A DNA stretch of 64,000 nt, taken from Myxococcaceae bacterium (lineage in GTDB: Bacteria; Myxococcota; Myxococcia; Myxococcales; Myxococcaceae). Location: assembly GCA_016926755.1 (NCBI GenBank), contig JAFGNZ010000025.1:1-64000 (forward strand). The letters are read 5' to 3'. The position numbers were made by a program, and so were the translations under genes. The notes below the pieces were generated by a model. The model was given only the letters and a program-made list of their open reading frames with translations. It did no database searches and was not told the DNA's origin. This document shows, in pieces, positions 1 through 64,000 of this stretch (within the stretch, counting starts at the first letter, position 1; each line of letters opens with the position of its first letter).

Positions 1-2
1 CC

Positions 3-152
3 CGAAAGAAGCTGGAGGAGACGCAGGTGAGAGTGGGCCAGCGGGTGTGGCTGCCGTTCGTGCGAGCCCACCGGTACATGCGCTCGCACCAGTCGCTGGT
101 GGACTTCTCGCTCACCCAGTTGTACCGCGTCGCCGAGCGGCACCGGAGCTGA
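3..152 (+). CDS. C-terminal fragment of a CDS entering from the left edge (…RKKLEETQVRVGQRVWLPFVRAHRYMRSHQSLVDFSLTQLYRVAERHRS*)
   Basis: Open reading frame from window edge to TGA at 150-152; family not recognised. Confidence 0.5.
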   Translation, partial: RKKLEETQVRVGQRVWLPFVRAHRYMRSHQSLVDFSLTQLYRVAERHRS

Positions 153-232
153 GGCAGCGCCAGGCCCTCGATTCAGGACAGGTGTTCCTGGCGCGGCGCG
201 ACGTGTCAGCCAGCGTGTCAGCGAGCGCGGGC

Positions 233-1342
233 TCAGCTGGAGACGCGCGTGGGGGTGGGCTGAGACGCCTGCTCCGCCTCAGGCGCGGGAGGTGTCTCCT
301 CGCCCAGCGAGGCGAGCCGCCTCGCGAGCTCCGCCGCCTGTGCGCCCTTCGCGCTGGCCTCGGTGCCGGCCACGCCCACCAGGGACACGCGCGCGCGCTC
401 CAGCAGCGCCACCTGGGCGTGCAGCTGGGCCAGCAGCCGCTCCCGCTTGCGCGACAGGGTGTCCAGCCGGTTGAGCTCCTCACCCAGCGAGGAGGCGGCC
501 AACTCCAGCTGCCGCCGCGCCACCGCGTCCTCGGTGGCCGCCGCGCGGGCGCGCAGCTCCTTCACCTGCGCGTCCACGTCCCCATGCGCCACGGAGGCCA
601 GCTGCGCGTCCAGGCCCGCGTGGGCCTCGGCCAGGTTGAAGGCCTCGCGCGCCATCTTGCGCAGCACCTCTACCAGCTCGTTGCGCCCGGCGCCCGGCGC
701 CATCTTCAGCGCCACCGCCCGGCACTGCCGGTACAGCTTCAGCGCGCGCCCCACCTTGTCCTGGGCCTCGCCGCTCAGGGTGCTCTCCAGCGTGGCGCCC
801 CGAGACTCCACCGGATCCACGTGCAGCGTCAGGTGCGAGGCCAGCGTGCCCACGCTCCAGAAGAGGGCCACGGCGCTGAAGCCCACCAGCGCGCCCAGCA
901 GCCCGCCGTTGGGGAAGAAGCGCGCGTCCAGCACCTGCTGCACGTACATGCCCAGCGGTACCAGCGCGCCAGCGGCCACCGCGCCGGCGGCCACCTCGGA
1001 GCTCTTGCCGAACCGCTCCCCCCCCGGGCCCATGAAGGCCACCAGCGCCGCGGCGATGGCGCCCGAGAAGGCCTGGGGCACCGGGGCCGTGGCGTCGAAG
1101 AAGTAGGGGAGGGCGGGCAGCACCGCCAGCGCCAGCCGGAGCATCGCGCTGTAGCCCGTCGGGGGCCTGGCCGCGGCCAGCCCCGCCGCCACCACCGCGA
1201 AGCCCGGATCCACGGAGATGTGGAAGCGCTGGGCCAGCGCCGCCAGCACGCCGACGGCCGCTCCTCCCGCCAGCGCACGCAGCGTGCGCCCCTCGAAGTC
1301 CTCTCGGTGGAGCAGTTGCAGGGAGAAGGCCATGGCGTTCAC
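233..1342 (-). CDS. Hypothetical membrane protein with C-terminal coiled coil
   Basis: 369-aa ORF, hydrophobic N-terminal half, heptad-like C-terminal half; 9-nt gap to upstream VWA gene. Confidence 0.75.
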   Translation of the reverse strand: MNAMAFSLQLLHREDFEGRTLRALAGGAAVGVLAALAQRFHISVDPGFAVVAAGLAAARPPTGYSAMLRLALAVLPALPYFFDATAPVPQAFSGAIAAALVAFMGPGGERFGKSSEVAAGAVAAGALVPLGMYVQQVLDARFFPNGGLLGALVGFSAVALFWSVGTLASHLTLHVDPVESRGATLESTLSGEAQDKVGRALKLYRQCRAVALKMAPGAGRNELVEVLRKMAREAFNLAEAHAGLDAQLASVAHGDVDAQVKELRARAAATEDAVARRQLELAASSLGEELNRLDTLSRKRERLLAQLHAQVALLERARVSLVGVAGTEASAKGAQAAELARRLASLGEETPPAPEAEQASQPTPTRVSS

Positions 1343-1350
1343 GTCCTACG

Positions 1351-2769
1351 TCAGTATGCGTTGTTGTAGCCGAAGTTCTTCATCGTCTTCTTCTGAAGCT
1401 GCCGCGCCTCATCGCGCTGCGCGGCCCCGTCCTGGGCGTTCTCATAGGCTGCCTGGGTCCTGTCCAGCTCCGCAAGGTCCCCCGCCAGCGCCGAGGCGGA
1501 GGCGCCGAACAGCTTGCGCGCGTTGCCCATGAAGTCGAGCGCCGCCGTGCGGTTGCCCTTCTTCATCTCCTCGGCCGCCGCGCGCAGCTGCTGCGTGCCC
1601 AGCGCCCGCACCGCGTGCACGCGCACCTCCTTGTCCAGGTGGGCGCGCACCACGGCGAGCTCCTCGGTGGAGCGCGCGCTCAGCGCCACGCGGGCCTCGG
1701 CCCGCCGGTCCTGCTCCACGTCCACATAGCGGACGGTGGCCGCCAGCAGCTCCAGCGGCTGCTCGGAGGGCTCCGTCGCCAGCGTCAGCTTCACCACCAG
1801 CCGCGCGGACTGGCCGCCGGCCATGTCGTACAGCGGCACGCGCACGGTGGTGCCCTCGCGCGTGGCGTTCATTCCCATCACCTCCGCGTGCGTCACCTGC
1901 GGCGGCAGCTCCAGCCGCACCTCCACCCCCCGCGCCACGGTGCGGGTGGCCTGCTCCAGCTCGCGGGTGAAGACCTCGGCGAGCTGGTCGGAGCGGAGGA
2001 AGCCGGTGAAGCCGCCGCCCTGCTCGGCGATGCCCTGCATCAGGTTCTCGTTGAAGCCCTCGCCCACGCCCAGGCCGCTCACGGCGATGCCCTCGCCGCG
2101 CAGCCGGCGCGCCAGCCCCGTCAGCTCCTCCTCGCGGACCAGGCCCGTGGTGGGCTGCCCATCACTGATGAGGATGGCGCGGCTCACCCGGTACTGGCTC
2201 ACGTACGGGCGCAGCTGCTGGGCCGCCGCCTCCAGGCCGCCGCTGATGTTGGTGGAGCCCTCGTCCTGGATGCCGTCCACGAAGGCCAGCATCCGCGCGC
2301 GCACCTCCTCCGTCACCAGGGTGCTGGGGAAGGTGGTGACGTCCGTGCCGTAGTGCACCAGCGCCAGCCGATCCTCCGCCGTCAGCCGCTGGACGAACTC
2401 GCGCGCGGCGCTCCGGGCGTCCGTCAGCTTCGGCCCGCGCATGGAGCCGGAGCGGTCGATCACGAGCGCCACGTTCACCGGCACCCGGCGCTGCTCCTTC
2501 GGGGCGTGGGCCTTCACCTCCAGGACAGCGAAGGCCTCGCTGGGGCCGGACTGTACGTAGGCCCCGGACAGCTTGCCCTCCAGCGTCAGCGCGCCGGGGC
2601 CCGAGCTGATCAGCGGCAGCGTCATCGTGGGCTGCTGCTCGTCGGGCAGCACCACGGTGTGCGTGGTGTCGGTGGTGGGAGGCGGCTTGGGCAGGCCCAG
2701 CGCCAGGGCGCCGAGCGCGAGCAGTCCGGCGGCGGACAGCAGCAGGGTGGTGCGGTTCATGGGGGGCAC
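1351..2769 (-). CDS. VWA domain-containing protein, probably exported
   Basis: N-terminal hydrophobic segment; MIDAS motif VIDRSGSM; VWA pattern. Confidence 0.85.
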   Translation of the reverse strand: MPPMNRTTLLLSAAGLLALGALALGLPKPPPTTDTTHTVVLPDEQQPTMTLPLISSGPGALTLEGKLSGAYVQSGPSEAFAVLEVKAHAPKEQRRVPVNVALVIDRSGSMRGPKLTDARSAAREFVQRLTAEDRLALVHYGTDVTTFPSTLVTEEVRARMLAFVDGIQDEGSTNISGGLEAAAQQLRPYVSQYRVSRAILISDGQPTTGLVREEELTGLARRLRGEGIAVSGLGVGEGFNENLMQGIAEQGGGFTGFLRSDQLAEVFTRELEQATRTVARGVEVRLELPPQVTHAEVMGMNATREGTTVRVPLYDMAGGQSARLVVKLTLATEPSEQPLELLAATVRYVDVEQDRRAEARVALSARSTEELAVVRAHLDKEVRVHAVRALGTQQLRAAAEEMKKGNRTAALDFMGNARKLFGASASALAGDLAELDRTQAAYENAQDGAAQRDEARQLQKKTMKNFGYNNAY

Positions 2770-2910
2770 CTCGAGAGCGGGATGCGAAGCAGGCTAGGAG
2801 CTTCTCTGCCTCGCCGCATCGGACAGCGGGAGGAGGGCCGCGGTTCCACCCACCTCTCCGCATCGGTCATCGGGAGGAGGGCCCCCGCGCTCCCGAGCCG
2901 CCGCTATCGG

Positions 2911-5817
2911 TCAAAGGGAGGAGGACGAGGACGCGGGGCCTCGGCTCACCAGCTCCTGGACGATCTGCCGCAGCGCGGGCTCGTTGAAGGGCTTCTCCAG
3001 CTTCGGGTTGGGGATCGTCTCCAGGAACTCGCGCGCGTTGGCGGTGAAGGCGCCGCCGGACACGAAGATGAAGCGCCGCTCCAGCCCGGAGTGCGAGCGC
3101 CGCACCGCCTCATAGAGATCCTTGCCTCCCAGGTCCGGCATCATCACGTCGCACAGCACCGCGTCGAAGAGATCCGGCTCGGCCTGCAGCCGCTCCAGGG
3201 CCTGGCGCCCGCCCGCGGCCACCTCCACCTCGTGCTCCTTGAGGATGCGCCGCAGCACCTTGCCCACGCCGGGCTCGTCGTCCACCACCAGCACGCGCCC
3301 GCGCCGCTGCGCCACGGGCGTCGGCGTGAGCTGGCCCTGGGGCCTGGGGCGCGTGCGCGGCTCCAGGGAGGGCAGCACGACCCGGAAGGTGGTGCCCTTG
3401 CCCAGCTCGCTCTCGACGGTGATCTCCCCGCCCAGGTTGGTGATGATGCCGTGGCAGATGGACAGGCCCAGGCCCGTGCCCTCGCCCACCTTCCGCGTGG
3501 TGAAGAACGGGTCGAAGATGCGGCCCAGCGCCTCGCGGGGGATGCCCGAGCCGGTGTCCTGCACCTCGATGAGGACGCGCCCCGGATCCAGCCGCCGCGT
3601 GATGAGCCGGATGGCGTTGTTGTGGGCCTGGCCCTCGGGGATGGCCTGCGAGGCGTTCACCACCAGGTTGAGGAACACATGGGAGAGCCGGTTCTCGTTG
3701 GCCATCACCATGGGCACCGGCCCGAAGTCCTTGAAGAGCTGCGCGCGGTGGCGGATCTCGTTGGCCGCCATCAGCACCACCGACTCCAGCACCTGGTGCA
3801 CGTCCACGGGGGACAGCCGCTCCTCGTCCGGCCGCGAGAACGTCTTCAGCTGCCGGACGATCTGCCGCACGCGCTCGGCGCCCTCGTACGCCTCGCTGAG
3901 CACCTCCTGCCACTCCACCAGGTCCAGCTCCGCCCGGCTGCGCTGCCGCGGAGCGCCGGGAGTCCCCGAGGCCGGAGGCGCGCTGGCCTCCAGCGCGAGC
4001 TGGCTGCGCCGCATCTCCTCGGACAGGAAGCTCAGGTTGGAGATGACGAAGGCCAGCGGGTTGTTGATCTCGTGGGCGATGCCCTTGGCCAGCGTGCCCA
4101 CCGAGGCCAGCCGGTCCGCCAGCGTCAGCCGCGCCTGGAGGTGGCGCTGCTCGCTGACGTCCCGGGCGATGGAGACCACCGCGGGCGCCCCGTCGAAGAG
4201 CAGGGGCAGGGAGACGATCTCCGCCACGCGCGTCTTGCCGTCACGCCGCACCAGCCGCCGCTCGCCGGTGATCATCCCCTTGATGCCGCTGGGGTCCGGC
4301 GGCGGGCCCGGCACCTCCTCCATGTCGTCCTCGATGAACTGGGCGAGCACGCGGCCCACCAGCTGATCCGGCCGGTCGAACCCCAGCACCGACACGAGCG
4401 CCATGTTGGCGTAGACGATGCGCCCGTCCCGCTGGATGGCCGCCGCGTCCGGCACGCCCTCCAGGAGGATGCGGAAGCTGGCCTCGGACAGCTTGAGGGC
4501 CTCCTCCACCTCGCGCCGCTCGGTGATGTCCCGGGCGATGCCCTCCACCAGCACCGGGCGCCCGCTGGTGTCCAGCACCGGCGCCACCGTGTGCTCCAGC
4601 CACCGCGTCCGCCCGTCCCTGGCGGTGAAGCGCAGCACCACCGGCTTGGAGCCGAGCTGCTGAGGCGTCTCCAGCAGCTGGTTGAGCGCCGGCAGATCTC
4701 CCGGGTGCACCCGCTGCCGCCACAGCTCGGGCTCCGCGTAGTGCTCCTCCGGGCCGTAGCCCAGCCGGTCGCTCACCACCCGGCTGACGTAGAGGAAGGC
4801 GCGCGGGGCCTCCATCCGGTAGCGGTACTGGATGTCCGAGGCGTTCTCCGCCAGCTGCCGGTAGCGCGTCTCACGCTCGCGCAGCGCGCTCTCCGAGTGC
4901 CGGTGCTCCAGCTCCAGCGAGATGGCGTTGACCGCCGCGGACAGCAGATCCACCTCCAGCCGGTCCCACTCCCGCTCCTCCGCGCAGTTGTCGAAGCCGA
5001 TGAAGCCCGCCAGCGTGTCGTCCACCCGCAGCGGCAGCACCAGGACGGAGAGGATGCCCTGCGGCTCGAGGACGGCCCGCTCGGACGGGGGGAAGTCCTT
5101 CACCAGCCCGGACACCACCTCGCCGCGCCCCAGCAGCTCGCTCCAGCGCGCCAGCTCCAGCTCCGCCGGCACGTTCTGGAGCTGCGGGTTGGCGAGCTCG
5201 GACTTCACCCCCGGGGCGCACCACTCGGCGCGCTGACTGAAGAGCAGCTGCCCGGCGGGCCCCCGGTGCGCCTCGAAGAAGTAGACGCGGCTGGCGCCCG
5301 AGGCCCGGCCGATGGGCTCCAGCACCTCCTGGTAGAGGTTGCCGTCTTGCTGCGCCGCCAGCAGCCGCCGCTGCATCTCCACCAGCGCGTGGAGGTAGCG
5401 CTCGCGCCGGGCCACCGCCTCGGTGGCCTGCCGCCGCACGCTCACGTCGGTGAGCGTCCCGCAGAGGCCCTGCACGCCCCCGTCCTCGCCTGACAACGGC
5501 CGTGCCTGCATCTCCAGCCAGAGGTAGCTCCCGTCACGCTTGCGGTAGCGCACCTCGCCCCGCCAGTGCTCCTGGCGCCGCTCGAGCAGCGCCGGGAACA
5601 GCTCCTGGTGGCGCTGCCGCTCGTCCAGGTGGATGAACTCCAGCAGCTCGCGGCCCAGGCTCTCCTCGGGCGTGAAGCCCGTCAGCGCCGTCCACGCGGG
5701 ATTGAGGAACACCCAGCGCCCGTGGGGATCCGTCTGGAAGACCACTTCCTTGAGGCCTTCGATGATCTGCCGGTGGAGGCGCTCGCTAGGGCTGGACGCG
5801 GGGGTAGCCGGAGACAT
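2911..5817 (-). CDS. PAS/GAF hybrid sensor histidine kinase with C-terminal receiver domain
   Basis: 968 aa; repeated PAS motifs, HisKA 'KGIAHEINNPLAF', HATPase 'DTGSGIP…GTGLGLSICHGI', REC 'VLVVDDEPGVGK…DVMMPDLGG'. Confidence 0.92.
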   Translation of the reverse strand: MSPATPASSPSERLHRQIIEGLKEVVFQTDPHGRWVFLNPAWTALTGFTPEESLGRELLEFIHLDERQRHQELFPALLERRQEHWRGEVRYRKRDGSYLWLEMQARPLSGEDGGVQGLCGTLTDVSVRRQATEAVARRERYLHALVEMQRRLLAAQQDGNLYQEVLEPIGRASGASRVYFFEAHRGPAGQLLFSQRAEWCAPGVKSELANPQLQNVPAELELARWSELLGRGEVVSGLVKDFPPSERAVLEPQGILSVLVLPLRVDDTLAGFIGFDNCAEEREWDRLEVDLLSAAVNAISLELEHRHSESALRERETRYRQLAENASDIQYRYRMEAPRAFLYVSRVVSDRLGYGPEEHYAEPELWRQRVHPGDLPALNQLLETPQQLGSKPVVLRFTARDGRTRWLEHTVAPVLDTSGRPVLVEGIARDITERREVEEALKLSEASFRILLEGVPDAAAIQRDGRIVYANMALVSVLGFDRPDQLVGRVLAQFIEDDMEEVPGPPPDPSGIKGMITGERRLVRRDGKTRVAEIVSLPLLFDGAPAVVSIARDVSEQRHLQARLTLADRLASVGTLAKGIAHEINNPLAFVISNLSFLSEEMRRSQLALEASAPPASGTPGAPRQRSRAELDLVEWQEVLSEAYEGAERVRQIVRQLKTFSRPDEERLSPVDVHQVLESVVLMAANEIRHRAQLFKDFGPVPMVMANENRLSHVFLNLVVNASQAIPEGQAHNNAIRLITRRLDPGRVLIEVQDTGSGIPREALGRIFDPFFTTRKVGEGTGLGLSICHGIITNLGGEITVESELGKGTTFRVVLPSLEPRTRPRPQGQLTPTPVAQRRGRVLVVDDEPGVGKVLRRILKEHEVEVAAGGRQALERLQAEPDLFDAVLCDVMMPDLGGKDLYEAVRRSHSGLERRFIFVSGGAFTANAREFLETIPNPKLEKPFNEPALRQIVQELVSRGPASSSSSL

Positions 5818-6104
5818 CGCTTGAGAAGCCTCGCTGCGGGGGTCGGACCCCCATTATTCCACGGCTTCGGGGGCCGGTGCCGTGGAGTGACACGGTAGGG
5901 GTGAATGGAGGCGAAGCTCCCCGAAAATCCGAGGTACGACAAGTTGGGTCAGACACCACCCGTCAGCTCGCTGGAGGAGAGGCCGGTGGGGCGCTCGCCA
6001 TGTCGGACCGGGTAGGTGCCGGGCCTGCATCCCAGAGGGCAAGGTGGAGGTGGCTTCCGGAACCTCCGGTCTGTCGAGCAAGATGATGGGCCCCCCCGGG
6101 AGCC

Positions 6105-7832
6105 GTGCGAATGTCCTTGGATCGCGTCCCGTTGGCCTCGCTGGAAGCTGAAGCGCCAGAGCCGGAAGCAGACCCGGGTGCGCCAGCGCCGCGTGCCAGG
6201 CGGAGCCGCGCCCTGGAGGGGGACGTGATGCGGCGGCTGCTGCGCGTGCCGCTGCCGGCGCTGCTGATCACCGACACGAGCGGGCTCCTGCTGGACGCCA
6301 ATGACACCTTCCTGCGGCTGGCGGGCGTGGCGCGCGAGGAGCTGGAGGCGGGCCGGGTGCGCTGGGACGCGCTGGCGGCCCCGGAGACGCCCTCCGCGGG
6401 CGCGCAGGCGGTGGACGCGCTTCGCCGGCTGGGCACCGCCGGCCCGCTGGAGACGGAGTACATCCGGGCGGATGGCACGCGGGTGCCGGTGCTGCTGGCG
6501 GCGCTGGCGCTGGAGGCGCCCGAGCGCACGCTGGTGCTGGTGCAGGACCTCACGCCGCGCCGCCGGGCGGAGGAGGCGCTGCGCTTCCTCTCGGATGCCA
6601 GCCGCGAGCTGGCCGAGGTGCGGGCCGAGCCCGATGCCATCCTGGCGGGGGTGGCGCACCTGGCCGCCAGCTCGGTGGCCACCTGGTGCCTGGTGGACGT
6701 GCTGGAGGAGGACGGCACCTTCCGGCGGGTGGCCGCGGCGCACCGGGAGCCGGACCGCGAGCCGCTCCTGCACGAGGCGCCGCGCTACCCCTCCATCCAC
6801 GAGGCGGGCAGCGTGCTCTTCCAGGCGCTGGCTCGGGGCGAGTCCCGCCTCTACCCGGACTTCCTCCCGGAGCACGCCCAGCAGATGACGCGCACGCCGG
6901 AGCAGCTCGCGCTGCTCAAGCGGCTGGGCGCGCGCTCGGTGATGCTCATCCCCATGCGCTCGCGCGGGCGGGCGGTGGGGCTCTTCACCTTCGCCTCGTG
7001 TGATGCCGGGCGGCGCTACGGGCCGGAGGATCTGGAGATGGTGGAGGAGCTGGCCCGCCGGGTGGTGGCCGCGGTGGACAACGCCCGGTTCTACCGCCAG
7101 GCCCAGGACGCGGTGCACCTGCGGGACGAGTTCCTCGGCATCGCCAGCCACGAGCTGAAGACGCCGCTGACGCCGCTGCGGCTGAAGCTGCAGTCGCTCC
7201 AGCGCCAGGTGAGCGAGTCGATGCTGAACGGCACGCCGCTGCCGGCCGATCGCTTCTTCGACTCGCTGGACGTGGCGCTGCGCCAGGTGCGCAAGCTGAC
7301 GGATCTGGTGGACAACCTGCTGGACGTCTCGCGCATCAGCGCGGGGCGGCTGCGGCTGGAGCTGGAGGAGGTGGACCTGTCGTCGGTGGCGGCGGAGCTG
7401 CTCTCGCGCTTCGCGCCCTCGGCGGAGAAGCTCGGCTGTGTGTTGGAGCTGCACGCGCCGGAGCCGGTGTTCGGCCGCTGGGACAGGTTGCGGGTGGAGC
7501 AGGTGGTGACCAACCTGCTGTCCAACGCGCTCAAGTACGGCGCGGGCCGCCCGGTGGTGGTGCACGTGGAGGAGGACGGCGAGCGGGCCCGGCTGACGGT
7601 GAAGGACCACGGCATCGGCATCGCCGAGGAGGACCTGGGGCGCATCTTCGAGCGCTTCGAGCGCGCGGTGAGCGACCGGCACTACGGCGGCCTGGGGCTG
7701 GGGCTCTACATCACCCGGCAGATCGTCGAGGCCTTCGGGGGGGCGGTGCGAGTCACCAGCCAGGCTGGCAAGGGCTCCACCTTCACGCTGGAGCTCCCGC
7801 GCGGCCAGCTCCCCGTCCCCGCGGTGGGCTGA
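6105..7832 (+). CDS. PAS-GAF sensor histidine kinase
   Basis: 575 aa; 'LGIASHELKTPLTPLRL', 'GGLGLGLYITRQIVEAFGG'; GAF-like central region; start uncertain. Confidence 0.9.
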   Translation: MRMSLDRVPLASLEAEAPEPEADPGAPAPRARRSRALEGDVMRRLLRVPLPALLITDTSGLLLDANDTFLRLAGVAREELEAGRVRWDALAAPETPSAGAQAVDALRRLGTAGPLETEYIRADGTRVPVLLAALALEAPERTLVLVQDLTPRRRAEEALRFLSDASRELAEVRAEPDAILAGVAHLAASSVATWCLVDVLEEDGTFRRVAAAHREPDREPLLHEAPRYPSIHEAGSVLFQALARGESRLYPDFLPEHAQQMTRTPEQLALLKRLGARSVMLIPMRSRGRAVGLFTFASCDAGRRYGPEDLEMVEELARRVVAAVDNARFYRQAQDAVHLRDEFLGIASHELKTPLTPLRLKLQSLQRQVSESMLNGTPLPADRFFDSLDVALRQVRKLTDLVDNLLDVSRISAGRLRLELEEVDLSSVAAELLSRFAPSAEKLGCVLELHAPEPVFGRWDRLRVEQVVTNLLSNALKYGAGRPVVVHVEEDGERARLTVKDHGIGIAEEDLGRIFERFERAVSDRHYGGLGLGLYITRQIVEAFGGAVRVTSQAGKGSTFTLELPRGQLPVPAVG

Positions 7833-7847
7833 GGCCAGCGCCTCGGC
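7828..7847. terminator. Hairpin between convergent histidine kinase genes
   Basis: GCTGAGGC-CAGC-GCCTCGGC, one G·T pair, no U-tract; overlaps the + strand stop codon. Confidence 0.35.
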
Positions 7848-10373
7848 TCAGGCGGCTCGCCAGGAGCTCGACGCCGGGGGTGGCTCCGGGGGTGGGGAGG
7901 CCTGAGGCGTGGTGCGGGGCAGCCGGACGTGGAAGCAGCTGCCCTTCTGGGGGCCCGCGCTCTCCGCCCAGATGGCGCCGCCGTGGCGCTCGACGATCTC
8001 CCGGCAGATGAACAGGCCCAGGCCCAGCCCTCCGAAGTGCCGCGAGGTGGCGTTGGAGGCGCGGGAGAAGGGCCGGAACAGCCGCTCCAGGCTCTCGGGT
8101 GGGATGCCGATGCCCTCATCCTGTACCCGCAGCTCCACGTGCGAGGGGCTCACGCTGAACGAGATGCGCACGGTGCCGCCCTGCGGCGAGTAGCGCACCG
8201 CGTTGCTCAGCAGGTTGGTGATGACCTGGTCCAGCCGCGCCGCGTCCCAGCTGCCCTCCAGCGGGCCGGCGGGAGGCTCCAGCTCGAAGCGCAGGCCCTC
8301 CGCGCCGCGCAGCTCGAAGCGCTCGAGCACCTCCTGCACCACGGGCAGCAGGTCCACCAGCTTGCAGTTCAGATCGAAGCGCCCGGACTGGATGCGCGCG
8401 GTGTCCAGCAGATCATCCACCAGCCGCGCCAGCCGCTCCGTCTGCCGGCCCATGGAGCGCAGCGCCTTGAGCAGCCAGGCGCGATCGGGCGGCGCCTCGC
8501 TCTGCTCCACGCGCTGGAGGGTGAGGCTGGCGAAGCCCTTGAGGGGGGTGAGCGGGGTGCGCAGCTCGTGGCTGGCCACGCTGAGGAACTCCTCGCGGGC
8601 GCGCACCGCCTCGCGCAGCTCCGTCTGGGCCGCGCCGGTGCGGGCCGCCATCTCGTTGAAGCCGCGGGCCAGCTCCCCCAGCTCGTCGTCCTCCTCCACC
8701 TCCACGCGCCGATCGAGCTCTCCGGCGGCCAGCGCGGCGGTGGCCTCGCGCAGCGCCGTCAGCCGGCGGATGACATCCCTCGCGACGAACTGGGAGAGCG
8801 CCAGCCCCAGCAGCACGCCGAACACGAGCATCCCCACCACCGCCGCGCTCATCCGGGTGATGGCCGCGTAGGCCACCCCCAGCTCCTGCGTCACCACGAC
8901 GCTCCAGGGCGTGCCGGGCACCGCCGCCTCGGCGCCGAGGATGCGGCGGTCCACCGCGTCGAAGGCCTCGATCACCAGCGGGTCCTCTCCCGTCACCGCC
9001 TCGCGCAGCGGCTGGGGCAGGTGGGCCTGGCTCAGCGCGGAGGCGCCGGGGGCGCTGTCTCGGAGCACCTGGAGGCCGCGCTGATCCAGCACCTGCACGC
9101 GGAAGCGCCGGGCGGCGGGAGTGGAGGCGGAGGACAGCTGGGACAGCGACAGCAGGCCCACCAGCATCCCCCGGTGCTGGCCGTCGGCCTCGAAGGGCAG
9201 CGTCATCGCCACCTGGGGCTGCCGGCCCGAGCCGAGGAAGGGCCGGGAGACGGGCTCGTCCAGGGGCGGCAGCGGACCGAGCTCCCCCGCGCTGGCGGAG
9301 GAGGCCAGCACCGGGCCCTCCGCCGCGATGGCGAGGACGGCGCCGAACGACTGCTGCCGCGCGGCGAGGTTGCGCAGGTAGGGCTCGAGCCGGCTCCGGT
9401 CTCCTTCCGCGAAGGCCGCGCGGAAGCCGGGGGACTCCAGCAGCAGCAGCAGGGACTCGCGCGCGTCCTGCAGGTAGCGCCGCAGGAAGTCCGCCTCGCC
9501 GAAGGCCGTGCGCACGGTGTCCTCGCGCACCTGCTCCTCGATGGCGCGCTGGGCGAGGAAGGAGGCCAGCCCCCCCAGCGCCAGCAGCGGCACCAGCCCC
9601 GCGAAGGCCAGCCCCCGCAGCAGCTTCCAGCCCACGGTGCGTGGCGCGCGGGGAAGCCAGGCCACCGCCTCGGCGACGCACCCCAGGGTGAGGATGACGT
9701 ACACCGACATGCCCATCCAGAACTGGCCGCGGCCCAGCGCCCAGGCCAGCAGCGCGTACGGCATGGCCAGCACGCCCATTACCGCGCGGGGCAGCCACGG
9801 GCGCCAGCGCCCCAGCGGCAGCAGCAGCGCCACGCCCGCCGCCGTGAAGAGCAGGCCCGTCCCCCCCAGCGCCGGGGACAGGTGGGCATAGATGGCGGGA
9901 GGGAAGCGCTCGGGTGCTACCACCATCGTCAGGCCGAACCCCGCGCCGATGAAGCCCGCGAAGAAGCGGTACAGGGGCCAGCGGCGGAAGGCGGGGAAGG
10001 CCTCCAGCGCCAGGCCGATGAAGAGCAGCGGATACAGGAGGCTGCCGGTGAGGCTGCCGTTGAGGACATTGAGCACCCACCAGTACGCGGTGGTGGTGCC
10101 GATGAAGCCCGCGCGCCCCAGCACGTCCAGCCAGCGTGGCGCGCGGGGGTACAGCAGGGCCCCCATCAGCGCCAGGCTGCTGGCCAGGTACGTGATGCCC
10201 ATCTCCCGCACGTACGGGTACAGGGGCCGGAACGAGGCCACCCGGAACTCGTAGGGCACGTACGTCATCAGCACGCCGAACACGAGCCCGATGAGCGCCG
10301 CGGGCCAGGTGAGCGCCAGGGGTGGCGGGGAGGCATGCGCGGTGAGCGGGCCCGGCTGTGGAGGCGATGGCAT
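7848..10373 (-). CDS. Multi-TM sensor histidine kinase with extracytoplasmic sensor region and HAMP domain
   Basis: 841 aa; ~8 hydrophobic N-terminal segments, HAMP 'RRLTALREATAALAAGELDRRVEV', HisKA 'SVASHELRTPLTPLKG', HATPase 'GGLGLGLFICREIVERHGG'. Confidence 0.9.
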   Translation of the reverse strand: MPSPPQPGPLTAHASPPPLALTWPAALIGLVFGVLMTYVPYEFRVASFRPLYPYVREMGITYLASSLALMGALLYPRAPRWLDVLGRAGFIGTTTAYWWVLNVLNGSLTGSLLYPLLFIGLALEAFPAFRRWPLYRFFAGFIGAGFGLTMVVAPERFPPAIYAHLSPALGGTGLLFTAAGVALLLPLGRWRPWLPRAVMGVLAMPYALLAWALGRGQFWMGMSVYVILTLGCVAEAVAWLPRAPRTVGWKLLRGLAFAGLVPLLALGGLASFLAQRAIEEQVREDTVRTAFGEADFLRRYLQDARESLLLLLESPGFRAAFAEGDRSRLEPYLRNLAARQQSFGAVLAIAAEGPVLASSASAGELGPLPPLDEPVSRPFLGSGRQPQVAMTLPFEADGQHRGMLVGLLSLSQLSSASTPAARRFRVQVLDQRGLQVLRDSAPGASALSQAHLPQPLREAVTGEDPLVIEAFDAVDRRILGAEAAVPGTPWSVVVTQELGVAYAAITRMSAAVVGMLVFGVLLGLALSQFVARDVIRRLTALREATAALAAGELDRRVEVEEDDELGELARGFNEMAARTGAAQTELREAVRAREEFLSVASHELRTPLTPLKGFASLTLQRVEQSEAPPDRAWLLKALRSMGRQTERLARLVDDLLDTARIQSGRFDLNCKLVDLLPVVQEVLERFELRGAEGLRFELEPPAGPLEGSWDAARLDQVITNLLSNAVRYSPQGGTVRISFSVSPSHVELRVQDEGIGIPPESLERLFRPFSRASNATSRHFGGLGLGLFICREIVERHGGAIWAESAGPQKGSCFHVRLPRTTPQASPPPEPPPASSSWRAA

Positions 10374-10542
10374 TCACGGGAATTGACGCGCGCCGGGCGA
10401 GCTGGAATCCACTGCCCCTGGAGTCGATCGTTGAGGCTCCGACATCGCGGGCCTCCGAGATGTGTAGCTCACGCCACCGCGTGCCCAGCTGAACCCACAA
10501 GCACCGCTCGCCAGTGTCACCTGCGAGATATCCCGCGGGCCG

Positions 10543-11121
10543 TCACTCCTTCACGCGCACGGCGGAGAGCTCCTCGGCCAGCCCGTCGAGGAGCTGGACG
10601 CGGCGGGTGACGTCGAAGCCGGCGGCCTGGACGAGGGGGAAGGTGTCACGGTTGAGCCGGCACCCGCCGGTCATCCAGCACCAGGCGGGGTTGAGCCGGT
10701 CCTGGAGGCGGGCCAGCGTGGGGGAGGGGGCGCGCACGTGCTCGAGCATGCGCAGCTCCCCGCCGCGCCGGAGGACGCGGTGGATCTCCGAGAGCCCGCG
10801 CGCCGGATCCTCCACGCTGCAGAAGACGAGGCTGGAGATGACGAAGTCGAAGGACTCGTCCTTGAAGGGGAGCTCCTGCACGTTGCCCAGGACGAGCTGC
10901 ACCCCGGGGCGGCGCTTCCGGGCGCGCTCCAGGGCCTCGGAGTCGATGTCGAGCGCGGTGATGGAGGTGACGTCCTCGGGGTAGCCGGGCAGGGCCAGCC
11001 CGGTGCCGGTGCCGACCTCGAGGACGCTCCCGCGGACCTGGAGCACGAGCCGCTGGCGGGCCTCGGTGAGGCCCATCCACCCCAGCGGAGCCATCAGCGC
11101 GTCATAGAGGAGTGCCTTCAC
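10543..11121 (-). CDS. Class I SAM-dependent methyltransferase
   Basis: 'VLEVGTGTGLALPGYP', 'FDFVISSLVFCSVEDPARGLSEIHRVLRRGGEL'. Confidence 0.88.
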   Translation of the reverse strand: MKALLYDALMAPLGWMGLTEARQRLVLQVRGSVLEVGTGTGLALPGYPEDVTSITALDIDSEALERARKRRPGVQLVLGNVQELPFKDESFDFVISSLVFCSVEDPARGLSEIHRVLRRGGELRMLEHVRAPSPTLARLQDRLNPAWCWMTGGCRLNRDTFPLVQAAGFDVTRRVQLLDGLAEELSAVRVKE

Positions 11122-11151
11122 GAGGAGACCCCCAGCGGACTTCGGGCCTGG

Positions 11152-11967
11152 CTACCGCGATGTTCCTACCGCGCCTGTCGAGGTGGTCGATGCGCCCGGC
11201 TGTGAGGCGCGTTTCGTCACCAGCCCCCAGATGCCGTAGATGGCCAGGGCAATGCAGAAGTACTGGGCGGGGGTGAGCCCGAGGTAGCGCGCGTCGACGT
11301 AGCGGATGAACTCGTCGCCGGGGGGCGCGCGCAGGCTGTCGAAGAAGAAGCGGCCCGGGGCGTAGAGCAGGGCGAACAGGTGGAGGAGGCGGTTCTGGAG
11401 CTTGCCGCTGTTGCGCAGGGCGAAGAGGAGCCCGGTGATGGCGAACAGCAGGAGCGCATCGTACAGGCCGAGATCATGCCGAGGCCCGCCATAGGAGGCC
11501 GCGGGGAAGTTCACGGCCAGGAAGAAGTCGGTGCGCAGGCCCGGGTGATCATGGGCGACGAAGCAGCCGATCCGGGCCACGGCCCACCCGGGCGCCACGC
11601 CCAGGGCGAAGGCGTCCGCGTACTTCGAGAAGCTCACGCGGCGCATCCGGAAGAAGATGAAGGCGGCGATGATGCCGCCGAGCAGGCCACCGAACGAGGA
11701 CAGGCCATCCCAGACCTTGAGGATCTGGAACGGGCTCTTGGAGAGCTCCTCGGGGTGGTAGAAGAACAGGTGGAAGAGATGGCCCATCACCACGCCGATG
11801 CCCACGCCCCAGGGGGCGTAGTCATGGATCGGGTTGGGATCGAGCCCCTGCCGGGCCGCCTGCTTCACGACGATGCGCGCGGCCAGGAAGATGCCCAGCG
11901 CGACGAAGATGCCAAAGGGCTCGATGGGGCCGAGCTTCAGCGAATGCGGGTTGACGTAGGGAATCAA
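11152..11967 (-). CDS. lgt: Prolipoprotein diacylglyceryl transferase
   Basis: 271 aa; multi-TM; 'ARIGCFVAHDHPG', 'APGRFFFDSLR' as in Lgt. Confidence 0.88.
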   Translation of the reverse strand: MIPYVNPHSLKLGPIEPFGIFVALGIFLAARIVVKQAARQGLDPNPIHDYAPWGVGIGVVMGHLFHLFFYHPEELSKSPFQILKVWDGLSSFGGLLGGIIAAFIFFRMRRVSFSKYADAFALGVAPGWAVARIGCFVAHDHPGLRTDFFLAVNFPAASYGGPRHDLGLYDALLLFAITGLLFALRNSGKLQNRLLHLFALLYAPGRFFFDSLRAPPGDEFIRYVDARYLGLTPAQYFCIALAIYGIWGLVTKRASQPGASTTSTGAVGTSR

Positions 11968-12311
11968 GCAAGCTCTCCAGCAGGCGGGGGAGTCCCCCTT
12001 ACCCTCATGCCACGAACCAGAGGAACAATTCGTGGCGCCAAATCATCCGCCGCCCCCAGGCCACCTGCCGGCCATGGCTCGGGCTCTTGAACACACGGGG
12101 GTTCTTTAGCCGACACCCCCTGTGTACGCCACCGGTCACTTTCGCACACCTTCTGGGGAATGGTTCCCGATTCCGGACGTTCCGCGAATGGGGGGATGAA
12201 CCTGTACGTCTCGGATTGGGGTCTACTAAGGGAAATCCGTGATTATTTGTCAGGGGCCCTCGGTCTGATTCCACAGTGGGCCGCTGGCAGTCCGAAGTGG
12301 GGGATGTGGAG

Positions 12312-13988
12312 ATGAAAGCCGTCATGAAGCCCGGTGTGCACTACACCGGGGAGATTCATGTGAAGCTGCGAGAGACCGCTCCGGTGGCGCGCCTGGCGAT
12401 GGCGCGAGCGCCGCGGCGTCGCACGCTCACGGCCATTGCCCGGTCCGCGGGGGTGCGCGCGGTGGGCTCGCTGGTGGATGCGCTGCCTGCGCAGGCACAC
12501 CCCCACCGCACCCGGCTCTCGGCCGAGCTGCCGCACGTGAAGCCGGGCGGCGAGCTGTCGCGCTGGCACACCGTGAGCCTGCCCGGCGGCGGCGCGAAGT
12601 CGAAGCGCTCGCGGCCACCCGAGCCTCTGCGCGTGGCGATGTCCCTGCGCGGCGGTGCGGCCCCCGCGGCGCCTGGCGGTCCCTCCACGGAGGACGTGTG
12701 GGGCGCGGTGCGCGCGCTGATGGAGCAGCCGGAGGTGGAGTACGCCGAGCCGGACGCGGTGATGGTGCACCCCACCGTGGAGCTGCCGGAGCCCCAGGGG
12801 AAGAACCTCCCGCGGGACTGGCACCTGCGCGCCATCCGCGTGCCGCAGGCGTGGCGGCTCTTCGAGAAGGCCGGCCAGCTCCCCGGTGAGGGCATCCTCA
12901 TCGGGCACCTGGACACCGGCTGGACGATGCACCCCGCGGTGCCCGGGCCGGACCGGCTCATGCCGGGCGTGGACCTGTGGGACAGGCACCGGCCGGACGC
13001 GAGGGATCCGCTCGAGACGGGTCTGGGCTTCTCTCCCGGGCATGGCACGGCGACGCTCTGCCTGCTGGCGTCCAACCACGACGACTACCTGGGCCTCGCC
13101 ACCCACGCCTCCGTGCTGCCGGTGCGCGTGTCGCCCTCGGTGGTGCACGTGGCCACCCACGCCATGGCGCTGGGCATCCTCCACTGCGTCGCCCAGGGCG
13201 CCCAGGTCCTCTCCATCAGCATGGGCGGGCTGCCCAGCCGGCTCTGGGCGGACGCGGTCAACCATGCCTACGAGCGGGGCGTGGTGCTCTGCGCGGCGGC
13301 GGGCAACCACTTCCCGCTCGGCCGCTCGCTGCGCACGCCCACGAGCGTGGTGTACCCGGCGCGCTTCAACCGCGTGCTCGCCGTGGCCGGCATCACCCAC
13401 GGGCTCAAGCGCTACCGCTTCAATGATCGCATGTCGGGCAACGACGGGCCGGAGGTGGACCTGTGCGCGCCGACCCCCGAGGTGATGTGGGCCAGCCCCC
13501 CCGAGGGCTATCGGCTGGGGGGCGGCACCTCCTCCGCCACGCCCCAGGTGGCCGGAGCCGCGGCGCTCTGGCTCTCCTACCACCGCCGGGCGCTCGAGGA
13601 CTTCTCGCCCACCGAGCGGGTGGAGGCCTGCCGCCGCGCGCTGCTGCAGAGCGCCGACGACGTGGGACCCTACCCGTATCATCCCAGGCCGGAAGAGCCG
13701 TCTCGCATGCACAACGAGTACTTCGGAGATGGCCGACTGAATGTGGAGGCAGCCCTGCGCATCAAGCCCATACGCGGTCTGCAGCCCCAGCCACGGGATG
13801 ACGTGAGCGGGTCATTGCTGAAGCTGCTGGGCGTCGGTCTCCCCGCCGCCCCCGCCGGTCCCCAGGTGGACGCGGACCAGATTGAACTGCTCTGGGCCAC
13901 GCACACCGCCGGCGTGCAACAGGCCGCCCAGGCCTCGAGTGCTCCCATCGTGTCCGAGAGGCTCCGGGCGCGGCTGGAGTTGCCATGA
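12312..13988 (+). CDS. S8 family serine peptidase (subtilase) without obvious signal peptide
   Basis: Asp 'GHLDTGW', His 'GHGTATLCLLAS', Ser 'GGTSSATPQVAGAAAL'; propeptide-like 'VRALMEQPEVEYAEPDAVM'; ORF track starts at 12276, ATG at 12312 preferred. Confidence 0.88.
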   Translation: MKAVMKPGVHYTGEIHVKLRETAPVARLAMARAPRRRTLTAIARSAGVRAVGSLVDALPAQAHPHRTRLSAELPHVKPGGELSRWHTVSLPGGGAKSKRSRPPEPLRVAMSLRGGAAPAAPGGPSTEDVWGAVRALMEQPEVEYAEPDAVMVHPTVELPEPQGKNLPRDWHLRAIRVPQAWRLFEKAGQLPGEGILIGHLDTGWTMHPAVPGPDRLMPGVDLWDRHRPDARDPLETGLGFSPGHGTATLCLLASNHDDYLGLATHASVLPVRVSPSVVHVATHAMALGILHCVAQGAQVLSISMGGLPSRLWADAVNHAYERGVVLCAAAGNHFPLGRSLRTPTSVVYPARFNRVLAVAGITHGLKRYRFNDRMSGNDGPEVDLCAPTPEVMWASPPEGYRLGGGTSSATPQVAGAAALWLSYHRRALEDFSPTERVEACRRALLQSADDVGPYPYHPRPEEPSRMHNEYFGDGRLNVEAALRIKPIRGLQPQPRDDVSGSLLKLLGVGLPAAPAGPQVDADQIELLWATHTAGVQQAAQASSAPIVSERLRARLELP

Positions 13989-14059
13989 AACCTCTGGAGT
14001 CCCCTCTCGTGATCTTCCCCGCGCAGTCCGCAGTCCCCATGCCGTCGCAGTCCCAGTAA
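13985..14059 (+). CDS. Candidate 24-codon micro-ORF MKPLESPLVIFPAQSAVPMPSQSQ, ATGA-coupled to the upstream subtilase stop
   Basis: ATG 13985-13987 overlaps subtilase TGA 13986-13988; TAA at 14057-14059; next SD AAGGAG overlaps its stop. Confidence 0.35.
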   Translation: MKPLESPLVIFPAQSAVPMPSQSQ

Positions 14060-14073
14060 GGAGTGAATCTTCC

Positions 14074-15465
14074 ATGAAGTCCTATCTTTTGGTTCCCAAG
14101 GAGAGCATCGAGACCCGGGCGCGCGTGGGGGTGAGGGGTACGACGCGGGGTGAGCGGCAGCTCCAGCGCTCCACGGCGCTGCGCTTCCCCAGCGCCCAGC
14201 TCGCCGCGGAGGCGTTGCAGCAGCTCGGGCTGCGCTCGGCGACCCTGCCCGGCGCGCGGCCCCCCAGCACCAAGAAGACGCGCCGCGGCAAGGGCGGCCA
14301 CGTCATCCAGGTCGCGGCGACACCCATCCCTGGCCCCGTGCAGGAGCTGACCGGCTCGGAGGCAGGCTCGTACCGCTACATGCCGCTCATCGGCGCGACG
14401 ATGGCGCACTTCTACTCGGACAAGGCCGAGCGCTCGGCGCGTGGAGAGCTCGCGCGAGACTTCGAGTTCATCCCGGACGTGGTGCCCCTGTCCTTCCCCG
14501 GCCCCATCGCCGGTGAGACGGGCCCGCGCAACCGCGGCATGGCCTCGCTGGCCGAGCGCGAGTGGCCCGCCGAGTGCGGCGTGCCCCTGGCCCATGCCCA
14601 GGGCATCCGCGGCGCCGGCGTGATGCTCGGCATCCTCGACACGGGCATCGACGCGGACCACCCCGAGCACGCCAGCAAGGTGATCCAGTTCCGCTACGTC
14701 TCGCTCTTCCCCAACTCGCCCCACACCCCGGCGCGAGACGTGCGCGGCTTTGATCCGGGTGGCCACGGCACCCACGTGGCCGGCATCGCCGCGGGCGTGC
14801 ATCACGGCGTGGCGCCGGAGGTGGACCTCTACGTCGCCTCGGTCATCGAGTCGGAGACCATCCGCACCAGCCTCGGCCGCGTGGCCGCGGGCATGGAGTG
14901 GCTGCTGCACCAGTTCTCCCGGCCGGAGAACTCCACGCGGCCCGCGGTGGTGAACATGTCGCTGGGCTTCCCGGTGGAGTGCCCGGCCGGCGTCAGCGAG
15001 GCCGACTACCGCCTCAACCTGCGCCTGCTGCGGACCCTGCTCCATCGGCTCCTGGAGAGCAACGTGCTGCCCGTCGTTGCAGCAGGCAACGATGGCCCCG
15101 GCAGGGTGGGCTACCCAGCAGGCTTTCCGGAGGCACTGGCCATTGGTGCAGTCGACTTTGACAGGAAAGTGGCCAGCTTCTCGGCCAGCGGCGTGGTGGA
15201 CAAGCGCTCCGTCCCGGATGTCATGGGTTACGGTGTTAACATCTATTCAAGCACCGAGCGGCGGTGCAACAACCAGGCGTTCTACGAACGAATGAGTGGC
15301 ACGAGCATGGCGGCCCCTTATGTTGCCGGTATTGCAGCACTGTATCGTTGCCGTGCGCCTGACTTGACGGCGGTCGAGGTGAAGGATTTGATTCTGGCGA
15401 ATACGGTCAAGCTCAAGCGCTCGTCGGTCCACAAGACGGGCAAGGGACTGGCCGTCTATCGCTGA
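14074..15465 (+). CDS. S8 family serine peptidase (subtilase), second copy
   Basis: Asp 'LGILDTGIDADHPEH', His 'GGHGTHVAGIAAG', Ser 'MSGTSMAAPYVAGIAAL'; SD AAGGAG 11 nt upstream of ATG. Confidence 0.9.
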   Translation: MKSYLLVPKESIETRARVGVRGTTRGERQLQRSTALRFPSAQLAAEALQQLGLRSATLPGARPPSTKKTRRGKGGHVIQVAATPIPGPVQELTGSEAGSYRYMPLIGATMAHFYSDKAERSARGELARDFEFIPDVVPLSFPGPIAGETGPRNRGMASLAEREWPAECGVPLAHAQGIRGAGVMLGILDTGIDADHPEHASKVIQFRYVSLFPNSPHTPARDVRGFDPGGHGTHVAGIAAGVHHGVAPEVDLYVASVIESETIRTSLGRVAAGMEWLLHQFSRPENSTRPAVVNMSLGFPVECPAGVSEADYRLNLRLLRTLLHRLLESNVLPVVAAGNDGPGRVGYPAGFPEALAIGAVDFDRKVASFSASGVVDKRSVPDVMGYGVNIYSSTERRCNNQAFYERMSGTSMAAPYVAGIAALYRCRAPDLTAVEVKDLILANTVKLKRSSVHKTGKGLAVYR

Positions 15466-15522
15466 CGACGGAGTGTCCGGGGCCGGCGCCATGGGAGCGC
15501 CGGGCCTGGGAAGGAGAAGGCC

Positions 15523-15936
15523 ATGAGCAGGAAGCAGAATGGACCGGACAAGGGCGGCCTGTACTCTTTGCGGGCAGTCCCCTCGGTTCGTAGCCTGCCG
15601 GGGAGGGGCGGTGAGGACGCGATGACACCGGACTGGATCGACGTCACCGTCATGCCGCGTGATGGCAGCGCTCCGCCGAGCCGTGCGCCGCGCGAGGTGG
15701 CACACAGCCGGGCGGCCGTCTACCAGGCAGGCCTGGAGGAGAGCGCGCGCTTTCGCGATGACCTCATGCGCTGGCTGAAGGCGCACAAGCTCCTGGGCGC
15801 GGTCCGATCGGTCAGCGAGCCGGGCGGCTCCCTGCCCGTGTTGACGCTCCGGTGCTCGCGGCGCGTGCTGGATCAGCTGCGGCGTGCTCCCGAGTTCGAA
15901 GCAGGGACGACCTTGTCCCTCGAGCTCCACTCGTAG
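15523..15936 (+). CDS. Small protein of predicted β-α-β-β-α-β order, propeptide/inhibitor I9-like
   Basis: 137 aa; SD GGAGAAGG; same strand and close behind two subtilases; manual secondary-structure reading. Confidence 0.6.
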   Translation: MSRKQNGPDKGGLYSLRAVPSVRSLPGRGGEDAMTPDWIDVTVMPRDGSAPPSRAPREVAHSRAAVYQAGLEESARFRDDLMRWLKAHKLLGAVRSVSEPGGSLPVLTLRCSRRVLDQLRRAPEFEAGTTLSLELHS

Positions 15937-16238
15937 AGAGCAGACTCGACCCACCCTGCCCCAGGCCCTCCTCCCTCATGGAAGGACGGCCCTGAGCGGC
16001 GCTCTTGCGGGAGGCCGCTTCCCGGAAGTCCGCGGCCCTTGTGCGTTCTCGTCTCATGGAACCGACGACCTTCCTCCCGTCTTCCTGAACAACCTAGAAA
16101 CTCGTGATTGTCCCGGCAACTGGGGAGTGGCCGGGAAGTCCGAGTCTCCTGTTACTCATTAGACACCCGCGAGAGCCATTTGTTCTCCCGCGGTTGCAGG
16201 GCGCCTGCCTGCCTGCTCGGCCGAGGGCCGGGCGAGGG

Positions 16239-16985
16239 CTAGAAGGCGAGGCCGCCGTCCACGTCAATGGTGCGGCCGTTGAAGTAGTCGCACTCGAGGA
16301 TGAACTTCACGGCGACCCAGATGTCCTCGGGCACGCCGATGCGGCCCACGGGGATGGAGGCCACCAGCGCATCCCGGGCCTTCTGGTTCATGCCCTGGGT
16401 CATCGGCGTCTCGATCATGCCGGGGGCCACGGCGCCCACGCGGATGCCGAAGGCGGCGAACTCCTTCGACCAGGTGACGGTGTTGGCGGCGAGCGCGGCC
16501 TTGGCGGAGACGTAGTTGGACTGGCCGCGGTTGCCGTGCCGGGCGATGGAGGACATGTTGACGATGACGCCGGGCTTCTGCTCCGCCTCCACCATCTTCG
16601 CCACCACCTCACGCACCATGAGGGTGGCGCCGGTCAGGTTGACGCCGATGACGGCGTTCCAGTCCGCGGTGCTCAGCTTCTTCACCTGGCCGGTAGCCTT
16701 ATCCTTCTTCACCAACAGGGCATCGCGGAGGATGCCGGCGTTGTTGATGAGGCCGTTGAGCCCGCCCATGGCCTGGTGCGCCCAGCTGACGAAGGAGACG
16801 CAGTCCTCCTCGTTGGACACGTCGAGCCTGCGGCGGTGGATGCCGGCGGGCAGCGCGGCGAGCTTCTCCTCGCTGATGTCGCCCACGGCCACCTGGGCGC
16901 CGGCCTCGAGGAGCCGCTGCGCGAAGTGGGCGCCCATGCCCTGGGCACCGCCCGTCACCACCACCTTCAGGTCCTTGAGCTGCAT
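16239..16985 (-). CDS. SDR family NAD(P)-dependent oxidoreductase (3-oxoacyl-ACP reductase-like)
   Basis: 'VVTGGAQGMGAHFA', 'NNAG', 'YVSAK', 'ALAANTVTWSKEFA'; start taken at MQLKDLK. Confidence 0.9.
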   Translation of the reverse strand: MQLKDLKVVVTGGAQGMGAHFAQRLLEAGAQVAVGDISEEKLAALPAGIHRRRLDVSNEEDCVSFVSWAHQAMGGLNGLINNAGILRDALLVKKDKATGQVKKLSTADWNAVIGVNLTGATLMVREVVAKMVEAEQKPGVIVNMSSIARHGNRGQSNYVSAKAALAANTVTWSKEFAAFGIRVGAVAPGMIETPMTQGMNQKARDALVASIPVGRIGVPEDIWVAVKFILECDYFNGRTIDVDGGLAF

Positions 16986-17093
16986 GTGACTCTCCTGGGG
17001 AGTAAGGCGGCGCGGAGGGCCGGCCGCCGGAGAAAGTGGCGCGGAGGGTACGTCCAACACCCGGTGGCTGGCCAGTGGGGTTTCTCTGAAACC

Positions 17094-17112
17094 TGAATCG
17101 GCCTTCAACTTC
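17094..17112 (+). promoter_or_regulatory. Operator-like site A: TGAATCGGCCTTCAACTTC
   Basis: Copy of the TGAATC-N4-TTCAACTTC motif, upstream of the SDR gene. Confidence 0.75.
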
Positions 17113-17171
17113 CCATGAGCGGGGTTGCACCCTCCGCGCTCGCCGGGGCCAGGGCCGCCAGCGCCGCCGGC

Positions 17172-18155
17172 TCAGGGCTTGGGAGCGGAGGGCGCCGAGG
17201 CCGCACTCCGGGTGGCATGTGCGTACACGCTCCGGGAGATGTCCACGATGAGGGAGGTGGCCACCTTCTCGTCGGGGATGCCGCTGGTGAGCACGACGAG
17301 GACGTAGGGCGCCCGGCCTGGGGGATAGACGATGGCCGCGTCATGGAGGACGCCGGAGATCTGCCCCGTCTTGTGGGCCACGGGGGTGCCGGGAGGCAGG
17401 CCGGCGGGAATCTCGTCGTTCAGCTCCTGGGCCAGGAGGATGGCGCGCATGGCCTGGGTGGAGCGGGCCGAGGCCGCCTCCCCGCGCTCGATGGCGATCA
17501 GCAGCGTGGCGAGCTCCCTCGCGCTGGCGGTGTTGTTGAGCCCCTGCTGGTACGCCTTCCCGTCCTCCACCCCGCGCAGCACGGTCATCTTCCGCGCGCC
17601 CAGGGTGCGCAGGGTCTGGGTGACGCGCTGGGCGTCCACCAGCGCGATGATCAGGTTGGTGGCCAGGTTGCTGGAGCGGGTGATCATCCGCTCCAGCAGC
17701 TCTCGCGCCGGCACAGGCCTGCCGAGGCGCTCATAGAGCGCCGCGTCCTCATCCTCCTTGGCGTCGAGCGAGTACGGCGAGCCATCCACGATGGAGGCGA
17801 ACTGGTTGACGAGCGGGATGGGCTGGTCGAGCGACAGCTTGCCGGCGTCCACCTGGCGGAAGAACTCGATCATCACCGGGACCTTCATGGTGCTGGCGGC
17901 GTGGAAGGAGCGGTCGGCCTCCAGGGACACCGCGTCCTTCGCGTCGCCGAGATCCTGGTAGACCACCGCCACGGTGGCGCCCTTCACCTGGGCGATGCGC
18001 GCCTGGAGGGCGCCGCGGAGGGCTTCGGGGCCCGAGGGGGTGGCCATGAGCATGACGAGCAGCGCGGTCTGGAGCATGAGAGGATGGGCGGTGAGAGGGA
18101 GGGGGCGGCGCGGCGCGTCCATGACGCAGGAGGCCATGCGCGGAGGTTTTGACAA
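17172..18155 (-). CDS. Serine beta-lactamase-like / penicillin-interactive hydrolase (class A fold)
   Basis: 'STMK' (SxxK), 'SSN' (SxN), 'HKTG' (KTG) in order; possible alternative start at 18077 (MLQTALL…). Confidence 0.82.
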   Translation of the reverse strand: MSKPPRMASCVMDAPRRPLPLTAHPLMLQTALLVMLMATPSGPEALRGALQARIAQVKGATVAVVYQDLGDAKDAVSLEADRSFHAASTMKVPVMIEFFRQVDAGKLSLDQPIPLVNQFASIVDGSPYSLDAKEDEDAALYERLGRPVPARELLERMITRSSNLATNLIIALVDAQRVTQTLRTLGARKMTVLRGVEDGKAYQQGLNNTASARELATLLIAIERGEAASARSTQAMRAILLAQELNDEIPAGLPPGTPVAHKTGQISGVLHDAAIVYPPGRAPYVLVVLTSGIPDEKVATSLIVDISRSVYAHATRSAASAPSAPKP

Positions 18156-18188
18156 GCCCGTCAGCGCGGTGCTACCCGTAGCTGAAAC

Positions 18189-18896
18189 ATGAATCGCCCT
18201 TCAACTTCATCCGCGCGCACGCTCCCCGTCACGCCCCGAGGCCAGAAGACGCGCCAGAAGTTGCTGCGAGCGGCCGAGGTCATCTTCGGAGAGAAGGGCT
18301 ATGAGCGCGCCTCCATCGCGGATATTACCCGCAAGAGCGGCGTGGCGCTGGGGACTTTCTACGTCTACTTCCCGGACAAGCAGTCCATCTTCGTGGAGGT
18401 GGTGGATGAGCTGGGCGAGCGCCTGCGGCGCCTCATCGCCGAGTCCGTCACGGGCCTCACCCACCGGCTCGACGTGGAGCGCGAGGGCCTGCGCGCCTTC
18501 TTCGAGTTCGCCCGCGAGCACCCCAACCTCTACCGCGTGGTCCGCCAGGCCGAGTTCGTGGACGAGGCCTGCTACCGCCGCTACTACGACCGCTTCGCCA
18601 AGGGCTATGTGCGCGGGCTCACCCAGGCCATGGAGGCCGGGGAGATCCGCCGCATGGATCCGGAGAGCCTGGCCTACTGCCTGATGGGCATCGGCGACTT
18701 CCTCGGCATGCGCTGGGTCATCTGGGAGGAGGATCCCGGCCTGGAGCGCGTGCTGGACACCGCGATGACGCTGATCCGCCACGGGCTGGACCTGCGCCCC
18801 GCGCCCCGGGCCGGCAAGGCGTCCTCCAAGCGCGCCCCCTCTTCCGCCAAGCGCGGCGCCCGCACCGCGCGCAACACCCTCCGGAGCATGGCATGA
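18189..18896 (+). CDS. TetR/AcrR family transcriptional regulator
   Basis: N-terminal HTH 'TRQKLLRAAEVIFGEKGYERASIADITRKSGVALGTFYVYFPDKQSI'. Confidence 0.92.
   Translation: MNRPSTSSARTLPVTPRGQKTRQKLLRAAEVIFGEKGYERASIADITRKSGVALGTFYVYFPDKQSIFVEVVDELGERLRRLIAESVTGLTHRLDVEREGLRAFFEFAREHPNLYRVVRQAEFVDEACYRRYYDRFAKGYVRGLTQAMEAGEIRRMDPESLAYCLMGIGDFLGMRWVIWEEDPGLERVLDTAMTLIRHGLDLRPAPRAGKASSKRAPSSAKRGARTARNTLRSMA
18190..18208 (+). promoter_or_regulatory. Operator-like site B: TGAATCGCCCTTCAACTTC
   Basis: Same motif overlapping the annotated TetR start codon, in the TetR/beta-lactamase-like divergent gap. Confidence 0.75.
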
Positions 18897-19888
18897 GATA
18901 CGCGCAGATCCTCTCCACCGGTCGCTACGTCCCCGAGAAGGTCATCACCAACGGGGACATGGATCGCCTGCTCGGCGAGCCCGTGGGCGACTGGCTGGTG
19001 CAGAACGTGGGCATCCGCGAGCGGCACGTGATGGCGGAGGACCAGGCCACCTCGGACCTGTGCGTGGCCGCCGCGCGGCAGGCCCTGGAGCGCGCCGGCA
19101 CGAGCCCCGCGGAGCTGGACCTCGTCATCGTCGCCACGGACACCCCGGACTACCTCAGCCCGGCCACCTCCTCGGTGGTCCAGGCCAAGCTGGGGGCGGT
19201 GAACGCCGGCACGTATGATCTCAACTGCGCCTGCGCCGGCTGGGTGACGGCGCTGGACGTGGCCAGCAAGACCATCGCCGCGGACGAGAGCTACAAGCGC
19301 GTCCTCGTGCTGGGCGCGTACGGCATGACGCGCTACGTCAACTGGAAGGACAAGAAGACGTGCACGCTCTTCGCGGATGGCGCGGGCGCGGTGGTGCTGG
19401 GCGCGGGTGACAAGCCCGGCTTCATGGGCGCCAGGCTGCTGGCCAACGGCGAGTACCACGACGCGCTGGGCATCTACACCGGCGGCACGTCCCGCCCGGC
19501 CACCGCGGAGACGCTCGCGCTCACCGGCGGCAAGCCCGCGGTGCAGTTCGTCCGCAAGTTCCCCTCCACCTTCAACACCGAGCGCTGGCCCCAGCTGCTG
19601 GACATCCTGCTCAAGCGCGCCGGCCTCGAGCTGAAGGACGTGAGCCAGTTCGTCTTCACCCAGCTCAACCTGCGCACCATCGAGGCCACCATGAAGGTGC
19701 TCGGCCAGCCGATGGAGAAGGCGCACTACACCATGGACAAGTGGGGCTACACGGGCTCGGCCTGCATCCCCATGACGCTCGACGACGCGGTATTGCAGGG
19801 CAAGGTGCGGCGCGGAGACCTGGTGGCCTTCTGCGCCAGCGGCGGCGGGCTGTCCATGGCCTCGGCGCTCTACCGCTGGACGGCTTGA
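18893..19888 (+). CDS. KAS III (FabH)-like thiolase-fold protein with non-canonical His/Asn positions
   Basis: 'DLNCACAGW' nucleophile Cys; 'FTQLNLRT' replaces PHQAN; 'KWGYTGSACIP' replaces HGNTSAASVP; ATGA overlap with TetR gene. Confidence 0.88.
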   Translation: MRYAQILSTGRYVPEKVITNGDMDRLLGEPVGDWLVQNVGIRERHVMAEDQATSDLCVAAARQALERAGTSPAELDLVIVATDTPDYLSPATSSVVQAKLGAVNAGTYDLNCACAGWVTALDVASKTIAADESYKRVLVLGAYGMTRYVNWKDKKTCTLFADGAGAVVLGAGDKPGFMGARLLANGEYHDALGIYTGGTSRPATAETLALTGGKPAVQFVRKFPSTFNTERWPQLLDILLKRAGLELKDVSQFVFTQLNLRTIEATMKVLGQPMEKAHYTMDKWGYTGSACIPMTLDDAVLQGKVRRGDLVAFCASGGGLSMASALYRWTA

Positions 19889-19925
19889 GCCGCACGGAGC
19901 GGCACGTAGACCTGGAGGCAGGCGC

Positions 19926-21491
19926 ATGTTCATCGGCGATTGGATGGGGCGGGGTGCCCTGTACTGGCCGGAGCACATGGCGGTGGTGGATGTGGCCAAG
20001 GGGGACGCTGGCCGCTTCACCTACCGCGCGCTGAACGCTCGCGCCGAGGCGCTGGGCGGCTGGCTGCGCGACGTGGCCGGCGTGAAGCCCGGGGAGCGCG
20101 TGGGCCTGGTGGCCCACAACGGCGTGGAGTACCTGGATGCGCTCTTCGCCTGCGGGAAGATCGGCGCCATCTTCGTGCCCTACAACTGGCGCCTCCACGC
20201 CCAGGAGCTGACGGACCTGGTGCGCGACACCACGCCGCGCGTGCTGCTCTACGGTGACGACTTCCACGACAGCGTGGCCCAGGTGAAGGAGCGCCTCGGT
20301 GACGCGCTGCGCCTGGTCCACCTGGAGACGAAGGGCCTGCCGGGGAGCATGCCCTACGCGGAGACGCTGCTGCACCAGCCCGCCGCGCCGGTGGTGAACG
20401 CGCAGGTGGATGCCGAGGACATCCTCTGCCTGCTCTTCACCGGCGGCACCACCGGCCGCTCCAAGGGCGCCAAGGTGTCCTACCGCATGGTGGCGTGGAA
20501 CACGCTGAACACGCTGGTCCACGAGGTGCGGCCAGGGGACGTCACCATCACCCACACGCCCATGTTCCACACGGGCGGGCTGCTCGTGTACACGGTGCCG
20601 CTGCTCACCGCGGGCGGCACCGTCGTCATCATGCGCCGGTGGGATCCGGAGGAGCTGCTCACGCTCCTCGAGCGAGAGAAGGTGACGCTCTTCTTCGCGG
20701 TGCCCACGCAGTACCAGCAGCTCCACGACGCGCCGCGCTTCCGCGAGACGGACTTCTCCCGCGTGCGCTTCATGACGAGCGGCGGCGCGCCCATGCCCGT
20801 GCCCCTCATCCAGGCGTGGCAGGCCGTCCACTCGGTGCCCTTCAAGCAGGGCTTCGGGATGACGGAGTTCGGCCCCGGCCTCTTCAGCATGGGCCCCGAG
20901 TTCGCCATCTCCAAGGCGGGCTCCATCGGCCGGCCCAACTACTTCATCGACGCGAAGCTGGTGGACGACGACGGCCGCGAGGTGCCCGTGGGGGAGGTGG
21001 GCGAGCTGGTCCTCAAGGGCCCCTCCATGTGCTCCGGCTACTTCAACGACGAGGCCGCCACGAAGGAGGCGATCGACGCCCAGGGCTGGCTCCACACGGG
21101 AGATCTGGCCCGCCGGGACGCGGACGGCTTCTTCACCATCGCCGGGCGCAAGAAGGACATGTTCATCTCCGGCGGAGAGAACGTGTACCCGCTGGAGCTG
21201 GAGACGGCGCTCTACGAGCACCCCGCGGTGCAGCAGTGCGCGGTGGTGGGCGTGCCCGACGCGAAGTGGGGCGAGGTGGGGCGCGCCTTCGTGGTGCTCA
21301 AGCCGGACGCCGCCGCCGCCCCCGAGGAGCTGCTGGCGCACCTGAGGGAGCGGGTAGCGCGCTTCAAGGTGCCGAAGAAGGTGGAGCTGCTGGAGCGCAT
21401 GCCGGTGTCCGCCGCGGGGAAGATCCTCAAGCGGGAGCTGCGGCAGGCGGCCATCGCGGCGGACGCGCGCGGCCAGGAGCAGGGCCGATGA
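19926..21491 (+). CDS. Acyl-CoA synthetase (AMP-forming)
   Basis: 'FTGGTTGRSKGAK', 'HTGDLARRDADGFFTIAGRKKDMFISGGENVYP', 'AAGKILKREL'. Confidence 0.92.
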   Translation: MFIGDWMGRGALYWPEHMAVVDVAKGDAGRFTYRALNARAEALGGWLRDVAGVKPGERVGLVAHNGVEYLDALFACGKIGAIFVPYNWRLHAQELTDLVRDTTPRVLLYGDDFHDSVAQVKERLGDALRLVHLETKGLPGSMPYAETLLHQPAAPVVNAQVDAEDILCLLFTGGTTGRSKGAKVSYRMVAWNTLNTLVHEVRPGDVTITHTPMFHTGGLLVYTVPLLTAGGTVVIMRRWDPEELLTLLEREKVTLFFAVPTQYQQLHDAPRFRETDFSRVRFMTSGGAPMPVPLIQAWQAVHSVPFKQGFGMTEFGPGLFSMGPEFAISKAGSIGRPNYFIDAKLVDDDGREVPVGEVGELVLKGPSMCSGYFNDEAATKEAIDAQGWLHTGDLARRDADGFFTIAGRKKDMFISGGENVYPLELETALYEHPAVQQCAVVGVPDAKWGEVGRAFVVLKPDAAAAPEELLAHLRERVARFKVPKKVELLERMPVSAAGKILKRELRQAAIAADARGQEQGR

Positions 21492-22747
21492 CGGCGGAGG
21501 TGTCGGTGGCACCCGCGCAGCAGCTGCCCTGGTGGAGGGAGCCCACGAGGGCGCAGTGGAGCTCCTTCCTGGCCGCCTGGGTGGGGTGGATCCTCGACGC
21601 GTTCGACTTCACCATCTTCCTGCTGCTGATGCCGAGCATCACGAAGGAGTTCGGCGTCAGCGTCACCGCCACCGCGGGCGCCATCACCCTCACGCTCCTG
21701 GTGCGGCTGCTGGGCGGCCTGGTGGCGGGCGCGGCGGCGGACAGGTGGGGGCGCAAGCTGCCGTTGATGATCTCCATCCTCTGGTTCGCCCTGTGCGACG
21801 GGGCGGTGTACTTCGCGCCGACCTTCTTCTGGGTGCTGGTGCTGCGCACGCTCTTCGGCTTCGGCATGGGGGCGGAGTGGACGAGCGGCTCCACGCTGGC
21901 CATGGAGAACTGGCCCGAGCGCAGCCGCGGAATCGCCTCGGGGATCCTCCAGGGGGGCTTCGCCATCGGCTTCATCCTGGCCGGGATCGTCTGCGCCCTC
22001 GTGGCGCCGCGGTGGGGCTGGCGCGTGGTCTTCCTCATCGCCGCCGTCCCCGCGCTGCTGGTGCTGCCCATCCGCTTCTGGGTGATTGAGAGCCCCGAGT
22101 GGAAGAAGGCGGCGGCGAAGGTGAAGCAGCCGCTGGGCGAGCTGCTGCGGCGGGGGCTGCTGACGCGGCTCGCCTGGGCCTCCGCGGTGATCGCGTTCGG
22201 CTTCGGGGCCTACCAGGGGCTCACCGGCGTGTACTCCGTCATGCTGGTGAAGCAGTATGGCCTCACCCAGCAGGGCATCATGCCGCTCGTCATCCTCTTC
22301 AACCTCGGCACCATGATCGGAGCCGTGGCCTGCGGCGCGCTGGTGATGCGGCTGGGCCTGAGGTGGGCGGTGGCCATCCCGTCGCTCGGAGTGCTGCCCT
22401 TCCTCCCGCTCTATGTGGGGATGGTCCCCGGGGGATTGGCGCCGGGGGCCTTCCTGGGCGGCCTGCTGGGGGCGGCCTGCACCGGCATCGCCCCCCTGCT
22501 GCTCACCTCCTTGTTCCCACCCGACGTCCGCGGCAAGTGCGTGGGGCTCGTCTACCACGCGGGCTCCTTCGCCGGCGCCTTCGTCGCCATGGGCGTGGCC
22601 GCGCTCGCGGAGCATGGAGGCGTCACCTTCGCCCAGGCCATCGCGCTGGTGGTGGGCCTGAGCGAGATAGGCATCGTCGCCCTGATCTGGCTGCGCCCCA
22701 AATCCACCGAGGGCGAGGTGGGCGCCACGGCGCCCGCACTGCACTGA
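21488..22747 (+). CDS. MFS transporter
   Basis: 12-TM pattern; 'AADRWGRKLPL' MFS signature; ATGA overlap with upstream ligase. Confidence 0.88.
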   Translation: MTAEVSVAPAQQLPWWREPTRAQWSSFLAAWVGWILDAFDFTIFLLLMPSITKEFGVSVTATAGAITLTLLVRLLGGLVAGAAADRWGRKLPLMISILWFALCDGAVYFAPTFFWVLVLRTLFGFGMGAEWTSGSTLAMENWPERSRGIASGILQGGFAIGFILAGIVCALVAPRWGWRVVFLIAAVPALLVLPIRFWVIESPEWKKAAAKVKQPLGELLRRGLLTRLAWASAVIAFGFGAYQGLTGVYSVMLVKQYGLTQQGIMPLVILFNLGTMIGAVACGALVMRLGLRWAVAIPSLGVLPFLPLYVGMVPGGLAPGAFLGGLLGAACTGIAPLLLTSLFPPDVRGKCVGLVYHAGSFAGAFVAMGVAALAEHGGVTFAQAIALVVGLSEIGIVALIWLRPKSTEGEVGATAPALH

Positions 22748-22832
22748 AGTCATCCGTGGGAGGTTCGCGCCGGGGGGCCTCCCGCATCATGTCGTCCCGG
22801 CAGTTCCGCCGGAAGAAATGAGGAGTACCCGT

Positions 22833-23432
22833 ATGAAGAAGAAGCTGCTGTCCGCGGTGATGCTGTGCGCGCTGGGGTTCGTGGGCTGTGGAGGGGACGA
22901 CGACATCATCAAGCCTCCCCCGGTGCCGAAGTTCGACACGGCCGAAAACATTCGTAACTACCTCGACGGCAAGTCGCTGCTGATGGAGGGGGCCAACATC
23001 CCCAGTCACCCCAACGGCTTCAACGAGGATGTCGACTATGGCGCTTACACGCAGTGCTACCAGAAGGTGCAGATGAGCGTCTCTGGCGGCAACTTCAACG
23101 TGACCAGCACCCTGGGCACCGTGCGCAATGGCGCGTGTGATCACGACGCGGTCTCGGGGACCCAGAACTTCCTCTCGACGGCCGTCCTCATCGAGAACGT
23201 GAAGGCGGATGCCTCGTGCTTTGACATCTCGGTGAGCTACAACGGCTTCTCGCAGGTCGGGCGCGGCAAGATGAGTGAGGATGGCAAGACGCTCACCCTG
23301 GAGCTCTACTTCGGAGGCCAGGCCTCCGGTGCCACCTGTGAGGCCGGGGCGGTTGGCTCGCAGACCGTGACGCTCAACACGCAGGCGTTCACCGGCAACG
23401 CGCAGCAGGTCTACACCGTCTCCGCGCAGTGA
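22833..23432 (+). CDS. Predicted lipoprotein, hypothetical
   Basis: MKKKLLSAVMLCALGFVGCGGDDD lipobox. Confidence 0.75.
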   Translation: MKKKLLSAVMLCALGFVGCGGDDDIIKPPPVPKFDTAENIRNYLDGKSLLMEGANIPSHPNGFNEDVDYGAYTQCYQKVQMSVSGGNFNVTSTLGTVRNGACDHDAVSGTQNFLSTAVLIENVKADASCFDISVSYNGFSQVGRGKMSEDGKTLTLELYFGGQASGATCEAGAVGSQTVTLNTQAFTGNAQQVYTVSAQ

Positions 23433-23483
23433 TGTGCCCGCGCGCCTCGCGCGCCCTGGCTTCTTCCCATTCGAGAGGGGTTT

Positions 23484-25145
23484 ATGACGTGGTGCTTGAA
23501 GGCTGAAGCAGGCAGGGCCCGGCGGGGAGGCGCGACGGCGCTCGCCCTGATGGTGGCCGGGCTCTCACTCTCCGCGAGCGCGGGTCCGACGACGGTGCCG
23601 GGCGCGTACTACGGGAAGTGGGAAGAGGAGAAGGATCGCGAGGAGGACGCGGAGCCGCGGGAGTTCACCTTCATCAACTACTTCTTCACGCGCGGCACGG
23701 TCACCAATCAGGTGGGGGATCCGAGCGGCCTCAAGGGTGTGTCGCTCGGGCCCATCGGCAACCCCGCGGGCAGCGCGGTGCGCGTGGAGGACCTGACCGC
23801 CTACTACATCGAGCAGCGCTGGATCCCGGTCATCGAGTACAGCCCGTGGTTCGTGGACGGGCTGGCCAGCTTCCGCGCCCAGTTCGAGGTGGACTTCCTC
23901 TGGGGGCGCGCGGCCAACACCATCCAGCCCAACGAGGGCGGCGGCTTCAACGCGGACCAGGTCAACATCCAGACCAAGAACGTCAACGTCGCCCTCTACC
24001 CGTTCCGCAACCCCAACACGCTCACGCTGCTCATCGGCGCCCAGCCCGTCTATGACACCTACTTCGACCCGACGCGCACGCCGCTCAATGACATCATCCG
24101 CACCGGCTACAAGCTCACCTTCCTGGGCAGCGACGCGACAGGCATCACCGTCTTCAGCAACTACTTCAAGGGGCTGGCGAAGCTGAGCTGGCTGCCCCTG
24201 GGGAATGCTCAGGTGGACAAGGGGACCACGGGAGATCCGCGCCTGAAGTACATCTGGTTGCTCACCGCGGACTACGCCTATCCGGTACAGCCAGGGACGA
24301 ACGTGGGTGTCTCCGGCTGGCTCCTGCGCGACGACACCCAGGGAGAGGCCTTCGCCTTCGAAGGGCTGGTGAGGAGCGGCCCGTCCTCCGCGGGCCTGAG
24401 CGGCTTCACCGGTACCGCGCGCTTCAACATCGAGCGGCCCACGGGCACGGCGTTCTGGCTGGGCGCCAACTTCCACCACAACATCGACTTCCGCACGGGG
24501 CCGCTCGGGGCCTCCGGCTTCCTCATGTACAACGGAGGTGCGTATCGCAGCAGAAGCGCGGACACGACCGGTAACCGCGAGGTGGAGATCAGCGGCCTGT
24601 CCGCCAACGCGGAGGTGCTCTACAACTGGGGCCGCACGCCCAACGACGTGGTGTCGCTCGAGGGCCTCTACACCACGGGCGACAAGGACCTGACTGACGG
24701 CCGGTACACGAGCGCCTTCACCCTCAACATGTACGGCCTGCCGGGCGCGGTGTGGTTCAACCACAAGACGCTGCTGCTGTTCCCCTTCACCAGCACGGCC
24801 AACAACTACACGGGCGCGGTGACGGACATCTCCAACCAGGGCTACGGCCTGCGCGCGGCCATCGCCACCGGCGCGATGGACCTCATCCCCAACAAGCTGA
24901 ACCTGAAGCTGGGCACGGCCCTGGCCACCAGCGACGTGACGCCGCCGCGCTGGAGGGAGGACGTGCCGCGCGGGCGCTTCATCGGCGCCGAGGTGAACGC
25001 GGAGCTGAAGTACCACATCCGCTACCTCATGACGGTGGGCCTGCACGCCGGCTACATGTTCAAGGGCAGCTTCTATGACGGGGCGGAGCGCGTGACGCGC
25101 AACCCCTGGGCCACCTTCACCACCTTCACCTGGTACGCGTTCTGA
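23484..25145 (+). CDS. Predicted outer-membrane beta-barrel protein
   Basis: Signal-like N-terminus (SLSASAG); alternating beta pattern; terminal aromatic '…TFTTFTWYAF'. Confidence 0.65.
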   Translation: MTWCLKAEAGRARRGGATALALMVAGLSLSASAGPTTVPGAYYGKWEEEKDREEDAEPREFTFINYFFTRGTVTNQVGDPSGLKGVSLGPIGNPAGSAVRVEDLTAYYIEQRWIPVIEYSPWFVDGLASFRAQFEVDFLWGRAANTIQPNEGGGFNADQVNIQTKNVNVALYPFRNPNTLTLLIGAQPVYDTYFDPTRTPLNDIIRTGYKLTFLGSDATGITVFSNYFKGLAKLSWLPLGNAQVDKGTTGDPRLKYIWLLTADYAYPVQPGTNVGVSGWLLRDDTQGEAFAFEGLVRSGPSSAGLSGFTGTARFNIERPTGTAFWLGANFHHNIDFRTGPLGASGFLMYNGGAYRSRSADTTGNREVEISGLSANAEVLYNWGRTPNDVVSLEGLYTTGDKDLTDGRYTSAFTLNMYGLPGAVWFNHKTLLLFPFTSTANNYTGAVTDISNQGYGLRAAIATGAMDLIPNKLNLKLGTALATSDVTPPRWREDVPRGRFIGAEVNAELKYHIRYLMTVGLHAGYMFKGSFYDGAERVTRNPWATFTTFTWYAF

Positions 25146-25147
25146 CC

Positions 25148-26203
25148 ATGACGACTCCTCGCGCCGCCACGGCCCTGCTGCTCTTCGCCGCGCTCGCCTC
25201 GGGTTGTGTCCGCTCCTACCGAGCCGAGCCGCCGCTCACCTTCCAGGACTTCCCCTACACCTCGCTCCAAGGGCCGGCGTGGCCGCTCAAGCGCCTGGCC
25301 CTGTCGAAGACGGCGCAGGCCCACCAGCTGGCCACTGTCCCGGAGGTGGCCTACGTGGAGCTCAACCCCGAGGGCCAGCGCACGCTCGTCTTCATCCACG
25401 GGCTGGGCTCGTACCTGAAGTTCTGGCGCTACCAGCTCGACACCTTCGCGGCGCAGGGCTACCGCGTCATCGCGGTGGACCTGCCCGGCTACGGCAAGTC
25501 CGACAAGCCGGCCACCTTCCCGTACACCATGGAGGCCATGGCGGACGCGGTGCGCGAGCTGGTGCTCGCGCTCGGAGTCGACCGGCCCGTGCTGGTGGGG
25601 CACTCGATGGGTGGGCAGACGGCGCTCTCCTACGCCATCCGCTACCCGGAGGAGCCCGCCGCGCTGGTGCTCACCTCGCCCGCCGGCTTCGAGAAGTTCA
25701 CCTGGAAGGAGAAGGCGTGGTTCAAGCGCGTCTTCAGCACCGTGCTCATCAAGTCCTCGCCCGAGTACGGCATCTGGGGCAGCGTGCGGCAGTCCAACTT
25801 CTCGCGCTGGCGCCCGGAGCTGGAGTGGCTCATCGAGGAGCGCGTGCGCGTCGTGTCCTCGCCGGAGTTCGACGCCTACGCCTACGCCAACGTGCGCACC
25901 GTGCACGGGCTGTCCCAGAACGACTTCGTGCGCGACAGCCTCGGCCACATCCAGGCGCCGACGATCATCGTCTTCGGTGAGGATGATCGGCTCATCCCCA
26001 ACCCCTTCCTGCACGGCGGGCGGGCCCGGGAGATCATGGAGTACGGGCACGCGGGCATCCGCGGCTCGCAGCTGGTGGGGCTGGAGCGCTGCGGCCACTC
26101 GGTGCAGCTCGACTGCCCCGAGGAGTACAACGCGGCCGTGAGCGCGTTCCTGGCGAAGCTGCCGGCCCCCGCGACGGAGCCGGCCCCCGCGCCAGTGCCG
26201 TGA
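25148..26203 (+). CDS. Alpha/beta hydrolase, predicted lipoprotein
   Basis: Lipobox 'LASGC'; 'GHSMGGQTALSYA'; 'HGLGS'; catalytic Asp/His regions. Confidence 0.88.
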   Translation: MTTPRAATALLLFAALASGCVRSYRAEPPLTFQDFPYTSLQGPAWPLKRLALSKTAQAHQLATVPEVAYVELNPEGQRTLVFIHGLGSYLKFWRYQLDTFAAQGYRVIAVDLPGYGKSDKPATFPYTMEAMADAVRELVLALGVDRPVLVGHSMGGQTALSYAIRYPEEPAALVLTSPAGFEKFTWKEKAWFKRVFSTVLIKSSPEYGIWGSVRQSNFSRWRPELEWLIEERVRVVSSPEFDAYAYANVRTVHGLSQNDFVRDSLGHIQAPTIIVFGEDDRLIPNPFLHGGRAREIMEYGHAGIRGSQLVGLERCGHSVQLDCPEEYNAAVSAFLAKLPAPATEPAPAPVP

Positions 26204-26242
26204 GGCGGAAGGGGAGCGGTGGCTCCCCTCCGTGCCTCGCCG

Positions 26243-27271
26243 CTACGGGATGGTGTGGTTCCGCACCATGCTGTACTGGACGCTGCCGGTGAGGTCCTTC
26301 GAGTTGAAGTGTCCGTACGGGTACGCGGTGTACATCTTCTCTCCGGTCTGCCCGGGGATTCGCGCCGTGTACTCGTAGTAGACGATGCCGCCGTAGCCGA
26401 TGATCTCGTCCACCGTGGAGTGGATGGAGTAGCGGTAGGCCCCCTCATAGCGGCTGCTGGACATCAGGTTCTCCAGGTACGCCGAGCGGCCCGACACGCC
26501 GAAGCCATTCCACCACCCCGGGTACAGGCCGTTGGTGGAGCCGCAGGTGGGCGTGGTGGGCCCCGTCTGGTAGCAGCTCGTCAGGCCCCGGTTGGCCCCC
26601 GCGATGCCGACGAAGGTGTCCACCGATGAGGTGAGCGGCGGGCCCACGTAGTACTGGCCGCCCTCCAGCGCGTCCGTGGCGTAGCCACCGAGGATGGCCT
26701 TGCGCGCCAGCGTCACGCCCATCGAGTGCGCGATGATGTCCACCTTGGTCGCGCCGGTGTACGCCTTCACCGCCTCGATGAACTTGCGGATCTTCATCAC
26801 GTACGTCTTCGAGTGGTACTGCTGCGACGAGAGCGCCGCGCTCGCCGGGCCCCACGTCGTGGCGTACAGCTCGCTCGTCTTGTAGCCCTTGGACTGGAAG
26901 TACTCGATCGATGCGTTCCAGCCCGACTGGCCCGCGGTGCCCGTGCCGATCGCCTTGTCCGAGTTGCCGTGGATGAAGATGACCGGCTGGTTCACCACCG
27001 TGTCCGTGCTGCTCGCCTTGCCGCCGTAGCTGCCGCCGACCAGATCGTCACGCACCAGGTTGTACTGGGGCTCATAGCCGTTGGCCTGCAGCCACTGGCG
27101 GAAGTGCGAGGTGAAGCCCGCCGTGGAGACGGCCGCCGCCTCCTGCGTGGCGAGCGCTCCCGCCGGGGCCTCGGTGTTCACGTCGACAGGTTCGGTTCCG
27201 TCGCCGCAGCCGGCGGACAGGGGACCCAGGCACAGCGCACCCAGCAACGACAGGGAAGAGCCCAGACGCAT
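26243..27271 (-). CDS. Lipase (alpha/beta fold), predicted lipoprotein
   Basis: '[25 protein letters not shown]' lipobox; '[15 protein letters not shown]' nucleophile elbow; start adjusted from 27364. Confidence 0.78.
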
Positions 27272-27372
27272 CGCGTTTCTCCTTGAGACGGGGGATCGCC
27301 CACTCGCGGACGGAGCAGGCACGCGCCGGAGTAACGGATTTCCGCTGGAAAGGCTGTCAGTCAAATGGCCGC

Positions 27373-27391
27373 GAAGTTGAATCCTGATTCA
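27373..27391 (-). promoter_or_regulatory. Operator-like site D (minus strand): TGAATCAGGATTCAACTTC
   Basis: Same motif upstream of the lipase gene; core TGAATC-AG-GATTCA is a perfect palindrome. Confidence 0.75.
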
Positions 27392-27452
27392 CCCATGACG
27401 CACCGCGGGGTGGCTCCAGCTTCAACTTTCCCGGAATGACGCACCGGAAAGG

Positions 27453-27471
27453 TGAATCACCCTTCAACTTC
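27453..27471 (+). promoter_or_regulatory. Operator-like site C: TGAATCACCCTTCAACTTC
   Basis: Same motif upstream of the MFS transporter gene. Confidence 0.75.
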
Positions 27472-27594
27472 ATTTGCTCGCGATGGAGCCTCTTTGGTAG
27501 GGATGCGGTCAACGCGAAGAGCCAACCTCCGCCCTCCGGCCGAGGCCCCTCCCGCGGAGCGCGCGTCAGCGGGCGGCGCGACGGAGGCAAGCAC

Positions 27595-28965
27595 ATGGAG
27601 CCCCACCCGGCCGGTACACCGGCGCCCTCGCAAAGCTCGCAGCACTCGATCCTGAAGGTGGCCGCGGCCAGCTTCATCGGCACGGCCATCGAGTGGTACG
27701 ACTTCTTCCTCTATGGCATGGCGGCGGCGCTCGTCTTCAACCGCCTGTTCTTCCCTTCGTTCGATCCGCTGACGGGCACGCTGGCCGCGTTCGCCACCTT
27801 CGCCGTCGGCTTCGTCGCCCGCCCGGTGGGTGGGGTGGTGTTCGGGCACTTCGGGGACAAGCTCGGCCGCAAGACGATGCTGAGCGCCACCTTGATGATC
27901 ATGGGCGCGGCGACGTTCCTGGTGGGGCTGCTGCCCACCTATGAGAGCATTGGCGCGTGGGCCCCCGCACTGCTCGTCTTCCTGCGGCTGCTCCAGGGCT
28001 TCGGGCTGGGCGGAGAGTGGGGCGGGGCGGTGCTGATGGCCGTGGAGCATGCGCCCGCGCACCGGCGCGGCTTCTATGGGAGCTGGCCGCAGATGGGCGC
28101 CCCCGCGGGCATGCTCGTGGCCACGGCCGTGCTCTCTGCCTTCTCCCGGATGCCCGAGGCGACGTTCCTCGCCTGGGGCTGGCGCATCCCGTTCCTGCTC
28201 AGCGCCGTGCTCATCGGCATCGGGGTATTCATCCGCCTGAGCGTGGCCGAGTCCCCCGTCTTCGAGCAGCGCAAGCGGGAAGCGCAGGAGTCTGGCCCCC
28301 CGGTGCTCGAGGTGCTGCGCAAGTACCCCCGGCAGATCCTCCTGGCCATGGGGGCGCGCTTCGCGGAGAACGGCTGCTACTACATCATCAGCACCTTCGT
28401 GCTGACCTATGGCACGGAGCGGCTCGGGCTCCCGCGCACCTCGGTGCTCAACGGTGTGCTCGCGGCCAACGTTGTCCACCTGCTGGCCATCCCGGTGTTC
28501 GGTGCCGCCTCGGACCGCTTCGGCCGCCGCCCGGTGTACCTGGCCGGCGCGGTCGGGTGTGGCCTGCTGGCCTTCCCCTTCTTCTGGCTCCTCGACACGA
28601 AAGAGGTGTTTCTCATCGGGCTGGCCATCTCGCTGGGCTTCATCGCCCACGCGGCCATGTATGGGCCCCAGGCCAGCTTCTTCTCCGAGCTGTTCGGCAC
28701 TCGCGTCCGCTACAGCGGCGCATCGCTCGGGTACCAGCTCGCCTCCGTGTTCGCGGGTGGGCTGTCCCCCGTCATCGCCACCGTCCTGCTCGCGAAGTCC
28801 GGCGGTCAGTCCTGGCCCATCTCCATCTACGTCATCGGGCTCTCCGTCATCACCCTCGCCTCGGTGTACCTCTCCGCGGAGACCTTCCGCGAGCGGCTGA
28901 CCGATGAGGCGCCCGCCGCGGCCCAGGCGGGCGCGGGGGGCTCGCAAGGCCGGGACGCGGCGTGA
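27595..28965 (+). CDS. MFS transporter, metabolite:H+ symporter-like
   Basis: 'GTAIEWYDFFLYG…', 'FGHFGDKLGRKTML', 'GLGLGGEWGGA'; start adjusted from 27436. Confidence 0.9.
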   Translation: MEPHPAGTPAPSQSSQHSILKVAAASFIGTAIEWYDFFLYGMAAALVFNRLFFPSFDPLTGTLAAFATFAVGFVARPVGGVVFGHFGDKLGRKTMLSATLMIMGAATFLVGLLPTYESIGAWAPALLVFLRLLQGFGLGGEWGGAVLMAVEHAPAHRRGFYGSWPQMGAPAGMLVATAVLSAFSRMPEATFLAWGWRIPFLLSAVLIGIGVFIRLSVAESPVFEQRKREAQESGPPVLEVLRKYPRQILLAMGARFAENGCYYIISTFVLTYGTERLGLPRTSVLNGVLAANVVHLLAIPVFGAASDRFGRRPVYLAGAVGCGLLAFPFFWLLDTKEVFLIGLAISLGFIAHAAMYGPQASFFSELFGTRVRYSGASLGYQLASVFAGGLSPVIATVLLAKSGGQSWPISIYVIGLSVITLASVYLSAETFRERLTDEAPAAAQAGAGGSQGRDAA

Positions 28966-29026
28966 GCGCCCCGCGCTCCGGGTGAGGGGTTCAGGCTCGT
29001 GTCTTCCGCTCCGAGGTCAACGCACC

Positions 29027-30565
<1,539 letters not shown>

Positions 30566-30575
30566 GCCTGCCGCC

Positions 30576-32096
30576 ATGACGCCCATCGTCCACGACTGGC
30601 TGGCCCGACGCGCCTGGCTCTCGCCGGACCGCGTCGCGCTCATCGACACCTTGAGCGGCGGGCGGCGCATCACCTTCCGCGAGTGGAACGCCACCGCCAA
30701 CCGCACCGCCCGCCTGCTGCACGACACGCTCGGCGTGCGGCGAGGAGATCGCGTCGCGGTGCTGGCGATGAACTGCGTGGAGTACCTGGACCTGCTCTTC
30801 GCCTGCGCCAAGCTGGGCGCCATCCTCCAGCCGCTCAACTGGCGCCTCAGCCCCGAGGAGCTCAAGGGGCTGCTCGCGGACGCGGAGCCCCTCGTCCTCG
30901 TCTACGGCCCCGACTTCCAGGCCCAGGTGGACGCCGTGCGCCTCCACGCCTGCAGCGTGCGCCACGTGGTGCCGCTGGTGGACTCGCCTGGCCGGCTCGC
31001 CACGGACGTCCCCTTCGCCGCGAGGGACTCGCTGGCGGACACGCCCCCTCCGCCCCTGGAGCTGGAGGCGGGCGATCCGTGGGTGCTCTGCTACACGGGC
31101 GGCAGCACCGGGCTCCCCAAGGCCGCCATCCTCACCCACGGCTCCATCACCGCCAACGCGGCCAACACCGTGGTGAGCTGGGGCCTCACCGCGGAGGACG
31201 TGGCGCTGCTCAACGCGCCGCTTTTCCACACCGGCGGCCTCAACGTCTTCACCACGCCCCTGGTGTACGTGGGCGGCGCGTCCGTGGTGTGCCGCGGCTT
31301 CGACGTGGAGCAGGTGCTGGACCTGGTGGATCGCGGAGAGGTGAGCCTCGTCTTCGGCGTGCCCACCATGTTCATCGAGCTGCAGCGCCACCCGCGCTTC
31401 GACACGGTGGACTTCTCACGCCTCAAGCTGCTCATCAGCGGCGGGGCGCCATGCCCCGCGCCCGTCTTCGAGCGCTTCTTCGCCCGCGGCGTGGCCTTCA
31501 AGACGGGCTACGGCCTCACCGAGGCGGGGCCCAACAACTTCTGGCTGCCGCCTGGAGAGGTGCGGCGCAAGCCGGGGGCGGTGGGCGTGCCCCTCTTCCA
31601 CATCGAGGCCCGGCTGGAGGGGGACGGCGAGGTGGGCGAGCTGCTCCTGCGCGGGCCGCATGTCTGCGCGGGCTACTGGCGCCGGCCCGAGGAGACCGCC
31701 AGGGCCCTGGCCGGCGGCTGGCTGCACACGGGCGATCTGGCGGAGCGCGACGCGGACGGGTGCTACCGCATCGTCGGCCGCGTGAAGGATCTCATCATCT
31801 CCGGAGGGGAGAACATCTACCCCGCCGAGGTGGAGAGCGTGCTCGCCGGGCATCCGGAGGTGGCGGAGGTGGCCATCATCGGCGTGCCGGATCCGAAGTG
31901 GGGCGAGGTGCCTCGTGCGCTCGTCGTCCCGCGTCCCGGGGCCGCCCTCACCGCGGAGGCGCTGCTGGCGTATTGCCAGGGGAGGCTGGCCCGCTACAAG
32001 GCGCCGAAGACGGTGCGCTTCGTGGATGCCCTGCCGCGCACCGCCGCGGGCAAGGTGGATCGCCGCGAGCTGGCCGCGCGGCACGGCGCACCCTGA
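30576..32096 (+). CDS. Acyl-CoA synthetase (AMP-forming)
   Basis: 'YTGGSTGLPKAAILTH', 'GRVKDLIISGGENIYPAEVE', 'AAGKVDRREL'. Confidence 0.92.
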   Translation: MTPIVHDWLARRAWLSPDRVALIDTLSGGRRITFREWNATANRTARLLHDTLGVRRGDRVAVLAMNCVEYLDLLFACAKLGAILQPLNWRLSPEELKGLLADAEPLVLVYGPDFQAQVDAVRLHACSVRHVVPLVDSPGRLATDVPFAARDSLADTPPPPLELEAGDPWVLCYTGGSTGLPKAAILTHGSITANAANTVVSWGLTAEDVALLNAPLFHTGGLNVFTTPLVYVGGASVVCRGFDVEQVLDLVDRGEVSLVFGVPTMFIELQRHPRFDTVDFSRLKLLISGGAPCPAPVFERFFARGVAFKTGYGLTEAGPNNFWLPPGEVRRKPGAVGVPLFHIEARLEGDGEVGELLLRGPHVCAGYWRRPEETARALAGGWLHTGDLAERDADGCYRIVGRVKDLIISGGENIYPAEVESVLAGHPEVAEVAIIGVPDPKWGEVPRALVVPRPGAALTAEALLAYCQGRLARYKAPKTVRFVDALPRTAAGKVDRRELAARHGAP

Positions 32097-32106
32097 GCCC
32101 CGCGGC

Positions 32107-33771
32107 TCAGGAGTCCTCTTTCTTCACGTCGGAGGAGAAGCGCGCGGCCAGCGCCCAGAGCTGCTGCGCCTGCGCGTGCAGGTCCACCACGGACTGGGCG
32201 ATCTGCTCCACGCCCGCCACCGACTCCAGCGCGTCGACGGAGATCGTCTTGAGGCGCTCGGCCAGGTGCTCACCGGAGGTGGACTGCCGGACGCCATCGG
32301 CGGCCAGCTGCCCCACGCGGGTGTGGATCTCCTGCGCCCCGGAGACGATGCGCGCCAGCGCCTGCCCCGTGGCAGAAGACAGCTGCAACCCTTCCTCCAC
32401 CAGCGTGGTGCCCTGCTGCATGAACGCCACCGCCGCCGCGGTGTCCTCCTGGTTCTTCTTCAGGAGCTGTTCGATCTGCTCCACCGCGTCGCGCGAGCGG
32501 TGCGCCAGCTTGCGCACCTCGTTGGCCACCACGCTGAACCCCTTGCCGTGCTCGCCAGCGCGGGCTGCCTCGATGGCCGTGTTCACCGCCAGGATGTTCG
32601 TCTCATTGGAGACGTCCTGGATGAGCCGGAGCATCTGCGCCACCACCGCGGCGGAGGCGCTCAGCCGCATCACCATCTGCTCCGAGCTCTGGACCACCTG
32701 GACGATCTCGGAGATCTTCCCCGCGGCGCGCTCCACCGTGTCGCCACCCTGCTCCGCCACGCGCCCATTGCTCGCGGCCGCCTCGGACGTGGTCAGCGCC
32801 TGCTCGGCGCCCTGGGAGGTGGCGCGGCTCATCTCCAGCATGGCCTGGGAGACCTGCTGGAGCTGAGTGCACTGCGCGCGCGAGGCCTGGGAGAGCAGCT
32901 CCGCGGACTGGCGGATCCGATCCACGTCCGCCACCGTGGAGATGGCCACGTCCACCAGGCCCTTCACCGTCTCCCGGATGCCCACCACCATGGCGTTGAA
33001 GGCCTGCCCCAGCCGGCCGATCTCATCCTCCGTGCTGACCGGCACCGTGATGTTGAGGTCTCCTCGCGCCACCTGGTGCGCCGCGTCCGCCAGCGCGCGC
33101 ACCGGCCGCACCGTGGACCAGGAGAGGGCCGTCCCCGCCGCCACCGCCAGCAGCAGCCCCGTACACACCACCAGCAGCAGGCGCCGATGGAGCGCCACCA
33201 TCTCCTTGTCCACGTCCTCCATGTACACGCCCGTGCCCAGCACCCACCCCCACGGGGAGAAGAGCTTCACGTAGGACTTCTTGGGCAGCGGCTGCGCCTC
33301 TCCGGGGCGCGTGGCCAGGTAGGAGATGAAGCCCTCTCCCTGCGTACGTGCCAGCACGACGATGTCCACGAAGACGGCCTTGCCGCTCGCGTCACGGTAG
33401 CCCGTCAGGTCCTTGCCCAGCATCGCGGGCAGGTGCGGATGCACCACCAGCCGCGTCGAGAGATCATTCACCCAGAAGTACTCGGAGTTCCCGTAGCGCA
33501 GCTGCTGGAGGAGCCGCGCCGCCTCGGCCTGGGCCTGCTCCGTCGTCAGCTCCCCCGCGCGCACGCGCGCCTCGCACACCTCCAGCACGCCGTACGCCGT
33601 CTCCACGGCATGTCGCAGCGAGCGCACCCGGTCCTCGTCCAGCTGTGCACGGACGCTCGGGAGCACGTACAGCGGCTGCAGGAGGAGCAGCGGCAGAGCC
33701 ACCGCTCCCATTGCGAGGTACAGCTTCGTGAGGAGGCTGCGACGTCTCAGTGCCAACACCATCGCCTCCAA
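32107..33771 (-). CDS. Methyl-accepting chemotaxis protein with single-Cache-like sensor region
   Basis: 'GNSEYFWVNDLSTRLVVHP' Cache-like; MCP hairpin 'NETNILAVNTAIEAARAGEHGKGFSVVANEVRKLAHRS'. Confidence 0.92.
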   Translation of the reverse strand: MEAMVLALRRRSLLTKLYLAMGAVALPLLLLQPLYVLPSVRAQLDEDRVRSLRHAVETAYGVLEVCEARVRAGELTTEQAQAEAARLLQQLRYGNSEYFWVNDLSTRLVVHPHLPAMLGKDLTGYRDASGKAVFVDIVVLARTQGEGFISYLATRPGEAQPLPKKSYVKLFSPWGWVLGTGVYMEDVDKEMVALHRRLLLVVCTGLLLAVAAGTALSWSTVRPVRALADAAHQVARGDLNITVPVSTEDEIGRLGQAFNAMVVGIRETVKGLVDVAISTVADVDRIRQSAELLSQASRAQCTQLQQVSQAMLEMSRATSQGAEQALTTSEAAASNGRVAEQGGDTVERAAGKISEIVQVVQSSEQMVMRLSASAAVVAQMLRLIQDVSNETNILAVNTAIEAARAGEHGKGFSVVANEVRKLAHRSRDAVEQIEQLLKKNQEDTAAAVAFMQQGTTLVEEGLQLSSATGQALARIVSGAQEIHTRVGQLAADGVRQSTSGEHLAERLKTISVDALESVAGVEQIAQSVVDLHAQAQQLWALAARFSSDVKKEDS

Positions 33772-34269
33772 GACTAGGGCACTCTGGCCCGGCGTGGGTG
33801 CCTGCCCGCCCTCTTGATGGTCATTGAGGGCCTGTGCGGATCCGCCCAGACGTAACAGGTTCCCTGAGGAAGTCCCCGTCTGTGGGCGCCGAAGAGAGAA
33901 CCTCCCAGGTTGGATTCTGATTCAGGACCTCCATGGAGTGAGCCTCGGTTCGCGCCGAGAGGCGCTCACGGATCCGGCGATGAGACAGGGCACCCCGGAT
34001 GGAAGCGGGTGGCCGCTCTGCTCGGAGCAGCCCCCTGGGCCCGAGGGAAAATGCGCGTGAAGCGCTGCGCTCCGTGGGTGTCCTACACCGTAGGCCTCTG
34101 CTGCAGGACCTCTGAGGTTCTCCCCCGAGTCGTGACGGCGCGGTGCGCCATCCTGCCGCGGTTCGCGACCTGCCAGGTGAAGACGCGCAGATCTACCCGG
34201 CAAGTTCTGTCTGTCTGCCTCCATACGTCCTAAGCCGTCAACCGCACCTTTCGGGTCGGGCAAGGAAGC

Positions 34270-34638
34270 ATGGACAAAAAACTCGCATCGACAATCGGCG
34301 CTGCGGCGCGTGCCGCCCGGATGCGCCTGGAGCTCACGCAAGCAGACGTGGCGGAGCGCATCGACGTGGCGACGGAGGTGTACGGTCGTCTCGAGCGCGG
34401 AGGGATGTTGCCCAGCGTGCAGACGCTGCTCAAGCTGTGCAACGAGCTGAACGTCTCCTCGGACGAGCTGCTGGGCCTGACACCGCACAGCGCCAGCCCC
34501 CGCGCGTCGTCGGTGGAGGCGCCCTCGCTGCCCACCGAGCGGCCGGAGATTCGTCGGCTGCTGCGCAGCATGCGGCAGCTGGACTCCTCTCACATCAAGC
34601 TGCTCGGGCTGGTCGCCAAGGCGCTGCTGCGGCGCTGA
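34270..34638 (+). CDS. XRE-family helix-turn-helix regulator
   Basis: 'AARMRLELTQADVAERIDVATEVYGRLERGGMLPSVQTLLKLCNELNVSSDELLGL'. Confidence 0.85.
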   Translation: MDKKLASTIGAAARAARMRLELTQADVAERIDVATEVYGRLERGGMLPSVQTLLKLCNELNVSSDELLGLTPHSASPRASSVEAPSLPTERPEIRRLLRSMRQLDSSHIKLLGLVAKALLRR

Positions 34639-34647
34639 GCCCGCGGC

Positions 34648-35445
34648 TCACAGAACCATCAGGAGCCGCCCCAGCTCGTCCGGCTTCACCGGCTTGACCC
34701 GGTGATGGTCGAAGCCCGCCTGGAGCGCGCGGTGCCGGTCCTCGGGCCCTCCGTAGCCGGTGATGGCGACGAGCCGGATGTCCTCTCCCACCCGAGCCCG
34801 CAGCTCCTTCGCCACGCGGTAGCCGTCCAGCCCCGGCAGGCCCATGTCCACCAGGGCCAGCTCTGGTCGGGCCTCCATCGCCAGCGCCACTCCATCCAGT
34901 CCGTCCTGCGCCACCTGCACCTGGTGCCCCCACAGCTCCAGCAGGTCTCGGAGCGCCACCTGCTGGAGGGTGGCGCACAGGTCCAGCCGCTCGCGGCGCG
35001 GCTCCACCTTGCCGCGGGTGATGCGGCTGACGTCCAGCAGATCATTCACCAGCTCGTAGAGGGCCTCGGCCGAGGTGCGGATGAACTGGACCTGCTTCTC
35101 CTGCTCGGCGGAGAGCTGGCCGTTGAGCGGGTTGAGCAGCACCTTGGACAGGCCGAGGATGGAGTGCAGCGGCGTGCGGAACTCGTGGCTCACGTTGGCC
35201 ACCACGCGGCTCTTCACCTCCGCGGCGCGCTGGAGGCTCTCGGCCTTCTCGTCCAGGGCGGCGTGGAGGCTGCGCACGCCGAGGTTGGACTCCTCCAGGT
35301 CGCGGTTGAGGCGCTGCAGCTCGTCCGCGCGCCGCTGGAGCCATGAGGGCTGCTCCTGGAGAATGCGGCGGGCAGTGTGGGGAGCCCGAGTGTCCCTCCC
35401 AAGGGGGTCGTCAGTGCTCCGTGGGACGTGATAGGTAGTCCCCAT
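34648..35445 (-). CDS. Truncated hybrid kinase: HisKA fused directly to an N-terminally truncated receiver domain, no HATPase domain
   Basis: 'ANVSHEFRTPLHSILGLSKVLL' HisKA; then 'ALRDLLELWGHQVQVAQDGLDG…ALVDMGLPGLDGYRVA' REC; no N/G-box motifs in between; start uncertain (ORF extends to 35583). Confidence 0.7.
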   Translation of the reverse strand: MGTTYHVPRSTDDPLGRDTRAPHTARRILQEQPSWLQRRADELQRLNRDLEESNLGVRSLHAALDEKAESLQRAAEVKSRVVANVSHEFRTPLHSILGLSKVLLNPLNGQLSAEQEKQVQFIRTSAEALYELVNDLLDVSRITRGKVEPRRERLDLCATLQQVALRDLLELWGHQVQVAQDGLDGVALAMEARPELALVDMGLPGLDGYRVAKELRARVGEDIRLVAITGYGGPEDRHRALQAGFDHHRVKPVKPDELGRLLMVL

Positions 35446-35724
35446 GCTCGACCTGGCCCCTGTGGGAGCCACTCCCCGCGAGAGTCTGGCCCCAGGCACG
35501 GTCTGCTCTCCTGGGCGAGCTGCTCCAGCGCGTTCTGGAGGCTTCAGAACGGACAGGGGGGGCCTACCGCACCCTGGAGCCAACGTGCTGGGAGGCCCGC
35601 TCCCGGGTCAACCCGACGCGTCTCCTGCCGAATCGACTTGTTGGAATTCCGTGCTCGTCCGGTTAAATTGAGATGGCGCGTATTCCCTGATTCAGGGGGC
35701 GCCTCAACGCCGAGAGGAAGGTCC

Positions 35725-36186
35725 ATGCTGCCGAGGAGGCTCGTCACCAGCGCGCTGGCGCTCCTGGTCCTGCTGGGGGGCTGCACGGGCGCCTCGGAGC
35801 AGCTCCGGTGGGAGGGCGCCGAGCCGGTGGAGGAGGGGGGCGGCGGCGGGGACTCCGTCAGTCCTCGCATCCTGGCCCTCATCGCGCGCGGGCAGTTCGC
35901 CGAGGCCCAGGTGCTCATCCACGAGTCGGTGAAGGGCGGGCTGATGTCCCAGGCCACCGCCACCGGGCTGCTGGCCCGCATCCAGCTGCTCAACACGAAG
36001 CTGGGGGAGATCCCGGCGCGCCTCCAGCGGGTGGCCAGCTTCCCCGCCGTGCTCAAGGACTACACCCTTCATCAGATCCTCCTCTTTCTGGAGCAGCGCG
36101 ACTACAGCGTCGCCACGCAGGCCCAGCTGATGACGGCCAAGAAGCTGATCGAGCAGAGCCCCCGGCTGATGGAGAAGATCCCATGA
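35725..36186 (+). CDS. Predicted lipoprotein, hypothetical
   Basis: MLPRRLVTSALALLVLLGGCTG lipobox. Confidence 0.72.
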   Translation: MLPRRLVTSALALLVLLGGCTGASEQLRWEGAEPVEEGGGGGDSVSPRILALIARGQFAEAQVLIHESVKGGLMSQATATGLLARIQLLNTKLGEIPARLQRVASFPAVLKDYTLHQILLFLEQRDYSVATQAQLMTAKKLIEQSPRLMEKIP

Positions 36187-36710
36187 GCCCGGAGGAGCTG
36201 CTGGCGCGGCTGCGGGCCGCGCGGGAGGCGGGAGGGGGCAAGCCAGGAGCGCTGGAGCGGCTGAGGCTCCATCGCGAGCTGGCCTCCGCGGCCCCGGCGT
36301 TCGTCCCCAACCTGCTGGAGCTTGGCAGGGGCCTGCAGCTGGCCGAGCCGGCCGCGGGCGAGGACACCTTCACCGAGGCGGAGGCCGTGCTGCGGCAGGC
36401 GGTGGAGGTGTCGGAGCGGAGCGCACGGGCGCTCGTGGAGCTGGCCTACTTCCTCCACATGGTTCGAGACGCCCCCCAGGAGACGGAGCCGCTGCTGGAG
36501 GAGGCGAGCGGCAAGGCCCTGAGGCTGCTGGAGGACGCCTGGACGGGCCTCGTCAACGTGCTGGTGGAGCAGGGCAAGCTCCAGCGGGCGCTCGAGGTGG
36601 GCGACAGGGCACGCCAGCTGTTCCCGGACTCGGTGCGCATCGCCATGGCCTCGGAGGCTGCGCGCAGCGCCGCGGTGCGGGAGGGGCTCCTGCCTCCCGA
36701 GTCGCAGTGA
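36183..36710 (+). CDS. TPR-like repeat protein
   Basis: ATGA-coupled to preceding lipoprotein gene; helical repeat pattern 'ALEVGDRARQLFPDS'. Confidence 0.6.
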   Translation: MSPEELLARLRAAREAGGGKPGALERLRLHRELASAAPAFVPNLLELGRGLQLAEPAAGEDTFTEAEAVLRQAVEVSERSARALVELAYFLHMVRDAPQETEPLLEEASGKALRLLEDAWTGLVNVLVEQGKLQRALEVGDRARQLFPDSVRIAMASEAARSAAVREGLLPPESQ

Positions 36711-36757
36711 AGGGCTGTCGGGCCCGAGGCAGTGTCAGGAGCTCCGCGGGCACGCGC

Positions 36758-37555
36758 TCAGCAGAGCGGCTGGCGCACCCAGCTCGTCCACGTGCCCAGG
36801 TCCCTGAAGCCCATGCGCAGGTAGATGCCGTGTCCCATCTCGGTGGACTGGAGGACGGCGGCGGCGCGGCCTCGGGCATGGGCATCGACGAGCAGGCCCC
36901 GCATCACCTCCGAGGCCAGCCCCCGGCCGCGCGCATGCGGGACGGTGGCCACCAGGTAGATGCCCGTGGTGTCCTGGAGATCAAAGGCCAGGCCCCCGGC
37001 GATGAGCCGCCCGCCCTCGCGCACGCCTCGCGGGTGCAGGGAGGGGTGGGGCCGGGTGTACCACTCACTGAGGTGGAGGTGCGCGCGGAGGCCGAACGCC
37101 TCCGCGTTGAGGGAGGAGAGCTCCTCCTGGGTGTGGAGCGGCTCCAGGACGATGCGAGGGGCCACCGGTGGGGTGTCCACGAGGCTGAGGCCCATGGCGG
37201 GGACGAGCTCCCCGGGCTGGTAGCCGGCGCGGCTCAGGGCGTGCTCGGCGACGGCGTTGCCGGGGGGCACCTGCACCTGCCAGCGCTGGATGTGCTGGCC
37301 GCGGTAGAAGTCCTCGAGCGGCGCGAGCGCGGGCTCCAGCGCCTCGGCCTCCTCGAAGAGGATCTGCTGCTGGCGGGTGAGCTCGGGGTCATCAGGCAGG
37401 GAGTAGGCCCACACGCCGGGGAGGGTGAGCGCTCGCAGCGAGCCGTGGGCTGCCTGCAGCTGCCTGTAGGCGATGAGGTTGGCTCGCAAGCGCGAGGCGA
37501 GCTCTGCGTCCGTCACGGGTGACAGGGTAGGCCGGGTCCGCCTCCCGGAGAACAA
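36758..37555 (-). CDS. GNAT family N-acetyltransferase
   Basis: 'IYLVATVPHARGRGLASEVMRGLLVDAHARGRAAAVLQSTEMGHGIYLRMGFRDLG'. Confidence 0.88.
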   Translation of the reverse strand: MFSGRRTRPTLSPVTDAELASRLRANLIAYRQLQAAHGSLRALTLPGVWAYSLPDDPELTRQQQILFEEAEALEPALAPLEDFYRGQHIQRWQVQVPPGNAVAEHALSRAGYQPGELVPAMGLSLVDTPPVAPRIVLEPLHTQEELSSLNAEAFGLRAHLHLSEWYTRPHPSLHPRGVREGGRLIAGGLAFDLQDTTGIYLVATVPHARGRGLASEVMRGLLVDAHARGRAAAVLQSTEMGHGIYLRMGFRDLGTWTSWVRQPLC

Positions 37556-37619
37556 GCTGGCAGTGGAAAGTCCCCGCGCCCGGGGACAAGGGGGCTAGGT
37601 TGTTGAGGACGATCCCTCC

Positions 37620-40701
<3,082 letters not shown>

Positions 40702-40716
40702 GCCGGGAATCAGGAG

Positions 40717-40739
40717 CCCCTCTCCCGCCGGGAGAGGGG
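40717..40739. terminator. Perfect 11-bp-arm hairpin just downstream of gyrB
   Basis: CCCCTCTCCCG-C-CGGGAGAGGGG; no U-tract. Confidence 0.5.
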
Positions 40740-40801
40740 CGAGGGGAGGGACGAAGCTTGATTACCGAGATCGAGGTCAAGAACTCAAGACCCTCCGGGA
40801 C

Positions 40802-41785
40802 GTGAAGATCCCGCTCGCGCCCGGCATCACGGTGATGGTGGGCGCGAACAACAGCGGCAAGTCCAACGTGCTCGCCGTGCTCAAGCTGCTGAGGGAGTTC
40901 GAAAGGCAGGGCTCTGGGGCTGCGATTGCTGCGCTCGGAGGAGCAGAGTCGATTCTGAGTCGCGGCGCGACGGAGGGATTACGCGTCTCGGTGTCGTCGA
41001 ACTTGGAAGGATACGCTTTCAAGAGCCATCTTGCCTACTCTCGTGGCGAGGAGATGATCAGCCGGGGAGAAGGTCCCCCAGAGCTATCATCCATCGCGGA
41101 TCGGCAGTTTCTCGGGCGATTGTTGGGCAAGCACGCGAAGCTGATGGCCGCAACATCTGTCCACGATCTTTCCGTAGCGGCACTCCGCGCACCATCCATC
41201 ATCCAACGAGGGGCAGTATTGGGACCTGACGGGCGGGACGTGGCTGCGGTACTCGACAACATGGCGGGAGAGGCCCCTGCACGTCGTGATGCCATCGACG
41301 AGACTGTTCGACGTGCTGCTCATGAAGTGAAGCGCATCGTCACACGGCCAGGTCCAGAGCCGGGGACCAAGGTGCTGGGCGTTGAGGAGAAGGATGGGCG
41401 TGTCTATGGAGCTGAGGACATGTCGGATGGTCTCCTCCTCTTCATTGGCCTGGCGGTCGCCGCGCAACTGAGGGCGGACGCACAAGGCGTTCTTGCCATC
41501 GAAGCGCCTGAGCGTGGCATTCATCCACGGCGCTTGCGCGATCTCGTGGATCACCTGCTCCGGCTGACGAATGCTGGCATCCAGGTGGTCCTGACGACGC
41601 ACTCACCGACGCTGCTCGATGAGTTCCGTGACTCGCCCGAGAGTGTGCTCATCTTCGACCGGGACGAGAAGGGAACTCACATCACCCGGCTGTCAGACCG
41701 CCCCGACTGGGCCAAGGAACTCAAGGGTTCTCCCTTGGGTGAGCTCTGGTACTCGGGTGTTCTCGGGGGCTTGCCAGGCCGATGA
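40802..41785 (+). CDS. AAA/ABC-type ATPase (OLD/RecF-like); N-terminal strand apparently out of frame
   Basis: Walker A 'GANNSGKSN', 'DMSDGLLLFIGLA', Walker B region 'LAIEAPERGIHPRRL', 'TTHSPTLLDEF'; true start probably TTG 40758 before a 1-nt deletion. Confidence 0.8.
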   Translation: MKIPLAPGITVMVGANNSGKSNVLAVLKLLREFERQGSGAAIAALGGAESILSRGATEGLRVSVSSNLEGYAFKSHLAYSRGEEMISRGEGPPELSSIADRQFLGRLLGKHAKLMAATSVHDLSVAALRAPSIIQRGAVLGPDGRDVAAVLDNMAGEAPARRDAIDETVRRAAHEVKRIVTRPGPEPGTKVLGVEEKDGRVYGAEDMSDGLLLFIGLAVAAQLRADAQGVLAIEAPERGIHPRRLRDLVDHLLRLTNAGIQVVLTTHSPTLLDEFRDSPESVLIFDRDEKGTHITRLSDRPDWAKELKGSPLGELWYSGVLGGLPGR

Positions 41786-42222
41786 AGCTTGCGTTCTGCG
41801 TCGAGGACGACACCGACGAGGACGTGTTCCGTGTGCTGCTCTCACGGATCCTGGCTACTGAAGTCGTCCCGAGTGAAACGCAGTACCGCATCCCCGAGCT
41901 GCGCGCGGCTGCTCAAGTAAGTGAACCGCTCTCCTGGCCTCGCCATGGGCTGCCCGCCTTGCGCTACCTCTTCGCAGTGCCTGTGCAGGCTCTGGAGACG
42001 TGGCTGCTTCTCGCGCGTGGACATGACTTCAAGGGTGAGGGCGAGGCCCTGGGTCACGATCCGTCTGGACGAGCAAAGCTCAAGCGCCTGCTCTACGGGA
42101 TGGAGCACCCGGACCGGGACACCATGAGAAGCGCCGCGCTCCCCATCGCAGAGGCGCTCGATGTGGCCGCCTTGGCGAAGGCGAGCCCGAGCTTCGCCGA
42201 CTTCCTCACCCAGCTTCGATGA
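41782..42222 (+). CDS. ATPase partner protein, Toprim/DUF4276-like, possibly internally shortened
   Basis: ATGA-coupled to ATPase; 'FCVEDDTDEDVFRVLL' and 'AVPVQALETWLLLA'. Confidence 0.5.
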   Translation: MKLAFCVEDDTDEDVFRVLLSRILATEVVPSETQYRIPELRAAAQVSEPLSWPRHGLPALRYLFAVPVQALETWLLLARGHDFKGEGEALGHDPSGRAKLKRLLYGMEHPDRDTMRSAALPIAEALDVAALAKASPSFADFLTQLR

Positions 42223-42772
42223 GCCGCGCGAGTGCCTCGTCCGTGATGCGGCCTGCCTCCACGAGCGGGTAGCTACGCTCCGTGTAGAGGTCCCGCACGT
42301 TCGCATCGAACTCGCGCCTCAGGAGCTCCGCCGCCAGCCGTGTCGCGCCGCTTGGACTGCTGCGAGCCGCTGCCATGGCGAATCGGGTCGACTCGGGGCC
42401 TCCCACTTCACGGGACATGCTTAGCGCTGCCTCCTTTGCGGCCTCTTTTCCGAGCACTCGCGCGATTTCATCGACGGCCTGGCGCAGGCGCAGGCGGCAG
42501 CGCTGCACTTCGTCCTCTCGGGAGGCGAGCTGTTGCTTCGTCTGTGCGAGGAAGTGCTCGACGGCTTCCTGGCCTGCCGGCACGTCCACCGTCGTCAGCG
42601 TTCCCAGCCTGGCCAGCAGGAACCGGTAGCGCGGGGGCTGGTTGCCTTCCGAGGGAACGAAGGACACCTTCTGCACGCGGTGTCCGGCGGACAGGTGCGA
42701 CTTGAGGAGGCGGAAGAAGGCATCGCCCTCGGCCTCGGTCCGTACCTGTTCAAGGTATTCAGTGAACCCCAT
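42206..42772 (-). CDS. Hypothetical protein with coiled-coil segment
   Basis: MGFTEYLEQVRTEAEGDAF…; tail-to-tail overlap with preceding gene; start adjusted from 42988. Confidence 0.6.
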   Translation of the reverse strand: MGFTEYLEQVRTEAEGDAFFRLLKSHLSAGHRVQKVSFVPSEGNQPPRYRFLLARLGTLTTVDVPAGQEAVEHFLAQTKQQLASREDEVQRCRLRLRQAVDEIARVLGKEAAKEAALSMSREVGGPESTRFAMAAARSSPSGATRLAAELLRREFDANVRDLYTERSYPLVEAGRITDEALARLIEAG

Positions 42773-42860
42773 TCCCCGAAGTATGGCGATCTCCGGGCGG
42801 CACTGCACGGATGGAAGCAAGTCGCTGGAATGCAGCTGACACCCGCCGGTGCGGGAGCGA

Positions 42861-42929
42861 TGGGTCACTCTTCGGAAATGTCGGGGGTTCTGAGCCTCAA
42901 AAGTCCCGACATCTTCGAACAGTGAGCCA
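42861..42929. repeat. 69-bp imperfect palindrome (27/34 arm positions complementary)
   Basis: Arms tgggtcactcttcggaaatgtcgggggttctgag / ctcaaaagtcccgacatcttcgaacagtgagcca about C42895. Confidence 0.85.
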
Positions 42930-42999
42930 TGGGACCGGAACCGGGCAGAGTCGCTGCCGGGGTTGACGACGCGGGAGGCTTGGGGCACGTCCGTGTCCC

Positions 43000-43641
43000 A
43001 TGTACCTCCCGCGTTCTTTTCAGGAGCAGGACCCCGAGCGCCTCCTTGCCTTCATGAGGCGCTACAACTTCGCCACGCTCGTCACCGTAGAGGACGGCGT
43101 CCCGTTCGCCTCCCACCTGCCGTTCCTCGTCGAGCCCGGCACCGAGGGCTCCAGCGGGGGCTCCAGCGGGCGGCTGCTCGCGCACATGGCGCGCGCCAAT
43201 CCGCAGTGGCGCGCCTTCTCCCAGGACCGGGACGTCCTCGTCATCTTCGAGGGGCCGCACACCTATGTGTCCCCGTCCTGGTACGTCACCGAGCCCAACG
43301 TCCCCACGTGGAACTACGCCGTCGTCCACGCCTACGGACGGCCTCGCGTCATCGAGGAGCCCGAGGAGTGCCTGCGCATCCTCCGGGACTCGGTCTCCAC
43401 GTACGAGGCCGGCTTCGAGAAGCCCTGGACCCTCGACCGGGTCGGTGACCACGCCCAGCGGCTGCTCCCCGGCATTACCGCCTTCGAGCTCCGCCTCTCG
43501 CGCGTCGAGGGCAAGTTCAAGCTGAACCAGAACCGCGCTCCCGAGGATCGCCGCGCCGTCATGGAGCTCCTGGAGCGCAGCGAGGATCCCGCGCAGCGCG
43601 CCGTCGGCGTGCTGATGCGCGAGCGCGACGACCGGAGGTGA
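43000..43641 (+). CDS. FMN-binding negative transcriptional regulator, PaiB family
   Basis: 'MYLPRSFQEQDPERLLAFMRRYNFATLVT', 'SWYVTEPNVPTWNYAVVHAYG', 'GKFKLNQNR'. Confidence 0.92.
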   Translation: MYLPRSFQEQDPERLLAFMRRYNFATLVTVEDGVPFASHLPFLVEPGTEGSSGGSSGRLLAHMARANPQWRAFSQDRDVLVIFEGPHTYVSPSWYVTEPNVPTWNYAVVHAYGRPRVIEEPEECLRILRDSVSTYEAGFEKPWTLDRVGDHAQRLLPGITAFELRLSRVEGKFKLNQNRAPEDRRAVMELLERSEDPAQRAVGVLMRERDDRR

Positions 43642-43781
43642 CGCGCGCCGTCGCGGTAGCGTGAGACGAACGGACAAAACATTGATTCTCCCGGACATGG
43701 CTCCGTGGGCTGCTGCATCGCTACTTACTGGCCCCGAAGTCGTCACCCGTTTCGTTCCACCCACCCCCCGGGAGCCGTCCC

Positions 43782-45437
43782 ATGAGAAAGCTGATCAACA
43801 ACCCCTGGAAGCCGCTGCGCGCGGCCATTCTGAGCCTCGCCCTCGTCGCCGCCGGCTGCGAAGGAGATCAGGGCCTCGCCGGAGCGCAGGGAGAGCAGGG
43901 CCCCAAGGGCGATCCGGGCGCCTCCGCCACCGTCGATCCCTCGCTCAACGCCGTGGACAAGGCCTTCGCCGGCATCGGCGGCAAGACGGCCATCCAGAAC
44001 CTGCAGGGCTTCGAGCTGGAGATCTCCGGCCAGCGCTGGGCCCCCGGCGAGAGCTTCACGCCGGACGCGGAGCTGCTGCAGGGCAGCACCTACGATGGGA
44101 CCCGCGTCCGCTATGACGTGAGCAACAACCGGCTCTCCATCAACCACAAGCGCACCCTCAGGATCTTCGGCTTCAACACCCCGCAGGACTACACCGAGAT
44201 CATCAACGGCAACCGGGGCCACGTGGCCGGCATCGAGCACCTCTTCGGCATGCCCACCGGGGACCTGCTCCCGGACCGCACCGCCGCCATCCGCCGGCAG
44301 ACGAGGCTGCTCAACCCGCACCTCATCCTCAAGGACATCGCGGCCGACCCGGGCATCGCCCGCGATGGCGGCGCGGCGCTCCTCGACGGCAGCGTCCACA
44401 ACCTGCTGGTGGTGAACGACGCCGTGCACCCCCTCACCCTCTACGTGAACGCGCAGACGGGGAAGCTCTCCAAGCTCGTCACCGTGGAGAGCGATCACCT
44501 GCACCGCGACATCCCCATCGAGGTCTTCTACGTGGGCTGGGAGTCCGTGAACGGCGGGCCGCTCTTCCCCAAGAACGTCTACCTCGCCGCCAACGGCCAC
44601 GTGCTGCACATCGAGACGCGCAAGTCGGTGACGGCCAACCCAGCCTTCGCGGAGTCGCTCTTCACCTTCCCCACGGGGGCCTCGCCCGTCGAGAACGCGG
44701 AGGACGCGGCGCGCGGCGCGGCCAACCACCAGTTCCACATGACCTTCGCCTCCTTCGGCCTCCCGCTGGACAGCCTGCTGACCGCCGTGGTGCCGACGCA
44801 GCTGTCCCCGGGCGTCTACTTCCTGGGCGGCAGCAGCCACAACTCGCTGGCCATCGAGCAGGAAAACGGCATCGTCATCGTCGAGGCACCGCTCTACCCG
44901 GAGCGCAGCGCGGCCATCATCGACTGGGCGAAGAGCTTCGCGGAGTTCGACGGCAAGCCCATCACCCACGTGCTCGCCACCCACCACCACGATGACCACG
45001 CGGCGGGCCTGCGCACCTTCGTGGCAGAGGGCGCCAACGTGGTGCTGCACGAGAGCATCACCTCCTACTTCCGGCAGATCTTCACCAACCCGTCCACCAT
45101 CCGGAAGGACCGGCTCGCCGAGAGCCCCAGGGCGGCGACCTTCATGACCGTGCCCGCGGGTGGCGCGCTCCTGCTCGATGATCCGACGAACCCCGTCACC
45201 GCGTACAGCTTCAACACCACTCACGCCCGGGACATGCTGATGTTCTACGTGGGCGGCAACGCGAAGGTCGTCTTCTCCTCGGATCTCTTCAACCCGGGCC
45301 AGGGCGGCATCGGCGACGGCCCCAAGGAGCTCTACAAGGCCATCACCCAGACGCACAACCTGGACGTCACCACCGTCGCGGGTGGGCATGGCGCCACGGG
45401 CCCCCTCGCGGATCTGCAGCAGGCTGCCGGCATGTAG
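43782..45437 (+). CDS. MBL-fold metallo-hydrolase, predicted lipoprotein with short collagen-like segment
   Basis: 'LVAAGC' lipobox; seven GXY triplets GDQGLAGAQGEQGPKGDPGAS; 'ATHHHDDHAAG' HxHxDH. Confidence 0.85.
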   Translation: MRKLINNPWKPLRAAILSLALVAAGCEGDQGLAGAQGEQGPKGDPGASATVDPSLNAVDKAFAGIGGKTAIQNLQGFELEISGQRWAPGESFTPDAELLQGSTYDGTRVRYDVSNNRLSINHKRTLRIFGFNTPQDYTEIINGNRGHVAGIEHLFGMPTGDLLPDRTAAIRRQTRLLNPHLILKDIAADPGIARDGGAALLDGSVHNLLVVNDAVHPLTLYVNAQTGKLSKLVTVESDHLHRDIPIEVFYVGWESVNGGPLFPKNVYLAANGHVLHIETRKSVTANPAFAESLFTFPTGASPVENAEDAARGAANHQFHMTFASFGLPLDSLLTAVVPTQLSPGVYFLGGSSHNSLAIEQENGIVIVEAPLYPERSAAIIDWAKSFAEFDGKPITHVLATHHHDDHAAGLRTFVAEGANVVLHESITSYFRQIFTNPSTIRKDRLAESPRAATFMTVPAGGALLLDDPTNPVTAYSFNTTHARDMLMFYVGGNAKVVFSSDLFNPGQGGIGDGPKELYKAITQTHNLDVTTVAGGHGATGPLADLQQAAGM

Positions 45438-45599
45438 TGCACGCCGCCTGAATCCCCCGTGGCGTAAGAGCCCCACATGAAACCCTTCCGCTCGGGCCTG
45501 GGAAGGGGCAACGGCGGCCCCGGTCCCTGGGAGGTTCCTCCCGGTGAGCCGGGGCCGGTTCGTCTCGGGTGGGGAGCGCGTGGTAGCCTGGACCTCACG

Positions 45600-46712
45600 A
45601 TGCGGCACTCGCAACCCATTGGCATGGATGTGCTCGCTGACGTGCTCTCCGCCACTCGCATTGGGGGCACGGTGTTCTGCCGCTCCGAGCTGCCGGCGCC
45701 GTGGGGCATGCTCTTCGAGCCGGCCTCTCGTGCAGGGCTCCACATCGTCGCGCGCGGCTCGTGCTGGCTGCGCATGAAGGGCCGGAGCGAGCCGCTGCAC
45801 CTGGCGCAAGGGGACGTCGTCCTGCTGCCGCACGGCGCGGGGCACAGCCTCACCAGCGCGCCGAACGTCCAGGCCCTGCCCTTCCCGAAGCTGCTGGGGC
45901 GCTGCCAGGTTACCCATGGCCCCAACGGCATGAGCTTGAGCCTGGAGGGCAAGGGTCCCTCCACCCTGCTGCTGTGCGGCTCCTACTGCTTCGAGCACGA
46001 CAGCGTCCACCCGCTGCTGTCGCTGCTGCCCCCCCTCATCCACCTCCGCTCGGAGGCGGGGCTCATGCCCGGGCCGCTCGAGGCGGTGCTCCGCCTGCTC
46101 GTGGCCGAGTACGTCCAGCCCGGCCCCGGCACCGCCACCGTTACCGCGCGCCTGGTGGATGTGCTCTTCATCCACATCATCCGCGCCTGGCTGGAGCAGC
46201 AGCCCGAGGGGAGCGCTGGGTGGCTGGGCGCCGTGAGGGATGCCCAGGTGGGAAGGGCGCTGGCGCTGATGCATGGGGAGCCGCGGCGCGACTGGACGGT
46301 GGAGTCGCTCGCCGTAGAGGTGGCCTGCTCTCGCGCCACCTTCGCGCGGCGCTTCCGGGAGCTGGTGGGGGAGCCGCCCCTGGTGTACCTCACGCGCCTG
46401 CGGATGGATGTCGCCGCGCGCCTGCTGCGAGACGGCGAGCAGTCCCTGGCCACCATCGCGGCGCACGTGGGCTATGCCTCCGAGTTCGCCTTCAACCGCA
46501 CCTTCCACCGCGTGCGCGGCGTGCCGCCTGGGCGCTACCGTGAGCAGGCCCGTGAGGCCGCGGAAGCGCCCGCCGCCAGCGGGGGAGCGGGGATGGCCGC
46601 ACTGGCGCCCCCGTACTCCTTCCCGCCCGTCGCGCCTCAGGCGGTGGGGCGGGGTCGGCGCGCGCTCGGGGCGCGGGGCAGGGCCGCGCGCAGCGCTCCT
46701 CGCGCGGAGTGA
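45600..46712 (+). CDS. AraC family transcriptional regulator with N-terminal cupin
   Basis: 'SLAVEVACSRATFARRFRELVGEPPLVYLTRLRMDVAARLLRDGEQSLATIAAHVGYASEFAFNRTFHRVRGVPPGRYR'. Confidence 0.92.
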   Translation: MRHSQPIGMDVLADVLSATRIGGTVFCRSELPAPWGMLFEPASRAGLHIVARGSCWLRMKGRSEPLHLAQGDVVLLPHGAGHSLTSAPNVQALPFPKLLGRCQVTHGPNGMSLSLEGKGPSTLLLCGSYCFEHDSVHPLLSLLPPLIHLRSEAGLMPGPLEAVLRLLVAEYVQPGPGTATVTARLVDVLFIHIIRAWLEQQPEGSAGWLGAVRDAQVGRALALMHGEPRRDWTVESLAVEVACSRATFARRFRELVGEPPLVYLTRLRMDVAARLLRDGEQSLATIAAHVGYASEFAFNRTFHRVRGVPPGRYREQAREAAEAPAASGGAGMAALAPPYSFPPVAPQAVGRGRRALGARGRAARSAPRAE

Positions 46713-46728
46713 GTGGCGGCCGGGCGAC

Positions 46729-47913
46729 CTACTTCACGCCGGCCGCGCGGCGCATCAGCGCTCCTCGGAGCCGGTTCAGGGGCTTGCGGGCCGTGAGCGT
46801 CAAGGAGGCTAGGTCCGTGGGGTACCGGGTGAGGCACTCGTAGCCCTCGCGCGTCACCAGCACCGTGTCCGAGTGGCGGATGCCGCCGATGCCCTCCAGG
46901 TAGATGCCGGGCTCGATGCTGATCAGCATGTTCTCCTGGAGCACTTCCGTGCTCCCCTCGGCGACCCAGGGGGCCTCGTGGTTGCCCAGCCCGAAGCCAT
47001 GCCCCGTGCGGTGCAGCAGCCGGCTGCCATGGCCCTCCTGCTGGAGGAAGGCGCGGGTGGCGCCGTCGAGCTCGGCGCAGCTCACCCCGGGGCGCACCAG
47101 CGCGAAGGCCCGCCGCCGGGCCTCCATCATCGCCGCGAACGCCGCCTTCTCTTCCGCGCGCGGAGGGGCCAGGAAGTAGGTGCGCTCGCACTCGGCGGCG
47201 TACCCGTTGACGCGCAGGAAGCCCAGGGCGATGTGCGGGCCGTCCTCCAGCCGATCCGCCAGCGTGGGGACGCCGTGGGGCTGCGCGCTCAAGGGCGCCG
47301 GCCAGCTCCCCACCAGCGCGCTGCTCGTCAGCAGATCGTACCCGACCTCCCGCATGATCCGCAGCTGCACCGCGCGGCCCTGGGCGATGAGCTCCAGCTC
47401 GGAGACGCCGTGGTAGGAGGCCTCCAGGAGCTTGCGCACCGCGAGGGCCGTGTAGCGCGCGGTGTCCCGGATCATCTGGATCTCGGCCGGTGATTTCACC
47501 ACGCGCAGCGCTTCGACCAAAGGGAGGGCCCGCGGAGAGAGCCCAGAGAGCCGGCCAGAAATCTCCTGAGAGAGCGAGGGTTCGATGCCCACCCGGGGGC
47601 TGCCCGCGAGCAGCTCCAGCAGCCGGTCCGCCCAGCCCTGCCCGGCGGGCGCGGGGTAGTCCCAGTAGTGGTGGACCTCCTCCACGTTCGGCGCGGCGCT
47701 CAGGTGTTGCTGCTCGAGCGCGGGCACCAGCAGCACGATGGGCGCCGTGGGCCGGATGAGGATGAAGAAGGGTCGCTCCAGCGGCTTGTAGGAGACGCCG
47801 GTGAGGTAATAGATGCTGTCCTCGCTCGAGACGAGGAACGTCTCCAACCCGGCCTCGGCCACGCGCTGGCGCAGGCGTGCCATGCGGCTCACGTATTCGT
47901 CACGGGCGATCAC
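46729..47913 (-). CDS. M24 family metallopeptidase (Xaa-Pro peptidase-like)
   Basis: Creatinase/aminopeptidase P pattern: 'HRTGHGFGLGNHEAPW', 'ENMLISIEPGIYLEGIGGIRHSDTVLVT'. Confidence 0.9.
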   Translation of the reverse strand: MIARDEYVSRMARLRQRVAEAGLETFLVSSEDSIYYLTGVSYKPLERPFFILIRPTAPIVLLVPALEQQHLSAAPNVEEVHHYWDYPAPAGQGWADRLLELLAGSPRVGIEPSLSQEISGRLSGLSPRALPLVEALRVVKSPAEIQMIRDTARYTALAVRKLLEASYHGVSELELIAQGRAVQLRIMREVGYDLLTSSALVGSWPAPLSAQPHGVPTLADRLEDGPHIALGFLRVNGYAAECERTYFLAPPRAEEKAAFAAMMEARRRAFALVRPGVSCAELDGATRAFLQQEGHGSRLLHRTGHGFGLGNHEAPWVAEGSTEVLQENMLISIEPGIYLEGIGGIRHSDTVLVTREGYECLTRYPTDLASLTLTARKPLNRLRGALMRRAAGVK

Positions 47914-48013
47914 TCGCGCCTGTCTTAGCCCGAACGCCCACCCGGGCCCACCTGCCGTACGCCCATCCGGAAAGGCCGGTGTCAGACCCGCCCATTAGCG
48001 TAGGCGGTGTTGG

Positions 48014-48093
48014 GCGACCCGGTTCTCCTCACCCCTCCGTGCCGGGTCGCAGGCCGCACTCGGGTCTCCTCATCCGGGTGCGGCCTTCTTTTT
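48014..48093 (+). ncRNA. Candidate sRNA 3' portion: two tandem hairpins plus U-tract
   Basis: SL1 GCGACCCGG/CCGGGTCGC (48014-48022/48042-48050); SL2 GGCCGCACTCGG/CCGGGTGCGGCC (48052-48063/48074-48085); TTCTTTTT 48086-48093; no + strand CDS upstream. Confidence 0.55.
48052..48093 (+). terminator. Rho-independent terminator
   Basis: 12-bp GC-rich stem with one T·G wobble followed by TTCTTTTT. Confidence 0.75.
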
Positions 48094-48195
48094 GTGCCCC
48101 AAAAAGACCCGTGGGCCCGGTGCCTGTCTCGGCTCCGCGCCCACGTGCCTTTCCCGTCCTTGTCGAGCTGACCGAGGGGGATGCCCTCGGGGCCT

Positions 48196-48488
48196 TTACG
48201 GAAGGAACCGGGTGACCGCCGCCCACTTGGAGGACGTGCCGGCCTTCATGTTCAGCAGGGCGGTAACGCCAATCACGCCCGCCATGCACACCAGGTTGAT
48301 CATACCCATGATGTCGCTGGCTTTCATCGTCCTCGCGGCCTTCTCTGGCGTCTCCTCGGTGGGGGTGGCACCTCTCTCGACAGGGACGCGGCCTTCCGGC
48401 GCCTGGCGGGCGAGGTAGGCCCCGCTGACGATGTTGGCGGCCCCAGCGCCACTGTGGCACCCAGCAGCACATCCTTGAGGGTAGGCAT
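48196..48488 (-). pseudogene. Small two-TM protein gene with apparent 1-nt frameshift in a G-run
   Basis: MPTLKDVLLGATVALG (frame 1) continues as AANIVSGAYLARQAPEGR…VTRFLP* (frame 2); shift at C-run 48441-48444. Confidence 0.55.
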
Positions 48489-48598
48489 CTGCCCTCGCGC
48501 CGGGAGCGCGCCGGGTGAACACATGGAGCTGAGGGGGGCGCATGCCAGGGCCTCGGGAGGAGGGACCGGGGCTCGGCGGGTCGCTCGCCGGCGCGGCG

Positions 48599-51367
48599 CT
48601 AGCGATCGAAGCGGGTGTTGCGGATGTATTCCTCGCGCTCCTTGCGCGTCATGTTCGTCACGTCCACCAGATCCACCTCGAGCGCGCCCTCGTTGTCGCT
48701 CACCCTCATGTCCGGGAAGGTGCAGCGCAGCATCTCCATGCCGTTGAGCTGGTAGCGCTTGCCCGTCTCGAAGATGCGGTAGGTGGGGCGGGTGGTGGGG
48801 TTGGTGCCGGGCTCGAAGCACAGCGCGCGGCGGATGCGGCCCCTGCCGTCCTTGCGCAGCTCGGCGAAGTCGTCGCGCACGGTGAAGAGGTAGGTGGACT
48901 TCGGGTTGAGGCCGTGCAGCCAGACCTGGTGCTCGCGCTTGAGCCAGACGGCGTGCTTCTGCGCGTCGAAGGTGAGGTAGCGCGGCGGCTTCCACTTGGA
49001 CTCGCTGAGCTGGACGCGGACGGTGCCGCGGTTGTCGCTCAGCGGCGTCTCGTCCAGGGCGAAGACGTGCATCCGCCGGGCGCCCCGGATGACGCGGGTG
49101 GCGCCGGTGAGCAGGCCGAAGGAGTCGTCCGCGGGCAGCTCTCCCTCCAGGAAGTAGACGAGCGTGTTGGAGGTGGGACCGCCCGCCGCGTACGCCGCGC
49201 CACCCTCCGTGTTCACGGCGTAGGAGGTGCCCGGGTTCAGCTCGATGCTGGCCGTGGTGTACTCGGGGATGGGCAGGGCGTTGTAGATCGTGCGCAGCAC
49301 CAGCAGCCGCGTCGGGTAGACCACCTCGTTGTAGTCGAGCTCCTCCTCGGGCTTGATGGCGGACTCCGCCCCATCTCCCTCCGCGGCGCCCGTGCCCGCA
49401 TCGGCGCGCGTGGCGAGGGGGGCGACGGGCAGGGCAGGCTCGTCCGGCGTGTCGCTGGGCTTGAGCTCCGCGTGCATGGCCGGATCATTGCGGCCGCTCG
49501 GGGTGAAGCGCTTCGTCCAGGCCAGGTGGCCCGGCAGGGTGAGGACCAGGGTGTTGGCCTCGTCGACGATGAAGCCGTCGACGAACAGCGGCGTCTTGCC
49601 CCGGACGTCCCGGTTGTTGAGCTTCACCGTGGCGCCGGAGGGCGTGGAGGTGACCCAGATCGTCGTGGCGGGCGGGGGCGCCTCGGGCGGGGGGGGGCGC
49701 AGCACCACGTAGAGGACCATGATGGCCACCACCGCGAAGATGCCCAGGCTGATGTTGCGCACCAGCTTCTGCCGCCGGGCCGCGAGCTCCTCCTCCTTGC
49801 GCGCCTTGTCGGCGCGGACGGCGGCCAGCGGATCCGCGCCCCGGGCGGGTTGGGTGAGGGCGGGGGTCTCGATGGGCGTGTGGTGAGCAGCGGCCGCGGA
49901 CCGACTGCTCAAGGTGCTGTCCTCGAGCTGAGCGTCCACGGGCGAGATGAGCGAGGGGAGGCCCTCGGCGGGCGTCGAGTCCTCACGAGAGGCGCGGCGG
50001 GGCGGCGCGTCCGGCAGCGGGGGGCCGGAGCGCTCACCGCCCAGCGCCCTGCGCACGCCCGAGGTGGGCACTCCCCCGGGGTGGGTGACGCGCCTGCCGT
50101 TGCCCTGGCTGGTCACCCGCCGGAGGCCCGTGGTCGCCACCCGGGCTCCGGTCGAGTTGGGCGTGCGTGGGCCTCCGTCGCTGGGGGGCCTGGCCCCTCC
50201 GCCGCTGGGAGGGCGCTGGCCTTCATTGCCGCGCCCCGAGCCCGAGGGCGTCCGGCTGCCACCGCCCGGGGTGCGCGGGGTCCCCGGCGAGGAGAGGCGA
50301 GGACGGCCCAGGGTGAGGTTGGGGTCGGGGGCCTGCCACGCGGCGAGCTGCTCCGCGAAGGTGGGCGGCAGCTCCACCCTGCGGCCCTCGGCGCTCAGCT
50401 CCTCGGTGAACAGGTGCGCCACCAGCTGAGACAGGAGCGAGGGGGTGAAGCCCGGGTTCTCCCGGTAGAGCAGCCCCACCAGCGCCTCGCTGAGCGCCTT
50501 GGCCGTCTGGAAGCGGTCCTCGCGCCGGATGGCCAGGGCCTTGGCGATGATGTCTTCCAGCTCCGGGCTGATGGCGGGGTTCACCTGGGAGGGGGGCGTG
50601 TAGTCGCCCACCATGATGCGCGGCAGGACGGCGACGAACTCGCCCTCATACGGGCGACGGCCGCACACCGCCTCGTAGAGCATCACGCCCGCGGCGTACA
50701 CGTCCGTGCGCGCGTCCAGGTCCTGCCGCCCCTGGGCCTGCTCGGGGGAGAAGTACGGGTACTTGCCCTTCACCACGCCCGGCGACGTCTTCTGCTCCAC
50801 CAGGCTGGTGGCCTTGGCGATGCCGAAGTCGATGACCTTGACCTCACCCTCATAGGAGATGAGGACGTTGTCCGGCGACACGTCGCGGTGGACCAGGCCC
50901 AGCGGCAGCCCGTCCTCGCCCACCTGGCGGTGCGCGTAGTCCAGCCCATCGCACAGCTTGCTGATGACGTGCAGCGCCAGGGGGATGGGGAAGAAGGCGA
51001 CCCCCGTCTTGATCGCGCGGCGCAGCACCTTGGACAGCGGCTGGCCGTGAACGAACTCCAGGGCGATGAAGTACTGGCCGTCCACCTCGCCGAAGTCGAA
51101 GAGCTGGGCGATGTTGCCGTGCGTGAGGCTCATGGCCACCCGCGCCTCGCTGATGAACATCTGGACGAAGTCGTGATCGTCGGCGAAGTGGGGGAGGATC
51201 TGCTTGATGACGCAAGGCTTCGTCACGCCCGCCGCGCCCGTCATTCGCGCGCGGAACGTGACAGCCATGCCGCCTGCCGCGAGCCTGGAGAGCAGGACGT
51301 ACTTGCCAAATTGCTGTGGGCCGGATTCCGCCAAGGGTGCAGAGAGGGGGTTGGTGCCGCCGAGCAT
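48599..51367 (-). CDS. Serine/threonine protein kinase with PEGA domain
   Basis: 'GKYVLLSRLAAGGMAVTF', 'CVIKQILP', 'LVHRDVSPDNVLI', 'VIDFGIAKA', PEGA 'IWVTSTPSGATVKLNNRDVRGKTPLFVD'; Pro/Gly/Ser-rich linker. Confidence 0.93.
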   Translation of the reverse strand: MLGGTNPLSAPLAESGPQQFGKYVLLSRLAAGGMAVTFRARMTGAAGVTKPCVIKQILPHFADDHDFVQMFISEARVAMSLTHGNIAQLFDFGEVDGQYFIALEFVHGQPLSKVLRRAIKTGVAFFPIPLALHVISKLCDGLDYAHRQVGEDGLPLGLVHRDVSPDNVLISYEGEVKVIDFGIAKATSLVEQKTSPGVVKGKYPYFSPEQAQGRQDLDARTDVYAAGVMLYEAVCGRRPYEGEFVAVLPRIMVGDYTPPSQVNPAISPELEDIIAKALAIRREDRFQTAKALSEALVGLLYRENPGFTPSLLSQLVAHLFTEELSAEGRRVELPPTFAEQLAAWQAPDPNLTLGRPRLSSPGTPRTPGGGSRTPSGSGRGNEGQRPPSGGGARPPSDGGPRTPNSTGARVATTGLRRVTSQGNGRRVTHPGGVPTSGVRRALGGERSGPPLPDAPPRRASREDSTPAEGLPSLISPVDAQLEDSTLSSRSAAAAHHTPIETPALTQPARGADPLAAVRADKARKEEELAARRQKLVRNISLGIFAVVAIMVLYVVLRPPPPEAPPPATTIWVTSTPSGATVKLNNRDVRGKTPLFVDGFIVDEANTLVLTLPGHLAWTKRFTPSGRNDPAMHAELKPSDTPDEPALPVAPLATRADAGTGAAEGDGAESAIKPEEELDYNEVVYPTRLLVLRTIYNALPIPEYTTASIELNPGTSYAVNTEGGAAYAAGGPTSNTLVYFLEGELPADDSFGLLTGATRVIRGARRMHVFALDETPLSDNRGTVRVQLSESKWKPPRYLTFDAQKHAVWLKREHQVWLHGLNPKSTYLFTVRDDFAELRKDGRGRIRRALCFEPGTNPTTRPTYRIFETGKRYQLNGMEMLRCTFPDMRVSDNEGALEVDLVDVTNMTRKEREEYIRNTRFDR

Positions 51368-51759
51368 ACCCCGGTTCCTGTCAGAAATCCGGAAGTTGCC
51401 AGATCAATCCGATCCCGGGTGGAGCTGCCTTGCCTGCTCAGAAAGTAGGGAACCGAAGCGGTGACATGGAATGCGTCAGGATAGGGGCTGATATCCCACC
51501 TGCGCTCTCGGGAGCTGCCTGCGCCTCGGCTCCGTAACGGCCAGAAGGTGATCGGGAGAAGCCGGGCGTTGCGGGCCGGGTGGAGGGGCCGGGGGGTTGA
51601 CCATGACCCGGGTTTGCTTCCTCAATAGGCCTCACACTTGTTCATGGAGTTCGTGCGGCGCACGGCCCTTGGCCGGTTATCTAGGCGCGCGGGACCGGAC
51701 GGATTCCGGGAGCGGGAGGACACGGCCGGTGCCTCCCGAGAGGACTCGAGGCGAGCCAC

Positions 51760-52983
51760 ATGAGACACCCGCTGAGCTCCCTGCCGCGCCTGGTGGGGTT
51801 GGCGCTCATTCTGGCCCTGTGGCCGGGCGGAGCGAGCGCCGAGAATGACTCCACCTCTCCCGCGTCGGGTGGGGCGCCGGGCACCTCCGATGCGCCCCAG
51901 GCTGCCCCGGAGGTGGCGCGGGTCCCCGTGGCCTCCGAGGGGCTCGTGGGGGGGCTGCCCCCCCTGGTTCCGCGGGAGGGCTTGCGGCCGCGCCCCTCCT
52001 TCGAGGTGCTGCCGGTGGTGGCCTCGGTGGTGCCCGGGCTGCTGTTCCACGGGCTGGGGCCGCTCACGGCGGGGGATACGCGGACGGCGGGGCGGCTCTT
52101 CGCGCTGGAGGGCACGGGGCTGGGGCTGCTGCTGGGGGCGGGCGTGCCCATCGCGCTGACGGGGGCCTCCCGGCGCGTCATCGGCCCGCTGTACGGGGTG
52201 GCGCTGGCGGGCGTGAGCCTCTTCTCGGTGTCCGCCATGGCCAACATCTACTCGGCGGTGTCCCCGGCCTTCACCCCCGGGGTGGCCGCGCCGCGACTGC
52301 CGCCGCTGGAGCTGGAGTGGGGCTACCAGCACGTGCATGATCCGAACTTCGACTACCGCCACTTCCTGGCGCTGGGGGCCACGGCGCGCCTGTCCTCGGC
52401 GAAGCTGGAGGCGGCCGTGCGGCTGTCCCCGAACGAGGGCAACACCCGGGTGCGGCTGGGGGGCGCGTACCGGCTGATCGGAGAGCCCGAGCAGGCTCGG
52501 GGCTCGGCGGACGGCACGGCGTTGGACCTGGAGGGCGGGGTGCTCTACCACCGCTACCCCACGGAGGGCTTCCTGCTGACCGGTGGCGAGGTGGGCCTCC
52601 GGGGCCGGTACGCCATGGCGCGGCTGAGCCCGAGGCTGGAGGGCTCCTTCGCCGAGGTGAGCGTGGGCCTGGCCTTCCAGGGCTACAGCTTCTTCGGCCC
52701 CGCCTCCGAGGACGCGCTGCACCAGCAGCTGCTCTTCACCTTCGGCTACGGCGTGTACCTGGGGCGCGCGGGCCCGCTGCGCGGCGAGGCGCTCCTCTAT
52801 TACGACCACCGCAAGGATGACTACCCCGGCGGGGTGAAGGCCGGGGCGGGCGTGCCCGGGTACTTCGGCCTGCGGGGCCGCGTGCTGCTCAGCGAGCGCT
52901 GGGGCGTGTCCGCGGAGGTGCAGGCGGGGGCGGCCTACGTGGCGCGGCTGTCGGCGGTGTACGCGATCGGAGGTGAGCCGTGA
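51760..52983 (+). CDS. Exported/membrane protein, hypothetical
   Basis: Signal-like N-terminus 'LALILALWPGGASAE'; hydrophobic segments; beta-rich C-terminal half. Confidence 0.65.
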   Translation: MRHPLSSLPRLVGLALILALWPGGASAENDSTSPASGGAPGTSDAPQAAPEVARVPVASEGLVGGLPPLVPREGLRPRPSFEVLPVVASVVPGLLFHGLGPLTAGDTRTAGRLFALEGTGLGLLLGAGVPIALTGASRRVIGPLYGVALAGVSLFSVSAMANIYSAVSPAFTPGVAAPRLPPLELEWGYQHVHDPNFDYRHFLALGATARLSSAKLEAAVRLSPNEGNTRVRLGGAYRLIGEPEQARGSADGTALDLEGGVLYHRYPTEGFLLTGGEVGLRGRYAMARLSPRLEGSFAEVSVGLAFQGYSFFGPASEDALHQQLLFTFGYGVYLGRAGPLRGEALLYYDHRKDDYPGGVKAGAGVPGYFGLRGRVLLSERWGVSAEVQAGAAYVARLSAVYAIGGEP

Positions 52984-54074
52984 GGGGCGTGTGGATGCTG
53001 CTGGCGCTGGTGCCGTTGGCCGGGTGCGTGCGGCCCGCGGAGGGGCGCGCGTTGACGGATCTGCAGGTGGGCCAGGCCGCGGGCGGTGGGCTCTCGGTGG
53101 TGGTGGAGGAGGGGCTGGCGGCGGTGCGGAGCCTGGAGCCCGGTGGGCTGACGCTGTGGGGCAACGCGCCGGCCTTCCGCGTGCGGGCCACCGCGGCGGC
53201 CGAGGCGCCCGAGTGGTGGACGCTCGTGGTGCGCAACGCCATGCCGGACGCGGTGCTGACGGCGGAGGCGGGCGGCGAGCCGCTGGAGGTGGAGGATGGG
53301 CCTTCGGTGCTACCGACGGTGAAGACGTGGCGCGTGCGCCTGGTGCGTGGCGCAGAGGCGCGCCTCACGGTGGCGCCGCCGGACTGGGAGACGCCGCGGC
53401 CGTTCCGCTTCGCGGCGCTGGCGGACGTGCAGGAGGCGCTGCCGCGCGTGGGAGACATCTACGCGCGGATGAACGAGGACACCTCCCTGGCCTTCATCTT
53501 CTTCTCGGGGGACCTGACCGAGCAGGGCAGCCGCGAGCAGCTGGAGGAGTTCCAGCACCGGCTGGAGGACTCGCGCATCCCGCTGTTCGCCACGCTGGGC
53601 AACCACGAGACGTTCAGCGGGGAGGTGGCGTACCACGAGTACTTCGGGCGCGGCAGCCAGCACTTCACCTTCCAGGGGATCCACTTCACGCAGCTGGACA
53701 CGGGCAACGGCACGGTGGATCCGGTGGCGGAGGAGATGCTCGACGGGTGGCTGGAGCAGGGGCGCGACGGGGTGCACGTGGTGGGCATGCACATCGCTCC
53801 GCTGGATCCGGTGGGGCTGCGCAACGGCTCGTTCTCCAGCCGCAACGAGGCGGCGGCGCTGGTGGGCAAGCTGGCGCGGGGCGGGGTGGATCTGACGATC
53901 TACGGCCACGTCCACTCGTACTACGCGTTCTCCAACGCGGGCATCCCCGCCTTCATCTCCGGCGGCGGTGGCGCCATCCCCGAGAGGTTCGATGGGGTGG
54001 GCCGGCACTACCTCACGGTGGACGTGGATCCGTCCAAGGGAGTGCCGGAGGTGGCGGTGGTGCGCGTAGACTGA
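52980..54074 (+). CDS. Metallophosphoesterase, predicted lipoprotein
   Basis: 'ALADVQ', 'FFSGDLTEQG', 'ATLGNHE', 'GMHIAP', 'IYGHVHSYYAF'; lipobox 'PLAGC'; ATGA-type overlap with upstream gene. Confidence 0.88.
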   Translation: MRGVWMLLALVPLAGCVRPAEGRALTDLQVGQAAGGGLSVVVEEGLAAVRSLEPGGLTLWGNAPAFRVRATAAAEAPEWWTLVVRNAMPDAVLTAEAGGEPLEVEDGPSVLPTVKTWRVRLVRGAEARLTVAPPDWETPRPFRFAALADVQEALPRVGDIYARMNEDTSLAFIFFSGDLTEQGSREQLEEFQHRLEDSRIPLFATLGNHETFSGEVAYHEYFGRGSQHFTFQGIHFTQLDTGNGTVDPVAEEMLDGWLEQGRDGVHVVGMHIAPLDPVGLRNGSFSSRNEAAALVGKLARGGVDLTIYGHVHSYYAFSNAGIPAFISGGGGAIPERFDGVGRHYLTVDVDPSKGVPEVAVVRVD

Positions 54075-54081
54075 GCCAGAT

Positions 54082-54174
54082 CGCATCACCCAGCGCCCGT
54101 GCACCATCGAGGTGGGACCGGAGGCGTTCGTGCCCTACCAGGACTTCACGTTGGACATCCGCTGGGCAGCGTGA
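54082..54174 (+). pseudogene. Possible C-terminal gene remnant (RITQRPCTIEVGPEAFVPYQDFTLDIRWAA*)
   Basis: Open frame with protein-like composition, no start or N-terminal part. Confidence 0.3.
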
Positions 54175-54297
54175 GCGCGCCGCTGACGGGCGGAGGAGAG
54201 GAGCGCGCCGGAGCCGATTTGTCGGCCTCGGAGACGAGCCTCTTGAAATGGGACTGAACATCTGTGCAGATGGCGGCCCCTACCTCGGAGGTCAGCC

Positions 54298-54813
54298 ATG
54301 TTCGATCCGTCTGGAAGTGATCCCATCTCCCCCGCGCTGCAGGATCTGCTGAAGCTGTTCGGCGAGGAGCTCGCCACGGTGAAGTTCCCGGACCTCGACC
54401 GCAAGGTGCTGGAGGAGGCGGCGGCGCGGGTGAAGGAGAAAGCGGTGGAGCTGGCGCATGCGCAGGCAGCGCTCGAGGCCGCGCGCCAGGCGCTGTACGA
54501 GAGCCAGGAGGCGCTGCTGCAGAAGGGCCAGCGGGCCCTGGCCTACGCGCGCATCTTCGCCGAGGAGAACGCGGAGCTGAGCGCGAAGCTGGAGGCCATC
54601 GGCCTGCCGCGTCCGGTGCGCAAGGCCCCGCGCGTGGAGGGCGCCACGGCGCTGGAGGCGCCCGCCGCGCAGGGGGAGGAGAGCGCGCCGCGTCGCCGGG
54701 GCCGTCCGCCGAAGGCCCGGACGAGCGCGCCGCTGTTCGCGGAAGGGGCCTCGCCCGAGCTGATCGCCGCCGTGGAGGCCGAGTCCTCCAACGGCACGCT
54801 GCACACGGCCTGA
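54298..54813 (+). CDS. Coiled-coil protein with AT-hook-like motif
   Basis: 171 aa; helical N-terminus; 'APRRRGRPPKAR'. Confidence 0.65.
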   Translation: MFDPSGSDPISPALQDLLKLFGEELATVKFPDLDRKVLEEAAARVKEKAVELAHAQAALEAARQALYESQEALLQKGQRALAYARIFAEENAELSAKLEAIGLPRPVRKAPRVEGATALEAPAAQGEESAPRRRGRPPKARTSAPLFAEGASPELIAAVEAESSNGTLHTA

Positions 54814-54969
54814 GTGCTCGTGGCGGTGGGGGGCTCGCGTTGGGGAGCGGACAGGGCAGGACGCTGATCCCGGACACTCCTCACCCCCCGCCACGTTGCC
54901 ACCGCAAAGGTGCATACACACCGTCATGGCTCCGGGTGGGGGTTGCCTTGGGGAAACAGGAGCCAGAGC

Positions 54970-56067
54970 ATGAAGACGCGCGTGTCCACCGAATCGTTGG
55001 AGGCCTCGGAGTGGTCCATCGCCTCGCCGGGTACCGCCTCTGTCTTCCAGTGGGACTACGACAGTGGGAGGAACCGGCTGCTCGCGCTCTATGAGAAGGG
55101 CAAGGCGAGGCAGTGGGACGCGAACGCGCGGTTGGACTGGTCGCGGCAGGTGGATCCGGACAACCCGCTCGGCTTTCCGGACTTCTACGTGGTGCTCCAC
55201 GGCACGGAGCTCTGGGAGCGGATGGACGAGCGGGCGCGCGGGGAGGTGCGGCGCCACCTGGACAGCTGGCGCTTCTCGCAGTTCCTGCACGGAGAGCAGG
55301 GCGCGCTGCTGTGCGCGGCCCGCATCATCCAGACGGTGCCGGATCTGGACGCGAAGTTCTACGCCTCCACGCAGGTGTTCGACGAGGCGCGCCACGTGGA
55401 GGTGTTCTCGCGCTACCTCCGCGAGAAGCTGGGGATGACGTACCCGATCAACCCGAGCCTGAAGACGCTGCTGGAGCAGGCGCTCGGGGACGCGCGGTGG
55501 GATTTGACGTACCTGGCCATGCAGGTGCTCATCGAGGGGCTGGCGCTGGCGGCCTTCGGGTTGATCCGGGACTTCGCCACCGAGCCGCTGGGGCGCTCGC
55601 TGACGGCGTACGTGATGCAGGACGAGGCGCGGCACGTGGCCTTCGGGCGGCTGGCGCTCAAGGATCTGTACCCGCGCCTGACGGAGCGGGAGCGTGATGC
55701 GCGGGAGGAGTTCGCCGTGGAGGCCTGCTACCTGATGCGGGATCGCTTCCTGGGGCAGGAGGTGTTCGAGAGGCTGGGGCTGGACGTGGCGGCGTGCGTG
55801 GAGCACATGCGGACGTCTGAGCTGATGCGGGAGTATCAGAAGATGTTGTTCTCCCGCATCGTTCCCACGCTGAAGGATGTGGGGCTGTGGGGGCCGCGCC
55901 TGCGCGGGGCCTTCGCGGACATGGGCGTGCTGGATTTCGGGGAGCTGGACACGGAGGCGCAGGGCCGGGCGGACGAGGACGTGGCGGCGGAGCTGGAGCG
56001 GCTGCGCGAGGCGCGAGGCGACTACGTGGCGAGCGTCACCGCCGCGGCCCAGGGGTCGGCGCAGTGA
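54970..56067 (+). CDS. Ferritin-like / R2-type di-iron protein
   Basis: Two 'DEARHV' ligand motifs plus Glu-containing helices 'FLHGEQGALL', 'LIEGLALAAFG'. Confidence 0.75.
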   Translation: MKTRVSTESLEASEWSIASPGTASVFQWDYDSGRNRLLALYEKGKARQWDANARLDWSRQVDPDNPLGFPDFYVVLHGTELWERMDERARGEVRRHLDSWRFSQFLHGEQGALLCAARIIQTVPDLDAKFYASTQVFDEARHVEVFSRYLREKLGMTYPINPSLKTLLEQALGDARWDLTYLAMQVLIEGLALAAFGLIRDFATEPLGRSLTAYVMQDEARHVAFGRLALKDLYPRLTERERDAREEFAVEACYLMRDRFLGQEVFERLGLDVAACVEHMRTSELMREYQKMLFSRIVPTLKDVGLWGPRLRGAFADMGVLDFGELDTEAQGRADEDVAAELERLREARGDYVASVTAAAQGSAQ

Positions 56068-57340
56068 AGCCGCGAGGCAGTGGGAGCGCCTCCGCCTGGG
56101 TGGCCAGTTCGGGGGCCGCGGCCCTGCGCGCCCGCCACGCCGTCCACAGCAGCAGCGCGGTGAAGACGAGCGCATAGGGGCGCCAGAGCAGGGCGTGGCG
56201 TGCGGCGTCCGTGCCGAGCAGGGTGTCCGAGGTGAGCACTCCGGTGAGGCCCGCCAGCACCAGCAGCGCGAGGCCTCCGCGTGTCCTTGCCTCCGCCGTG
56301 GCGAGGAGCAGCGGCCACGCCATGACGAAGTTCGCCCGCCACGCCAGCGGGGAGAGCAGCGTCACTCCGAGGCAGCAGAGGGCGAGCAGCTCGACTGGGC
56401 CGGCTCTGCTCCAGGCCACCACGGCCACGAAGAGGAGCACCGCGAGCCCCTGGGCCAGGGTGAGCGCGGAGCCGGAGGGCACAGTATCCTCGGGCAGCGC
56501 GAGGGAGAGCAGCAGCGTGGGCAGCCCCTGGGGGTTGTGCCCGAGCGCCCATGGCGGCGTGGTGCGAGCGAGGGTGTCCAGCCAGGCCCGTCCCTGGGTG
56601 AGCAGCCCGTCGAGCCCGTAGCGAGCCAGGGAAGGCACCGCGAGCAGGAGCCCCACCCCGACGCTGGCGGCGAGCACTCGCCAGTGTCGGCGCGTCAGCA
56701 GGAAGAGGGCGAGCAGCGCCGCGGGGGGCTTGAGGAGGACGGCGACGGCGAAGGCAGTGGCGGGTCCCCAGGTTCGGCCGCGCTCGGCGCCCACGGCCGC
56801 GAGGGCGAGCAGGAGCAGCATCACCCCATCCACCTGTGCGTAGAAGAGCTCGAGGTGGAGCGCGGGCAGCAGCGCCAGCGTGGCGAGCACGGGGGCCCAG
56901 GGCCAGGGGGCGCGCTCGCCGGGGCCAGGCGTGGCGCGTGAGGCGTAGCGAGCCAGGACACCCAGCGCGGCGACAGAGCCCAGGTTCCACAGGGCCGCCG
57001 CGGCTCGTGCGGGCAGCAGCGTGAAGGGGAGGAACAGCGGCGCGGTGAGGGGCGCGTACTTGAACGGCATGAAGCCGTCGCTGGCGGGATAGAGCTCCGC
57101 GCCTGCCAGGAAGCGCTCGGCGGCGAGCAGGTAGACGCGGAAGTCGAGGCCGCGCCGCGGGTGTTGCCCCAGCACCACCGCGAGCACCGCGAGCACCACC
57201 AGGAGCGCCAGGAAGGCCCGCTCCGGAGCCGAGGAGAGGGGCCGGGTCTCATATGAGGTGGCGGGCTCGGCGGAGGCCACGCCGTCTCGAGCGCTCGTCA
57301 GCGGTCCCTCCGGAGCTTCGCTGGGCGTCGGGGCGGCCAT
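56036..57340 (-). CDS. Glycosyltransferase family 87-like (DUF2029) membrane protein
   Basis: Multi-TM; 'GLDFRVYLLAAERFLAGAELYP…FKYAPLTAPLFLPF'; start adjusted from 57865. Confidence 0.82.
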   Translation of the reverse strand: MAAPTPSEAPEGPLTSARDGVASAEPATSYETRPLSSAPERAFLALLVVLAVLAVVLGQHPRRGLDFRVYLLAAERFLAGAELYPASDGFMPFKYAPLTAPLFLPFTLLPARAAAALWNLGSVAALGVLARYASRATPGPGERAPWPWAPVLATLALLPALHLELFYAQVDGVMLLLLALAAVGAERGRTWGPATAFAVAVLLKPPAALLALFLLTRRHWRVLAASVGVGLLLAVPSLARYGLDGLLTQGRAWLDTLARTTPPWALGHNPQGLPTLLLSLALPEDTVPSGSALTLAQGLAVLLFVAVVAWSRAGPVELLALCCLGVTLLSPLAWRANFVMAWPLLLATAEARTRGGLALLVLAGLTGVLTSDTLLGTDAARHALLWRPYALVFTALLLWTAWRARRAAAPELATQAEALPLPRGFTAPTPGPRR

Positions 57341-57387
57341 GGACGGAGCATGCTCCAGGAGGCCGGGGGAGAGTTCAAGCCCGCCCT

Positions 57388-58785
57388 TCAGAGGCCATAG
57401 GCCTCCAGGAGGCGCAGCCACACTTCGCTCACCGTGGGGAAGGACGGCACGGCGTGCCAGAGCGTATCCAGGGGCACCTCGCCCGCCACGGCGATGGTGG
57501 CGGCGTGCAGCAGCTCGCCCACCTCCGGGCCCGTGAACGTCGCGCCCACGATGACCCGGCGTGACTCGTCCACCACCAGCTTCGCCGTTCCGCCCAACTG
57601 CTGCCCGAGCAGGGCCGTGCCTGCCACATCCCCCAGCGCGTACTGCACCACGCGCAGGCGCAGCCCCTGGGCGCGGGCCTGGGCCTCGGTGAGGCCCACG
57701 GACGCCACCTGCGGGTGGGTGAAGATGACCTGCGGCGTGGCTTTGGAGTCCGCCCAGGCCCGCACGTCCTTGCCCGCGATGTGGTCTCCCGCGAGCCGCG
57801 CCTGGTACTTGCCCATGTGCGTGAGCAGGTTGCGACCGTTCACGTCTCCGCAGGCGTAGAGCCATCCGCCGTCCACGCCCTTCGCGCGGAGCTGGTCGTC
57901 CACCTCTACCGGCTTGCCGGGTGTCAGCCCGACGGTCTCCAGGCCCAGCTCCTCGGTGCGCGCCATGCGGCCCATGGCCACGAGCAGCTCGTCCGCGCGG
58001 AGCGTCTCCCCCGTGGAGAGCGTCACCGTCACCTCGCCCTGTCCTCCGGGCCGCTGGACGCGGGTAGCCTGTGTGCCCAGGTGCACGGTGACGCCACTGT
58101 CGCTCAGCGCTTTCTTGATCTCCTCAGAGACGAAGGGCTCGTATCGCGAGAGCAGTCTCGGGCCGCGCTGCACGAGCGTCACCTCCGAGCCGAGTGAGCG
58201 CCACGCTTGAGCCAGCTCCACGGCCACCACGCCACCGCCGAGCACCACCAGCCTTTGTGGCACCTCCTTCGCCGCCGTGCCGCCGCGGTTGTCCCAGGGC
58301 CGCGCCTCCTTCAGTCCGGGGATGTCCGGCAGGCGGGGATGGCTGCCGGTGGCGAGTACCACCGCCTTGCGCGCCGTCAGCTCGCGAGTCCTGCCATTGC
58401 CCTCCACGCGCACGGTGCGGGGGCCGCTCAGGCGCCCGTGACCGCGTACGACGTGGATGTTCGCGCCCTCGGCCCACGCAACCTGCGAGTCATCCTTATA
58501 GCCTTGGACCATGTCATCGCGGCGCTTCAACACCTCGCGCGCGTCGAGAGGGCCCATCACCGCCTCGCGAAGTCCGGGGGTGTGGCGCGCGAGCCACTGG
58601 GCCTCGGTGGGTCGCAGGAGCGCCTTGCTGGGGATGCAGGCCCAGTAGGAGCACTCTCCACCGAGCAGCTCGCGCTCCACGAGCGCCACCGAGAGCCTGG
58701 GGTCCTTCGCCGCGGCTGCGCGCGCCGCCACGTTCTCGCCCGCGGGCCCCCCTCCAATGACCACGACATCGAAAGCTTCCGGCAT
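57388..58785 (-). CDS. FAD-dependent pyridine nucleotide-disulfide oxidoreductase
   Basis: 'VVVIGGGPAGENVAARAA', 'GGECSYWACIPSKALLRP', 'LVVLGGGVVAVELA', 'YACGDVNGRNLLTHMGKYQARLAGDHI'; start adjusted from 58965. Confidence 0.9.
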   Translation of the reverse strand: MPEAFDVVVIGGGPAGENVAARAAAAKDPRLSVALVERELLGGECSYWACIPSKALLRPTEAQWLARHTPGLREAVMGPLDAREVLKRRDDMVQGYKDDSQVAWAEGANIHVVRGHGRLSGPRTVRVEGNGRTRELTARKAVVLATGSHPRLPDIPGLKEARPWDNRGGTAAKEVPQRLVVLGGGVVAVELAQAWRSLGSEVTLVQRGPRLLSRYEPFVSEEIKKALSDSGVTVHLGTQATRVQRPGGQGEVTVTLSTGETLRADELLVAMGRMARTEELGLETVGLTPGKPVEVDDQLRAKGVDGGWLYACGDVNGRNLLTHMGKYQARLAGDHIAGKDVRAWADSKATPQVIFTHPQVASVGLTEAQARAQGLRLRVVQYALGDVAGTALLGQQLGGTAKLVVDESRRVIVGATFTGPEVGELLHAATIAVAGEVPLDTLWHAVPSFPTVSEVWLRLLEAYGL

Positions 58786-59227
58786 GAGTTCCCCCGTGTC
58801 TCTCCTCCTGACTACGCCGTCGGCGGGATTGCGCCAGGGTGCGGTGGAGCATTTGAAGTGAGGGAGACAGAAGCCTCGTACTGGAGGCACGGCTTCTGTC
58901 AGCCGCAAGGCGGAGGTGCCGTCCGGCGTTGACTCGCGCGAGGTGCGGTGGCACCTTGCGCTCATTGGATCGCGCGCCCCACTTCGCGCGGCGGGAGGTG
59001 TGCCATGGGGACTGTGCTGAACGGTGTCTCGGGTCGCTCCACGCTGTCGCTCGCCTGATCGGGCGCGCTCCGCTCCCTCGCTGATGTCGAGACGAACGGG
59101 CCTGCCGCCTCCGGTGCGCGGGCGCCAGCTCGGAGCTCTGTCGAGCTGACTCGGCCGACGTGTGCCTCACGTGCTCCAACGCGGAGCCGTGGGGACTCGC
59201 GCGGCCGCACGGGAACCGTTCGTCCTC

Positions 59228-59680
59228 ATGACTTCTTCCAAGCATCGCCGTAGCCGCGCCTCCCGAAGGGGCGCGGGTTCTTCCCTGCTGTCTTCCGAAG
59301 TCGAGTCCATCCCCGCGCGTCACCTGCGCGTGCAGTCCACCCTGTTCCAGGAGGTGTCCCGCCTCTTCCGCGGAGAACTGTCGGATCCATTGCTCGAGGG
59401 CGTCTCGGTGACGTCGCTCGAGCTGTCGCCGGACGGGCGCAACGCCCGTATCGGCTTCACCCTCCCTCCCGAGCTCGCGGACACCGGGCCCGCCCCGGTC
59501 GAGGAGGCCCTCTCGCGCGCCAGCGGCTTCATCCGCTCACAGCTCGCGCTCGGGCTGGACCTCAAGCGCGTGCCGCACCTGCGCTTCGTCTACGTGGGCG
59601 TGGCGCCACGCGGGCTCGCGGGCCCTGAACCCGGGGAGCATCCCTGGGACGAGGAGTACGAGGAAGGGGGTGAGTCATGA
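59228..59680 (+). CDS. rbfA: RbfA-like ribosome-binding factor
   Basis: 'RHLRVQSTLFQEVSRLFRGELSDPLLEGVSVTSLELSPDGRNARIGF…RSQLALGLDLKRVPHLRFVY'. Confidence 0.75.
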   Translation: MTSSKHRRSRASRRGAGSSLLSSEVESIPARHLRVQSTLFQEVSRLFRGELSDPLLEGVSVTSLELSPDGRNARIGFTLPPELADTGPAPVEEALSRASGFIRSQLALGLDLKRVPHLRFVYVGVAPRGLAGPEPGEHPWDEEYEEGGES

Positions 59681-60834
59681 TGCCCCGCATCCTCACGAGC
59701 CCCCCTGGGGCTGTGCCCATCCTGGCCTGGGCCCGCGCGGTGCCGGCGGGCGCGGTGAAGCAGCTCCAGCACATCGCGAGCCAGCCCTACGTCGTCGAGC
59801 ACATCGCCGTCATGCCGGATGTCCACATGTCCGAGGGAGTCGCGGTGGGCACCGTCTTCGCCACCGAGCGCTTCATCGTCCCCGGAGCGCTCGGGGGGGA
59901 TCTCGGCTGCGGAGTGAGCGCGGTGCGCTTCGGCTTCCCTGCCGCCTCGCTCGACACGGCGGAGCTGACGCGCATCCTCGCCGCGTTCGCCCGCGCCATT
60001 CCGGTGGGAGACGCGGTGCACCGGGGACGCGGAGTGCCACTGCCACCCGAGCTCGAAGCCGAACGCCTCTCCACCCACCGCCTCCAGCGCGAGTGGGAGC
60101 GGCTGGCGCCGAGGCACCTCGGGACGCTTGGGGGCGGCAACCACTTCCTGGAGCTGGACCGTGACGCCGGGGGGGAGCTCTGGCTGCTCCTCCACACAGG
60201 CTCCCGGGGAGTGGGAGCCGCCATCGCCGCGCACCACCTGCGCGTGGCCCAGGCCCACGGAGAGGGCACGCTGCCCGGCCTGCGCACGGACACCCCCGAG
60301 GGCGCCGCCTGCCTGGCGGACACCGAGCTGGCGTGCCGGTTCGCCCGAGCCAACCGTGACGCGCTGCTCCAGCGTGCGGTGGAGGTGCTCACCGAGGCGC
60401 TCGGGCAGGGGCCGGAGCCGGGCTCGAGGGTGGACGTGCACCACAACCACGTCTCCGCCGAGCCCCACTTCGGCCGCACGCTGCTCATCCACCGCAAGGG
60501 AGCGGTGGGGCTTGCCTCGGGCCAGCGAGGCCTCATCCCCGGCAGCATGGGGACGGCCTCGTACCTCGTCGCAGGCAAGGGGGAGCCCCGGGCCTTCGGC
60601 TCCTGCTCGCATGGCGCCGGCCGGGTGATGACGCGCAAGGAGGCTCGGGCGCGCATCCGTCCGGCGGCGCTGGAGCACGCCTTGCGGCGCGTGGTGTTCG
60701 ACACGGGACGCACGGCGTCACTGGTCGAGGAGGCGCCGGCCGCCTACCGGGACATCACCGAGGTGCTCGAGGACGAGGAGGCGCTCGTGGCGCCGCTGCT
60801 GCGCCTCACGCCCATCGCCGTTCTCAAGGGCTGA
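59677..60834 (+). CDS. rtcB: RtcB-family RNA ligase
   Basis: 'MPDVHMSEGVAVGTV', 'GGDLGCGV', 'GTLGGGNHFLELD', 'VHHNHVSAE', 'HRKGAVGLASGQRGLIPGSMGTASYLV', 'CSHGAGRVM'. Confidence 0.92.
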   Translation: MMPRILTSPPGAVPILAWARAVPAGAVKQLQHIASQPYVVEHIAVMPDVHMSEGVAVGTVFATERFIVPGALGGDLGCGVSAVRFGFPAASLDTAELTRILAAFARAIPVGDAVHRGRGVPLPPELEAERLSTHRLQREWERLAPRHLGTLGGGNHFLELDRDAGGELWLLLHTGSRGVGAAIAAHHLRVAQAHGEGTLPGLRTDTPEGAACLADTELACRFARANRDALLQRAVEVLTEALGQGPEPGSRVDVHHNHVSAEPHFGRTLLIHRKGAVGLASGQRGLIPGSMGTASYLVAGKGEPRAFGSCSHGAGRVMTRKEARARIRPAALEHALRRVVFDTGRTASLVEEAPAAYRDITEVLEDEEALVAPLLRLTPIAVLKG

Positions 60835-60986
60835 GAGAGGGGCGGGCGGGCGGGGGTGTGCTCCAATGAACGCCTTGTGAGAGAGCGGGGTCAGCCCCCA
60901 CACTCCCGTCCGTCGTGATCCATGCGAGAGAAGTTCCCGCCCTGACGGGGATGGCCTACAATCCCGTCCGGAAAACGAGAACTTGC

Positions 60987-61060
60987 TGGGGCGTCGTCTA
61001 ATGGCAGGACGTCAGACTTTGAATCTGATTATCAAGGTTCGAATCCTTGCGCCCCAGCCA
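60987..61060 (+). tRNA. tRNA-Gln (anticodon TTG), CCA encoded
   Basis: Acceptor TGGGGCG/CGCCCCA; anticodon context ACTTTGAATC; T-arm GGTTCGAATCC; 3' GCCA. Confidence 0.95.
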
Positions 61061-61111
61061 CCTCGCTCTCGGGCGGTGTGTCGCTACCGCTTGTGACGCG
61101 CGCAAAGGACG

Positions 61112-61648
61112 GTGGTGCCGATGCCGCAGAAGGTCCTCCTCCTGGCCTCCGTGGGGAACGTCTCCCCCACGTTGCTGAAGGAGCTGGAGGAGCCGCTCAC
61201 CACGCACATGGGCCTCTCGGTCGTGGTGAGCAAGGTGGCCCTGCAGCGTCCGGACTACGCCTTCAACAAGGATCGCGCGCAGTACCACTGCAACGCCATC
61301 ATGCGCCGGCTGGTGACGCTCCTGGAGCCCGGGCAGTCGCTGGTGTTGGGCGTGACGGACGTGGACCTGTTCGTGCCGGACTCGGCCTTCGTCCTGGGCG
61401 AAGCGGATCGCGAGTCCCGGAGCGCGGTGGTGAGCCTGCTGCGGCTGCGCCCGGGGGCGGACGCGGACCAGCTCCGGCGCCGCGTGCAGGTGGAGGCGGT
61501 ACACCAGGCGGGACACCTGCAGGGGCTGTCCTACTGCGAGGATCCGCGCTGCGTGATGTTCCTGGCCCAGACGCCCCTGGACTGCGACCGCAAGCAGCTG
61601 GGGCTCTGTAACGTGTGCCGCAACGAGCTGGCGAAGCTCACCCGGTAG
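61112..61648 (+). CDS. Archaemetzincin-like protein with substituted catalytic motif
   Basis: 'VHQAGHLQGLSYCEDPRCVMF…CDRKQLGLCNVC' aligned to HExxHxxGxxHCx4C…CxxC. Confidence 0.85.
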   Translation: MVPMPQKVLLLASVGNVSPTLLKELEEPLTTHMGLSVVVSKVALQRPDYAFNKDRAQYHCNAIMRRLVTLLEPGQSLVLGVTDVDLFVPDSAFVLGEADRESRSAVVSLLRLRPGADADQLRRRVQVEAVHQAGHLQGLSYCEDPRCVMFLAQTPLDCDRKQLGLCNVCRNELAKLTR

Positions 61649-61749
61649 GCCTCGCTCCGCAGGGGCATTGAATGAGGCGCGCGGTTTGACGTCGATGGGG
61701 CATACCCCCAGAGTACGGGCGCCACGTTGAAGAGCGGAGCAGGGAGACT

Positions 61750-62718
61750 ATGAAGCGCATGAGTCGGATTGTCGGTGCATGGGTGCTGGCCGCGGGCCTC
61801 GCGGCGTGTGAGCCCATCGAGATCGATGATGGCGGCGGCGGTGGCGGTGGCGGTGGCGTGCTGTTCACCAAGGGCTTCGCCTTCGTGCGCGAGAACGACC
61901 AGAACGTCTACGTGGTGGACGACCTGGGCGATGCCAACAGCCCGAAGCGGCTCACCACGGCGGGCGGGGCCTCCTACCCGGCGGTGTCGCGCAACGGACG
62001 CAGCGTCGTCTTCGTGCAGCAGACAGGCTCCACCTTCGAGCTGCGCACGGTGCCCACGGATGGCAGCGCCCAGCCCTCCACGGTGTTCGCCTCCGGCGGG
62101 GCGACGTGCCCCAACTGCACCGACTTCCGCTACCCCACCTTCAACCCGGCGGGCAACGTCATCGTCTTCGCGTTCATCAACAACTCGAGCAACTTCGGGT
62201 TGGGGAGGGTGAACGCGGACGGCAGCGGCTTCCAGGCGCTCACCAATGATCCCGCCACCTCCTTCGGCGCGCCCTCCTTCTACCCGGACGGGCAGAGCGT
62301 GCTCGCGCCCGCGGGCAGCAGCAGCACCCAGCTCACCCGGCTGGAGCGGGTGAGCCTCAGCGGCGGCAGCAACCCGGTGGCCCCCAACCTGGGCAACGAG
62401 GTGCTGTGGGCGCTGAACCGGGCCGCGGTGTCACCGGATGGCCAGAAGGTGGCGCTGGACGGGCAGCTGTCCTCGGGCGGCTCGCGCATCTTCGTGGGGC
62501 CGCTGAACCCCTTCGGCCAGCTCCAGCGCGTGACCGAGCACCCGGGGGAGGCGGGCGCGAAGGACACCTTCCCGAGCTGGATGAACACCAACCAGGTGGG
62601 CTTCCTCTCCAATGCGGGGAGCACCCCGAACATCTACCGCGTCAACCTCGACGCCGCGGTGGGGCCGGGCACGCTGCTCATCCCCAGCGCCGCCGAGCCC
62701 TCCTATGGAGGCCAGTGA
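61750..62718 (+). CDS. TolB-like beta-propeller lipoprotein
   Basis: Lipobox 'GLAAC'; repeated 'YPAVSRNGRSVVFVQ', 'YPTFNPAGNVIVFAF', 'APSFYPDGQSVLAPAG' blades. Confidence 0.8.
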   Translation: MKRMSRIVGAWVLAAGLAACEPIEIDDGGGGGGGGGVLFTKGFAFVRENDQNVYVVDDLGDANSPKRLTTAGGASYPAVSRNGRSVVFVQQTGSTFELRTVPTDGSAQPSTVFASGGATCPNCTDFRYPTFNPAGNVIVFAFINNSSNFGLGRVNADGSGFQALTNDPATSFGAPSFYPDGQSVLAPAGSSSTQLTRLERVSLSGGSNPVAPNLGNEVLWALNRAAVSPDGQKVALDGQLSSGGSRIFVGPLNPFGQLQRVTEHPGEAGAKDTFPSWMNTNQVGFLSNAGSTPNIYRVNLDAAVGPGTLLIPSAAEPSYGGQ

Positions 62719-62784
62719 GCAGGCGAGCGCGGCCGCTGGCGCGCGGTGGCGGAAGGCGCGATGCTCCGGGCCTGGAGGTAGCCG

Positions 62785-63261
62785 ATGTCTCTCTTCGATG
62801 CCGTGAAGGCCGGTGATGCAGCGCGCGTGGAGGCATTGCTCGACGCGGGGGAGGACCCCAACCCCATCGGTGAGGGCGGGCGCACGGCGCTCATGGCGGC
62901 CGCGGAGGGGGGGAACCTGAGGCTCGTCCGCGCGCTGCTGGCCGCGGGCGCCGAGCCGATCCTGACGGACGATGTGGGGGAGACGGCGCTGGTGATCGCC
63001 GCCGCCCATGGCCACCCGGAGGTGTGCCAGTTGCTGATGCCCCACGCCCGCGAGGACGAGGCGGATCTGGCGCGGCAGCTGCTGAAGGGCTCCGGCAACC
63101 TCATGGAGATTCCGCCGGGCCCGCCCGAGGAGCAGCCCGCCCCGAGCGAGACGCGCCGCAAGCTCGCCTCGGCGGGGGCCTACGTCTCCAGCAAGCTCGG
63201 TGACGACGGGCCCATGAAGCGCCTGGGCCGGCTGCTGCGCTCGGAGAAGGGGCGCAAGTAG
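62785..63261 (+). CDS. Ankyrin repeat protein
   Basis: 'SLFDAVKAGDAARVEALLDAGEDPNPIGEGGRTALMAAAEGGNLRLVRALLAAGAEP'. Confidence 0.9.
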   Translation: MSLFDAVKAGDAARVEALLDAGEDPNPIGEGGRTALMAAAEGGNLRLVRALLAAGAEPILTDDVGETALVIAAAHGHPEVCQLLMPHAREDEADLARQLLKGSGNLMEIPPGPPEEQPAPSETRRKLASAGAYVSSKLGDDGPMKRLGRLLRSEKGRK

Positions 63262-63389
63262 GGCGCACCGGGGCACGCGCGATATGCGCGCCCCCGCCCT
63301 GCGTTCTCCTCTTGCTGGGGGTGTGCGGCTCCGGTGCCACGGGAGCGTGTGCGCAGGCCCCCTCACTGGAATTCCAGGAGGAAGTCGCC

Positions 63390-64000
63390 ATGCATGCTCG
63401 AGTTGTTCGCCAGTGCCTGTCCCTGGGCGTCCTGATGCTGCTGGCGGGCTGTGCCACGGCGCGTCATCAGGAGGCGCTGTATGAGAAGGCACACCGGCAC
63501 GTGTATGCGCAGCCCATCGAGCAGGTGTGGCCTCAGGTGGTAGCGCTCGTGGCGACGGAGGGCTACCCGCCTCGGAAGGGGGAGCAGGAGTTCATCCTCG
63601 TCACCGAGTGGCGCCAGGACACGCAGGAGTCCCGCGTGGTCAGCTCCGCCTCCCGAATCTATGCCGAGGGCCTGCGCATCGACCGCAACACCAGCAGGGT
63701 GCGCATCTTCCGGCAGACGATCTTCACCGGGAACAAGGGCGCCATGAGCGCCCGCGACAACGGCCTCGCCAACAGCCTGACGGTGGGCGCCGCGGGAGAC
63801 ATCGCGACGTTCGCCGAGGATCCCATCGCGCTGAACCACATGCTGGGAACCTCGGCGGACCACACGCCGCTCACCCGCGGCCCCAGCCAGCTCAACCGCA
63901 GCTTCAGCCGGGACGGCCAGCTGGAGTGGAAGCTGCTCCAGCGCGTGAATCACGAGGCGGCCAACGCCATCGAGGCGAGCGTCACCGCCCAGGAGCAGCA
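63390..64000 (+). CDS. Predicted lipoprotein, truncated by window end
   Basis: ATG 63390 after GGAGGAAG; 'LGVLMLLAGCATARHQEALYEKAHRHVYAQP'; open to position 64000 (missed by the ORF track because no stop). Confidence 0.75.
   Translation, partial: MHARVVRQCLSLGVLMLLAGCATARHQEALYEKAHRHVYAQPIEQVWPQVVALVATEGYPPRKGEQEFILVTEWRQDTQESRVVSSASRIYAEGLRIDRNTSRVRIFRQTIFTGNKGAMSARDNGLANSLTVGAAGDIATFAEDPIALNHMLGTSADHTPLTRGPSQLNRSFSRDGQLEWKLLQRVNHEAANAIEASVTAQEQ

Follow-up and report, generated by a model that had tools for sequence, protein, structure and literature searches.

The motif TGAATC-N4-TTCAACTTC, four copies of which lie in the 64,000-nt stretch of Myxococcaceae DNA analysed here (the window), very probably serves the neighbouring FadR-like regulator as its binding site, a protein that would sense activated fatty acids. 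The sites are likely the operators of a FadRSa-related, acyl-CoA-responsive TetR protein (tetR, 18189-18896, + strand) controlling the lipid regulon encoded around it. They adjoin only genes for fat breakdown, import and activation in predatory soil bacteria, and conservation of the motif is sufficient to define the target genes of the regulator. This provides a defined operator and a target list for a regulator of which we found no description in the open literature, and the regulon bears on the lipid feeding of these predators, which is poorly understood.

The four copies reported in an earlier note on this DNA are all exact (core positions A, 17094-17112, B, 18190-18208, and C, 27453-27471, on the + strand, and D, 27373-27391, on the - strand), and they are the sole exact matches in the whole 9.59-Mb genome. 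The pattern read backwards yielded no genome match, even with two mismatches, and shuffled sequence yielded 0.15 matches per window when up to three mismatches were allowed. A fifth genome site, with one mismatch, lies on another contig upstream of a TonB-receptor gene; instead of being distributed at random, the motif is restricted to this locus and the TonB-receptor promoter. The 19-bp site of the earlier note holds as a core, but conservation extends it in the 5' direction to a full operator of about 25 bp, GAAAsnTGAATCrnnyTTCAACTTC. Likewise, the inner palindrome is a perfect dyad (TGAATC-AG-GATTCA) in copy D only, while copies A-C read TGAA-N6-TTCA. A second repeat near D and C, TGACGCAYYGC, was discarded, having one match in the window, which is not above chance; jointly with TGAATC it had no match in the genome.

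Across 96 genomes of the family, 91 exact copies were found, compared with none for the reversed control. The tetR start codon is the exact location of 50 of these, another 32 are no further than 15 kb from tetR, and nine are elsewhere. Motif and tetR co-occur in 57 of the 58 motif-bearing family genomes (p = 7.5e-12), and the site is retained upstream of the SDR, lipase and MFS2 genes despite altered gene order in relatives. With operators both at the gene of the regulator itself and at putative target genes nearby, which relatives retain, the locus has the make-up of an autoregulated local regulon. In MAGs of Chloroflexi and Acidimicrobiia the operator occupies the identical place on the tetR start, which in other phyla is often the sole motif site; as a new point, the putative regulatory cassette is conserved in these two groups. 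One family match (G036:C2:5794906, in L071) falls within a coding region, is devoid of the GAAA flank and was judged to be a chance occurrence.

Operator B (25 bp, 18184-18208, +; exact match) was previously assigned to the gap between tetR and the beta-lactamase-like gene. It actually covers the first seven codons of tetR, start codon included, and the TG of the motif is supplied by the ATG at 18189. The synonymous sites of codons 2, 4, 5 and 6 are fixed to rare A/T-ending codons in 54/54 orthologs, hence the constraint on this segment acts on the DNA, a clean case of regulatory constraint overriding codon bias. The N-terminal segment encoded by the operator is predicted to be disordered; conservation of MNRPSTS at the protein level is ruled out by the frozen synonymous sites together with the low model confidence of residues 1-8. 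Upstream lies a predicted promoter, TTGACA-N18-TACCCG (18149-18178, +), whose layout is kept across orthologs and whose spacing puts the predicted transcription start 2-4 nt 5' of the ATG; the transcript of the tetR operon is probably leaderless.

On the + strand, tetR is followed by a KASIII-fold gene (18893-19888; Pfam ACP_syn_III, overlapping tetR by 4 bp), the acyl-CoA ligase ACS1 (19926-21491; Pfam AMP-binding), the transporter MFS1 (21488-22747; Pfam MFS_1, overlapping ACS1 by 4 bp), the putative lipoprotein LIPO (22818-23432), the putative outer-membrane protein OMP (23484-25145; presumed role) and the alpha/beta hydrolase ABH (25148-26203; Pfam Abhydrolase_1, lipobox-like signal). LIPO and OMP have no Pfam match and are kept in the operon of relatives. 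The KASIII-fold gene is conserved in relatives as well, and alignment to FabH structures reveals an atypical protein that retains the catalytic Cys and carries Thr in place of His and Tyr in place of Asn.

The remaining operators lie further upstream of their genes. Operator A (25 bp, 17088-17112, +; exact match) precedes, in inverted orientation, the gene of a FabG-like short-chain dehydrogenase (SDR, 16239-16985, -; Pfam adh_short_C2), its centre at about position -61 relative to the predicted start of SDR, and this position is kept in relatives even where SDR is split from tetR. The predicted -10 element GTACCCT (17045-17051, -) is 42-43 bp away from the operator in 27/27 sequences where a -10 element can be recognised, whereas the spacing between -10 and ATG ranges from 31 to 78 bp. 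Operator D (27373-27391, -; exact match), which is kept in close relatives and does not have the GAAA flank, is centred at about -62 from the predicted start of the lipase gene (26243-27271, -; Pfam Lipase_2, additionally resembling PHA depolymerase), and its distance to the predicted -10 element GTTACT (27330-27335, -) is 38-39 bp in 6/6 relatives. Operator C (25 bp, 27447-27471, +; exact match) abuts the -35 element of the predicted MFS2 promoter (TTTGCT, then TGGTAGGGA; 27473-27503, +), which is conserved in L079, L088 and L170 and precedes MFS2 (27595-28965, +; metabolite:H+ symporter family, NCBIfam TIGR00883, above cut-off) and the acyl-CoA ligases ACS2 (29027-30565, +) and ACS3 (30576-32096, +; both Pfam AMP-binding). 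Where relatives carry the MFS2 operon remotely, promoter and operator are nearly identical, with the operator in tandem in some. A degenerate third copy with three mismatches lies between D and C (27411-27429, +).

Since the operators form two positional classes, control may exceed plain repression; the TetR-controlled regulon of the earlier note stands, perhaps with a wider mode of action. Operators placed at a fixed distance (about -61) ahead of SDR and lipase are not what a plain repressor usually has; they count against our main reading and suggest, as a further new point, a second and perhaps activating regulatory mode at these two genes. We regard it as a serious, if not the probable, alternative that the TetR protein acts in both directions, repressing from operators over +1 (tetR operon and TonB receptor) and activating SDR, lipase and the MFS2 operon from operators upstream of weak -35 elements. 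Apart from the invariant spacing to the -10 element, this would fit the abutting and sometimes tandem operator at MFS2, the good TTGACA of the predicted tetR promoter as compared to the weak predicted -35 elements at SDR, lipase and MFS2, and the existence of activators in the TetR family, such as FasR (PMC7382501). Against it, FadRSa is a pure repressor (PMC6449355), the start sites used here are predictions, and one sign of control throughout would be the likelier if the MXAN_0220 hydrolase/lipase were co-induced with MXAN_0215/0216 in predation.

For the acyl-CoA-responsive regulon that we favour, we infer the following course. A ligand-free TetR dimer on operator B, lying across the transcription start and the start codon, would shut its own operon (tetR-KASIII-acyl-CoA ligase-MFS-lipoprotein-outer-membrane protein-hydrolase). 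Lipase and hydrolase would release fatty acids from food or prey, and the acyl-CoA ligases would activate these to acyl-CoA, which would bind TetR, so that the protein leaves the DNA and the operon from tetR to the hydrolase is switched on, as would be the TonB receptor via the fifth site. Upstream of SDR, lipase and the MFS2/ligase operon, TetR would exert its control from about -50 to -62.

The tetR product belongs to the TetR family (Pfam TetR_N, E 4.3e-13), and its structure model comprises nine helices. Among the solved structures listed, FadRSa (PDB 6EL2/6EN8) is the best sequence match (E 2.6e-33 vs 2.5e-15 for the next structure), and it also accounts for the top seven matches of a fold search with the model (TM up to 0.91). 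Across 70 orthologs the CoA-contacting R73 and R86, the pocket residue F97 and the DNA-contacting G48, Y51 and Y53 of FadRSa are invariant. Acyl-CoA sensing, as proposed earlier, thus gains support from homology, because FadRSa is closest by both sequence and fold and R73, R86 and F97 are retained, and acyl-CoA is the likely ligand. Other FadRSa ligand contacts are lost (K77 to Ala/Gly/Ser/Thr, M101 to Val/Ala/Ile, F111 to Val, R132 to Gly/Ser), and we therefore describe the protein only as a relative of FadRSa. This altered pocket lining, along with the PHA depolymerase-like lipase and the atypical KASIII, would accord with a TetR protein that binds the sites and senses a branched or aromatic acyl-CoA, a 3-hydroxyacyl-CoA or a free fatty acid; given the invariant CoA contacts R73 and R86 and a regulon with three acyl-CoA ligases and lipases, we consider this unlikely. 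AibR is the isovaleryl-CoA TetR regulator of M. xanthus; no entry of that name was among the 60 solved structures listed.

That TetR is the protein reading the motif is deduced from sequence, and in Myxococcus an Lrp/AsnC gene is located close to tetR. Still, a different transcription or sigma factor, with tetR merely one of its targets, is very improbable: the motif tracks tetR across genomes and phyla, no Lrp gene was found in the SDR-tetR interval, neither that of the window nor that of motif-bearing Archangium-type loci, and motif orientation and distance to genes vary, for which reason a sigma-factor promoter was rejected. Chance, a dispersed repeat or a protein-coding by-product, for which only the random-looking coding match in L071 would speak, is refuted by the empty reversed-pattern controls in 96 genomes, the frozen codons, the co-occurrence with tetR, the conserved positions and an N4 and flanks too variable for a copied element.

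Sites of Bacillus FadR are built, as here, from TGAAT/ATTCA-type half sites, and that protein (PDB 3WHB/3WHC) shares the TetR fold and the control of fatty-acid genes. The FadR likeness pointed out earlier needs amending, as Bacillus FadR is not the closest relative: it ranks below archaeal FadRSa in sequence and fold comparisons, and against its profile NF053878 the present protein scores 44 bits, the curated cut-off being 200. FadRSa of Sulfolobus acidocaldarius, nearest with ~34% identity, has few genomic sites, in a single lipid-gene cluster with lipases, semi-palindromic operators, and its own gene among its targets (PMC6449355), all of which recurs here. In contrast, the present regulator is bacterial, its operator lies over the start codon, its putative targets include KASIII, MFS and TonB-receptor genes, and certain operators occupy fixed upstream positions. 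The TetR repressor AcuR of Rhodobacter sphaeroides, whose ligand is acrylate, is encoded at the head of an autoregulated operon whose transcript is leaderless (PMC3017554), as predicted here for tetR, yet its operator, TAATAGAC-N6-GTCTATTA, overlaps the promoter whereas the operator here reaches into codon 7.

FadRSa-type regulators have so far been described in archaea, and the ligand entry side of FadRSa differs from that of Bacillus FadR (PMC6449355); the present locus would tie a bacterial system to this archaeal mode of ligand binding, which is reported to be a distinct one. A wider and rather doubtful reading is that a FadRSa-type regulator is part of a bacterial cassette of TetR, KASIII-fold protein, acyl-CoA ligase and hydrolase that Myxococcota, Chloroflexi and Acidimicrobiia share through horizontal transfer, with the operator in the regulator's own first seven codons, and that in myxobacteria it controls prey-lipid uptake in both directions according to position, as a repressor at +1 and as an activator near -61. 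In the literature we found no paper naming MXAN_0214, and only unrelated papers among those listed for the motif sequence. MXAN_0215 and MXAN_0216 of M. xanthus, the apparent KASIII and ligase orthologs by MXAN numbers assigned from gene order only, are induced in predation (PMC9548883); this counts in favour of our main reading, and the regulon offers one explanation for the rise.

The four exact copies of the 19-bp operator claimed in the earlier note are confirmed: A (17094-17112, + strand), B (18190-18208, +), D (27373-27391, −) and C (27453-27471, +) each match at every defined position. Shuffled windows gave 0.15 matches even with three mismatches allowed. In the genome-wide scan that note proposed, exact matches across all 9.59 Mb were confined to these four, and the pattern read backwards had no match even at two mismatches; a fifth operator, with one mismatch, lies on another contig (C370:38411-38429). 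For copy B the exact match stood but not its assignment to the gap between the TetR-family gene tetR (18189-18896, +) and a beta-lactamase-like gene: it shares its TG with the tetR start codon (ATG at 18189), and it encodes TetR residues 1–7. In an alignment of 57 distinct sites the operator is longer, GAAAsnTGAATCrnnyTTCAACTTC.

The exact pattern was searched, with a control pattern alongside, in 96 genomes of the family, where it matched 91 times, spread over 58 genomes, and the control matched in none. Exactly on codon 1 of a tetR ortholog lie 50 of the 91 copies, 32 lie within 15 kb of tetR and nine elsewhere. tetR is present in 57 of the 58 motif-bearing genomes, and 24 of the 25 genomes without detected tetR lack the motif (Fisher p 7.5e-12; the unit is genomes, not independent events, so p overstates independence). 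Among the nine, those in G055, G063, G064 and G073 lie near a remote operon containing the transporter gene MFS2, that in G061 has a flanking promoter the same as this operon's, those in G017 and G074 are upstream of SDR, another lies before a TonB receptor and the last is inside coding sequence.

In 54 distinct tetR orthologs beginning ATG-AAY, codon 2 is AAT, codon 4 ends in T, codon 5 is TCA and codon 6 ends in CT without exception (54/54 each). In the rest of the gene (GC3 0.94), AAT makes up 5.8% of Asn, TCA 1.5% of Ser and ACT 1.9% of Thr codons. Since these fixed synonymous codons are rare elsewhere in tetR and residues 1–8 have pLDDT <50 in the predicted model, the constraint is best read as acting on DNA.

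By sequence, the best solved relative of TetR is FadRSa of Sulfolobus acidocaldarius (E 2.6e-33, nearly full length), which also ranks first by fold, taking all seven top matches (TM to target up to 0.91). The targets repressed by FadRSa form a 30-kb cluster of lipase and beta-oxidation genes, and acyl-CoA releases the repressor; its response to ligand depends on R73 and R86, and G48, Y51 and Y53 are important for DNA binding (PMC6449355). Across 70 orthologs of the window TetR, R73, R86, F97, G48, Y51 and Y53 are invariant, whereas K77, M101, F111 and R132 are not kept; the protein scores below the curated cut-off for Bacillus FadR. The earlier interpretation, a TetR-controlled lipid regulon with putative operators, is supported and refined, and the window TetR would be a new addition to the TetR regulators that respond to acyl-CoA; its putative regulon is defined, and its binding, ligand and direction of control are predicted.

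The genes run SDR (16239-16985, −), beta-lactamase-like (−), tetR-KASIII-ACS1-MFS1-lipoprotein-OMP-hydrolase (+), lipase (26243-27271, −) and MFS2-ACS2-ACS3 (+, MFS2 at 27595-28965). In this genus the class A beta-lactamase-like gene (17172-18125, −) separates SDR from tetR; its place is taken in Myxococcus by genes for an aminotransferase and an Lrp/AsnC regulator. Where other genes have pushed SDR 2–12 kb away in relatives, the operator is still upstream of SDR, and in close relatives it is kept upstream of both lipase and MFS2. In Myxococcus/Pyxidicoccus relatives the MFS2 operon lies at another place, begins with lipase-like and probable barrel protein genes, and has a promoter closely matching that at site C; in two genomes three tandem operator-like sites precede it (L076 9466-9560, L087 10213-10272). 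The C370 site precedes a TonB-dependent receptor gene, and an exact operator is found in the same arrangement at the gene for a 78% identical receptor of G042 (receptor loci compared for the fifth operator: L085 7585-10044, −; L069 10043-12436, +).

tetR and the TonB-receptor gene have a common layout, in which a −35 and a TAC/TAG-type −10 are separated by about 18 bp and the operator follows over the predicted start. At SDR the operator is upstream, 42–43 bp from GTA(G/C)CCT in all 27 sequences having that element, and the −10-to-ATG distance varies from 31 to 78 bp; at lipase it lies 38–39 bp from the −10 (6/6), and the MFS2 operator directly adjoins the predicted −35. Operator centers are estimated at about +10 (tetR), −61 (SDR), −62 (lipase) and −50 (MFS2) from the predicted starts. 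Fixed operator spacing combined with weak −35 elements is the layout of activator sites, and dual action, in which TetR also activates from upstream operators, is therefore a serious rival. In Archangium-type divergent loci a single operator is common to tetR and SDR, and the SDR-type −10 was not recognized there.

In KASIII (18893-19888, +) the catalytic Cys of FabH is retained (CACAGW), but Thr replaces the catalytic His (FTQLN vs PHQAN in FabH) and Tyr the Asn (GYTGSAC vs GNTSAAS). This pattern is conserved in family orthologs and mostly also in a 70% identical protein of an Anaerolineales MAG (L132). KASIII is unlikely to be a normal condensing enzyme of the decarboxylating type. At the M. 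xanthus locus L121, SDR, aminotransferase and Lrp genes flank tetR on one side and KASIII and a ligase on the other; by gene order the latter two correspond to MXAN_0215 and MXAN_0216. Both are upregulated during predation on Sinorhizobium, MXAN_0216 as the sole one among six ligase paralogs (PMC9548883). At the hydrolase/lipase end of the locus comes MXAN_0220, a hydrolytic enzyme found in outer-membrane vesicles and also listed as an upregulated hydrolase, and MXAN0219 is listed as an outer-membrane barrel (PMC3222651); exact gene assignment across MXAN 0217-0220 is uncertain. The record L107, under the name Comamonas sp. KCTC 72670, also contains this Myxococcus-type locus and is probably mislabelled.

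Orthologs of tetR occur in Anaerolineales, Caldilineaceae and other Chloroflexi MAGs (52–64% identity) and in an Acidimicrobiia MAG (49%), with the same site, slightly changed, over the start codon. The Chloroflexi sites sit behind a TTGACA-type promoter, and in three Chloroflexi genomes a relaxed pattern matched without mismatch once each, at tetR. Downstream lie genes for a KASIII-fold protein, an acyl-CoA ligase and, in some cases, a hydrolase. We infer that the cassette is horizontally shared between phyla, MAG binning errors being possible. In Acidimicrobiia MAGs (L139-L142) operator-like sites also lie just upstream of tetR; two of them in L142 overlap on opposite strands with an offset of 12 bp, within a near-perfect 30-bp palindrome that perhaps serves two dimers.
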